A stretch of 36,226 bases of DNA from NCBI GenBank assembly GCA_012729295.1, contig JAAYDK010000040.1, positions 1-36,226 on the forward strand. Direction: 5' to 3'. This DNA is from Spirochaetales bacterium. GTDB lineage: Bacteria > Spirochaetota > Spirochaetia > Sphaerochaetales > Sphaerochaetaceae. Below are positions 1 to 36,226 of this stretch, one piece after another (position 1 is the stretch's first letter; every line of letters starts with the position of its first letter). The notes under the pieces are model-generated. The model was not told the origin of the DNA, ran no database searches, and saw only the letters and a list, made by a program, of their open reading frames with translations. The translations under genes and the position numbers were made by a program.

Positions 1-2
1 AC

Positions 3-155
3 TCAATCGAGGATACTCCCGATTGGGCAATCGGTACGTCGATTGGAGGCATGACGATTAATCTTGCCGGTTTGGGCGTGTGGGTCTCTCAACTTTTTGT
101 TCATAACAACCACTATTTAAAAGAGATTGCACAAGCATTTAATGCATATAGATAG
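3..155 (+). CDS. C-terminal fragment of an unknown protein
   Basis: The frame is open from the left edge to a TAG stop and gives the last 50 residues of a protein that starts outside the window. The fragment contains a glycine-rich hydrophobic stretch (about residues 12-32, around GGMTINLAGLGVWVSQLF), which could be a membrane segment or a buried core strand, then a polar tail ending NAYR. I do not recognise the family. Codon use looks ordinary, which supports real coding, but without the N-terminus the function cannot be assigned. Confidence 0.45.
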   Translation, partial: SIEDTPDWAIGTSIGGMTINLAGLGVWVSQLFVHNNHYLKEIAQAFNAYR

Positions 156-370
156 GCAAGGGTATGAATGGATGAAAACGGTATCCGATTGCCTGCTGTA
201 GTCCATCACCTGAACAGAGCACTAGTGCCCAAGTGAATTTTAACTATAGGGCATAGATAATTTGCACTAGTCTACAAATCTCCTAAACTAACGCTTTTTA
301 TAGTTTGAATATACCATTTCCCGTATGTAATTCTCTGTCTACAATCTGCATATCAGAGGACACAAAGACC
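156..370. other. Intergenic stretch, no gene seen
   Basis: No convincing ORF is present. The only structure is a 10-bp palindrome GCACTAGTGC at 219-228, whose first eight bases recur at 264-271. No clear terminator for the upstream fragment and no strong promoter for the downstream hydrolase could be picked out. Confidence 0.4.
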
Positions 371-1072
371 ATGGAGAAGATTATGAGGAAAATGAGGATA
401 TTCGGAGACTCGATCATGAAGCGCATCGTCTATAGCGAAGCTGAAAATCGTTATAAAACCTTGCCCTTCGAGAGCGTTCTTCAAGTATGCCAGCGTCTCG
501 GGATGGAAGTCCGTGACAACACCATGTTCGGATGTACCGTAGTCAAGGGAATGCAGCTGCTTAAAAGAGCAATCGATAAAGGCCTGTCGTGCGATTATAC
601 GATACTTGAATTCGGAGGAAACGATTGCGATTTCGAGTGGAAAGAAATAGCCGATCAACCTGAATCGGACCATGAAAGCAAAACTCCCTTGCCGGTATTC
701 ACCAATACCCTCCGTTCGATGATTGAATTACTGCATACGCATCAAGTCGAACCGCTGTTGATGACACTGCCGCCTATCGATTCAGAGCGTTATCTGGAGC
801 ATATCTGTCGGGACGGACTTAACAAGAAGGCAATTCTATCATGGTTAACCGACGTTCAAGTCATCGAACGCTATCAAGAACTCTACTCGCTCCAGATCGC
901 TAAGATTGCGATGGAGACCAATACGCGTTTGATTGATATCAGAAGCGGTTTCCTTGCTCGTAAAGATTGTGCTTCTCTCATATGTAAGGACGGAATTCAT
1001 CCCAATGAAAAGGGGCATGGACTTATCCTAGACATGTTAGTGGACTATCGAAAACATCAGGTTTCGGCCTAA
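371..1072 (+). CDS. SGNH/GDSL-type hydrolase
   Basis: This 233-residue protein has the block motifs of the SGNH hydrolase superfamily: GDS at residues 12-14 (nucleophile Ser14), GGND at 82-85 (oxyanion Asn), and DGIH at 207-210 (catalytic Asp and His). Such enzymes hydrolyse esters of lipids, acetylated sugars or short acyl groups; the substrate cannot be read here. There is no signal peptide or membrane segment, so it is probably cytoplasmic. The ATG at 371 is chosen because AGAGGA lies ten bases upstream and the GDS block then sits at the N-terminus as usual. An ATG at 383 with GGAGAAG close by is an alternative. The longer frame upstream (from 305) has no ribosome site. It appears to stand alone. 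Confidence 0.8.
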   Translation: MEKIMRKMRIFGDSIMKRIVYSEAENRYKTLPFESVLQVCQRLGMEVRDNTMFGCTVVKGMQLLKRAIDKGLSCDYTILEFGGNDCDFEWKEIADQPESDHESKTPLPVFTNTLRSMIELLHTHQVEPLLMTLPPIDSERYLEHICRDGLNKKAILSWLTDVQVIERYQELYSLQIAKIAMETNTRLIDIRSGFLARKDCASLICKDGIHPNEKGHGLILDMLVDYRKHQVSA

Positions 1073-1075
1073 TTT

Positions 1076-1186
1076 ATGACAACAGAAACCACATACAGAG
1101 CCATTCGTTACGACGGTACCATCATAAAACGCAAGCAGTATGCGGACGTACGGCTACTTGAGCAATCCTATTCTAGAAATTATTAA
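1076..1186 (+). CDS. Possible 36-residue ORF or gene remnant
   Basis: An ATG three bases after the hydrolase stop opens a 36-codon frame ending in TAA. The peptide is polar and basic (it begins MTTETTYRAIRYDG) and shows no motif I know. There is no separate ribosome site, so translation would have to be coupled to the hydrolase gene. It could equally be a degraded remnant of a former neighbour. Support is weak. Confidence 0.2.
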   Translation: MTTETTYRAIRYDGTIIKRKQYADVRLLEQSYSRNY

Positions 1187-1199
1187 AAGCATCACTTGT

Positions 1200-1257
1200 A
1201 AAAAAAAGTCTTCTTCAGACATGACTAGCCATCGTTCATCAATGCTATGTGATAGCA
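1200..1257 (-). terminator. Candidate terminator for abiE operon
   Basis: Read on the minus strand, a short hairpin (TGCTAT/ATAGCA, 1243-1257) overlaps the abiEii stop. Further on, GTCT/AGAC is followed by eight T residues (complement of 1200-1207). The stem next to the T run has only four base pairs, so efficiency is uncertain. Confidence 0.4.
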
Positions 1258-2099
1258 AGTTTTTCTAATTGTTGGATAAATATATCTTTACTCCAGAGTT
1301 CTATAGAAAACTGCTCATTTATCGGGATGAAGCGCCTGATATCTCTTTTTGCCTCATTCCAATCAATGCTTGTAATTTTTTTATAAAGTTCATTATGAAG
1401 CCAAAAGTGGGTTATTGGTTCTTGTATATCCTTCCATGGTCCTGACTGTTTCAGCGCATGCTCAAGGTAGTGGAAATTTATTGAAGTCTTTCTTGCGGTA
1501 TACCAGATGAAATCATACCAATCTCTACCTTTTACATAATCTCGACAGAGTAGTGCATGAAGTTTGCCTGCAAATAACGTGGGGAGATTCTGTACAGTGG
1601 CACCTGATATGTACGGAAAATCCAAGTATTTTACTTCATGAATTCCTTCGGATGGAGGATTAATATCAATTTCCAGCTTAATCCTAATCTTTCCCGGTAG
1701 TGAAGTTTTTCCTGCATATTGAAGTTGTAGAATCTTAGCTATAGCTTCGTCCTTTAGGAAAGCGGATCTAACTGTTGATTCGGTTGTATGTCTATCAGTA
1801 ATCTCCATGTTATAGCCAAATGAATTTACATCATCTTTAACTTGTTCAAGATATGTTTGCCATGCGAAGCCCTTGTTGGATTTAAGGAGCGTGAAGTCCA
1901 AATCTTCACTGAATCGATTGAGACCGTAAAAGATACGAAGACAAGTACCGCCTTGGAATGCTGCCAACTTGAAAAAGTCTGTTCTCCCTAACGAACAGAG
2001 AATCACTTCTTGGGTAATTTCACGCAAAGCTTGCATCTCTTCTACTTCGTTTCGCACTTTGTATGATGTTAATCTCTCTTCAATGATTCGAATGCTCAT
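1245..2099 (-). CDS. abiEii: AbiEii-type nucleotidyltransferase toxin
   Basis: This 284-residue protein is the toxin half of an AbiE-type toxin-antitoxin / abortive infection pair. It has the DNA-polymerase-beta-like nucleotidyltransferase core of the AbiEii/AbiGii family: GG at 50-51, then RFSEDLDF at 62-69 (metal-binding Asp66 and Asp68), a further acidic strand with KLEIDIN, and the late motif FAGKLHALLCRDYVKGRDWYDF, whose Lys and RDWYD residues are typical of the family. Characterised members transfer nucleotides, in one family to tRNA, and arrest growth. Its ATG overlaps the end of abiEi by four bases and GAGGAG sits eight bases upstream, so the two are co-translated. All catalytic motifs look intact. 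Confidence 0.9.
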   Translation of the reverse strand: MSIRIIEERLTSYKVRNEVEEMQALREITQEVILCSLGRTDFFKLAAFQGGTCLRIFYGLNRFSEDLDFTLLKSNKGFAWQTYLEQVKDDVNSFGYNMEITDRHTTESTVRSAFLKDEAIAKILQLQYAGKTSLPGKIRIKLEIDINPPSEGIHEVKYLDFPYISGATVQNLPTLFAGKLHALLCRDYVKGRDWYDFIWYTARKTSINFHYLEHALKQSGPWKDIQEPITHFWLHNELYKKITSIDWNEAKRDIRRFIPINEQFSIELWSKDIFIQQLEKLAIT

Positions 2100-2734
2100 G
2101 GAAATAACTCCTCTTTTAATCCTTGTAAAAACCTATTAACTCGACCATTGGAATAATTTCCTTCAAGTTCACAAAAATCGGTCTCGCGAATTTCATGGAT
2201 ATGTTCTTCATCAATACGCAACGATTCTAAAAGAGGTTCGCTTGTTGTCCATTCACAGTTATGTAAATAGACATAGTCTGCAAGAGCTTTCAGCGGTGTA
2301 GCCTGTAACCAGACGTTTTTCTCTGCATCCTGTAATCTTTCGACACCTGCGAAAAGCCTTTTTTGAGGGACTTTTTCGAAAGAGAAATAGCCAACCGGTG
2401 TTTCGAAATTTGTAGAGACGCGATGTGTTACAGCAGTGATTGTCATAACCGCTTCTGGAATCCATCCATGGTTACTTAGAGCTGATTCCAAACTAATGTA
2501 GGATAAAGTTTGGATCATTTGCGATACGGTATATGAGTTTAGAACTGCTTTTCGATAGATTGGCGATAGTGTGTAGAGCCCACGCTTGATACGAATGATG
2601 TCACCATGGGTAATTGCTCGCTTTACTAACGCATAGCGCTTATCAGGGGAGCCCGAGATAAGTGCAGAAATCTCCAAAGTGGTAAACACCGGCATCTTTA
2701 CATTCTTCAGAATTTCTTTCACCAGAGTGTTCAT
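2096..2734 (-). CDS. abiEi: AbiEi-type antitoxin/autorepressor
   Basis: This 212-residue protein is the partner of abiEii. The N-terminal part (to about residue 70, including KRGLYTLS) fits the winged-helix domain of AbiEi antitoxins. The middle (YISLESALSNHGWIPE, then AVTHRVST) and the KALADYVYL segment match the conserved C-terminal antitoxin region. Known AbiEi proteins neutralise the toxin without direct binding and repress their own promoter. The ATG at 2734 is preferred over one at 2776: GGAG lies six bases before it, and the upstream ATG lies inside the promoter palindrome. The antitoxin gene comes first and the toxin second, the usual order. Confidence 0.88.
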   Translation of the reverse strand: MNTLVKEILKNVKMPVFTTLEISALISGSPDKRYALVKRAITHGDIIRIKRGLYTLSPIYRKAVLNSYTVSQMIQTLSYISLESALSNHGWIPEAVMTITAVTHRVSTNFETPVGYFSFEKVPQKRLFAGVERLQDAEKNVWLQATPLKALADYVYLHNCEWTTSEPLLESLRIDEEHIHEIRETDFCELEGNYSNGRVNRFLQGLKEELFP

Positions 2735-2759
2735 TTCAACTCCAATATTAATAAAAAAT

Positions 2760-2790
2760 ATTATAGAAACTGTCATAATATGACAGTTTC
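2760..2790 (-). promoter_or_regulatory. abiE promoter with 25-bp palindromic operator
   Basis: A near-perfect 25-bp palindrome spans 2766-2790: arm GAAACTGTCA (2766-2775), centre TAATA, arm TGACAGTTTC (2781-2790). On the minus strand it is followed at once by a perfect -10 box TATAAT (2765-2760). No good -35 box is visible where it would be expected, inside the palindrome. A repressor dimer bound here would block RNA polymerase, as expected for AbiEi autoregulation. The predicted start is about 20 bases before the abiEi ATG. Confidence 0.72.
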
Positions 2791-2941
2791 ATAATACATT
2801 ATGAACTAAAGTTTCTCAAGAGCAAAGTTCACTCAGGTAAACGTTAGTATTCCACAATCATACGAGCTACTTTACAATACCATGGTATTAGAACGTAGTT
2901 TTATTGACAGGGTTATATACCATTACTGATTCAAGGAATAT

Positions 2942-2986
2942 GTGGTAAAAGAAAAAGCCTTGCAAGTTATTTACAAGCAAGGCTTT
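2942..2986 (-). terminator. Rho-independent terminator of tRNA-Arg
   Basis: On the minus strand just after the tRNA, a 10-bp perfect stem AAAGCCTTGC/GCAAGGCTTT (2977-2986 with 2954-2963) closes a 13-base loop and runs into a T-rich tail (TTTTTCTTTT). Confidence 0.88.
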
Positions 2987-2992
2987 GGTAAG

Positions 2993-3066
2993 TACCCCGA
3001 ACGCGATTCGAACGCGTGACCCCTTCCTTAGGAGGGAAGTGCTCTATCCAGCTGAGCTATCGGAGC
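2993..3066 (-). tRNA. tRNA-Arg (anticodon CCT)
   Basis: The minus strand folds as a 74-nt cloverleaf. The acceptor arm is GCTCCGA paired with TCGGGGT (including a G-U end pair), the D-arm contains AGCTCAGCTGGATAGAGC, the anticodon stem CTTCC/GGAAG holds loop CTCCTAA with anticodon CCT, and the T-arm contains GTTCGAATC. The CCA end is not encoded. It reads the AGG arginine codon. The strong promoter and terminator on either side suggest a single-gene transcript. Its 3' end faces the abiE block, the side used by many integrating elements. Confidence 0.95.
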
Positions 3067-3078
3067 TTGGCCTTTGTG

Positions 3079-3107
3079 ATAATATGGTATTGGCGATCGT
3101 TCGTCAA
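3079..3107 (-). promoter_or_regulatory. Promoter of tRNA-Arg
   Basis: Minus-strand TTGACG (3107-3102) and TATTAT (3084-3079) are separated by 17 bases. The -10 box lies 12 bases before the tRNA 5' end, so the transcript has almost no leader. Confidence 0.8.
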
Positions 3108-3135
3108 CAATCAGGACGCTTATGATTCTTTTTAG

Positions 3136-4065
3136 TCATCGGTGAAATTCATGCTCAGCCATAAACTGCAGTGTCTGATGTAGAGAAGGGATTCCTCTTC
3201 TACCGCCTAATGACATGCAGTTTATTGCAGAAACGGCACTTGAAAATCGAATAGCTTCATGAAACGGGTACTGTAGGTCGCAAGCTCTGAGAAAGGCTCC
3301 GTGGAACACGTCGCCTGCTCCCGTAGTATCGATAGCTTCTACTCTATAAGCGGGGAAAGAGATCACTTTTTCGTCTACAACTGCGAGACAGCCCTCTTCG
3401 CCCGATGTCGATACGACTACTTTTGCCCCCCATTTTGCTATTTCAAGTAATGCTCGTTCTCTGTTATCATCTTCCATCAGACGACAGGGATAGACTTCGT
3501 TCATAATGAGGATGTCGGCTAATTTTGCCAGATCTATATTGAGTTTGTTGTTCTTTTGCATAGAACTGCCGTCTAACGAAACAGTTACTTTGCCTTGCTT
3601 TGCTATGTGGGCAGCCCGTATGGCATTCTCATACTTTGAGCCGTCAAGATGCAAGTATGTAGCTCCGCAAATGTACTCTACCTGATCCTGTGAGAATGCC
3701 AGAGCCGGAAGCCGATCGTGATAGTTAATAAGTGTTCTTGATGCGTTGTTGCGATTAACGCATACGATTGAAAAAGCATTTTGACCGTGGGCTCTGACAA
3801 CATGGGAAGTATCCACGTGTTCTTGCTGAAGCCCTTCAAATACGAAATCCCCGTTTGAGTCATCTCCCAAAACGCCAAGATACCCTGCATTACCTCCCAA
3901 TCTGGCGAATGCGACGATTGCCTGAGAAGCTCCGCCTCCGCTTTGCCTATCCGTATCCTGAATCCTGTTTGAAGTATTTTCTTTCGGAAATCCGTCCAGC
4001 ACGCATAGTGTATCGGAGCATAGATGCCCAACTGCAACGGCGACAGGATGGTTAATCGGTTTCAT
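3136..4065 (-). CDS. PfkB-family carbohydrate kinase
   Basis: This 309-residue protein is a ribokinase/PfkB-fold sugar or sugar-phosphate kinase. It shows the N-terminal glycine-rich signature GGGASQAIVAFARLGG (about residues 43-58) with GYLGVLGDD after it, and the C-terminal signature DTTGAGDVFHGAF (about 246-258), where Asp252 of GAGD is the expected catalytic base next to the anion hole. The ATG at 4065 is chosen over an upstream start because GAGGA lies just before it and the protein then starts at the usual beta strand. It lies 73 bases downstream of the RpiR regulator on the same strand and opposite an importer-aldolase operon. I infer it phosphorylates the imported sugar or its phosphate before aldol cleavage; the substrate is unknown. 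Confidence 0.85.
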   Translation of the reverse strand: MKPINHPVAVAVGHLCSDTLCVLDGFPKENTSNRIQDTDRQSGGGASQAIVAFARLGGNAGYLGVLGDDSNGDFVFEGLQQEHVDTSHVVRAHGQNAFSIVCVNRNNASRTLINYHDRLPALAFSQDQVEYICGATYLHLDGSKYENAIRAAHIAKQGKVTVSLDGSSMQKNNKLNIDLAKLADILIMNEVYPCRLMEDDNRERALLEIAKWGAKVVVSTSGEEGCLAVVDEKVISFPAYRVEAIDTTGAGDVFHGAFLRACDLQYPFHEAIRFSSAVSAINCMSLGGRRGIPSLHQTLQFMAEHEFHR

Positions 4066-4138
4066 ATGTTCCTCGGTATGTCTTTGCTTCAAATAGTTGT
4101 GACAATCAATTCTAATGGGGAAATGCCGATATGATAAG

Positions 4139-4987
4139 CTAATATCTGGTTCTGACGGCAAAATTTTCTTGAAAACCATCTCTGTCTTTAGCTACCCTGA
4201 TCGCTACTTCTAAGAATAATGCGTCTACAATGGCCAGTTGGGAGAGTCTGGAGTATGCATTTACATCATTGCAGAAGAATGGTCCTCCGAAACTCACTAA
4301 ACTATGATCTGCAAGGCGGCCAAGCGTTGATTGGACTTTATCTGTTATTGCGATGATAATCGATTTTGCTGATTTTGCATGAAGCATGGCTTCGATTATT
4401 TCTTTGGTTTCGCCAGAGCATGATATGGCGACCACCAAGTCTCCTTCTGCAAACTGGGGCATGGTTCGATGCTGGCCGTGGATATCGGAATAGACATTCA
4501 CTCGCAGACCGAGTTTTTGAAGCTGGTGTCGCGCATACTGCGCAATTGGAGCCGAACCTCCCACACCATACATATCGATATTCAATTTTTTTGCAAACAA
4601 ATCGGCAACCTTCGTCAGGCTTTGCTGGTCGAGTGACAGGAAGGTTAGATCGATTGCATTTCGGGCACCTAAGTATACATTCTTCACAATCGTATCGTCA
4701 GAATCTCCCCATTGGGTTTTGTAAGATTTTCTTCTCATCGTTGCAGGAGATTCCGAAAAGAATTGGATCTTGAACTCCTTCAGTCCCGAATATCCCAAAG
4801 TATGGCAAAACCGTACGACGGTCGCTTCGCTGACATCGCTTTCTTCGGCAATTGAATGAATTGAATAGGTAAGGATATCCGAACCTTTTTCCAATACAAG
4901 GTTGGCAACCTTGCGTTCTTGAGAACTCATCTCCTTGTAAGCCTGATGTAAAAGAAACTCCCATCCAGCACGGTTTTCGTTCTCCAT
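4139..4987 (-). CDS. RpiR-family transcriptional regulator
   Basis: This 282-residue regulator has the RpiR layout. An N-terminal HTH domain (about residues 1-80) contains IHSIAEESDVSEATVVRFCHTLGY as its recognition unit. A SIS sugar-phosphate-binding domain (about 115-245) contains YGVGGSAPIAQYARHQL and VVAISCSGETKEI, the latter being the phosphate-binding loop. Such proteins sense sugar phosphates and control nearby catabolic genes. The ATG at 4987 is preferred because GGAGG stands five bases before it; a TTG four codons earlier has no site. The gene precedes the PfkB kinase and is divergent from the ABC importer. A palindrome in its own promoter spacer suggests autoregulation. Confidence 0.88.
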   Translation of the reverse strand: MENENRAGWEFLLHQAYKEMSSQERKVANLVLEKGSDILTYSIHSIAEESDVSEATVVRFCHTLGYSGLKEFKIQFFSESPATMRRKSYKTQWGDSDDTIVKNVYLGARNAIDLTFLSLDQQSLTKVADLFAKKLNIDMYGVGGSAPIAQYARHQLQKLGLRVNVYSDIHGQHRTMPQFAEGDLVVAISCSGETKEIIEAMLHAKSAKSIIIAITDKVQSTLGRLADHSLVSFGGPFFCNDVNAYSRLSQLAIVDALFLEVAIRVAKDRDGFQENFAVRTRY

Positions 4988-5003
4988 AACGGCCTCCAAG
5001 GAA

Positions 5004-5032
5004 AAGATAGCATGAAAATAATTTCATGTCAA
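5004..5032 (-). promoter_or_regulatory. rpiR-type promoter with palindrome in spacer
   Basis: On the minus strand TTGACA (5032-5027) and TATCTT (5009-5004) are 17 bases apart. The spacer is filled by the palindrome CATGAAAATAATTTCATG (5011-5028; 7-bp arms, 4-base centre). TGAAA/TTTCA half-sites are typical of RpiR-family operators, so this is a likely autoregulatory site. The predicted start is near 4997, leaving a leader of only about ten bases. Confidence 0.65.
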
Positions 5033-5039
5033 AGAATAA

Positions 5040-5160
5040 ATTTGTTGTTATATCAATATTTAATTATTTATTAAAAAATATGTAATTAAATATAATGAAA
5101 TAAATTATTAAGATTTATTAATAATAAGTTATTCATCAAATAAAATTTCTTTCATTTTAT
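5040..5160. other. Very AT-rich divergent intergenic region
   Basis: Between the regulator promoter and the importer promoter the sequence is almost entirely A and T, with runs such as TTAATTATTTATTAAAAAATA. This fits an UP-element or bent regulatory DNA. No second clean copy of the TGAAA/TTTCA palindrome was found here. Confidence 0.4.
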
Positions 5161-5162
5161 GG

Positions 5163-5190
5163 TTGACAATTGCCAATAATCGGATAAAGT
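5163..5190 (+). promoter_or_regulatory. Probable promoter of the ABC importer operon
   Basis: TTGACA at 5163-5168 is followed after 16 bases by TAAAGT at 5185-5190. The -35 is consensus and the -10 is imperfect, as expected for an activated or derepressed promoter. The binding-protein start is about 50 bases further on. Confidence 0.5.
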
Positions 5191-5242
5191 GAAAGTCGGA
5201 ATTGACTACAGTTCCAACACAATTAATGGAGGTTTGAGAACC

Positions 5243-6385
5243 ATGAAAATCAAACGTATCGTAGCCATACTGTTTATCTGTCTGCTGATGGCACCTGCTG
5301 TGCTCGTTGCCCAGGGCGGAAAGGAATCCGGTGCTGCTCCGGCACAAGCAGTTGCTGAAAAGGAGATGACCAAGGAAGAACTCATCGCTGCTGCTCAGAA
5401 AGAAGGGACGCTGACCGTCTATTCACCAAGCAGCCGCCATAGCAAAGTAGGCGATGAATTTGGTGCGAAGTACGGAATCAAAGTACAGGTCACCCAGCTG
5501 AAAGACGTAGAAATGATTGAAAAAGTTTCGAAAGAAGCTGCTGCAAACCTCGATGCTGCTGATGTCGTGTTCGTACAGGACGGCGGTAGGATCTATACCG
5601 AGTTGCTCGACACCGGGTATATCACCAGCTATACTCCCATGGATCTCCGTTCGACAATCGAACAGAAGTATCAGAACCCGCTGCAGGTTTGGGATTTGTG
5701 CACAAAAGTCTTCATCTACAACAGCGAACGATGGCAGCAACCGATTACTAACGTGTGGGAGTTGACCGAACCGAAATGGAAGGGGCTTGTTCAGATGAAA
5801 GATCCGTTCGGTGAAGGCGTGAATATGAACTTCCTCACCATGATCACGAAGGACGAACATGCGAAAGCCCTTGCCGATGCTTATAAGAAGCTATACGGCA
5901 AAGACTTGGTTCTGACCACCAAAAATGCAGGTTACGAATGGATAAAGATGTTCTTCCAGAACGGTTTGTTGCTTGGAAAGAGCGATACCACCATCGCTGA
6001 GCAAATCGGCGCCAAAGGACAGGCGAACCAGTGGATGGCATTGTTCACGATGAACAAGTTGCGCACTGCCAAGGACAAGAACCTTGCACTCGCCCCGAGT
6101 TATAATGTCGAGCCGTTCAGCGGATTCTACTATCCCATCTATGCGTCCATCCCATCCAACAGCAGAAGTGTGAACGCTGCAAAGCTCTTTATCGATTATG
6201 CTCTCAGTGAGGAAGGCTATGCTGCGTTTAACCAGTTGGGTGATTATTCTCCGAATCCGGCTCTGAAGAACACCGAAGATCCCGTTTCGATTCAAGAATG
6301 GGATAAGATGCTTATTTATGAAGATCCCGAATGGTGTGCTGAAGCGAGAGCCGATGTCGAAGAGTTCCTCAGTGCGATCATGTAA
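5243..6385 (+). CDS. ABC transporter substrate-binding protein (family 1, AfuA/FbpA-like)
   Basis: This 380-residue exported protein has a signal peptide (MKIKR then a hydrophobic core to about residue 23, ending LVAQGG) with no lipobox cysteine. The mature part begins with a linker rich in A, E and K, then the cluster-F binding-protein fold (AAQKEGTLTVYSPSS, DVVFVQDGG, KVFIYNSERW, TNVWELTEPKWKG, FIDYALSEEGY). This group includes ferric, polyamine and sugar-phosphate (AfuA) receptors. The FbpA tyrosine pair is not clearly placed, and the surrounding kinase, aldolase and RpiR genes argue for an organic or sugar-type ligand. The ATG at 5243 has GGAGG ten bases before it; the upstream frame start has none. 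It is first in the importer operon. Confidence 0.85.
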   Translation: MKIKRIVAILFICLLMAPAVLVAQGGKESGAAPAQAVAEKEMTKEELIAAAQKEGTLTVYSPSSRHSKVGDEFGAKYGIKVQVTQLKDVEMIEKVSKEAAANLDAADVVFVQDGGRIYTELLDTGYITSYTPMDLRSTIEQKYQNPLQVWDLCTKVFIYNSERWQQPITNVWELTEPKWKGLVQMKDPFGEGVNMNFLTMITKDEHAKALADAYKKLYGKDLVLTTKNAGYEWIKMFFQNGLLLGKSDTTIAEQIGAKGQANQWMALFTMNKLRTAKDKNLALAPSYNVEPFSGFYYPIYASIPSNSRSVNAAKLFIDYALSEEGYAAFNQLGDYSPNPALKNTEDPVSIQEWDKMLIYEDPEWCAEARADVEEFLSAIM

Positions 6386-6411
6386 CGCAAATCGTCAAGA
6401 TTAATTATGCG

Positions 6412-6436
6412 GGGGCTTCTTGCACGAAGAAGCCCC
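6412..6436 (+). promoter_or_regulatory. Intercistronic hairpin after binding-protein gene
   Basis: A perfect 10-bp stem GGGGCTTCTT/AAGAAGCCCC closes a 5-base loop (GCACG). It is not followed by a T run, so it is more likely an RNA-stabilising or partially terminating hairpin that keeps binding-protein mRNA more abundant than permease mRNA. Confidence 0.65.
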
Positions 6437-6456
6437 TCCTTGTAAGGTAATTGCCG

Positions 6457-8247
6457 ATGACTGTTCAATACCGTCTTAAGTCTTTTTTTCGAAAACCACA
6501 CAATATTATCTTATTCGTCCTAGTACTGATACTCAGCTATCTTACCTTGGTCCCGCTGCTTACGATGATTATCGATACGGTGACGGTTCATACCGCAGAG
6601 GCAAGAAGATTGAAGCTGCCGGTTGGAACGGTTACGCTTTCGCACTGGGCGAAAGTGCTGTTCGATCCCGCTAGCGTGTCGATATTCTATAAGCCGCTGT
6701 TGAATTCACTTATTACCAGCTTGGGAGCGTGTGCTATTGCGTTGGGCTTCGGAGGGACCTTCGCATGGCTGGTGACCAGAACGAATATGAAGTACAAGAG
6801 TCTGCTCTCTTCGCTTTGCATTTTCCCCTACATCATGCCTTCGTGGACGCTTGCCCTGGCCTGGTACAACATATTTAAAAATAGCGTCGTAGGGGGGACT
6901 CCGGGGATATTTACCGCACTAACGGGAATACAAGCCCCGAATTGGTTTGCATACGGACCTTTCCCGATCGCACTGGTAACCGGTCTGCATTATGCTCCGT
7001 TTGCCTATATCATGATCGGAGGAATTTTGAGGAATATGGATGCGAATCTGGAAGAAGCGGCGATGATGCTCAATACTCCCAGATCGCGTATCATTACGAA
7101 AATCACGATTCCTATTGTAATACCGGCTGTTCTTTCGACATTCCTGCTGGTTTTTTCATCTGCGATGTCGTCGTTCGCAGTTCCCACGTTCCTTGGTCTG
7201 CCCGTACGCTATCAGGTGCTGACTACCCAGCTATACCGTACGATGAACGGCTTGAATCCCGGGCAAGGCTACAGTATAGCAATGATCATGATCTTGCTCG
7301 GAGTCTCGATATTGGCGATGAATCAAAAGATCATCGGCCTGCGCAAGAATTATACTACCGTTACGGGCAAAAGCTCGAATATCGCATTGGTTAATCTGAA
7401 GAAAGCACGGACGCCCGTCTCAATCATCGTTGCGGTATTTCTCTTTTCGGTTTCCTTACTGCCGCTCATCAGTTTTGCATTGGAGTCGATCATCCTTCGT
7501 CCCGGAGACTATTCTCCGAGTAATATTACGCTTCAGTTCTGGATCGGATCTGCTGCAGATAATACTATGGCAAACAGCGAACCAGGACTTTTACTCAATC
7601 CGACGCTGTACCGTTCGCTCTGGAACAGCATCAAGCTTTCGCTGGCCTGTTCGCTCTGTGCAGGAACCGTCGGCTTCCTGGCAGGTTACGCAATTGTACG
7701 GGGTAGGGGAAAAAAGCTTTCGGACTTTGTGAACAATCTTGCTTTCTTTCCGTATCTAATGCCTTCGATGGCTTTTAGTGCAATTTATCTTTCGATGTTC
7801 TCGATTCAAAGAGGCCCGATTCCTGCATTGTATGGCACATTCGCTATTTTGGTACTCGCAGGTACGGTTAAGTACCTTCCGTTTGCATCACGCAGCGGCA
7901 TCAATGCAATGTTTCAGCTTTCGAAAGAGATAGAAGAGGCAGGGGTGATTATGGGAATCGGCTGGTGGAAACGGATGACCCGTTTGGTGATTCCGATTCA
8001 GAAAAGTAGTTTCATCAGCGGATATCTGTTGCCGTTTACCAGCTGCATGCGCGAATTATCGCTGTTCATTCTGTTGGTGACCCCGGCAAATAGGGTTCTG
8101 ACTACGTTGTTGTTCTATTACAACGAAAAAGGATGGAACCAATATTCAAACGGAATAAACCTGCTCATCGTACTGATTGTGATTTTATTCAACTTTTTCG
8201 TGAATAAGGTCAGCGGAGCTTCTATCGACAAAGGTATTGGAGGATGA
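6457..8247 (+). CDS. ABC transporter permease, fused double-domain (FbpB/AfuB type)
   Basis: This 596-residue inner-membrane protein contains two permease modules in tandem, as in FbpB/AfuB-type importers. Each carries an EAA loop for docking the ATPase: EEAAMMLNTPRSRIITKI in the first half and EEAGVIMGIGWWKRMTRL in the second. About twelve hydrophobic segments are visible, the first at residues 15-35. The start is ATG 6457; the frame also has a TTG two codons earlier, but the TAAGG site fits the ATG better. It lies 71 bases after the binding protein and one base before the ATPase ATG, so it is the middle gene of the importer operon. Nothing looks truncated. Confidence 0.88.
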   Translation: MTVQYRLKSFFRKPHNIILFVLVLILSYLTLVPLLTMIIDTVTVHTAEARRLKLPVGTVTLSHWAKVLFDPASVSIFYKPLLNSLITSLGACAIALGFGGTFAWLVTRTNMKYKSLLSSLCIFPYIMPSWTLALAWYNIFKNSVVGGTPGIFTALTGIQAPNWFAYGPFPIALVTGLHYAPFAYIMIGGILRNMDANLEEAAMMLNTPRSRIITKITIPIVIPAVLSTFLLVFSSAMSSFAVPTFLGLPVRYQVLTTQLYRTMNGLNPGQGYSIAMIMILLGVSILAMNQKIIGLRKNYTTVTGKSSNIALVNLKKARTPVSIIVAVFLFSVSLLPLISFALESIILRPGDYSPSNITLQFWIGSAADNTMANSEPGLLLNPTLYRSLWNSIKLSLACSLCAGTVGFLAGYAIVRGRGKKLSDFVNNLAFFPYLMPSMAFSAIYLSMFSIQRGPIPALYGTFAILVLAGTVKYLPFASRSGINAMFQLSKEIEEAGVIMGIGWWKRMTRLVIPIQKSSFISGYLLPFTSCMRELSLFILLVTPANRVLTTLLFYYNEKGWNQYSNGINLLIVLIVILFNFFVNKVSGASIDKGIGG

Positions 8248-8248
8248 T

Positions 8249-9361
8249 ATGCCGGAAATTGTATTGAAGAACGTGACGAAGAAATTCGGATCCTTTGTCG
8301 CTGTCGATCATTTGAACATGACCATTTCGGATGGAGATTTTATCACGCTACTGGGTCCTTCCGGTTGTGGAAAAACAACTACGCTGCGCATGATAGCGGG
8401 ACTGGAAACCCCTACGGAAGGTGAAATTCTTATCGACGGTACCGTAGTGTTTTCGTCGGACAAACAGATTGACATATCTCCATCGAAGCGTAACATAGGC
8501 TTTCTCTTCCAAAACTATGCTCTTTGGCCTCATATGACGGTTTGGAAAAATATTTCTTTCGGTTTGGAAAATTTAAAATGGTCAAAAGAACAGATTAAGG
8601 AACGGGTGGAAGAATTACTGGACATGCTGAAGATCCGAGAATTTGCCGCTCGTTATCCCGCGGAACTTTCGGGGGGACAACAGCAGCGTGTGGCGATTGC
8701 CCGTACGTTGGCAACAAATCCACAAATACTGCTCATGGACGAACCTTTGTCCAACCTCGATGCGAAATTACGCATGGAGATGCGTACCGAACTAAAACGC
8801 CTACACAAGGAAACGAAAGCGACTTTTGTGTATGTGACTCACGACCAACTGGAAGCCATGACATTGGCCACAAAAATTTGTCTTCTAGATAAGGGTTTGC
8901 TTCAGCAGTATCAAAGTCCACTTACTATTTACGGAAAGCCAGCTAATTTGTTCGTTGCTGATTTTGTTGGGAGCCCGACGATGAATTTTATCCGATGCGA
9001 GGCAAAATCGGTCGACAAACATACGCTGAAACTTTCGAATCAGGTATTGTGTCTTCACTTCAGTGCATCTTCCGATCTGACCGGTGTTACCGGTGGTCCA
9101 GTAACACTCGGCATTCGTCCGGAATCTGTAACGCTTAGCGAGGATGGAAAATTGAAAACCGTCGTTTATTCTTCGCTGCCAAGTGGTATGGAGACCATAT
9201 TACGTCTGCAAATCGGGGATTTATTGCTGAATTCGGTGGTATTCGGTTCGCTGGATTTCCCCGTTGGAAGCGAGTTGAACATTTCGTTTTCGGGACAGTC
9301 CGTCGTATTGTTCGATCAAGAAGGGACTTTTGTTACTACAGGATCATTAGCGCTAGCATAA
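8249..9361 (+). CDS. ABC transporter ATP-binding protein (FbpC/PotA/AfuC type)
   Basis: This 370-residue ATPase energises the importer. Motifs in order are Walker A GPSGCGKTT (36-44), Q-loop FLFQNYALWPHMTV (around 85-98), signature LSGGQQQR (140-147), Walker B LLMDEP (161-166), D-loop SNLDAK, and switch histidine His198 in VTHDQLEAM. After residue 240 comes the TOBE-like regulatory beta domain common to sugar, iron and polyamine importers (LGIRPESVTL). The ATG at 8249 follows the permease stop by one base and uses TTGGAGG, part of which lies in the permease end, so the two are translationally coupled. Confidence 0.9.
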   Translation: MPEIVLKNVTKKFGSFVAVDHLNMTISDGDFITLLGPSGCGKTTTLRMIAGLETPTEGEILIDGTVVFSSDKQIDISPSKRNIGFLFQNYALWPHMTVWKNISFGLENLKWSKEQIKERVEELLDMLKIREFAARYPAELSGGQQQRVAIARTLATNPQILLMDEPLSNLDAKLRMEMRTELKRLHKETKATFVYVTHDQLEAMTLATKICLLDKGLLQQYQSPLTIYGKPANLFVADFVGSPTMNFIRCEAKSVDKHTLKLSNQVLCLHFSASSDLTGVTGGPVTLGIRPESVTLSEDGKLKTVVYSSLPSGMETILRLQIGDLLLNSVVFGSLDFPVGSELNISFSGQSVVLFDQEGTFVTTGSLALA

Positions 9362-9479
9362 TAAACTCAAAGAACCTGCGAGAACGGTAGTGCAGGGTCG
9401 GTGGATCGTCACGCACAGTCAAAGATGGAAAAAGGTGTATAGCCAACCATATATCGCTTCGACAGATTAGGAGTCAAAC

Positions 9480-10331
9480 ATGTCGTTAGTCACATTGAAG
9501 TACGTGCTGGAAGAAGCTCGGAAAGGTAATTATGCCGTTGGGGCATTCAATTTTTTTGGATTGGAGAATCTTCAGGGAATCGTGCTGGGAGCAAGTAGAA
9601 GAAAAAGCCCGGTAATCGCAATGGCCTCGACCGGAGCGCTTAAGATGTTCGGAGAAAAAGTAGCGGTAGCGACTACTCGTGCACTCAGCGAAGAGTATGA
9701 GACGGATGTAGTGCTGCATCTGGACCACTGTACCGACTTAGATCTTTTATACCGTTGTGTTGACAACGGTTTTACTTCGGTTATGATAGATGCCTCTTCG
9801 AAATCATTTGATGAGAATATCGAGATTACACGTAAGGCTGTGGCATATGCTTCTCGCTATGGAGTGTCGGTAGAAGCCGAGCTCGGACATGTAGGAGGAA
9901 GAGAAGACGAAATCAGCGTTGATGAGCGTAAAGCCCTATTTACCGTTCCGGAAGACGCCCGGCGATTTGTAGAAGCCACCGGTATCGACGCCTTGGCAGT
10001 CGCAGTAGGAACTGTCCATGGATTCTATAAAAGCGAGCCCAAACTAGACTTTGAGAGAATTGCAGCAATTCATGCCTTGGTTGATGTTCCGTTGGTGCTT
10101 CATGGAGGAACGGGAGTTTCTGATGCCGATTTTATACGCGCCATTTCCCTCGGTGTAAGAAAAATCAATGTCGGAACTGAATTGCGTGTTCATGGGTTCT
10201 TCGATGTTATGTGCAAAGGGTGCAAAGATGCCGTTGATGACGATCCTCGGAAGATAACTGCAAAGATCAAATCTACATGTGCCGATATTGTTGAGCAAAA
10301 GATAGCGGTATTCGAAAACAAGAAAAACTAA
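9480..10331 (+). CDS. Class II ketose-bisphosphate aldolase
   Basis: This 283-residue zinc aldolase belongs to the FbaA/GatY/KbaY family. Visible motifs are HLDHC at 80-84 (Asp82 as catalytic acid, His83 as zinc ligand), DASSKSFDENI (104-114), EAELGHVGG (132-140), GTVHGFY with zinc ligand His180, HGGTGV with His208, and KINVGTEL for phosphate binding. It would split a ketose bisphosphate or a related sugar phosphate into dihydroxyacetone phosphate and an aldehyde. AGGAGT precedes the ATG by six bases. It is the last gene of the importer operon (118 bases after the ATPase), which with the opposite-strand PfkB kinase suggests an import-phosphorylate-cleave pathway. The exact substrate is unknown. 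Confidence 0.9.
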   Translation: MSLVTLKYVLEEARKGNYAVGAFNFFGLENLQGIVLGASRRKSPVIAMASTGALKMFGEKVAVATTRALSEEYETDVVLHLDHCTDLDLLYRCVDNGFTSVMIDASSKSFDENIEITRKAVAYASRYGVSVEAELGHVGGREDEISVDERKALFTVPEDARRFVEATGIDALAVAVGTVHGFYKSEPKLDFERIAAIHALVDVPLVLHGGTGVSDADFIRAISLGVRKINVGTELRVHGFFDVMCKGCKDAVDDDPRKITAKIKSTCADIVEQKIAVFENKKN

Positions 10332-10345
10332 TACGAACATTCTAT

Positions 10346-10386
10346 ACGATGCTGTCGCCCGACATGAGCGACAGCATCGTTATTAT
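10346..10386. terminator. Terminator between aldolase and hppA
   Basis: A perfect 13-bp stem ACGATGCTGTCGC/GCGACAGCATCGT (10346-10358 with 10368-10380) closes a 9-base loop, followed on the plus strand by TATTATT. It sits between convergent genes and may serve both directions, although the T runs are short. Confidence 0.8.
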
Positions 10387-12473
10387 TAGAATAACGAAGT
10401 GGTGAGAAATACCGTCGACATGAGCGAAGCGATTAATGAGACAACGGTAATCTGAGTGTTGATGGAAGGGCCTGCGGTATCCTTGAACGGGTCCCCGACG
10501 GTATCGCCTACGACTGCAGCCTTGTGTGCGTCCGAACCGCGTCCTCCATGCTTTCCCGATTCGATATACTTCTTCGAGTTATCCCACAGTCCACCAGAGT
10601 TTGACATGAACAAGGCCAATAGCAAACCGCTGACGATATTACCTGTGAGATATCCTCCGATAGCCTGTACACCACCGATAAAACCGACAACCAGCGTAGC
10701 TATGATTGCCATGAGACCTGCAGGTATCAGTTCCTTTAAAGCTCCGACAGTTGCAATGTCTATACACTTATCATATTCGGGTTCTACACCGCTTTTCCCT
10801 TCTTTCAGGCCGGCGATCGTATTGAACTGACGGTGAATCTCGCTAACCATCCGCTGGGCGTTTCGATCGACGCCCAGCATCAGCATTGCAGAGAATACTG
10901 CTGGAATCGCTGCTCCCACAAGGAGACCGAAGAATACATCTGGAGCCATAATGTCGAATCCAGATATCATGCGGTCATGCAGACCAAGTGCTTTTGCAGC
11001 TTCGTTTACTTCAGTGGTGAAGGCGCCGAGCAAAGCAATGACTGTTAATCCTGCTGCAGCAATGGCAAAGCCCTTGGTCACCGCTTTTACCGTGTTGCCG
11101 GCACTGTCGAGAGAATCGGTCACATCAAGCGCATGCTCTCCTAAAGACGCCATCTCTACAAGACCGCGGGCATTATCAACAATCGGTCCGTATGCATCGT
11201 TCGATATTATCATACCGACGATAGAAAGCATGCCGACAGCAGACATCGAAATGCCAAACATAGCATAACCAGGCCCTAGCGGAGCGCACAGCAGATATGC
11301 CGCAAAAGCTGCAGCAGCAATTCCCACCATCGCCGGTAAGACACTTAGAAATCCGTAGGAAACTCCGGATAGGATGGTGAACGCAGGTCCCGATTTCGAT
11401 GCATTGGCTACATAGTGGACCGGATGCTTGGAATCATCGGTAAAGTAGTCGCTTGCTATACCGATGATGGTTCCGACAGCCAACCCGATAGCTGCTGCTG
11501 CCCATATACGCCATTCGAACGAGAACAGATACGTAGCGGCTGCCGTTAAAATCGCGTAAATAACCGTTGTAACGTACGTACTGCTATTAAGCGCGTGAGT
11601 CGGATTGTCGTGCTTACCCATCTTTGCAGTGCCGACTCCGACGATTGATGCAAACAACCCGATTGTCGCATAGCAGAATACGGTAATCACGTTCTTACCC
11701 GGGTTGGCACCGTCGAGCGAAAGTGCCATGACGAGCGCGGCTGCCATCGATGCAACATTCGAGTCAAACAAGTCAGCCCCCATGCCTGCAACGTCACCCA
11801 CGTTGTCACCGACGTTATCAGCGATAACGGCTGGATTACGTGGATCGTCTTCGGGTATGCCGAGCTCTACTTTCCCGACGAGGTCTGCACTGATATCAGC
11901 TGTTTTTGTAAAGATACCCCCGCCCGCCTTGGCAAAGAGCGCAAGCGAGCTGGCTCCAAAGCTGAAACCTAAAATAGCGGTGGCGTCTTTGGTAATCATG
12001 AATACCGCCGTCACGCCGAGCAAGCTCGTACCGACTACAGCCATTCCCATAACCGCCCCGCCTCTGAAGCCGGCAAGAAAAGCCGGTTTGATTCCCTTTT
12101 GTGCAGCTACAGCTGATTTTCGGTTTGCAATGGTCGCTACCTGGATACCGACTTTTCCTGATAAAGCCGAAAATATCGTACCGATGATAAAGGATATTGC
12201 CATGACAAGATTGTCGGCGGCTCCCTTCCAGATCGGAGTAGGAATGAATAATAGGATAAGAATCGCAACGATACCTGCAAAACGAGCCAATATCGAATAT
12301 TCTCGTTTTAGAAATGTATTGGCTCCACGGCGAATATAGTCTCCAATAGTTTCGACTTTGTGATCACCTTTCGGCTGTGCTTTCACCCACGTGTAGAGCC
12401 ACAGAGCGACACCGAACGACAATACTGAAACACCCAACGCTGCTAGTTGAAAAAATAAGATGCTGTTTTCCAT
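10386..12473 (-). CDS. hppA: Membrane-bound proton-translocating pyrophosphatase
   Basis: This 695-residue integral membrane pump hydrolyses pyrophosphate and moves ions out of the cytoplasm. The acidic active-site region is intact: DLVGKVELGIPEDDPRNPAV (about 198-217) followed by DNVGDNVGDVAGMGADLFDS (219-238). Later come SGPAFTILSG and YGPIVDNARGL. The motif GNTVKAVTKG puts Lys463 where K+-independent enzymes have Lys and K+-dependent ones have Ala, so a K+-independent H+ pump is predicted. The ATG at 12473 has AAGGA eight bases upstream; the longer frame has no support. The gene has its own promoter with a roughly 230-base leader carrying a hairpin and a small ORF. Confidence 0.93.
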   Translation of the reverse strand: MENSILFFQLAALGVSVLSFGVALWLYTWVKAQPKGDHKVETIGDYIRRGANTFLKREYSILARFAGIVAILILLFIPTPIWKGAADNLVMAISFIIGTIFSALSGKVGIQVATIANRKSAVAAQKGIKPAFLAGFRGGAVMGMAVVGTSLLGVTAVFMITKDATAILGFSFGASSLALFAKAGGGIFTKTADISADLVGKVELGIPEDDPRNPAVIADNVGDNVGDVAGMGADLFDSNVASMAAALVMALSLDGANPGKNVITVFCYATIGLFASIVGVGTAKMGKHDNPTHALNSSTYVTTVIYAILTAAATYLFSFEWRIWAAAAIGLAVGTIIGIASDYFTDDSKHPVHYVANASKSGPAFTILSGVSYGFLSVLPAMVGIAAAAFAAYLLCAPLGPGYAMFGISMSAVGMLSIVGMIISNDAYGPIVDNARGLVEMASLGEHALDVTDSLDSAGNTVKAVTKGFAIAAAGLTVIALLGAFTTEVNEAAKALGLHDRMISGFDIMAPDVFFGLLVGAAIPAVFSAMLMLGVDRNAQRMVSEIHRQFNTIAGLKEGKSGVEPEYDKCIDIATVGALKELIPAGLMAIIATLVVGFIGGVQAIGGYLTGNIVSGLLLALFMSNSGGLWDNSKKYIESGKHGGRGSDAHKAAVVGDTVGDPFKDTAGPSINTQITVVSLIASLMSTVFLTTSLF

Positions 12474-12588
12474 ATTCCCTATCCTTACTATTATGATTAA
12501 AGGCACCTCTGGTACCTATGGTTTGCATACTTCTGTTATTTACGAGCTCAATAGAATCACGCAAATGAACTAGATGGTTAAGACCGTT

Positions 12589-12657
12589 TCAGTGTTGTGA
12601 TTTCGGTCGGCAGCGCAACGAGGTGGATACATGTTGCTGTTTAATTTCGGATGCCAT
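12589..12657 (-). CDS. Candidate 22-residue leader peptide upstream of hppA
   Basis: On the minus strand a consensus Shine-Dalgarno AAAGGAGG lies seven bases before an ATG that opens a 22-codon frame (MASEIKQQHVSTSLRCRPKS, then QH and TGA). It lies entirely in the mRNA leader of hppA, 115 bases before the hppA ATG. The peptide is polar with two to four basic residues, has no signal sequence and no obvious codon run typical of amino-acid attenuators. The ribosome site is far better than chance and better than that of hppA itself. Its role could be translational attenuation or simply a small protein. Confidence 0.5.
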   Translation of the reverse strand: MASEIKQQHVSTSLRCRPKSQH

Positions 12658-12690
12658 GAAAAGGCCTCCTTTCGATATGTGATGCAAATA

Positions 12691-12705
12691 GGACGCAAGG
12701 CGTCC
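12691..12705 (-). promoter_or_regulatory. Hairpin at the 5' end of the hppA transcript
   Basis: GGACGC (12705-12700) pairs with GCGTCC (12696-12691) across a 3-base loop, starting only a few bases after the predicted transcription start. It may protect the 5' end or regulate the small ORF that follows. Confidence 0.5.
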
Positions 12706-12707
12706 CA

Positions 12708-12736
12708 ATTCTAAGAGCGTTCCATACGGATGTCAA
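12708..12736 (-). promoter_or_regulatory. Consensus promoter of hppA leader
   Basis: Minus-strand TTGACA (12736-12731) and TAGAAT (12713-12708) with an exact 17-base spacer. This is one of the best sigma70-like promoters in the window and gives a leader of about 230 bases before the hppA ATG. Confidence 0.8.
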
Positions 12737-12875
12737 GGAAAATATGAATTAAAATAAGCATGGTTGAAGAACCTAAATTTTTTGAAAAAATGCAAAAAAC
12801 GAATCTTGTGAAAGTGGTCTAACTATATAAAATATAAGGTTTTTTAAGAAAATGATCGATTCTTATGAAAGAGTG

Positions 12876-12906
12876 TTGAATAAATATACCATATTATGTA
12901 TATAAT
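12876..12906 (+). promoter_or_regulatory. Possible promoter of the liv operon
   Basis: A perfect TATAAT at 12901-12906 is preceded by TTGAAT at 12876-12881; the 19-base spacer is long. The surroundings (12737-12900) are AT-rich and hold no other feature I can support. A 6-bp hairpin GAACAG/CTGTTC (12950-12969) lies just before the livJ ribosome site. Confidence 0.45.
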
Positions 12907-12987
12907 TCCTTTAACTTTGCGTTTCGTTTTTCTTGGCGGCAAGTAAGACGAACAGACAAAGTGCTGTTCATACTAGGAGGTATTAGT

Positions 12988-14175
12988 ATGGTAAGAAAAA
13001 TCAGTTTCGTGGTCAGTATGATACTTATGGTCTGTTTCAGTCTGCCTCTGTTCGCAGGGGGCCAAACCGAAACCGCAGCTGTTGAGACAATTAAACTTGG
13101 TTTTATCGGTCCGATGACCGGTGATTATGCCAACTACGGCCAATTGATTTCCAAAGGCGCGCAGCTAGCAATCGATGAGAAGAACGCAACAGGCGGTATT
13201 GCCGGAAAAGTAAAAATCCAACTGATCATCGAAGATTCTGAAGGAAACCCGGAAAAGGGTTTGGCAGGAATCGAAAAGCTTTCAAGTTCAGATAAGATAG
13301 TTGCTTTGATCGGCCCTGTATTTACGGGTGTTTCGTTTGCCGTCGGTGAACGGGTCCAGGTCGAAGGCATTCTGATGGTTACTCCTTCCGGGACACACGC
13401 AGACATCACCAATATCGGAGATTATGTATTCCGCACAGTTCCTAGCGATGGATTGCAGGGCGAAGTAGCCGGTAACTATTTCTATGAAGTACTTGGCGTA
13501 CGCAATCTCGGCGTTCTCTATATCAAGAACGATTATAGCCAGGGTTTGTATGAAGGAACAAAAGCCAGCTTCGAAGCCCGTGGCGGGAAAGTCACCATTG
13601 CCGAAACCGGCCAGATCGGAGATAAGGATTTCAAAACCCAGCTGACCAAGATCAAAGCCGCTGCTCCCGATGCCATCTATATCCCCAACTACACTGCGGA
13701 AATGGCACAGATTCTGGAACAGGCTTCGCAGTTAGGTTTAAACATCCCGTTCCTCTCGAGCGATGGATTCTCGAATCCTGAGATTTACGACCTTGCAGGA
13801 GCATATACCGATGGCGTAATTTATGTTGGCCCGACCAAAGTAGCAGAGTCCGACGCATCCAAGGCCTTCGTCGACAAGTATACGAAAACATACGGATTTG
13901 CACCCGACTCGTTTGCTACCAATGCATACGACGCTGCGTACGTTCTCTTCGATGCACTCGAGAAAGTGTACAAGGCAAGCGGCAAGTTCGACCGTAAGGC
14001 AGTTCGCGATGCGTTTGCCGCAACCAAGGATTTCCTCGGTGTCAACGGAAAGATCAACTTTGCAGAAAATGGTGACTTAGTCGCTTATCAGGGACTATAC
14101 AAAGTCGAAGGTACTACTCCGAAATACTTAGGTGCCTATACGGTAGTAGACGGGAAGCTTGTCGAAGTCAAATAA
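12988..14175 (+). CDS. livJ: Branched-chain amino acid ABC transporter substrate-binding protein
   Basis: This 395-residue periplasmic binding protein of the LivJ/LivK (Peripla_BP_6) type has a signal peptide MVRKISFVVSMILMVCFSLP with cleavage likely near FAGGQTE and no lipobox. The mature domain begins IKLGFIGPMTGDYANYGQ, then GAQLAIDEKNATGGIAG and LIIEDSEGNPEKG, the standard first-lobe pattern, with ALIGPVFTGVSFA and MVTPSGTH as ligand-facing loops and VLYIKNDYSQG in the second lobe. The ATG at 12988 has AGGAGG seven bases upstream; a GTG nine codons earlier has no site. It is the first gene of a full livJHMGF operon. Ligand specificity (leucine, isoleucine, valine or another amide) is not settled by sequence. 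Confidence 0.9.
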   Translation: MVRKISFVVSMILMVCFSLPLFAGGQTETAAVETIKLGFIGPMTGDYANYGQLISKGAQLAIDEKNATGGIAGKVKIQLIIEDSEGNPEKGLAGIEKLSSSDKIVALIGPVFTGVSFAVGERVQVEGILMVTPSGTHADITNIGDYVFRTVPSDGLQGEVAGNYFYEVLGVRNLGVLYIKNDYSQGLYEGTKASFEARGGKVTIAETGQIGDKDFKTQLTKIKAAAPDAIYIPNYTAEMAQILEQASQLGLNIPFLSSDGFSNPEIYDLAGAYTDGVIYVGPTKVAESDASKAFVDKYTKTYGFAPDSFATNAYDAAYVLFDALEKVYKASGKFDRKAVRDAFAATKDFLGVNGKINFAENGDLVAYQGLYKVEGTTPKYLGAYTVVDGKLVEVK

Positions 14176-14202
14176 CGGCTAAGCGTGAGTTTGTTGCACA
14201 TC

Positions 14203-14266
14203 TAGCGTACGGTATGCTAATGTGACATTAGCGACACTACAGACCTCCGCCCGTCGCGGAGGTCTG
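14203..14266 (+). promoter_or_regulatory. Alternative hairpins and attenuator-like stem between livJ and livH
   Basis: TAGCGTA/TATGCTA (14203-14219) and GCTAATG/CATTAGC (14216-14232) share 14216-14219, so only one can form. Further on an 11-bp stem CAGACCTCCGC/GCGGAGGTCTG (14240-14266, loop CCGTC) precedes TCTTGTT. This could reduce read-through from the binding-protein gene into the permeases. Confidence 0.6.
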
Positions 14267-14287
14267 TCTTGTTAAGGAGCGATTTTC

Positions 14288-15205
14288 ATGGGATCATGGG
14301 CTGAGTTTTTCCAACATTTGATGAATGGCCTGACACTAGGAGGCATCTACGCCCTCATCGCATTAGGCTATACCATGGTGTATGGAATTCTCAAGTTCAT
14401 CAACTTTGCACATGGCGATATCCTCATGATGGGTTCTTATATCGGTCTATTCGTATACAACGCCATCAGAGGAGAACTACTTGGATTCTGGACGATTATC
14501 GCTTTTTTCCTCTCCATGCTGGTCGGTATGATGTTTAGCGCAATTTTAGGCATGGCAATCGAAAAAATTGCCTATAAACCGCTTCGCAAGGCCACACGGC
14601 TTGCCCCGCTTCTTTCAGCCATCGGCGTTTCATTTATCTTGAGCAACCTTGCAGCTTGGATGTGGGGAACAAAATCAAAGAAGCTCGAGTATCCGTTCGA
14701 TAATTCTCCCATTCATCTCGGCGATATTGCCGTGACACCACACCAGATTATGATACTTGTGGTGGTCGTGGTTATGATGGTGGCTCTTAAACTGTTCATT
14801 GATCGCTCTCGACTCGGTAAGGCGATGCGTGCAACCAGTCTCGACCAGGATACTGCAAAGCTAATGGGAATCAAGGTAGACAGAATTATCGCAATCACCT
14901 TTGCGATAGGTTCTGCATTGGCAGCTACCGCAGGTTTCCTCATAGCTTTGGAAATAAAAGTATACCCAAGCATGGGGACCATGACCGGCCTGAAGGCCTT
15001 CGTTGCAGCAGTTGTCGGCGGAATCGGCAATATCAGCGGAGCCATGGTAGGAGGTATCCTGCTCGGCTTGATAGAAACCTTCGGTGTCGCCTTGTTGGGA
15101 ATCCCATACGCATTGCGCGATACGATTGCATTCATCATATTAATCATCATCCTGTTGGTTAAGCCCGAAGGACTGCTCGGTAAGGCAGAAAAGGAGAAAG
15201 TATAA
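14288..15205 (+). CDS. livH: Branched-chain amino acid ABC permease LivH
   Basis: This 305-residue permease has about eight membrane segments. It opens with FFQHLMNGLTLGGIYALIALGYTMVYGIL, the hallmark of LivH, then FINFAHGDILMMGSY. The cytoplasmic loop RSRLGKAMRATSLDQDTAKLMGI contains the coupling helix that contacts the ATPases, and GIGNISGAMVGGILLGLIE marks the end of the core. AAGGAG stands eight bases before the ATG. It follows the hairpins after livJ and overlaps livM by one base (TAATG). Confidence 0.93.
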   Translation: MGSWAEFFQHLMNGLTLGGIYALIALGYTMVYGILKFINFAHGDILMMGSYIGLFVYNAIRGELLGFWTIIAFFLSMLVGMMFSAILGMAIEKIAYKPLRKATRLAPLLSAIGVSFILSNLAAWMWGTKSKKLEYPFDNSPIHLGDIAVTPHQIMILVVVVVMMVALKLFIDRSRLGKAMRATSLDQDTAKLMGIKVDRIIAITFAIGSALAATAGFLIALEIKVYPSMGTMTGLKAFVAAVVGGIGNISGAMVGGILLGLIETFGVALLGIPYALRDTIAFIILIIILLVKPEGLLGKAEKEKV

Positions 15206-16164
15206 TGCTGAACTTTATCCTTCTCATCTTTATCTATAGCGGAATATATGCCTTGATGGCCATGGGTCAGAATGTAATTACCGGCTACGTCGGATTACTG
15301 TCGTTGTGCCAGGCAGGTTTTTTTGCAATCGGAAGCTATGCTACAGCAATCTTGAGTGTGTCCTACGGCTGGAACTTCTGGCTCACGGTTCCGATTGCCG
15401 GCTTACTTGCTGCTTTAGCCGGTATTATTATCGGACTGCCGACATTACGCCTAAAAGGCGATTATCTGGCAATCGCCACGTTAGGGTTCGGCGAAATCAT
15501 CCGAAATATTATCAACAACTGGGACAGCCTTACCGGAGGGCCGATGGGAATCAAGCGTATCCCGATGGCCTCTATATTCGGTTATACAATAAATCCGTTT
15601 GATAAATGGGCTTTTCTGGGTATGGTATGGATTTTCGTACTTCTCGGCTACCTATTTTTCAAACGGCTGGCGCGGTCTCGAATCGGACGTGCTCTGGAAG
15701 CAATCCGCGAAGACGAAATTGCAGCTTCTTCAATGGGTATCAACACGACCAAGTATAAAGTGTGGGCATTTGCGCTCGGGGCATTCGCAGCGGGAGTCGC
15801 AGGCAGTCTTCAGGCTGTATTTACGCTTTCAGTTACTCCGGGACCCTTTACGTTTATGGTCTCGATCATGGTGCTCTGTATGGTTGTTCTCGGCGGGATG
15901 GGCAACTTTATTGCCGTCATCCTCGGGGCGTTTCTCATTCAGTTCATTTCCTATTTCCCGCAACTTGTCGGCTTATCCAATGTAATTCCCCCGCAATTCA
16001 AACAAATATTATTCGGACTGATTTTAGTAGTGATGATGATCTGGCGGCCTCAGGGGATCCTGGGTAGGGCTCCGCGCATGTCGATATCCGGAATAAGAAG
16101 AAAAAAACGTACAACCTCCAACGGGGGGGAAAGCGGTGACACGATCCAAGGAGGTTCAAGATGA
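15205..16164 (+). CDS. livM: Branched-chain amino acid ABC permease LivM
   Basis: This 319-residue second permease subunit contains the LivM patterns GYVGLLSLCQAGFFAIGSYATAIL near the N-terminus, GLPTLRLKGDYLAIATLGFGEIIR, the coupling loop RSRIGRALEAIREDEIAASSMGINTTKYKVWAFALGAF, and VVLGGMGNFIAVILGAF. A basic cytoplasmic tail (GIRRKKRTT) follows the last membrane segment. Its ATG overlaps the livH stop by one base and its end overlaps the livG ATG by four, so the permeases and ATPases are translated together. Confidence 0.93.
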   Translation: MLNFILLIFIYSGIYALMAMGQNVITGYVGLLSLCQAGFFAIGSYATAILSVSYGWNFWLTVPIAGLLAALAGIIIGLPTLRLKGDYLAIATLGFGEIIRNIINNWDSLTGGPMGIKRIPMASIFGYTINPFDKWAFLGMVWIFVLLGYLFFKRLARSRIGRALEAIREDEIAASSMGINTTKYKVWAFALGAFAAGVAGSLQAVFTLSVTPGPFTFMVSIMVLCMVVLGGMGNFIAVILGAFLIQFISYFPQLVGLSNVIPPQFKQILFGLILVVMMIWRPQGILGRAPRMSISGIRRKKRTTSNGGESGDTIQGGSR

Positions 16165-16940
16165 CCTTATTGGAAACTCAAAAGCTTACCCGGGCCTATG
16201 GAGGAGTCGTTGCGGTCAGCGAAGTCGATTTTGAAGTCGAACAAGGCTTGATAACCGGCTTGATAGGACCGAACGGGGCCGGTAAAACCACGTTATTTAA
16301 TAATATTACCGGTCTTGACGTACCTACCTCCGGTACAGTCCAATTCAAGGGTAAAAACATTACCGGTAAGAACGCCCATACAATATGTCGGATGGGGATT
16401 GCCAGGACCTTTCAAAACATTCGTTTGTTCAAAGAGCTTACGGTATTAGAAAATGTCATGCTCGGGCGACATTTTAAAGTGGGGCGGTCTGCCTCAACCG
16501 GCCGGCTGGCTACCGCATTAAAAAGCTTCTTCTCGATGGAGGAAGAAGAAAGTATCATGCGCGAGCATGCCTTGAAATGGCTCTCGTTCTTCCATCTTGA
16601 ACACCTTGTGGATGAGTTGGCAAAGAACCTCCCGTACGGTCATCAAAGAGAGTTGGAGATAGCCAGAGCCTTGGCTACCGAGCCGTCGTTGTTATTCCTA
16701 GACGAGCCTGCTGCCGGCATGAATCCTCAGGAAACCGACGCGCTTATGAAAACTATCAGGAAAATTCGTTCGTTGGGGATCACTGTCGTTCTCATCGAGC
16801 ACGATATGAAACTGGTCATGAATATTTGCGATACCATTACCGTATTGAATTATGGTCAAAATATTGCTCAGGGAACTCCTTCGCAAATCAAACGAAATCC
16901 GCTGGTCGTCGAGGCGTATCTCGGCAAGGAGGATGCATGA
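16161..16940 (+). CDS. livG: Branched-chain amino acid ABC ATPase LivG
   Basis: This 259-residue ATPase has Walker A GPNGAGKTT (about 34-42), a Q-loop in ARTFQNIRLFKELTVLENV, Walker B LLFLDEP and switch histidine in VLIEHDMKLV. The signature region is LPYGHQRELEIARAL; LivG proteins usually have LSYGQQRRLEIARAL, so the leading LS is changed to LP and Gln to His. The family-specific tail GTPSQIKRNPLVVEAYLG is present. The start overlaps livM (ATGA) and the end overlaps the livF ATG. It is expected to form the heterodimeric ATPase with LivF. Confidence 0.92.
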   Translation: MTLLETQKLTRAYGGVVAVSEVDFEVEQGLITGLIGPNGAGKTTLFNNITGLDVPTSGTVQFKGKNITGKNAHTICRMGIARTFQNIRLFKELTVLENVMLGRHFKVGRSASTGRLATALKSFFSMEEEESIMREHALKWLSFFHLEHLVDELAKNLPYGHQRELEIARALATEPSLLFLDEPAAGMNPQETDALMKTIRKIRSLGITVVLIEHDMKLVMNICDTITVLNYGQNIAQGTPSQIKRNPLVVEAYLGKEDA

Positions 16941-17734
16941 GCGAGCTGTTGAGCATTGATCATATCAGCGTCTCCTATGGAAACATACAAGCACTCCGTG
17001 ATGTAAGCATCCATGTCCGCGAAGGCGAAATCGTATGCCTGATCGGAGCAAACGGGGCTGGGAAAAGTACCCTGTTGAAAGCGATTGTAGGACTCGAACC
17101 GTTGGTAAGCGGGTCTATAGCGTATAAGGGTGAAGTAATCGCACGTAACGATCATGCCTTTGGTTCCCATAACCCGCTGCTACGGTTTTTCAAGAATCCG
17201 AAGCATGCTGCACAAGATACAAGATCGTTGCGTACCGATGAAATCGCCAGCCGCGGAATTGCCTTGGTTCCCGAAGGCCGAAGGGTATTTGCCGACCTGA
17301 CGGTTGAAGAAAATCTGGACATGGGAGCATTCCTCATCGATGATGATGCATTCATCGCCAAGAAGAAGAAGGAAATGTATGAATTCTTTCCAATCCTCGG
17401 AATGCGGCGAAAGCAGAAAACCCGTTCGCTTAGCGGCGGCGAACAACAGATGATGGCCATAGCAAGAGCTTTGATGAGCGCACCTAAATTGCTGCTTCTC
17501 GATGAACCGGGGCTGGGTCTGGCGCCGCTGATCATTCAGGACATTTTTGAAAAGATCGAGATTATCAACAAAGAAGATAATGTGACTGTTTTTTTAGTCG
17601 AACAAAATGCGCGCATGGCGTTACGTACTTCCGACGAAGGGCATGTCATGGAAAATGGCCGCATAGTGTTGTCGGATACCAGCGAACAGCTGCTGGAAAA
17701 TGAAAAAGTGAAGGCAGCGTATCTCGGCGAATGA
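16937..17734 (+). CDS. livF: Branched-chain amino acid ABC ATPase LivF with insertion
   Basis: This 265-residue partner ATPase has Walker A GANGAGKST, signature LSGGEQQMMAIARAL, Walker B LLLLDEP followed by GLGLAPL, and the LivF motif GIALVPEGRRVFADLTVEENL. Most LivF proteins are near 235 residues. The extra length comes from an insertion of about 27 residues (roughly NDHAFGSHNP through AAQDTRS) between the first beta layer and the EIASRGIA helix. The end of the core reads HVMENGRIVLSDT, as usual. The ATG at 16937 overlaps the livG stop, and AAGGAGG lies just upstream, so the longer frame is rejected. The last gene of the transporter proper. Confidence 0.92.
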   Translation: MSELLSIDHISVSYGNIQALRDVSIHVREGEIVCLIGANGAGKSTLLKAIVGLEPLVSGSIAYKGEVIARNDHAFGSHNPLLRFFKNPKHAAQDTRSLRTDEIASRGIALVPEGRRVFADLTVEENLDMGAFLIDDDAFIAKKKKEMYEFFPILGMRRKQKTRSLSGGEQQMMAIARALMSAPKLLLLDEPGLGLAPLIIQDIFEKIEIINKEDNVTVFLVEQNARMALRTSDEGHVMENGRIVLSDTSEQLLENEKVKAAYLGE

Positions 17735-17819
17735 CGGTTCCTGCTGGAATTTGACGCAAGTGTAGGGTACAATGAAGCTGTAGTACACGTTCAGTTGTTT
17801 CTAGGGATGGAGGATCGAG

Positions 17820-18464
17820 ATGATTATTGAGAGAAGGATGACGCGGAATCCGGTAACCGCAACTCCCGATATGTCAGTGGCCGAAGCATCAGCGATCATG
17901 AAACGCGAAAAGGTCCATCGTCTTCCTGTTCTAGACAAGGACAAGAAACTTGTCGGCATAATTTCCGAAAAGGATATCTTATATGCTTCTCCTTCACCGG
18001 TAAGCTCGCTATCGATTCACGAAATGGCATACCTGCTTTCGCAATTGACGGTAAAGAAACTGATGACGAGAGATGTCGTCACTATAAGCAAAGACATTAC
18101 CGTAGAAGAAGCAGCCAGATTGATGGTCGACCAGGACCTTTCAAGCCTGCCGGTGCTTGAGGACGGAAAGCTTATCGGAATCGTTTCGAAAAGCGATCTG
18201 TTCAAAATCCTTCTCGAGCTGTTCGGGGCCCGCCATTACGGCATACGGATGAGCTTTCTGGTACAGGACAAACCTGGTGCCATCGCCGAAATTTCTGGCG
18301 CCTTAGCCCAGCATGGCGTTGATATCATCGCCTTCGGCACATTTGCCGGAACGGATAGCACGAATGCAATTTGCACTATCAAAATGCAAAACATATCAGT
18401 CGGCGATGCGGTCGAGATCATCAAACCATTCGTCCTTCAAATCCTCGATGTCCGCGAGGTATAG
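17820..18464 (+). CDS. CBS-CBS-ACT domain protein (AcuB-like)
   Basis: This 214-residue cytoplasmic protein has two CBS domains forming a Bateman module (about residues 1-60 with RMTRNPVTATPDMSVAEA and VGIISEKDIL, and 74-132 with LMTRDVVTISKDITVEEA and IGIVSKSDLF), followed by a C-terminal ACT domain (about 141-214, beginning RMSFLVQDKPGAIAEI). CBS pairs bind adenine nucleotides and ACT domains commonly bind amino acids, so it looks like a sensor of energy state plus an amino acid. No catalytic domain is attached. It follows livF by 85 bases on the same strand with GGAGG before the ATG, which suggests a link to branched-chain amino acid status. That link is inference. Confidence 0.87.
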   Translation: MIIERRMTRNPVTATPDMSVAEASAIMKREKVHRLPVLDKDKKLVGIISEKDILYASPSPVSSLSIHEMAYLLSQLTVKKLMTRDVVTISKDITVEEAARLMVDQDLSSLPVLEDGKLIGIVSKSDLFKILLELFGARHYGIRMSFLVQDKPGAIAEISGALAQHGVDIIAFGTFAGTDSTNAICTIKMQNISVGDAVEIIKPFVLQILDVREV

Positions 18465-18902
18465 ATGGATTTTAAGGAAATTCTAGAAAGATGGGAAAAT
18501 TCTCCATCGGGAAGAAAGGCGGTTGATGACAGCCGCTTTTCTCGTATTATAAAGGAAAAAGAGGATGGTCTTCACGATTCAAGACATCGATTTACTAAAG
18601 ATGGTTTGAATAAAAGTGACTTTAAGCGGCTTGTGATTGAAGATTCTATTGATCTTCATGGCATGACTGGCGACGAGGCTATCGATTTCCTTCGCAACTT
18701 CCTCGCTGGAGCAGCTTCCCGTAAATTGAGGAAAATCAGGATTGTACATGGTAAGGGTCTTCATTCCCAGGACGGTAGGGCGGTCCTGCGGGATATCGTC
18801 TATCGTGAATTAAGCCAGTCGAAATATGTAAGAGCGTTCCAAAAGACCGCACCTGCCGACGGGGGCAGCGGAGCAGTATGGGTTGTACTGAAATTCGAGT
18901 AG
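18465..18902 (+). CDS. Small Smr-domain protein
   Basis: This 145-residue protein ends in an Smr domain (about 60-145) with the DLHG motif at residues 63-66 and HGKG at 95-98 followed by GRAVLRDIV. Small Smr proteins resemble the MutS2 C-terminal nuclease domain and members of the group have nicking or RNA-cleaving activity. The N-terminal 55 residues are charged and look disordered or linker-like. Its ATG directly follows the stop of the CBS-ACT gene with no spacer, so the two are translationally coupled. The end is 22 bases from the convergent infA stop with no visible terminator. Confidence 0.85.
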   Translation: MDFKEILERWENSPSGRKAVDDSRFSRIIKEKEDGLHDSRHRFTKDGLNKSDFKRLVIEDSIDLHGMTGDEAIDFLRNFLAGAASRKLRKIRIVHGKGLHSQDGRAVLRDIVYRELSQSKYVRAFQKTAPADGGSGAVWVVLKFE

Positions 18903-18924
18903 GCGAACGTTGGCTAAAAGGTCT

Positions 18925-19143
18925 CTAGCGTTCCCTATAGATAATCCGGCCTCTGGTAAGATCGTACGGTGAAAGAGCCACGCGAACCGAATCGCCGGGA
19001 ACAATTCTGATATAGTGTTTACGCATCTTGCCCGATAGATGGGCCAAAATAACATGTCCGTTTTGTAATTCGACCCGGAACATGGTGTTCGGCAATGCTT
19101 CCCGAACAATCCCCTCTACTTCAATCGCTTCTTCTTTAGCCAC
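18925..19143 (-). CDS. infA: Translation initiation factor IF-1
   Basis: The product is the 72-residue OB-fold initiation factor that binds the ribosomal A site with IF-2 and IF-3. It begins (M)[18 protein letters not shown], continues [26 protein letters not shown] and ends in [13 protein letters not shown], all characteristic. The start is a GTG at 19143: there is no ATG in frame, GGAGG lies four to five bases before the GTG, and this gives exactly the usual length. It is a single gene with its own consensus promoter. Confidence 0.97.
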
Positions 19144-19178
19144 AAACCCTCCATAGTTCTTCAAACGGGAACTCGGGA

Positions 19179-19207
19179 ATTGTATGAGAAGGAAATGCTT
19201 TTGTCAA
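19179..19207 (-). promoter_or_regulatory. Promoter of infA
   Basis: Minus-strand TTGACA (19207-19202) and TACAAT (19184-19179) with a 17-base spacer, about 36 bases before the GTG start. Confidence 0.8.
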
Positions 19208-19416
19208 CGCTTCTTAGAATCTGATACCGATTACCGATACCGATTTTGGATTATGAATGTATTGTTTCTCAATCAAAGAAATCCTGTTGTTAACACACAT
19301 GTAATTCTTGGACAACTTATGCTAGTGTCAAGTATCGAACTCCGATTCTTTCATGATAGACATATGTTGAAGTCTTACGAGTATTAAAAAGCCAATATGA
19401 TATCTTCAATAAAAAT
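19208..19416. other. Intergenic region downstream of NSS symporter
   Basis: No gene is supported. It contains a short tandem array of TACCGAT (about 19222-19243). No classical terminator for the NSS gene was seen. Confidence 0.35.
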
Positions 19417-20811
19417 CTATCCTTTCAAGAGCGGGGAGAAAATATTCCAATAGCCCATGAAGAAAACAATCAGCACGATGACCGGTACGATATAGGTAAC
19501 ATACACTCTAGCCCAAGCGGGGAATTTTATCCCTTTCCCCGTATCGGCTTCGGCCTTGAAGTTTTTCCATCCCCAACCGCGTTTAGAACAGCAGAAAAAG
19601 AGGAAAATCAACGAACCAAGCGGCAACAGTGTAGAGCTCACGATAAAATCTTCCAGATCGAGAATGCCTGTTTCCGGCCCGAACGGCTGGAAGGCCGACC
19701 ATTTGTTAAATCCAAGGACGCACGGCAGACTCAATGCAATCAGTGCTACGATATTGACCGCTACTGCTTTCCTTCTGGACCATCCTTTTACGTCAATCCA
19801 GTAGCTGATGATATTTTCAAATACCGATACCAGGGTGGACAGTGCTGCGAAACTAAGGAAAATAAAGAATAGCGCTCCCCAGATGCCGCCGGCGGTCATA
19901 GCATTGAAAATATTCGGCAGCGTAATAAAAATCAACGACGGACCGGCGCCGGGATTGATATTGTATGCAAAGCTTGCAGGAAAAATAATCAGGCCGCTTA
20001 ACAACGCAACCGAAGTATCAAGAGCGATGATGTGTATCGACTCACCGGTAAGTGAACGGTCTTTATTGATATAACTGCCGAATATCGCCATGGAGCCGAT
20101 TCCCAGACTAAGCGTAAAGAACGCCTGGCCCATAGCAGCATAGACTGCGTCCCAGAATCCGGCTTCGACAAACCGTGAAAAATCGGGAAGAAGGTAGAAG
20201 GCAAGACCTTTTGAAGCACCGGGAAGCGAAATTGCCTTAATTACCAGTAAAAGCATGATGACAAACAGAAGCATCATCATAATCTTAGTAATTCGCTCGA
20301 CTCCCTTACGTAATCCAATAGCGCAGATTCCCATCCCGAGAAGTACCGCCAGTATCATCCAAAATATCATAGTCCCGGGACTACTGAGCATTCCACCGAA
20401 AAAGGCTCCGACCGCATCTGGATCAAGACCTCTCAACTTTCCGGAAAGCATTGCGTATACATAATAAAACAACCAGCCGCTGACGGATGTGTAAAACATC
20501 ATGAGGACATAATTACCCGCAACTGCAACAGGTCCGTACACGTGCCATTTCGTCCCCTTCGGTTCAAGTGTCTTTAAGGCAAGACCGATATTCTGCTTCG
20601 AAGCACGCCCGATGGCAAATTCCATTACCATGATCGGTAGTCCGAATATAACGAGGAATAAGAGATAGACGAGTACAAATGCAGCACCGCCGTATTTTCC
20701 TGTGATAAACGGAAATCTCCAAACATTTCCCAAACCGATTGCGCATCCGGCTGACAATAAGATAAATCCGAGACGACTTGCCAGCGTCTCCCGTTGTCGA
20801 CGTTGTTCCAT
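19417..20811 (-). CDS. Sodium-dependent symporter of the NSS (neurotransmitter:sodium) family
   Basis: This 464-residue membrane protein has the NSS signature near the N-terminus: SRLGFILLSAGCAIGLGNVW then RFPF, where the GLGNVWRFP unwound first helix binds Na+ and substrate. Further family patterns are GGAAFVLVYL, GQAFFTLSLGIGSM in helix 6, and SYINKDRSLTGES. About eleven to twelve membrane helices are visible. Bacterial members import amino acids with Na+. GAGGG lies seven bases before the ATG. It is divergent from glyA and the gcv genes, so glycine, serine or alanine is a reasonable guess at substrate, but the sequence does not decide it. Confidence 0.9.
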   Translation of the reverse strand: MEQRRQRETLASRLGFILLSAGCAIGLGNVWRFPFITGKYGGAAFVLVYLLFLVIFGLPIMVMEFAIGRASKQNIGLALKTLEPKGTKWHVYGPVAVAGNYVLMMFYTSVSGWLFYYVYAMLSGKLRGLDPDAVGAFFGGMLSSPGTMIFWMILAVLLGMGICAIGLRKGVERITKIMMMLLFVIMLLLVIKAISLPGASKGLAFYLLPDFSRFVEAGFWDAVYAAMGQAFFTLSLGIGSMAIFGSYINKDRSLTGESIHIIALDTSVALLSGLIIFPASFAYNINPGAGPSLIFITLPNIFNAMTAGGIWGALFFIFLSFAALSTLVSVFENIISYWIDVKGWSRRKAVAVNIVALIALSLPCVLGFNKWSAFQPFGPETGILDLEDFIVSSTLLPLGSLIFLFFCCSKRGWGWKNFKAEADTGKGIKFPAWARVYVTYIVPVIVLIVFFMGYWNIFSPLLKG

Positions 20812-20943
20812 GATTCAACCCTCATCTTGTGATGTAGACATTCCCGGGTAGTGTAATCGCTTGGGACTGTCGATGCAATAATTAAAAGAAGAAATATTCA
20901 AATCATGATGTGTCGCTTTATTCAGATTACCCTTAGGCATTTC

Positions 20944-20972
20944 TTGACATGAAAGAAACTGACATGCACAAT
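20944..20972 (+). promoter_or_regulatory. Promoter of the glyA-gcv operon
   Basis: TTGACA (20944-20949) and CACAAT (20967-20972) with a 17-base spacer, about 38 bases before the glyA ATG. The leader has a short TACCAT/ATGGTA inverted repeat. It is too short for a glycine riboswitch. Confidence 0.68.
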
Positions 20973-21010
20973 ACCATCGAACGCCATGGTACCGATAAGG
21001 AGTGTAGTCG

Positions 21011-22537
21011 ATGAAAAGTTCTCCAATTCTGCAGAAATACTTGAAAACGGTCGGAATCGAAACAATAGACAGCGGCATGGTAGCCTATGTTGCCGCATTG
21101 GAAGAGACCAGTCGTGTCTCTTCACTGGTTGCCGGCAGAATCGTACAAGAACTTGCCGATCAACGAAGCCATCTGAAACTGATTGCCAGCGAAAACTTCA
21201 GCAGTCTCGCATGTCAGTTGTCGATGGGTAATCTGCTGACCGACAAATATGCAGAAGGTTTTCCGTACCACAGATTTTATGCAGGATGCGACAATGTGGA
21301 TGCAATTGAAGATCATGCAGCGAAACTCGCATGCGAGCTGTTCGGAGCCGAACATGCGTATGTTCAACCGCACAGCGGTGCGGATGCGAATCTCACTGCG
21401 TATTGGGCAATCCTGAATACAAAGATACAAATGCCCACACTCGAAGAAATCGGTATTACGAATCCGAGCGAGCTGACCAGAGAACAATGGAACAAAGTTC
21501 GACAATTATGCGGAAATCAGAAATTACTCGGCCTCGACTACTATTCCGGGGGACACCTTACCCACGGGTACCGGCAGAATGTTTCAGCGCAGATGTTCGA
21601 TGCCTATACCTATACCGTTGACAAGGAAACCGGGCTTTTGGATTACGAGGTGATTGCACACATGGCCCGCGAACTCAAGCCCGCCATCTTGCTAGCCGGT
21701 TATAGCGCATACCCGAGACTGATCGATTTTGAAAAACTTGCACGGATAGCACACGAAGTCGGTGCTACGTTTATGGTCGATATGGCACATTTTGCCGGTC
21801 TGGTCGCTGGTAAAGTCATGACCGGTGCGTATGACCCCGTTGCCTGGGCCGATGTAGTAACCACCACGACACACAAGACGCTTCGCGGACCGCGCGGTGG
21901 TATGATTTTATGTAAGCAGCCCTATGCCGAAGCAGTTGATAAAGGATGTCCGCTGGTAATCGGCGGACCTCTTCCCCATATGCTTGCAGCCAAAGCTGTT
22001 GCTTTTACCGAAGCGCTGGGCGATGATTTTAAGTCCTATGCCGCATCAATCGTGAAGAACGCGCAATCATTGGCCGCACAGTGTATTCAGCAGGGAATTC
22101 CGGTTGCGACAGGCGGTACTGACAACCATCTCATGCTGCTCGATGTTAGACCTTTCGGACTTAACGGCCGGCAGGCCGAGAGTGCACTTCGCGAATGCGG
22201 AGTGACGCTGAATCGCAACGCGTTGCCGTTCGATCCGAACGGACCATGGTATACGAGCGGTCTCAGAGTCGGAACTCCCGCGGTCACAACGTTAGGGATG
22301 AAAGCAGAGCAGATGGCGGAAATCGCTTCAATCATCAAGCTCGTATTGTCGAATACCAGACCGGCAAAGATTACCAAAGGCGACAAGGCAGGGCAACTGA
22401 GCAAGGCAAAGGCCATCACCGATTCTGCTGCCGGCGAAGAGGCACGATCGAGAGTAATGAAATTACTTCACTCGTTCGTATTGTATCCTGAATTGGATTT
22501 GGATTTTCTAAAGATGCATTTTCCTTTGGCAGAGTAA
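21011..22537 (+). CDS. glyA: Serine hydroxymethyltransferase, long form
   Basis: This 508-residue PLP enzyme interconverts serine and glycine with tetrahydrofolate. Recognisable parts are LIASENFSS (58-66), NLLTDKYAEGFPYHRFYAGC, the cofactor region QPHSGADANLTAYWA (119-133), MVDMAHFAGLVAGKV (255-269), and the Schiff-base lysine Lys289 in TTTTHKTLRGPRGG. Typical bacterial enzymes have about 420 residues. The extra length lies in an insertion after residue 135 (about 137-180, LEEIGITNPSELTREQW), an N-terminal extension and a C-terminal extension of about 30. AGGAG precedes the ATG by eight bases. It heads the glycine operon and supplies or consumes the glycine handled by the cleavage system. 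Confidence 0.95.
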   Translation: MKSSPILQKYLKTVGIETIDSGMVAYVAALEETSRVSSLVAGRIVQELADQRSHLKLIASENFSSLACQLSMGNLLTDKYAEGFPYHRFYAGCDNVDAIEDHAAKLACELFGAEHAYVQPHSGADANLTAYWAILNTKIQMPTLEEIGITNPSELTREQWNKVRQLCGNQKLLGLDYYSGGHLTHGYRQNVSAQMFDAYTYTVDKETGLLDYEVIAHMARELKPAILLAGYSAYPRLIDFEKLARIAHEVGATFMVDMAHFAGLVAGKVMTGAYDPVAWADVVTTTTHKTLRGPRGGMILCKQPYAEAVDKGCPLVIGGPLPHMLAAKAVAFTEALGDDFKSYAASIVKNAQSLAAQCIQQGIPVATGGTDNHLMLLDVRPFGLNGRQAESALRECGVTLNRNALPFDPNGPWYTSGLRVGTPAVTTLGMKAEQMAEIASIIKLVLSNTRPAKITKGDKAGQLSKAKAITDSAAGEEARSRVMKLLHSFVLYPELDLDFLKMHFPLAE

Positions 22538-22575
22538 TGTCGGCCGTGATACCATAAGAGGCGAGGAGTCAAGCA

Positions 22576-22962
22576 ATGGGAAGCATTCCAAAAGATTTGC
22601 GGTATTCGAAAGATCACGAGTGGGTTCGAGTCGTAGGCGACAGGGTAGTAGTGGGAATTACCGATTACGCTCAAGACTCGTTGGGAGAAATTGTCTATGT
22701 CGAGTTGCCCACCGTGGGAGACACATTTCAAGCTGACGAGGAAATTGCCAATGTCGAATCGGTAAAAGCAGCTTCTGCAATCTTTAATCCGGTTTCCGGA
22801 ACGGTCTCTGAAGTCAATGAAAAATTGGAAGGAGCGCCAGAACTGATCAACGAAGACTGCTACGCCAATCATCTTTATACGTTATCCGATTTCGATACAC
22901 AAGATCTGGACGGTCTGCTCGATGCCGACGGTTATGCCGAATATCTGAAAACACTCGCATAA
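22576..22962 (+). CDS. gcvH: Glycine cleavage system H protein
   Basis: This 128-residue lipoyl carrier shuttles the aminomethyl group between the P, T and L proteins. It has DLRYSKDHEWVRV near the N-terminus, VGITDYAQDSLGEIVYVELP in the centre, and the lipoylated Lys64 in ANVESVKAASAI followed by NPVSGTV. The length is normal. GAGGAG precedes the ATG by seven bases. It is 38 bases after glyA. Confidence 0.96.
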   Translation: MGSIPKDLRYSKDHEWVRVVGDRVVVGITDYAQDSLGEIVYVELPTVGDTFQADEEIANVESVKAASAIFNPVSGTVSEVNEKLEGAPELINEDCYANHLYTLSDFDTQDLDGLLDADGYAEYLKTLA

Positions 22963-23070
22963 CACATTTTTTGTCTTTGATATCGTTCAAAAAGCCTCTG
23001 TGAATATAGCATACTCCAATAAATTACCGTATATTGTAATTAATACAAATACGGAATTTAAGGAGTCTTT

Positions 23071-23895
23071 ATGAAAAAACGTCTGATTATGATTCTGTTG
23101 CTGATCGGAATCATTTCATCATTATCAGCGGCGATCAAACCGTTTGTCGAAACTGAACAGGGATTGATTGCGGTTCTTTTCCATACGTATCAAAACGGCA
23201 CGAGCGGTACCGATTTTGATTTTCGATCACAAGGCGGGCAGGACGTCCTGTATCCGTTCGAACGCTATACCGTCGGTGTCGAAATAGCAGATGTGCATTG
23301 AATCTGGCTCACGTACCAGCCGCTGCGTCTGGATACGAGTGTTGCGTTTCGCGATAACGTCACTATCGGAACACAGACATTTGCTACGAATACCCCGATG
23401 AACCTCACCTATAGTTTCCCGTTCTACAGAATCAGCTATACGTACGACATATTGGCAAAATATCCGCAGGCGGTATTGGGTGTTGGCGTTGTCATGCAGA
23501 TCCGCAATGCTTCGATCGTATTCGAACAAGTAGACGGTGCAAAGCAGTACGTCTCTCAGAACGTCGGGCTTGTGCCGGCACTTGCTGTCTATGCAAGGTA
23601 TGAATTCCCGTTCGGATTGGTCTTGTCAGCAGATATTGCCGGTTCATATGCTAAATCGGCATGGTTTAACGGAGCCGGATTCGAATTTGAAGGGTCGGTC
23701 CTCGATGCCTCTCTACGCATGGGATATCTTGTCCAGAACGATTTAGAACTGTTTGGGAACCTTCGGTTTTTCGGCGGGACTGCAGAAGGGACCAGTACGG
23801 ATTCAGCTTCCACATGGACCGAACCGACCGATCGTTTTACAAAAAACAACATAGCCACGCTTGCTGTCTCGGTAGGAGTAAACAAAGCTTGGTGA
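23071..23895 (+). pseudogene. Exported beta-rich protein gene interrupted by in-frame TGA
   Basis: One frame runs from an ATG with AAGGAG (five bases upstream) to the TGA at 23893 and is broken only by a TGA at 23299-23301 (codon 77). The first 76 residues carry a signal peptide (MKKRLIMILLLIGIISSLSA). After the stop the frame stays open for almost 200 codons, with alternating polar and aromatic/hydrophobic residues (RISYTYDILAKY, PALAVYARYEFPFG, DASLRMGYLVQNDLELFGNLRFFGG) like outer-membrane barrel strands and a C-terminal strand ending AVSVGVNKAW. A TGG-to-TGA change would explain it. The gene sits between gcvH and gcvPA. Sequencing error, recent inactivation or read-through are all possible. 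The family is not recognised. Confidence 0.75.
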
Positions 23896-23981
23896 GCCAT
23901 CGCGGCAATTAGGATTGTCTTGTTACCTCAAGTGATTTACACTGGTTTCCATCAGGTTTCGATTAGTCATCAGGAGGATTC

Positions 23982-25334
23982 ATGATACCCTATCTGCCCC
24001 ATACCGAAGCCGAACGCGACCGAATGCTACAGGCAATCAAGGTCGCGTCGGTTGACGAGTTATTCGACGATATTCCGCAGGACGTTCGTGCTGATGCTGC
24101 GCTATTCGTTCAAAAAGGACTCAGCGAAGCCGAAACGCTGAGTCATGTTGTCGAGCTTGCCAAACTAAATAGAGCTTTAATTCCGTTTTTGGGAATGGGC
24201 TCGTACGATCGTATTATTCCGGCAGCTGTTGCCTCCCTTTCTTCGCTGCCGGCATTTGTCACCGCCTATACTCCGTACCAGCCTGAAATCTCGCAAGGGC
24301 TGCTACAGGCAATCTTTGAATATCAGACGATGATGTGCGAATTGACCGGCATGGACGTTTCTAACGCATCATTGTACGACGGGTGGTCGGCAGCAGCAGA
24401 AGCAGCTTCTATGATGCTTGCCTCCAAGCGTAAAAGCTCGACCGTACTGGTTTCGGATACCGTTCACCCGTTTATGATTGAGGTGTTGCAGACATGGGCG
24501 AAAGGAACCGATGTCTTGATCCGGATAATCAAGACTACCGGAGGCTCTTTTACGATTACATCGCTCGAAGGAACCCTGCAAGATTCGGTAGCAGGCCTTA
24601 TCGTTCAGAATCCGAACCGATATGGTATCGTTGAGGATTATAGCTCGCTTTCCGAACTTCTTCACCAGAACGGATGTCAATTGGCAATCAGCAGCGACCC
24701 TGTTTCGCTTGCCTTGTATAAATCGCAGGCTGAATGGGGTGCCGACATCGCATTTGGCGATACGCAGCCGTTGGGATTACCGATTTCATTTGGCGGTCCC
24801 TCCTGCGGATATCTTGCGGTTCGAAAAGAAATGATGCGCAAGATGCCCGGCCGAATTGTTGGCCAGAGTGTCGACAATCGCGGCAATCGCGCATTTGTCT
24901 TGACGCTGCAGGCACGCGAACAACATATCAAGCGTGAACGTGCGACCAGCAATATCTGCTCTAATCAAGCCCTTGCCGCGCTCACGACAACAATCCATCT
25001 TTCGTTAATCGGATGGGAAGGATTAGCTGAAGCAGCAAGACAAAGCATCGCTAAGGCAAAGTATCTGGCTGATGCGTTGACTTCTATCGGCGGTATGGAA
25101 CTTGCTTGGAAACAACCTTATTGGTGTGAATTTACCCTTCGTTTTTCCTCGAGAGAATTAATGGAACGTATGTTGGACAATCTCAAACAATCAGGAATAC
25201 TCGGAGGGGTACGTCTGGCCTGTCTTACCGGGAATCCGGATGATAACAACCTGCTGGTCGTTGCCGTTACCGAAAAACGGTCAAAGGCAGAACTTGATGC
25301 CTATATCGAGATCGCACGGAGGTCTGCATTATGA
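23982..25334 (+). CDS. gcvPA: Glycine dehydrogenase (decarboxylating) subunit 1
   Basis: This 450-residue protein is the N-terminal half of split P-protein. It starts MIPYLPHTEAERDRML, the usual opening of GcvPA, and has LIPFLGMGSYDRIIPA, YTPYQPEISQGLLQAIFEYQ, MTGMDVSNASLYDG-type residues (ELTGMDVSNASLYDGWSA) and FGGPSCGYLAV. The subunit has the PLP-enzyme fold but lacks the cofactor lysine, which is in subunit 2. AGGAGG is four bases before the ATG. It overlaps gcvPB by four bases (ATGA), ensuring equal synthesis of the two subunits. Confidence 0.95.
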   Translation: MIPYLPHTEAERDRMLQAIKVASVDELFDDIPQDVRADAALFVQKGLSEAETLSHVVELAKLNRALIPFLGMGSYDRIIPAAVASLSSLPAFVTAYTPYQPEISQGLLQAIFEYQTMMCELTGMDVSNASLYDGWSAAAEAASMMLASKRKSSTVLVSDTVHPFMIEVLQTWAKGTDVLIRIIKTTGGSFTITSLEGTLQDSVAGLIVQNPNRYGIVEDYSSLSELLHQNGCQLAISSDPVSLALYKSQAEWGADIAFGDTQPLGLPISFGGPSCGYLAVRKEMMRKMPGRIVGQSVDNRGNRAFVLTLQAREQHIKRERATSNICSNQALAALTTTIHLSLIGWEGLAEAARQSIAKAKYLADALTSIGGMELAWKQPYWCEFTLRFSSRELMERMLDNLKQSGILGGVRLACLTGNPDDNNLLVVAVTEKRSKAELDAYIEIARRSAL

Positions 25335-26788
25335 TTGAACCATTAGTTTTCGAATTATCGCGTTGTGCCAGACGCGGTTACGACTATCCCTCGTGCGACG
25401 TTCCTCAAGTTGATGTTCCTGTTGCTTTAAAGCGTATGAAGGCGGCAGCTCTGCCCGAGTTGTCCGAGCTCGACGTAGTTAGACATTTTTCCCGGCTTTC
25501 CAATAGAACCTTTGGAGTCGACTACGGAGTATATCCGCTTGGTTCGTGTACGATGAAGTACAATCCGAAGATAAACGAAAAGACTGCTTCGCTGGAAGCT
25601 TTTACCCATATTCATCCGTTACAGGATTCCGATACGGTTCAGGGCGCCTTGAAACTGATGTACCGATTGTTGGAAGCACTTTCGACTGTGACGGGAATGA
25701 GCTGGGGGTCGCTTCAGCCGTCAGCTGGAGCCCATGGTGAATATACCGGGTTGAAAATCATCAAGGCCTATCATCTGGCAAATAATCAGGGACATAGAAA
25801 CCGAGTAATCGTTCCTGTCTCGGCCCACGGAACGAATCCTGCTTCGGCTGCTCTCAACGGATTCGAAATCGTTGAAGTCGCTACCGATGAACGCGGCCTG
25901 ATCGATCTGACTTCCCTAGACGCATTACTCGACGATCGGATAGCTGCAATTATGTTGACGAATCCAAATACGCTGGGATTATTTGAGCGCGATATCGTCC
26001 TCATCGCAAATAAGGTGCATCAGGCCGGTGGATTGCTCTATTACGATGGCGCAAATCTGAATGCGATTATGGGGATGGCAAGACCGAAAGATATGGGATT
26101 TGACGTAGTCCATCTGAATCTCCATAAAACGTTCAGCACGCCTCACGGCGGCGGTGGTCCCGGTGCCGGTCCCGTACTGGTTTCAAAACCGCTTGTTCCC
26201 TACCTGCCGAAACCCGATATTGTATGTGTCGACGGCACATATCGATTCGATTGGGACAGCAGCCTTTCAATCGGCAAGGTAGCCGGATTCTGGGGGAATT
26301 TTTTAGTTTTGGTTCGAGCCTACACATATATTGTCCGCATGGGTTTACACGGATTGCGGGAAGCTTCGCGGCATGCCGTACTGAACGCAAATTACCTATT
26401 GGCAAAGCTCGAAGACCTTTTAGATCATCCGTACGGAAATTTCTGCATGCACGAATTCGTACTATCTGCTCAATCGCTGAAAGACGAAACCGGAGTTTCA
26501 GCGTTGGACATTGCCAAAGGCCTGCTTGATTGCAATTATCACCCGCCTACGATCTATTTCCCCCTCATCGTTCACGAGGCGATGATGTTCGAGCCCACAG
26601 AATCCGAATCGATGGAAAATCTCGATATACTCGCAGATACCCTAAGGATGCTTATACAGACTGCCCGCACCGATGTGGCTGTGCTTAAGAGAGCCCCCGA
26701 GCATACCGTGATAGGTAGGGTAGACGAAGTACTTGCAGCAAAATCGCCTGTATTACGCTATGTGCGTAAAGAGACAACTGAAGGTTGA
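25331..26788 (+). CDS. gcvPB: Glycine dehydrogenase (decarboxylating) subunit 2
   Basis: This 485-residue protein is the catalytic half of split P-protein and decarboxylates glycine, passing aminomethyl to lipoyl-GcvH. Visible are YGVYPLGSCTMKYNPK (66-80), SLQPSAGAHGEYTG, SAHGTNPASAA, NPNTLGLFE, YYDGANLNAIMG, and the PLP lysine Lys266 in HLNLHKTFSTPHGGGGPG. Glycine-rich phosphate-binding residues follow at once. It is coupled to gcvPA by overlap and seven bases separate its stop from the next gene. All key residues are present. Confidence 0.95.
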   Translation: MIEPLVFELSRCARRGYDYPSCDVPQVDVPVALKRMKAAALPELSELDVVRHFSRLSNRTFGVDYGVYPLGSCTMKYNPKINEKTASLEAFTHIHPLQDSDTVQGALKLMYRLLEALSTVTGMSWGSLQPSAGAHGEYTGLKIIKAYHLANNQGHRNRVIVPVSAHGTNPASAALNGFEIVEVATDERGLIDLTSLDALLDDRIAAIMLTNPNTLGLFERDIVLIANKVHQAGGLLYYDGANLNAIMGMARPKDMGFDVVHLNLHKTFSTPHGGGGPGAGPVLVSKPLVPYLPKPDIVCVDGTYRFDWDSSLSIGKVAGFWGNFLVLVRAYTYIVRMGLHGLREASRHAVLNANYLLAKLEDLLDHPYGNFCMHEFVLSAQSLKDETGVSALDIAKGLLDCNYHPPTIYFPLIVHEAMMFEPTESESMENLDILADTLRMLIQTARTDVAVLKRAPEHTVIGRVDEVLAAKSPVLRYVRKETTEG

Positions 26789-26795
26789 GGATTCT

Positions 26796-28730
26796 ATGGA
26801 AACAAAACGCGCTAATGTTGCGGTCATCGGGTCGGGTCTTGCGGCGTTAAGCGCAGCAGCATTATTGGCAAAACGAAGTCTCAAGACAATCGTAGTCGAA
26901 CAGCACTATCAACCGGGCGGCTCGTGCGGGGCTTTCAGGCGAGACGGGAGGACGATCGACCAGGGAACCAGTATGTTTTTCGGCTTTGGAGAACTCGGAT
27001 TTAATCCTCACCGTTTTTTGATGAACGAACTGGCCGAACCGATTGCCTTGATAAAGCACCGACAGCTTTATCGCCTGAATTATGCCGGCTTTCCAATTGA
27101 GTTTCATCGCGATATCGATGCTTACCTAAAAGTCTTAGGCTCATTATTTCCCGAAGATATCGACGGAATACGAGCATTTTATGAATACATCGGAGATTTG
27201 TACCACCATGTCATTGCTTCCGACCCGATTTGTGTTGCGCCTTCCGAGATTTCTCCAAAAGCCGGTGCAAAACGCTTTTTCCGGCATCCGATCCGGAATA
27301 TCAAGCTGTTAAGGCTTCTTGACACGAGTGCGGGTGAAGTCATGCGTCGTTTCGTTTCTTCTGAGCGGGTTATCGGATTTTTCAACAAGCTGACCAGCAC
27401 ATACTGCTATACGACACTGGATGAGACTCCTGCCATATTAGCCATTACGATGTTTATGGAAAACCATACCGGAGGCAGCTATTATCCTTTAGGCAGTTCG
27501 CAGCAGTTGCCAGGGAAACTGGAAAAATCGCTTGAAGCGAACGGCGGTACCATATGCTATGGATATAAGGCTGTCGGGCTGCAGTTCAAAAACGGTCAGC
27601 CTTGTGCAGTCAGATGTGAAACGCCGAACGGCGAAGTGCTCATCGAGGCCGACGACATTGTGTACGGCGGTACTTTGCAGAACATGCACAACCAATTGAT
27701 TCCAGTCGAATATCGCGATTCGAAACTTGTCGAACAGACAAACAGTCTTGCCATGACCTATCCGAGTGTCGTGCTGTATTGCATCGTTGATTCTTCGGTT
27801 TTACCTGAAGGAACGCTCCCAATCGAAATGATGGCAGACAATCCCTTAGCTTTGGACGAGAAAGAAGTCACCATGTATGCGTTTTCGCTCGCCGATCCTT
27901 CAATCTGCCATCAGAACGAGCATGTCGTGATCGCCATAGGGCCTTCATTGCAGCCGTGGCCGAATCCGAGCGATTCCGATTATCAAAGCGATTCTTACAA
28001 AGAGCGGAAGGCTCAGGAACAATCACGCCTGATTGAAGTTCTCGAATCGCACTATCCGGGATTCTCAAAGGCTGTCATTCACGCTGAGGTGGCAACGCCC
28101 TCGACGATCGAGCGTTATACCATGAAAGAGCACGGATGTGTTGCAGGACCGAAACAGATGATAGGTCAGCATCTGCTTCACCGTCAGCATGCGGCAGGAC
28201 AATGGCCTTCGCTCTATTACTGCGGAGAAGGAACCGTTATGGGAACCGGGAGCCCTGCGGTAACCATTAGCGGGATAAGCGCAGCAAATATGGTACTTCG
28301 CCGGCATCATATGCAGGAATACGAATTCAATCCGAAAACTCCGAATGTCGTACAGATTATTGACGAACACGCTTTGCCGGTTCGGATGCGGGACAAGAGA
28401 GTTCTTCCGTCGCTCAATATGATAGAAGATCCTCGGGCAATCGAATTACACGATGCCGCCAGTGCCTGCCAATGGTGCGAGAAAGCAACTTGTTTTGAAA
28501 TATGTCCTTCAAAGATCGATATCAGGGGAATCATGCGAAGATTGGAGTGCGGTAATGTAAACGGGGCGAAACGATTGCTGGCTCAGCATGTAGATGCTGC
28601 AACCGGCCGCCTCGTATGCGAAACCTGCAGCGCACCGTGCCAAGGTGCCTGCCTGCGCAAGATATTTGACCATCAATCCGTCGAGATCCGATCGACTCTG
28701 ATTGCTCTTCAATCTACGGTATTCGCTTAA
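26796..28730 (+). CDS. CrtI-like FAD oxidoreductase fused to a C-terminal Fe-S domain
   Basis: This 644-residue protein has two parts. Residues 1 to about 530 are a flavin amine-oxidase/phytoene-desaturase-like domain: dinucleotide fold VAVIGSGLAALSAAALLAKR (8-27), then VVEQHYQPGGSCGAF, and a closing YYCGEGTVMGTGSPAVTISG flavin-binding segment. Residues 555-640 hold eight cysteines in two groups, CxxCx4Cx3CP (558, 561, 566, 570) and CxxCx3Cx3C (608, 611, 615, 619), like the two [4Fe-4S] site domain at the N-terminus of GltD and dihydropyrimidine dehydrogenase, but here at the C-terminus. The ATG at 26796 has GAGG close before it and follows gcvPB by seven bases. The reaction is unknown; electron transfer linked to glycine metabolism is a guess. 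Confidence 0.82.
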   Translation: METKRANVAVIGSGLAALSAAALLAKRSLKTIVVEQHYQPGGSCGAFRRDGRTIDQGTSMFFGFGELGFNPHRFLMNELAEPIALIKHRQLYRLNYAGFPIEFHRDIDAYLKVLGSLFPEDIDGIRAFYEYIGDLYHHVIASDPICVAPSEISPKAGAKRFFRHPIRNIKLLRLLDTSAGEVMRRFVSSERVIGFFNKLTSTYCYTTLDETPAILAITMFMENHTGGSYYPLGSSQQLPGKLEKSLEANGGTICYGYKAVGLQFKNGQPCAVRCETPNGEVLIEADDIVYGGTLQNMHNQLIPVEYRDSKLVEQTNSLAMTYPSVVLYCIVDSSVLPEGTLPIEMMADNPLALDEKEVTMYAFSLADPSICHQNEHVVIAIGPSLQPWPNPSDSDYQSDSYKERKAQEQSRLIEVLESHYPGFSKAVIHAEVATPSTIERYTMKEHGCVAGPKQMIGQHLLHRQHAAGQWPSLYYCGEGTVMGTGSPAVTISGISAANMVLRRHHMQEYEFNPKTPNVVQIIDEHALPVRMRDKRVLPSLNMIEDPRAIELHDAASACQWCEKATCFEICPSKIDIRGIMRRLECGNVNGAKRLLAQHVDAATGRLVCETCSAPCQGACLRKIFDHQSVEIRSTLIALQSTVFA

Positions 28731-29995
28731 GGTGCCTTCGGTGTATCGAGGATTCCGATAAACAGCGGCAGTTGGGTTTCCTGATCCAGGATTCCATAGA
28801 AAAATGGACGGTCGAATACGATTTTCCGAATTTGTTGTGGAGCCATTGCGGTGGCCTTCATCACCACAGAAGTGACGGCCGCTGCTTCTGTTCCCTCTTC
28901 GTCAACCTGGATGAAGGTTTTATGTTTCACGTCGCTGATGAACAAGTCTTTTGTTCCGGCAGCACTCATCAACGAGAAATCGGCCTTATCGGCTTTGAAC
29001 GCTATATCCATACCCATTGCTGCTAAATCGGCTAACAGACTGTCTTCGTACAAAGCTTTAAACTTCGGTAGAGCAAGCTCGACTTCGCTCGCTCTGCGTT
29101 CGACCGATTGCACAAGTAACGAGAACAGTATTTGTGGTTGCTGTCGATTCAGCCATGATCGCACATCGGTGTTTTTATCGGGCATTATGGCGAAGAACCA
29201 AAATCTGCGGCCGTTATAGGGGAGCATGATACCCTGAGCCCCGTCGTGTTCGAGCCATTGCATGTTGCGAGTCGAGTTAAGAAATGCAGTCGTCCGATCA
29301 CCTGAAGGCGTGTGGAATATTCGGTCGCTGGTTCTCTTTGTCTCGAACGGATCTTCCCACAAAGATTTGAAATAACTGGCATTTATCAGAATCATCAGCA
29401 TATCTGCCGATGTCTGATCGATAATGGAATCTATTTTTCCTTTCGTGGCATCGGAAACCCAATCGTTTATGCTTTTCGCAGCGGCAAGACCGGCGAAATT
29501 CAAAGCTTTCGCGGCAGCTTTGTAAAAGTCGGCATTCGATTGTAAAAATCCCTGGGCTACCTGATAATCCTGCTGAATCCAGATTGAATTGGCTATTTCC
29601 AAAACAGTGTTCTTCTCTTTAGTCTCCAGAGTGTTGAGCCATATTGCCGCCGTACGGTTGATTTCATCCATCGAGTTTCCATCAGAAAGGGTCGATAGCA
29701 TTGCCGATTTCGTTTCGTGTTGCGCACCGTTGGCGGTCATGGCAAGAGCAAGATACACCGATAAGGGAGAAACCATAATATTTTCCGGCTGGCGGGCACT
29801 TGTCGATTGCAGCAGCTTGAGCGAGAAACGATAATAACCTTCCAGTACGGGCGTATCGGGCTTGCCGATGTCGACAGTTTTTGAAGCTTTGACTGAACGC
29901 ATGAGATCCTCCGATTGCTGCTCGCTTAGTGCGGCACTAAAGCAGAAGGAACCGACTAATAGTACGACTACGGTCAGTAGCAGGTTTTTATTCAT
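28727..29995 (-). CDS. Exported serpin (serine protease inhibitor)
   Basis: This 422-residue protein has a signal peptide (MNKNLLLTVVVLLVGSFCFSA) and a complete serpin fold: NIMVSPLSVYLALAMTANGA (72-91), LEIANSIWIQ, INDWVSDATKGKI, LILINASYFKSLWEDPF-like strand, and the end FDRPFFYGI then PLFIGIL. The reactive-loop hinge EEGTEAAAVTS (366-376) has the small residues needed for loop insertion, so an inhibitory serpin is predicted. Counting from the hinge puts P1 near Thr380, but the loop is about four residues longer than in alpha-1-antitrypsin, so P1 is uncertain. GGAGG is nine bases before the ATG. Its stop overlaps that of the convergent flavoprotein gene. It probably protects the cell envelope from proteases. 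Confidence 0.92.
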   Translation of the reverse strand: MNKNLLLTVVVLLVGSFCFSAALSEQQSEDLMRSVKASKTVDIGKPDTPVLEGYYRFSLKLLQSTSARQPENIMVSPLSVYLALAMTANGAQHETKSAMLSTLSDGNSMDEINRTAAIWLNTLETKEKNTVLEIANSIWIQQDYQVAQGFLQSNADFYKAAAKALNFAGLAAAKSINDWVSDATKGKIDSIIDQTSADMLMILINASYFKSLWEDPFETKRTSDRIFHTPSGDRTTAFLNSTRNMQWLEHDGAQGIMLPYNGRRFWFFAIMPDKNTDVRSWLNRQQPQILFSLLVQSVERRASEVELALPKFKALYEDSLLADLAAMGMDIAFKADKADFSLMSAAGTKDLFISDVKHKTFIQVDEEGTEAAAVTSVVMKATAMAPQQIRKIVFDRPFFYGILDQETQLPLFIGILDTPKAP

Positions 29996-30071
29996 CAGAT
30001 AATTCCTCCAAACGCATTCTTCATAAAGGAATTATAGTCCTGTCATATTCTGCAGCGCAATAAGATTTGGA

Positions 30072-30100
30072 TTGTCAACGCTCTGCTTCGATAGTATCCT
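30072..30100 (+). promoter_or_regulatory. Promoter giving a leaderless hydantoinase mRNA
   Basis: TTGTCA (30072-30077) and TATCCT (30095-30100) with a 17-base spacer. The -10 box ends seven bases before the ATG at 30108, so transcription should begin at or next to the start codon. Confidence 0.6.
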
Positions 30101-30107
30101 GTCACAC

Positions 30108-31496
30108 ATGAGCAATATATTGATCAAAGACGGACTACTAGTCGAATCTTCTCGTTCGTGGCACGCAGATTTGTTGATTGAAGGTGAATCGATCAGCCGA
30201 ATCGATTCGATAATTCCGGATTCCGAGCTTCCTGCCGATACGGAGGTAATCAACGCAGAACATCTCTGTGTCCTGCCCGGTCTCATCGATGCCCATACCC
30301 ATTACCATTTAGTATCGCGGGGGACTGTAACCGCCGATAGTTTTGTGCAGGGCAGCAAAGCTGCGGCGTTTGGTGGAGTAACGACAGTCATAGACTTCGC
30401 CGACCACGACAAAAACCGTCCGTTGGCAGAATCGGCCAGAGAGCGTATCGGTGCCATGCAAAACCAGATGGCCATCGATTTTTCCCTGCATCAAGGAGTA
30501 TACGGCGTTCCCGCAACTTTAGAAAAAGAACTTGCAAGCGTAAAAGCGTTGGGCATTAGTGCAATCAAGATTTTTACTACGTATAAGAATGTCGGATATC
30601 TGATCGAGTCTGAAAAGCTCGAGCGTCTGTTTAAAGCATGTAAAGCGCTCAATCTGCTGGTAACGGCACATTGTGAAGACGATGAGTATCTTGAATCGGT
30701 TGCACATAGTCGCTCTTGGACATATTCTGCAGTCGATCATGCAGACTTACGGCCTGCCGAAGCCGAATACCGCGCGATACGCAAGCTCGGTTCTCTTGCC
30801 TTAAAAGTCGGTATCCCCCTCTATATCGTACATATTTCCTCGGCGCTCGGTATGCAAGCAGTCCGCCAGTTGCGAGCCGAAGGCGCAACCATCATTGCTG
30901 AAACAACTCCTCATTATCTATTGCTCGACAGAAGGCGTTTGGAAGGGGACAGCGGAGCGCTGTATGTCATGACTCCGCCGTTACGAACACGCAAAGATAG
31001 TATCGCGCTGCAGGATGCATTAGTCGCACGCGAGATACAAGTCGTAGCTACAGACCACTGCTCCTTTACCGCCGAACAGAAGTTGTCTTCGCAAGACTGC
31101 CGCACCATCTATCCGGGTATCCCAGGAACCGAAGAGATGCTTCCTTTGATTTTTACCTTTGCGGTAGCTTCGGGAAGAATGTCGCTTTCTCAAATGGTAC
31201 GGCTGCTTTCAACCGGCCCGGCCCGTGCGTTCGGTTTGTATCCTCGTAAAGGATCGCTGCAAGTCGGTACCGATGCCGATATCGTGCTGTTCGATCCTGA
31301 AGTCGTTTGGACCATAGACAGTCATACCATACATAGCGCATCGGGATATTCGCCCTATGAAGGGTCCAGAGTTATGGGAAAGGCAGAAATGACTTTCTTA
31401 CGCGGTCGGTTAGTCATGGGCGACGGAGTCTATCTGGGAAGGCCCGGAGACGGTCGCTTTGTAACAATGAATTCGTCGAATGCGTATGGAGTTTGA
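30108..31496 (+). CDS. Hydantoinase/dihydropyrimidinase-type amidohydrolase
   Basis: This 462-residue metal-dependent cyclic amidase has the full dinuclear site: His63 and His65 in DAHTHYH, the lysine to be carboxylated Lys154 in AIKIFTTYK, His188 in TAHCEDD, His242 in IVHISS and Asp316 in VATDHCSF. Tyr159 is the usual substrate-binding tyrosine of D-hydantoinases, and the C-terminal beta-domain begins near GTDADIVLFDPE. It hydrolyses dihydropyrimidines, hydantoins or related ring amides; dihydroorotase is less likely given the KIFTTYK context. The ATG at 30108 is chosen because upstream codons overlap the promoter. There is no Shine-Dalgarno. It overlaps the next gene. Confidence 0.88.
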   Translation: MSNILIKDGLLVESSRSWHADLLIEGESISRIDSIIPDSELPADTEVINAEHLCVLPGLIDAHTHYHLVSRGTVTADSFVQGSKAAAFGGVTTVIDFADHDKNRPLAESARERIGAMQNQMAIDFSLHQGVYGVPATLEKELASVKALGISAIKIFTTYKNVGYLIESEKLERLFKACKALNLLVTAHCEDDEYLESVAHSRSWTYSAVDHADLRPAEAEYRAIRKLGSLALKVGIPLYIVHISSALGMQAVRQLRAEGATIIAETTPHYLLLDRRRLEGDSGALYVMTPPLRTRKDSIALQDALVAREIQVVATDHCSFTAEQKLSSQDCRTIYPGIPGTEEMLPLIFTFAVASGRMSLSQMVRLLSTGPARAFGLYPRKGSLQVGTDADIVLFDPEVVWTIDSHTIHSASGYSPYEGSRVMGKAEMTFLRGRLVMGDGVYLGRPGDGRFVTMNSSNAYGV

Positions 31497-32091
31497 ACAA
31501 GTTGCAGATATATCGCTGATAGTCGAACTGTGCTTGCTTACGGCTATACGAACATACTATAAAACCAAATACTCGCGAGTTCTGAGCTTTCGAGCACTTC
31601 ATTACGAACCGCGTCTTCTGGTGATGTTGAGGTGGCTGCTTGGATCGGCATTACTTGCTCTGCTTGTCGCTATTCTTTGGAGGAAAGCAGATTCTCCGGT
31701 CGGAACACTGACCTTGACCCCGGTAGTTCGAATCATCGGAGCCTTCGGTGGGTTATCGGCGCTGATGCTGATACGTGCAGCGCATCATGCCTTGGGCCCG
31801 GCATTTTCCACTACGGTCGATACCGAACACGTGCAAAATATCATAACAGACGGTTGCTATCGGTGGATCAGACATCCGATGTATGCAGGTTATCTGCTTT
31901 TATTCCTACATCTTGGACTGCTATCTGCAAACTGGCTGTTTGCGCTTTTAGGTATTGCAATCATCCTATCGCTTGTTATCATTCGTGCACCGTATGAAGA
32001 GCAGGCATTGCTGATGAAATTCCCGATTGAATACGGATCGTATATGAAAACGACCGGAGCTCTTTTCCCGAGAATTTTCAAGCAACGGTAA
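31480..32091 (+). CDS. ICMT/PEMT-like membrane methyltransferase family protein
   Basis: This 203-residue protein has about four to five membrane segments and the C-terminal signature of isoprenylcysteine carboxyl methyltransferase-like proteins: ITDGCYRWIRHPMYAGYLLL, then APYEEQALLMKFPIEYGSYM, with the RHPMY and EEQ...Y residues that bind S-adenosylmethionine in the family. The bacterial substrate is not known. The start is the ATG at 31480 (or 31486), both within the end of the hydantoinase gene (17-base overlap), with no strong ribosome site, so translation is probably coupled. It ends three bases before the convergent SDR gene stop. Confidence 0.8.
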   Translation: MRMEFEQVADISLIVELCLLTAIRTYYKTKYSRVLSFRALHYEPRLLVMLRWLLGSALLALLVAILWRKADSPVGTLTLTPVVRIIGAFGGLSALMLIRAAHHALGPAFSTTVDTEHVQNIITDGCYRWIRHPMYAGYLLLFLHLGLLSANWLFALLGIAIILSLVIIRAPYEEQALLMKFPIEYGSYMKTTGALFPRIFKQR

Positions 32092-32094
32092 GTT

Positions 32095-32925
32095 TCATCT
32101 TGCATAGAGCTTCGCGATAATGAATTCTGCCAACCGGTCCGGAACGATACGTTTGGCAAACAATATCATTTTTGAAGAGAATCCTACTGCTACGCGTACC
32201 GGAGGATGAAGTTTTTTCGACAATCGAAGGGCAACTGCCGCCGCCAGCTTCGGATCTGCTCCGTGCTGCTCGTCTTGTTCCATTTTCTTGATCGAGCGTT
32301 TTCCTTGCACCAGATAAGGAGAATCGTCCGGAAAGGCAAGTGTTCTTTGAGAGGTGAATTTTGTTTTTGTATCACCAGGTTCGATAATCGACGCCCTGAT
32401 GCCCAGCGGTCTGCCCTCTATGCGAAGTGCTTCTACATATGCTTCCAGAGCATACTTTGACGAACTGTAATGACTTTGGAAGGGAATGCTGATTTTCCCT
32501 GCGACAGAACCGGTAACCAATACGAGCATGTTCTTTCGATCTCTCGTTCTTTTCAACAGGCAGCGATTTACATTGAGAACACCGAAATAATTCGTTTTGA
32601 ACTGCTTTTCGACTTCTTCTGCCGGAGTATCTTCGGCAGCTCCTCCGATACCGTAGCCGGCACAATGGAGTACGATGCCGATTCCTTCACCGCTTGTGGC
32701 AACTGCTTCACTAAGAATGTTATCAATAGCCTTACAAACCGATTGCTCATCGGTAACATCCATGCGATGCATTCTGATGGCAACAGGAATGTTATCAGGC
32801 GGAGATCCGGAACGGGAGACTCCCCATACGTTAAAACCTGCTTCTGCAAACAATAAAGCCGAAGTGAGTCCGATTCCCGAACTCGCCCCTGTGATTAGTA
32901 TGTTTTTCCCGTACGGCAGTCTCAT
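32095..32925 (-). CDS. Short-chain dehydrogenase/reductase
   Basis: This 276-residue NAD(P)-dependent oxidoreductase has the nucleotide-binding TGASSGIG (12-19), CAGYGIGG in place of NAG, and the catalytic Ser140, Tyr153 and Lys157 (YSSSK, 153-157). An Arg at position 38 in the second strand loop (VSRSG) suggests NADPH preference. The C-terminal region with a hydrophobic end (MILFAKRIVPDRLAEFI) may touch the membrane. The substrate is unknown. It starts four bases after mscL on the same strand and ends against the ICMT-like gene. Confidence 0.87.
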   Translation of the reverse strand: MRLPYGKNILITGASSGIGLTSALLFAEAGFNVWGVSRSGSPPDNIPVAIRMHRMDVTDEQSVCKAIDNILSEAVATSGEGIGIVLHCAGYGIGGAAEDTPAEEVEKQFKTNYFGVLNVNRCLLKRTRDRKNMLVLVTGSVAGKISIPFQSHYSSSKYALEAYVEALRIEGRPLGIRASIIEPGDTKTKFTSQRTLAFPDDSPYLVQGKRSIKKMEQDEQHGADPKLAAAVALRLSKKLHPPVRVAVGFSSKMILFAKRIVPDRLAEFIIAKLYAR

Positions 32926-32929
32926 GTTC

Positions 32930-33376
32930 CTAGTTCTTCTTCAACAAATCTCTAATTTCGGTGAGCAATACGACATCTGCCGGAACGACGGGAACCGGTG
33001 CCGGAGCGGGAGCAGCTTTTGCGGCTTCTTCTGCTGCAGCTTTTTCACGAAGTGCTCTCAACTTGTTGAGTGTTCGTACGATCATGAATACTACGAATGC
33101 GATAATGAGGAAATCAATAACTTTTTGGATGAAATTTCCATAGGTCAATGCAAGCTCGGTGCTCTCAAGCGTTGCTTTCCTGATAAGAATCCTCAAATCC
33201 ACAAAATTAACACCGCCGAGTACCCATCCGACAATCGGCATGATGATGTCTTTTACCAATGAATTCACAATAGCGGTGAACGCTGTGCCGATAATGATAC
33301 CGACTGCCAGGTCCATAACGCTTCCGCGAGAGATGAAAGCCTTAAACTCTTGGATGAAACCACTCTTCTTTGCCAT
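32930..33376 (-). CDS. mscL: Large-conductance mechanosensitive channel
   Basis: This 148-residue channel opens under membrane tension to release solutes during osmotic downshock. The first helix region FKAFISRGSVMDLAVGIIIGTAFTAIVNSLVKDIIMP contains the gating glycines, and a second helix lies at about 83-103 (VIDFLIIAFVVFMIVR). An alanine/proline-rich linker (about 113-133) leads to a C-terminal amphipathic helix (LLTEIRDLLKK). AGGAGG precedes the ATG by seven bases. Confidence 0.96.
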   Translation of the reverse strand: MAKKSGFIQEFKAFISRGSVMDLAVGIIIGTAFTAIVNSLVKDIIMPIVGWVLGGVNFVDLRILIRKATLESTELALTYGNFIQKVIDFLIIAFVVFMIVRTLNKLRALREKAAAEEAAKAAPAPAPVPVVPADVVLLTEIRDLLKKN

Positions 33377-33403
33377 TTTTTCGCCTCCTATGCGACACCA
33401 ACT

Positions 33404-33412
33404 ATTGTATCA
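33404..33412 (-). promoter_or_regulatory. Extended -10 promoter of mscL
   Basis: Minus-strand TG-A-TACAAT (33412-33404) is an extended -10 element about 27 bases before the mscL ATG. The -35 region is poor, which the extended motif would compensate. Confidence 0.5.
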
Positions 33413-33462
33413 TTTACAAAATGCAAAGGCTAGAGCACGGAGCATAAACACATCACCTGCAA

Positions 33463-35028
33463 TCAGTATTTTCCGTTTGCAATGACTTCAAATTCCTTTT
33501 CAATCGCCTCGTCAGGTTTTCTGGATAACAAACTCGATACTACGATACAAAGGCTTGAGAAAATAAATGCAGGCAGCAACTCATAGATTCCCCACAAGCC
33601 GCCCATTGGTGCAATCACATGCTTCCATATGATAACGCCTGCAAAACCTCCAAGCATGCCTGCTACAGCTCCCTGTAATGTAGTTCGTTTCCAGAAAAGG
33701 GAAAAGAGCATCAAAGGACCGAACGCCGCTCCAAAACCAGCCCATGCGTATGAGACGATACCGAAGATCGAAGAATTCGGATCCGATGCCAGAATCGCGG
33801 CGATTATTGCAACGATGATGATGGTGGCTCTGGAAACCCACATGATTGCACGTTCCGATGCATTCTTATGGAGCAATCCCTTGAAAAAATTCTGTGATAC
33901 TGCAGAGGAGGTAATTAAGAGTTGGGAATCGGACGTACTCATCGTAGCCGCTAAAATACCCGAAAGAATCACTCCGACAAGAATGGCAAGTATGCCGAAT
34001 CGGGAACCGATGAACTGAGCCATTACGATGAAGATGGTTTCGCTCTTCGAAGTTGCTGCTTCAGGCGCCACGCCTTCCAGCAGCTTCGGAACCGCTGCCG
34101 TACCGACAACACCGATCAAAACTGCCGCTGCAAGAGAGATGACTACCCAAATCATTGCAATTCGACGCGAGCGATGCAGTTCTTTAGCCTCTCTGATGGC
34201 CATGAAACGAAGCAGTACGTGCGGCATGCCGAAATAGCCCAACCCCCAAGCCATCGAAGATGCGATTTCTAAAAATGATACAGGAACAGCATTGGCAGTA
34301 CTCCGATTATGACTGGTGATAAGGCTGGCGAAACCTTCCATCGAATCAAGTGTTGCAGCGATATTGGCAAGTCCTCCCGCTTCGATGATACCGACAACTA
34401 GAATGATGATGAGGGAAAAGAACATGAGAAAGCCCTGCATGAAATCAACCGTGCTTTCGGCGAGAAATCCCCCGACAATCGTATACACCACTACAACCAA
34501 CGCACCGATGATCATCATTAAGGTATAATCATAGCCAAATAATGTGTTGAACAATTTTCCCAAGGCTGCAAATCCGCTAGACGTATAGATGATGAAGAAA
34601 AAGAAGATAATGACAGCAGATATGGACATGAGGATCCGTTTGCTGTCATGAAAACGATTTGAAAAATAATCGGGAATCGTAATCGAGTTATTTGCCAAAT
34701 GGCTGTAATTTCTAAGTCGGACCGCAACAAATTTCCAGTTGAACCATGTTCCTACCGCTAATCCGATTGCAGTCCATCCCGCACTAGCATAACCGCTAAA
34801 AAAGGCCAGCCCTGGCAGACCCATGAGCAGCCAGCTGCTCATGTCGGAAGCTTCGGCGCTCATTGCCGTTACCCAAGGTCCTAAAGAACGGCCTCCAAGG
34901 AAAAACTCTTCGCTATTTTTGTTCCGTTTGCTATACACAAGTCCGACGACCACCACCAAGATCATATAGGCAACCATGCCGATAAAAGCCATGGTCCTTT
35001 GTGAAGGATTGAGAATCTGCTGTCCCAT
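33463..35028 (-). CDS. putP: Sodium/proline symporter (SSS family)
   Basis: This 521-residue membrane protein matches PutP: SEEFFLGGRSLGPWVTAMSAEASDMSSWLLMGLPG (loop 1 to helix 2) has the Asp and SDMSxW residues used for Na+ and proline binding in E. coli PutP, GWTAIGLAVGTWFNW and SITIPDYFSNRF follow, and the core helix with ILAATMSTSDSQLL contains the second Na+ site. About thirteen membrane segments are visible. The ATG at 35028 is preferred; GGGAG is ten bases upstream, while the ATG three codons earlier is too close to it. It is divergent from the AbrB-family gene, with inverted repeats between them. Confidence 0.88.
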   Translation of the reverse strand: MGQQILNPSQRTMAFIGMVAYMILVVVVGLVYSKRNKNSEEFFLGGRSLGPWVTAMSAEASDMSSWLLMGLPGLAFFSGYASAGWTAIGLAVGTWFNWKFVAVRLRNYSHLANNSITIPDYFSNRFHDSKRILMSISAVIIFFFFIIYTSSGFAALGKLFNTLFGYDYTLMMIIGALVVVVYTIVGGFLAESTVDFMQGFLMFFSLIIILVVGIIEAGGLANIAATLDSMEGFASLITSHNRSTANAVPVSFLEIASSMAWGLGYFGMPHVLLRFMAIREAKELHRSRRIAMIWVVISLAAAVLIGVVGTAAVPKLLEGVAPEAATSKSETIFIVMAQFIGSRFGILAILVGVILSGILAATMSTSDSQLLITSSAVSQNFFKGLLHKNASERAIMWVSRATIIIVAIIAAILASDPNSSIFGIVSYAWAGFGAAFGPLMLFSLFWKRTTLQGAVAGMLGGFAGVIIWKHVIAPMGGLWGIYELLPAFIFSSLCIVVSSLLSRKPDEAIEKEFEVIANGKY

Positions 35029-35072
35029 TCGATACATTCTCCCTGTCAATTGTGATTCTTCTGATAGTAATG

Positions 35073-35115
35073 ATAAATATGCATTAACACAACTAAAAGT
35101 TGCATATTTATGCAA
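35073..35115. promoter_or_regulatory. Inverted repeats between putP and AbrB-family gene
   Basis: ATAAATATGCA (35073-35083) and TGCATATTTAT (35101-35111) form an 11-bp inverted repeat with a 17-base spacer. The right arm is also part of a local 16-bp palindrome TTGCATATTTATGCAA (35100-35115). This is a likely regulator-binding site controlling putP. Confidence 0.5.
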
Positions 35116-35237
35116 AATTGAAGTGATTATAGTTAAATTCCCCATTTCATGCGTACTCATATATTGAACCGATTTGGTATTCCCGTGTATGTTTAAACAT
35201 GATTTCCATTCCTTGATTCTCGGAAGGTCTAAGCGTC

Positions 35238-36226
35238 ATGGTTATTCTTGTGTTGATTGTCATTAGTATCGCCGGAGGCCTCATCTTTAAAAAGCTGAAG
35301 GTTCCTGCAGGTGCGATGATAGGCGCGATGCTCGCCATAGCCGTCGTTAACTCGCTGTTGCGCGAGCCGGCGTCTTGTCCGATAGAAATACGAATAGCCA
35401 TGCAAATTTGCTCAGGTTTGATTATCGGTAGCAGATTGACGAAAAGAGACCTCATCGAATTGAGAGTCATGTTATTTCCTGTATTGATTCTTATCGTTAT
35501 GCTACTTTCGATTACATTTCTCTTTTCGTATGTGATTTCACACATTTCTTCGGTAAGTTTTATAACGGCATTCTTTGCAACCGCACCGGGTGGCATGACC
35601 GACCTTGCAATCATTGCTGCCGATTTCGGTGCCAATGTAGAACAGGTAGCCGTATTGCAATTGTGTCGGTTTATGTTTGTCGTATCGATTTTTCCACCAT
35701 TGATGAGGAAATTGTACCTGAATAACGGACATTCGGTCGATGTGTCCAATCGTGTGAAAGAGGCAACTCATCCTTCAGCCCTTTTTGCTCCCTCTCCAAA
35801 AGGTTTTGCTTTGTTTGCACTATATCTGGTGATTGCTGCCAGCGGTGGACTTTTATTCAGACTCCTGCAAATTCCCGCTGGTCCCATGCTCGGAGCAATG
35901 ATCGTAATCGTTATAATCAATATTACCAGTAAAGAAGTCGCCTATCCCGATCTTTTACGTACTATCGTGCAACTGGCGGCAGGGTTTTATATCGGCAGCC
36001 GATTTACCGCTGACACACTTAAAGCGATTCCTGACTTGGCTGTTCCGATACTCTGTGTTATCGCAGAAATATTCGTGATGGCTTTCGGTACCGCATTCGT
36101 CGTACATAAAGTTTGTCGGATCAGTTTCCCTACTGCATTATTTTCCTGCACTCCCGGAGGGATTACCGAAATGAGCCTAATAGCGGAGGAATTGCATATG
36201 GATACTGCAAAAATCGTATTGATGCA
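35238..36226 (+). CDS. AbrB-family (putative ammonia monooxygenase-like) membrane protein, partial
   Basis: An ATG at 35238 with GGAAGG about ten bases upstream opens a frame that stays open for 329 codons to the window end. It is rich in membrane segments and internally duplicated: VPAGAMIGAMLA and IPAGPMLGAMIV begin the two halves, and ATAPGGMTDLAIIAADFGA and CTPGGITEMSLIAEELHMD mark equivalent positions. This two-repeat layout with PGGxTE/D motifs is that of the AbrB (PF05145) membrane family, whose role is unclear despite the ammonia monooxygenase label. It is divergent from putP and lacks only the last few residues. Confidence 0.85.
   Translation, partial: MVILVLIVISIAGGLIFKKLKVPAGAMIGAMLAIAVVNSLLREPASCPIEIRIAMQICSGLIIGSRLTKRDLIELRVMLFPVLILIVMLLSITFLFSYVISHISSVSFITAFFATAPGGMTDLAIIAADFGANVEQVAVLQLCRFMFVVSIFPPLMRKLYLNNGHSVDVSNRVKEATHPSALFAPSPKGFALFALYLVIAASGGLLFRLLQIPAGPMLGAMIVIVIINITSKEVAYPDLLRTIVQLAAGFYIGSRFTADTLKAIPDLAVPILCVIAEIFVMAFGTAFVVHKVCRISFPTALFSCTPGGITEMSLIAEELHMDTAKIVLM

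What the first reader, a model, noticed from the sequence alone, without database searches (positions are those of the whole stretch)
26796..28730. CrtI-like flavoprotein with a two-cluster Fe-S domain at the wrong end, inside a glycine cleavage operon
In GltD and related enzymes the two-[4Fe-4S] cysteine domain precedes the FAD domain. Here a very similar eight-cysteine pattern (558-570 and 608-619) follows a phytoene-desaturase-like FAD domain, and the gene is seven bases behind gcvPB. A redox protein with this order and context could pass electrons between a flavin substrate site and ferredoxin, or couple to glycine-derived reducing power. The gene could replace or assist the missing lipoamide dehydrogenase step, which is speculation.
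Basis: partly seen in the sequence, partly recalled or inferred. Interest (0 to 1): 0.62.

Follow-up and report, generated by a model that had tools for sequence, protein, structure and literature searches.

The report
Flavin enzyme with built-in electron wire
This gene from a relative of the bacterium Sphaerochaeta encodes a flavin enzyme of the carotenoid-desaturase type with an iron-sulfur electron wire fused to its tail, an unusual domain order that is conserved in relatives, but its place behind the glycine-breakdown genes looks like a local accident rather than its job.

Summary
All eight cysteines (558, 561, 566, 570, 608, 611, 615, 619) are kept in every full-length close relative examined, down to about 50% identity and in deeper branches. 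A sister clade kept only four cysteines, the set expected for one of the two clusters. The gene starts 7 nt behind gcvPB and is probably co-transcribed. Two congeners have the same block without the gene, and relatives outside the family are not gcv-linked where their flanks could be read. Every genome tested has a lipoamide dehydrogenase and gcvT elsewhere, and the Lpd disulfide motif is absent. In six Sphaerochaeta-type genomes a flavodoxin-like gene directly precedes the four-cysteine paralogue. Best reading: an O2-independent CrtI-family oxidoreductase or isomerase whose flavin is wired to ferredoxin or flavodoxin. Substrate and electron direction are unknown. New variant of a known kind, moderate interest.

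The parts
26796..28730 (+). 644-aa flavoprotein gene (called crtFeS here): CrtI/CrtISO-type FAD domain plus C-terminal two-cluster Fe-S domain
   Evidence: ORF; Pfam; NCBIfam; orthologues
26796..28298 (+). CrtI/CrtISO-type FAD domain, residues 1-501 (GSGLAAL dinucleotide motif, E35, invariant PGGSCG with C44)
   Evidence: Pfam PF13450/PF01593; TIGR02730; top Foldseek hits gamma-carotene desaturase 4rep and CRTI 4dgk; invariant columns
28428..28703 (+). C-terminal Fer4_20 (DPD domain II/GltD-type) two-[4Fe-4S] domain, about residues 545-636
   Evidence: Pfam PF14691; PDB profile search; predicted fold and Foldseek
28467..28505 (+). first cysteine motif CQWC-x4-C-x3-CP (C558, C561, C566, C570)
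   Evidence: sequence; invariant in A1/A3
28617..28652 (+). second cysteine motif C-x2-C-x3-C-x3-C (C608, C611, C615, C619)
   Evidence: sequence; invariant in A1/A3
26787..26790 (+). GAGG Shine-Dalgarno-like motif overlapping the gcvPB stop codon, 5 nt before the ATG (translational coupling likely)
   Evidence: sequence
25331..26788 (+). gcvPB, glycine dehydrogenase subunit 2
   Evidence: NF003346 704 bits over cut-off 441
23982..25334 (+). gcvPA, glycine dehydrogenase subunit 1
   Evidence: NF001696 540.7 bits over cut-off 364
22576..22962 (+). gcvH
   Evidence: NF002270 and TIGR00527 over cut-off
21011..22537 (+). glyA, serine hydroxymethyltransferase
   Evidence: NF010094 over cut-off
30072..31496 (+). 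hydantoinase/dihydropyrimidinase-like amidohydrolase: the usual neighbour behind gcvPB in the family, with or without crtFeS
   Evidence: TIGR02033 381.6 bits (cut-off 393); synteny

Best explanation
crtFeS is an oxygen-independent flavoenzyme of the CrtI/CrtISO superfamily with its electron wire built in. The N-terminal domain binds FAD non-covalently (inferred from the family) and acts on an unsaturated, probably isoprenoid, substrate. The C-terminal GltD/DPD-type domain holds two [4Fe-4S] clusters, proposed as cluster I = C558, C561, C566, C619 and cluster II = C570, C608, C611, C615. They pass single electrons between the flavin and a soluble carrier, ferredoxin or flavodoxin. I favour the carrier reducing the flavin, so that the enzyme works as a reductase or as a reduced-FAD-dependent isomerase or hydratase; the reverse direction is the main rival. 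The place behind gcvPB gives co-expression in one lineage but not a role in glycine cleavage. Shown: both domains, their order, cysteine conservation, the conserved one-cluster sister clade, and the pattern of linkage. Inferred: cofactor occupancy, cluster ligand assignment, carrier, direction and substrate class.
For: FAD domain CrtI/CrtISO-type by sequence and fold. Fer4_20 by Pfam, PDB profile search and predicted fold. All eight cysteines invariant in 13 aligned sequences and present by inspection in five more, including deep branches L053-L056. The sister clade (97/100 support) lost exactly four and keeps C-x2-C-x4-C...C, the set expected for one whole cluster by analogy with DPD. DPD/GltS use a Gln/Glu fourth ligand for one of the two clusters (PMC8097209); the aligned position here (635) is hydrophobic and the extra C608 is invariant, as expected if C608 replaces it. 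A flavodoxin-like gene abuts the gene upstream on the same strand in six genomes (Flavodoxin_4 above cut-off in L129; PRK07116 below cut-off for L022), and a Flavodoxin_5 gene lies about 1 kb away in L031/L033. CRTI needs O2 or quinones, and CrtISO needs reduced FAD (PMC3382138); fermentative spirochaetes can lack quinones and cytochromes (PMC4511686), so an Fe-S wire fits. Related uses of ferredoxin: M. acetivorans geranylgeranyl reductase (PMC10821996) and CtmAB with ferredoxin CtmE (PMC4109377).
Against: No substrate, activity, FAD or cluster content has been measured. Confidence near the flavin is low in the model (residues 41-44, 63-66, 450-463, 479-485), and the flavin-to-cluster distance could not be read. 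Flavodoxin is a neighbour of the paralogue clade and of two Marinimicrobia copies, not of the window gene. The gene neighbourhood does not point to one pathway. The Foldseek E-values for the short tail domain are weak (0.009-0.1), although the top hits are consistent.
Confidence: 0.55

Rival explanations
1. Electron outlet: an anaerobic dehydrogenase, desaturase or hydroxylase of the limonene-dehydrogenase (CtmAB) type, in which substrate oxidation reduces FAD and the Fe-S domain passes electrons out to ferredoxin or flavodoxin. It may act as a heterodimer with a second CrtI-like protein.
For: CtmA/CtmB are paired COG1233 flavoproteins that work with a ferredoxin (PMC4109377). A second CrtI-like gene (fad2) lies directly downstream of this family in G000 (L002), G015 and G420, and starts behind the gcv-linked copy in G434.
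Against: The window gene itself has no fad2 next to it. The nearest equivalog model is the isomerase, a FADred enzyme.
Confidence: 0.25
2. Carotenoid-pathway enzyme of Sphaerochaetaceae: isomerase, saturase or extra desaturase acting on the product of the separate crtI-crtB operon.
For: A crtI-crtB operon is present in this genome (L119). Within the family, 10 of 14 crtFeS genomes also have SQS_PSY against 3 of 67 without (Fisher p = 1.3e-7, naive).
Against: Phylogeny and genome size confound the association: among genomes of 2.6 Mb or more it is 10/3/3/7, p = 0.04. Four family genomes and all ten crtFeS genomes tested outside the family have no SQS_PSY. It is not in the crt operon.
Confidence: 0.12
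3. One reading: the protein works with glycine cleavage, replacing or assisting lipoamide dehydrogenase.
For: Seven-base spacing with a coupled ribosome-binding site. Linkage in six family genomes at the identical site. All 14 crtFeS genomes of the family have gcvPB.
Against: Lpd over its curated cut-off in all 12 genomes tested, including this one. No CxxxxC disulfide: only C44 in GGSCGAFRRDG. 31 of 37 gcvPB genomes lack the gene at gcv, and 23 lack the family altogether. Clean absence in congeners G032 and G431. No linkage outside the family where flanks could be read.
Confidence: 0.04
4. The Fe-S domain is structural or an assembly surface that holds a partner protein, as cluster loss abolishes alpha-beta association in glutamate synthase, and does not carry electrons.
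For: Cluster-ligand mutants of GltS lose subunit association (PMC8097209). The sister clade lost one cluster's ligands but kept the protein.
Against: Strict conservation of all eight cysteines in the main clade, and flavodoxin-like neighbours of the clade that lost one cluster's ligands.
Confidence: 0.08

Closest known systems
CrtISO / CRTI carotenoid isomerase and desaturase superfamily (TIGR02730, TIGR02734, COG1233)
   Same: Whole-length match of residues 8-499 to TIGR02730; best structural matches 4rep and 4dgk.
   Different: Scores far below the equivalog cut-offs; CRTI uses FAD as its sole redox cofactor with O2 or quinones; this protein adds a two-cluster Fe-S domain.
Fer4_20 domain of GltD, DPD, NfnL and related proteins (PF14691)
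   Same: Same domain by sequence, PDB profile search and predicted fold, same CxxCx4Cx3CP motif.
   Different: Lies C-terminal to the flavin domain instead of N-terminal; its flavin domain is not of the Pyr_redox_2/NAD(P)H type; C608 appears while the Gln/Glu ligand position is hydrophobic.
Limonene dehydrogenase CtmAB with ferredoxin CtmE (Castellaniella defragrans)
   Same: COG1233-type flavoprotein that operates without O2 with a ferredoxin (PMC4109377); pairing of two CrtI-like genes is seen in some relatives here.
   Different: CtmE is a separate 2Fe-2S ferredoxin and the flavins are reported as covalent (PMC11061730); here the carrier domain is fused and of the 2x[4Fe-4S] type.
Ferredoxin-dependent archaeal geranylgeranyl reductase
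   Same: Works like it: a flavoprotein reduced by ferredoxin encoded in the same locus (PMC10821996).
   Different: Different flavoprotein subfamily; carrier not fused.
NF045663 pyridine nucleotide-disulfide oxidoreductase/dicluster-binding protein
   Same: Best NCBIfam hit of the tail (38.7 bits).
   Different: Dicluster domain at its N-terminus (profile positions 4-83 of 759) and far below its cut-off of 530.

Membership tests
CrtISO carotenoid isomerase (TIGR02730 equivalog) | score at or above curated cut-off 586.9 | tested here: not met
   204.9 bits
CrtI/COG1233 flavoprotein superfamily | N-terminal FAD dinucleotide fold plus CrtI-type substrate domain over the whole length | tested here: met
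   Pfam PF13450/PF01593 over cut-off; Foldseek 4rep E 7e-23, TMt 0.73
CrtI phytoene desaturase | phytoene or other carotene as substrate | not testable with these tools
   needs an assay; crtB absent from many genomes that carry the gene
Fer4_20 (DPD domain II) domain | score above Pfam gathering threshold and eight-cysteine pattern | tested here: met
   30.5/35.0 bits against 25.8; all eight Cys invariant
GltD/DPD/NfnL-type enzymes | Fer4_20 domain N-terminal to a Pyr_redox_2 FAD/NAD(P)H domain | tested here: not met
   Fer4_20 at residues 552-632, after the FAD domain; Pyr_redox_2 16.2 bits, below 26.1
Dihydrolipoamide dehydrogenase | CxxxxC redox disulfide near the FAD and score above TIGR01350 cut-off | tested here: not met
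   only C44, no second Cys; TIGR01350 not among the 25 best NCBIfam hits shown; genuine Lpd elsewhere in the genome
Limonene dehydrogenase CtmAB | two paired COG1233 subunits, each with a His-linked flavin | not tested
   no CtmAB sequence in hand; the window gene has no paired gene, some relatives do
Glycine cleavage system component | phylogenetically broad linkage or co-occurrence with gcv genes | tested here: not met
   linked in 6 of 37 gcvPB genomes of one family, unlinked in relatives outside it where flanks could be read

The most novel reading that the evidence does not exclude
A self-wired class of CrtI-family enzymes: the O2 or quinone dependence of desaturases and isomerases is replaced by a fused two-[4Fe-4S] domain that docks ferredoxin or flavodoxin, giving anaerobes a low-potential route to reduce, isomerise, hydrate or hydroxylate isoprenoid or other hydrocarbon-like substrates.
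Probability: 0.4. Interest if true: 0.62.

Novelty: new variant of a known kind. Interest (0 to 1): 0.45.

Why it matters
Flavoenzymes of the CrtI superfamily carry out difficult chemistry on lipids and terpenes, but well-known members depend on oxygen, quinones or artificial reductants. A member with its own conserved iron-sulfur wire, and a sister clade that apparently shed one cluster while pairing with a flavodoxin-like protein, shows how anaerobes could drive this chemistry and gives a directly testable system for electron entry into CrtISO-like flavins. It also suggests that the GltD-type Fe-S domain is a portable module that can be placed at either end of a flavoprotein.

Tried and rejected
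Lpd substitute: rejected (Lpd present, disulfide missing). Zinc domain: rejected, since Fer4_20 is the only tail family above threshold and the significant PDB matches are Fe-S proteins. Role in pyrimidine or hydantoin catabolism, suggested by the adjacent hydantoinase-like gene and the DPD-type domain: the hydantoinase stays behind gcvPB in genomes without crtFeS, so it tracks gcv and not crtFeS. Nucleoside salvage, suggested by BMP/nucleoside ABC and phosphorylase genes beside L027/L028: not seen in other loci. Carotenoid pathway: association confounded. Three early calls failed on wrong frames; two alignments likewise. The DPD structure paper is not held, so the DPD residue numbers of the cluster ligands rest on memory; only the unusual Gln/Glu ligand is sourced. 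Three paper searches found no mention of this domain combination. Plasmid records hold only distant CrtI-like proteins whose matches end before the Fe-S domain.

Full report
What is there. The gene runs from ATG 26796 to TAA 28728-28730 on the + strand and encodes 644 residues. gcvPB stops at 26788; a GAGG motif at 26787-26790 overlaps that stop and lies 5 nt before the ATG, so co-transcription and translational coupling are likely (inference). The set in front is glyA (21011), gcvH (22576), an outer-membrane-like ORF with an in-frame stop (23071-23895), gcvPA (23982) and gcvPB (25331), all but the ORF above NCBIfam cut-offs. gcvT is on another contig. Behind the gene come a serpin on the opposite strand, a hydantoinase-like gene, an ICMT-like gene, an SDR, an MscL-like gene and a PutP-like symporter (SDR and MscL named by reading the translations).

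Domains. Residues 1-501 are a CrtI-type FAD domain: Pfam NAD_binding_8 and Amino_oxidase above cut-off, TIGR02730 carotenoid isomerase over residues 8-499 at 204.9 bits, below the equivalog cut-off of 586.9. The AlphaFold model (mean pLDDT 82.6, pTM 0.88) has gamma-carotene desaturase 4rep and CRTI 4dgk as best PDB matches. Residues 552-632 are Fer4_20 (30.5 bits, cut-off 25.8; 35 bits alone). A profile of 13 tails finds NfnL (4ylf, 6e-10), DPD (3.8e-6), GltD-type and formate-dehydrogenase-linked proteins in the PDB. The tail alone folds with pLDDT 88, and the best Foldseek hits are NfnL, DPD and GltD with TM 0.6-0.7, though with weak E-values for so short a domain.

Cysteines. C558, C561, C566, C570, C608, C611, C615 and C619 are invariant in seven orthologues of 54-68% identity and in 13 sequences down to 51%. 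The four deepest relatives (L053-L056) and L008 also carry eight by inspection. A separate clade (support 97/100), which includes a second copy in this genome (L002, 43% identity) and the Sphaerochaeta-type copies, has only C-x2-C-x4-C and one late cysteine. In the alignment the first four cysteines fall on DPD C79, C82, C87 and C91, and C611, C615, C619 on C130, C136, C140. From memory, DPD cluster nFeS1 is held by the first three cysteines of motif 1 and the last of motif 2; the four-cysteine clade keeps exactly that set and has lost the other. One DPD/GltS cluster has a Gln or Glu ligand (PMC8097209). By counting on from the alignment, that position is residue 635 here, a mostly hydrophobic position in the family, while C608 is a new invariant cysteine. 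I infer two all-cysteine clusters in the main clade and one in the sister clade.

Distribution and linkage. Family-wide tests used 81 genomes of the window's family. The gcv-linked copies (G000, G001, G006, G017, G021, G434) sit directly behind gcvPB, with the hydantoinase-like gene next where the contig goes on, and group together in the tree (support 88/100 against the other groups; the ungrouped rows L025 and L036 lie inside). Congeners G032 and G431 have the same block glyA-gcvH-OMP-gcvPA-gcvPB-serpin-hydantoinase-SDR-MscL with no room for the gene between gcvPB and the serpin. Relatives in other spirochaete families and in Marinimicrobia (L016/L028, L017/L032, L027, L031, L033) are not beside gcv; for several further loci the contig ends too soon to tell. 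In 393 genomes of the phylum only 10 matched at E 1e-100, and 4 of 245 in the Marinimicrobia phylum at E 1e-60. So the gcv position is real, stable at one site, optional, and confined to one family in this sample.

Function. Lpd above its curated cut-off and gcvT are present in all 12 genomes tested. The protein has no second cysteine after C44 in GGSCGAFRRDG, so it cannot use the Lpd disulfide mechanism. The more telling neighbours belong to relatives: a flavodoxin-like gene directly upstream and on the same strand in six genomes (G003, G023, G438, G440, G442, G448), Flavodoxin_4 above cut-off in one and no Pfam hit in another; a Flavodoxin_5 gene about 1 kb away in L031/L033; a Rieske oxygenase directly upstream in L002 and L036; and a second CrtI-like gene directly downstream in G000, G015 and G420 and starting behind the gcv-linked copy of G434. 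CRTI uses FAD as sole cofactor with O2 or quinones, and CrtISO needs reduced FAD (PMC3382138). A fermentative spirochaete has been described without cytochromes or quinones (PMC4511686). Ferredoxin partners are reported for archaeal geranylgeranyl reductase (PMC10821996) and for limonene dehydrogenase CtmAB (PMC4109377). Together these support a flavin wired to a one-electron carrier. Reduction of the flavin by the carrier is favoured by the CrtISO similarity and the flavodoxin-like neighbours; the opposite direction, as in CtmAB, is not excluded.

Carotenoid test. A crtI-crtB operon exists in this genome (L119), and SQS_PSY occurs in 13 of 81 family genomes. Ten of 14 crtFeS genomes have it against 3 of 67 without (p = 1.3e-7, naive), but among genomes of at least 2.6 Mb the table is 10/3/3/7 (p = 0.04), and ten crtFeS genomes outside the family have none. 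A carotenoid substrate is possible in this family but cannot be general.

Verdict. It is a new variant of a known kind; three paper searches found no description of this domain order, which is weak evidence of novelty. No biochemical claim here has been tested.

Noticed in passing
window 30072-31496: A hydantoinase/dihydropyrimidinase-like gene lies behind gcvPB (or behind crtFeS or the serpin) across most Sphaerochaetaceae gcv loci examined, suggesting a hydantoin or N-carbamoylglycine to glycine route feeding glycine cleavage.
   Followed up: partly
window 23071-23895: Outer-membrane-like ORF inside the gcv set is interrupted by an in-frame TGA at 23299-23301; homologues occur at the same place in relatives, with an uninterrupted frame in L015.
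   Followed up: partly
window 28727-29995 (-): Bacterial serpin gene (Pfam Serpin 306.9 bits), convergent with crtFeS and overlapping its end by 4 nt; kept at the same site in several relatives with and without crtFeS.
   Followed up: partly
L022 8527-10900, L023 7832-10227, L126, L127, L128, L129: Conserved two-gene operon, flavodoxin-like gene plus the four-cysteine paralogue, in six Sphaerochaeta-type genomes.
   Followed up: yes
L111 297-3773; L130 7533-9942: Rieske oxygenase gene (Rieske plus VanA_C domains) directly upstream of the CrtI-FeS gene in presumed anaerobes, with a TetR-like regulator in L111.
   Followed up: partly
L117, L118, L119, L120: Putative carotenoid operon crtI, crtB (SQS_PSY) and a small membrane protein, with an Mn-type pyrophosphatase-like gene next in L119 and L120, in Sphaerochaetaceae including the window's own genome.
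   Followed up: partly
L025: A contig labelled Thermotogales MAG carries a 62%-identical copy nested among the Sphaerochaetaceae gcv-linked copies; possibly mis-binned or a recent transfer.
   Followed up: no
L008 1024-3093: The G006 orthologue has an extra stretch of about 53 residues in the linker between the FAD and Fe-S domains.
   Followed up: no
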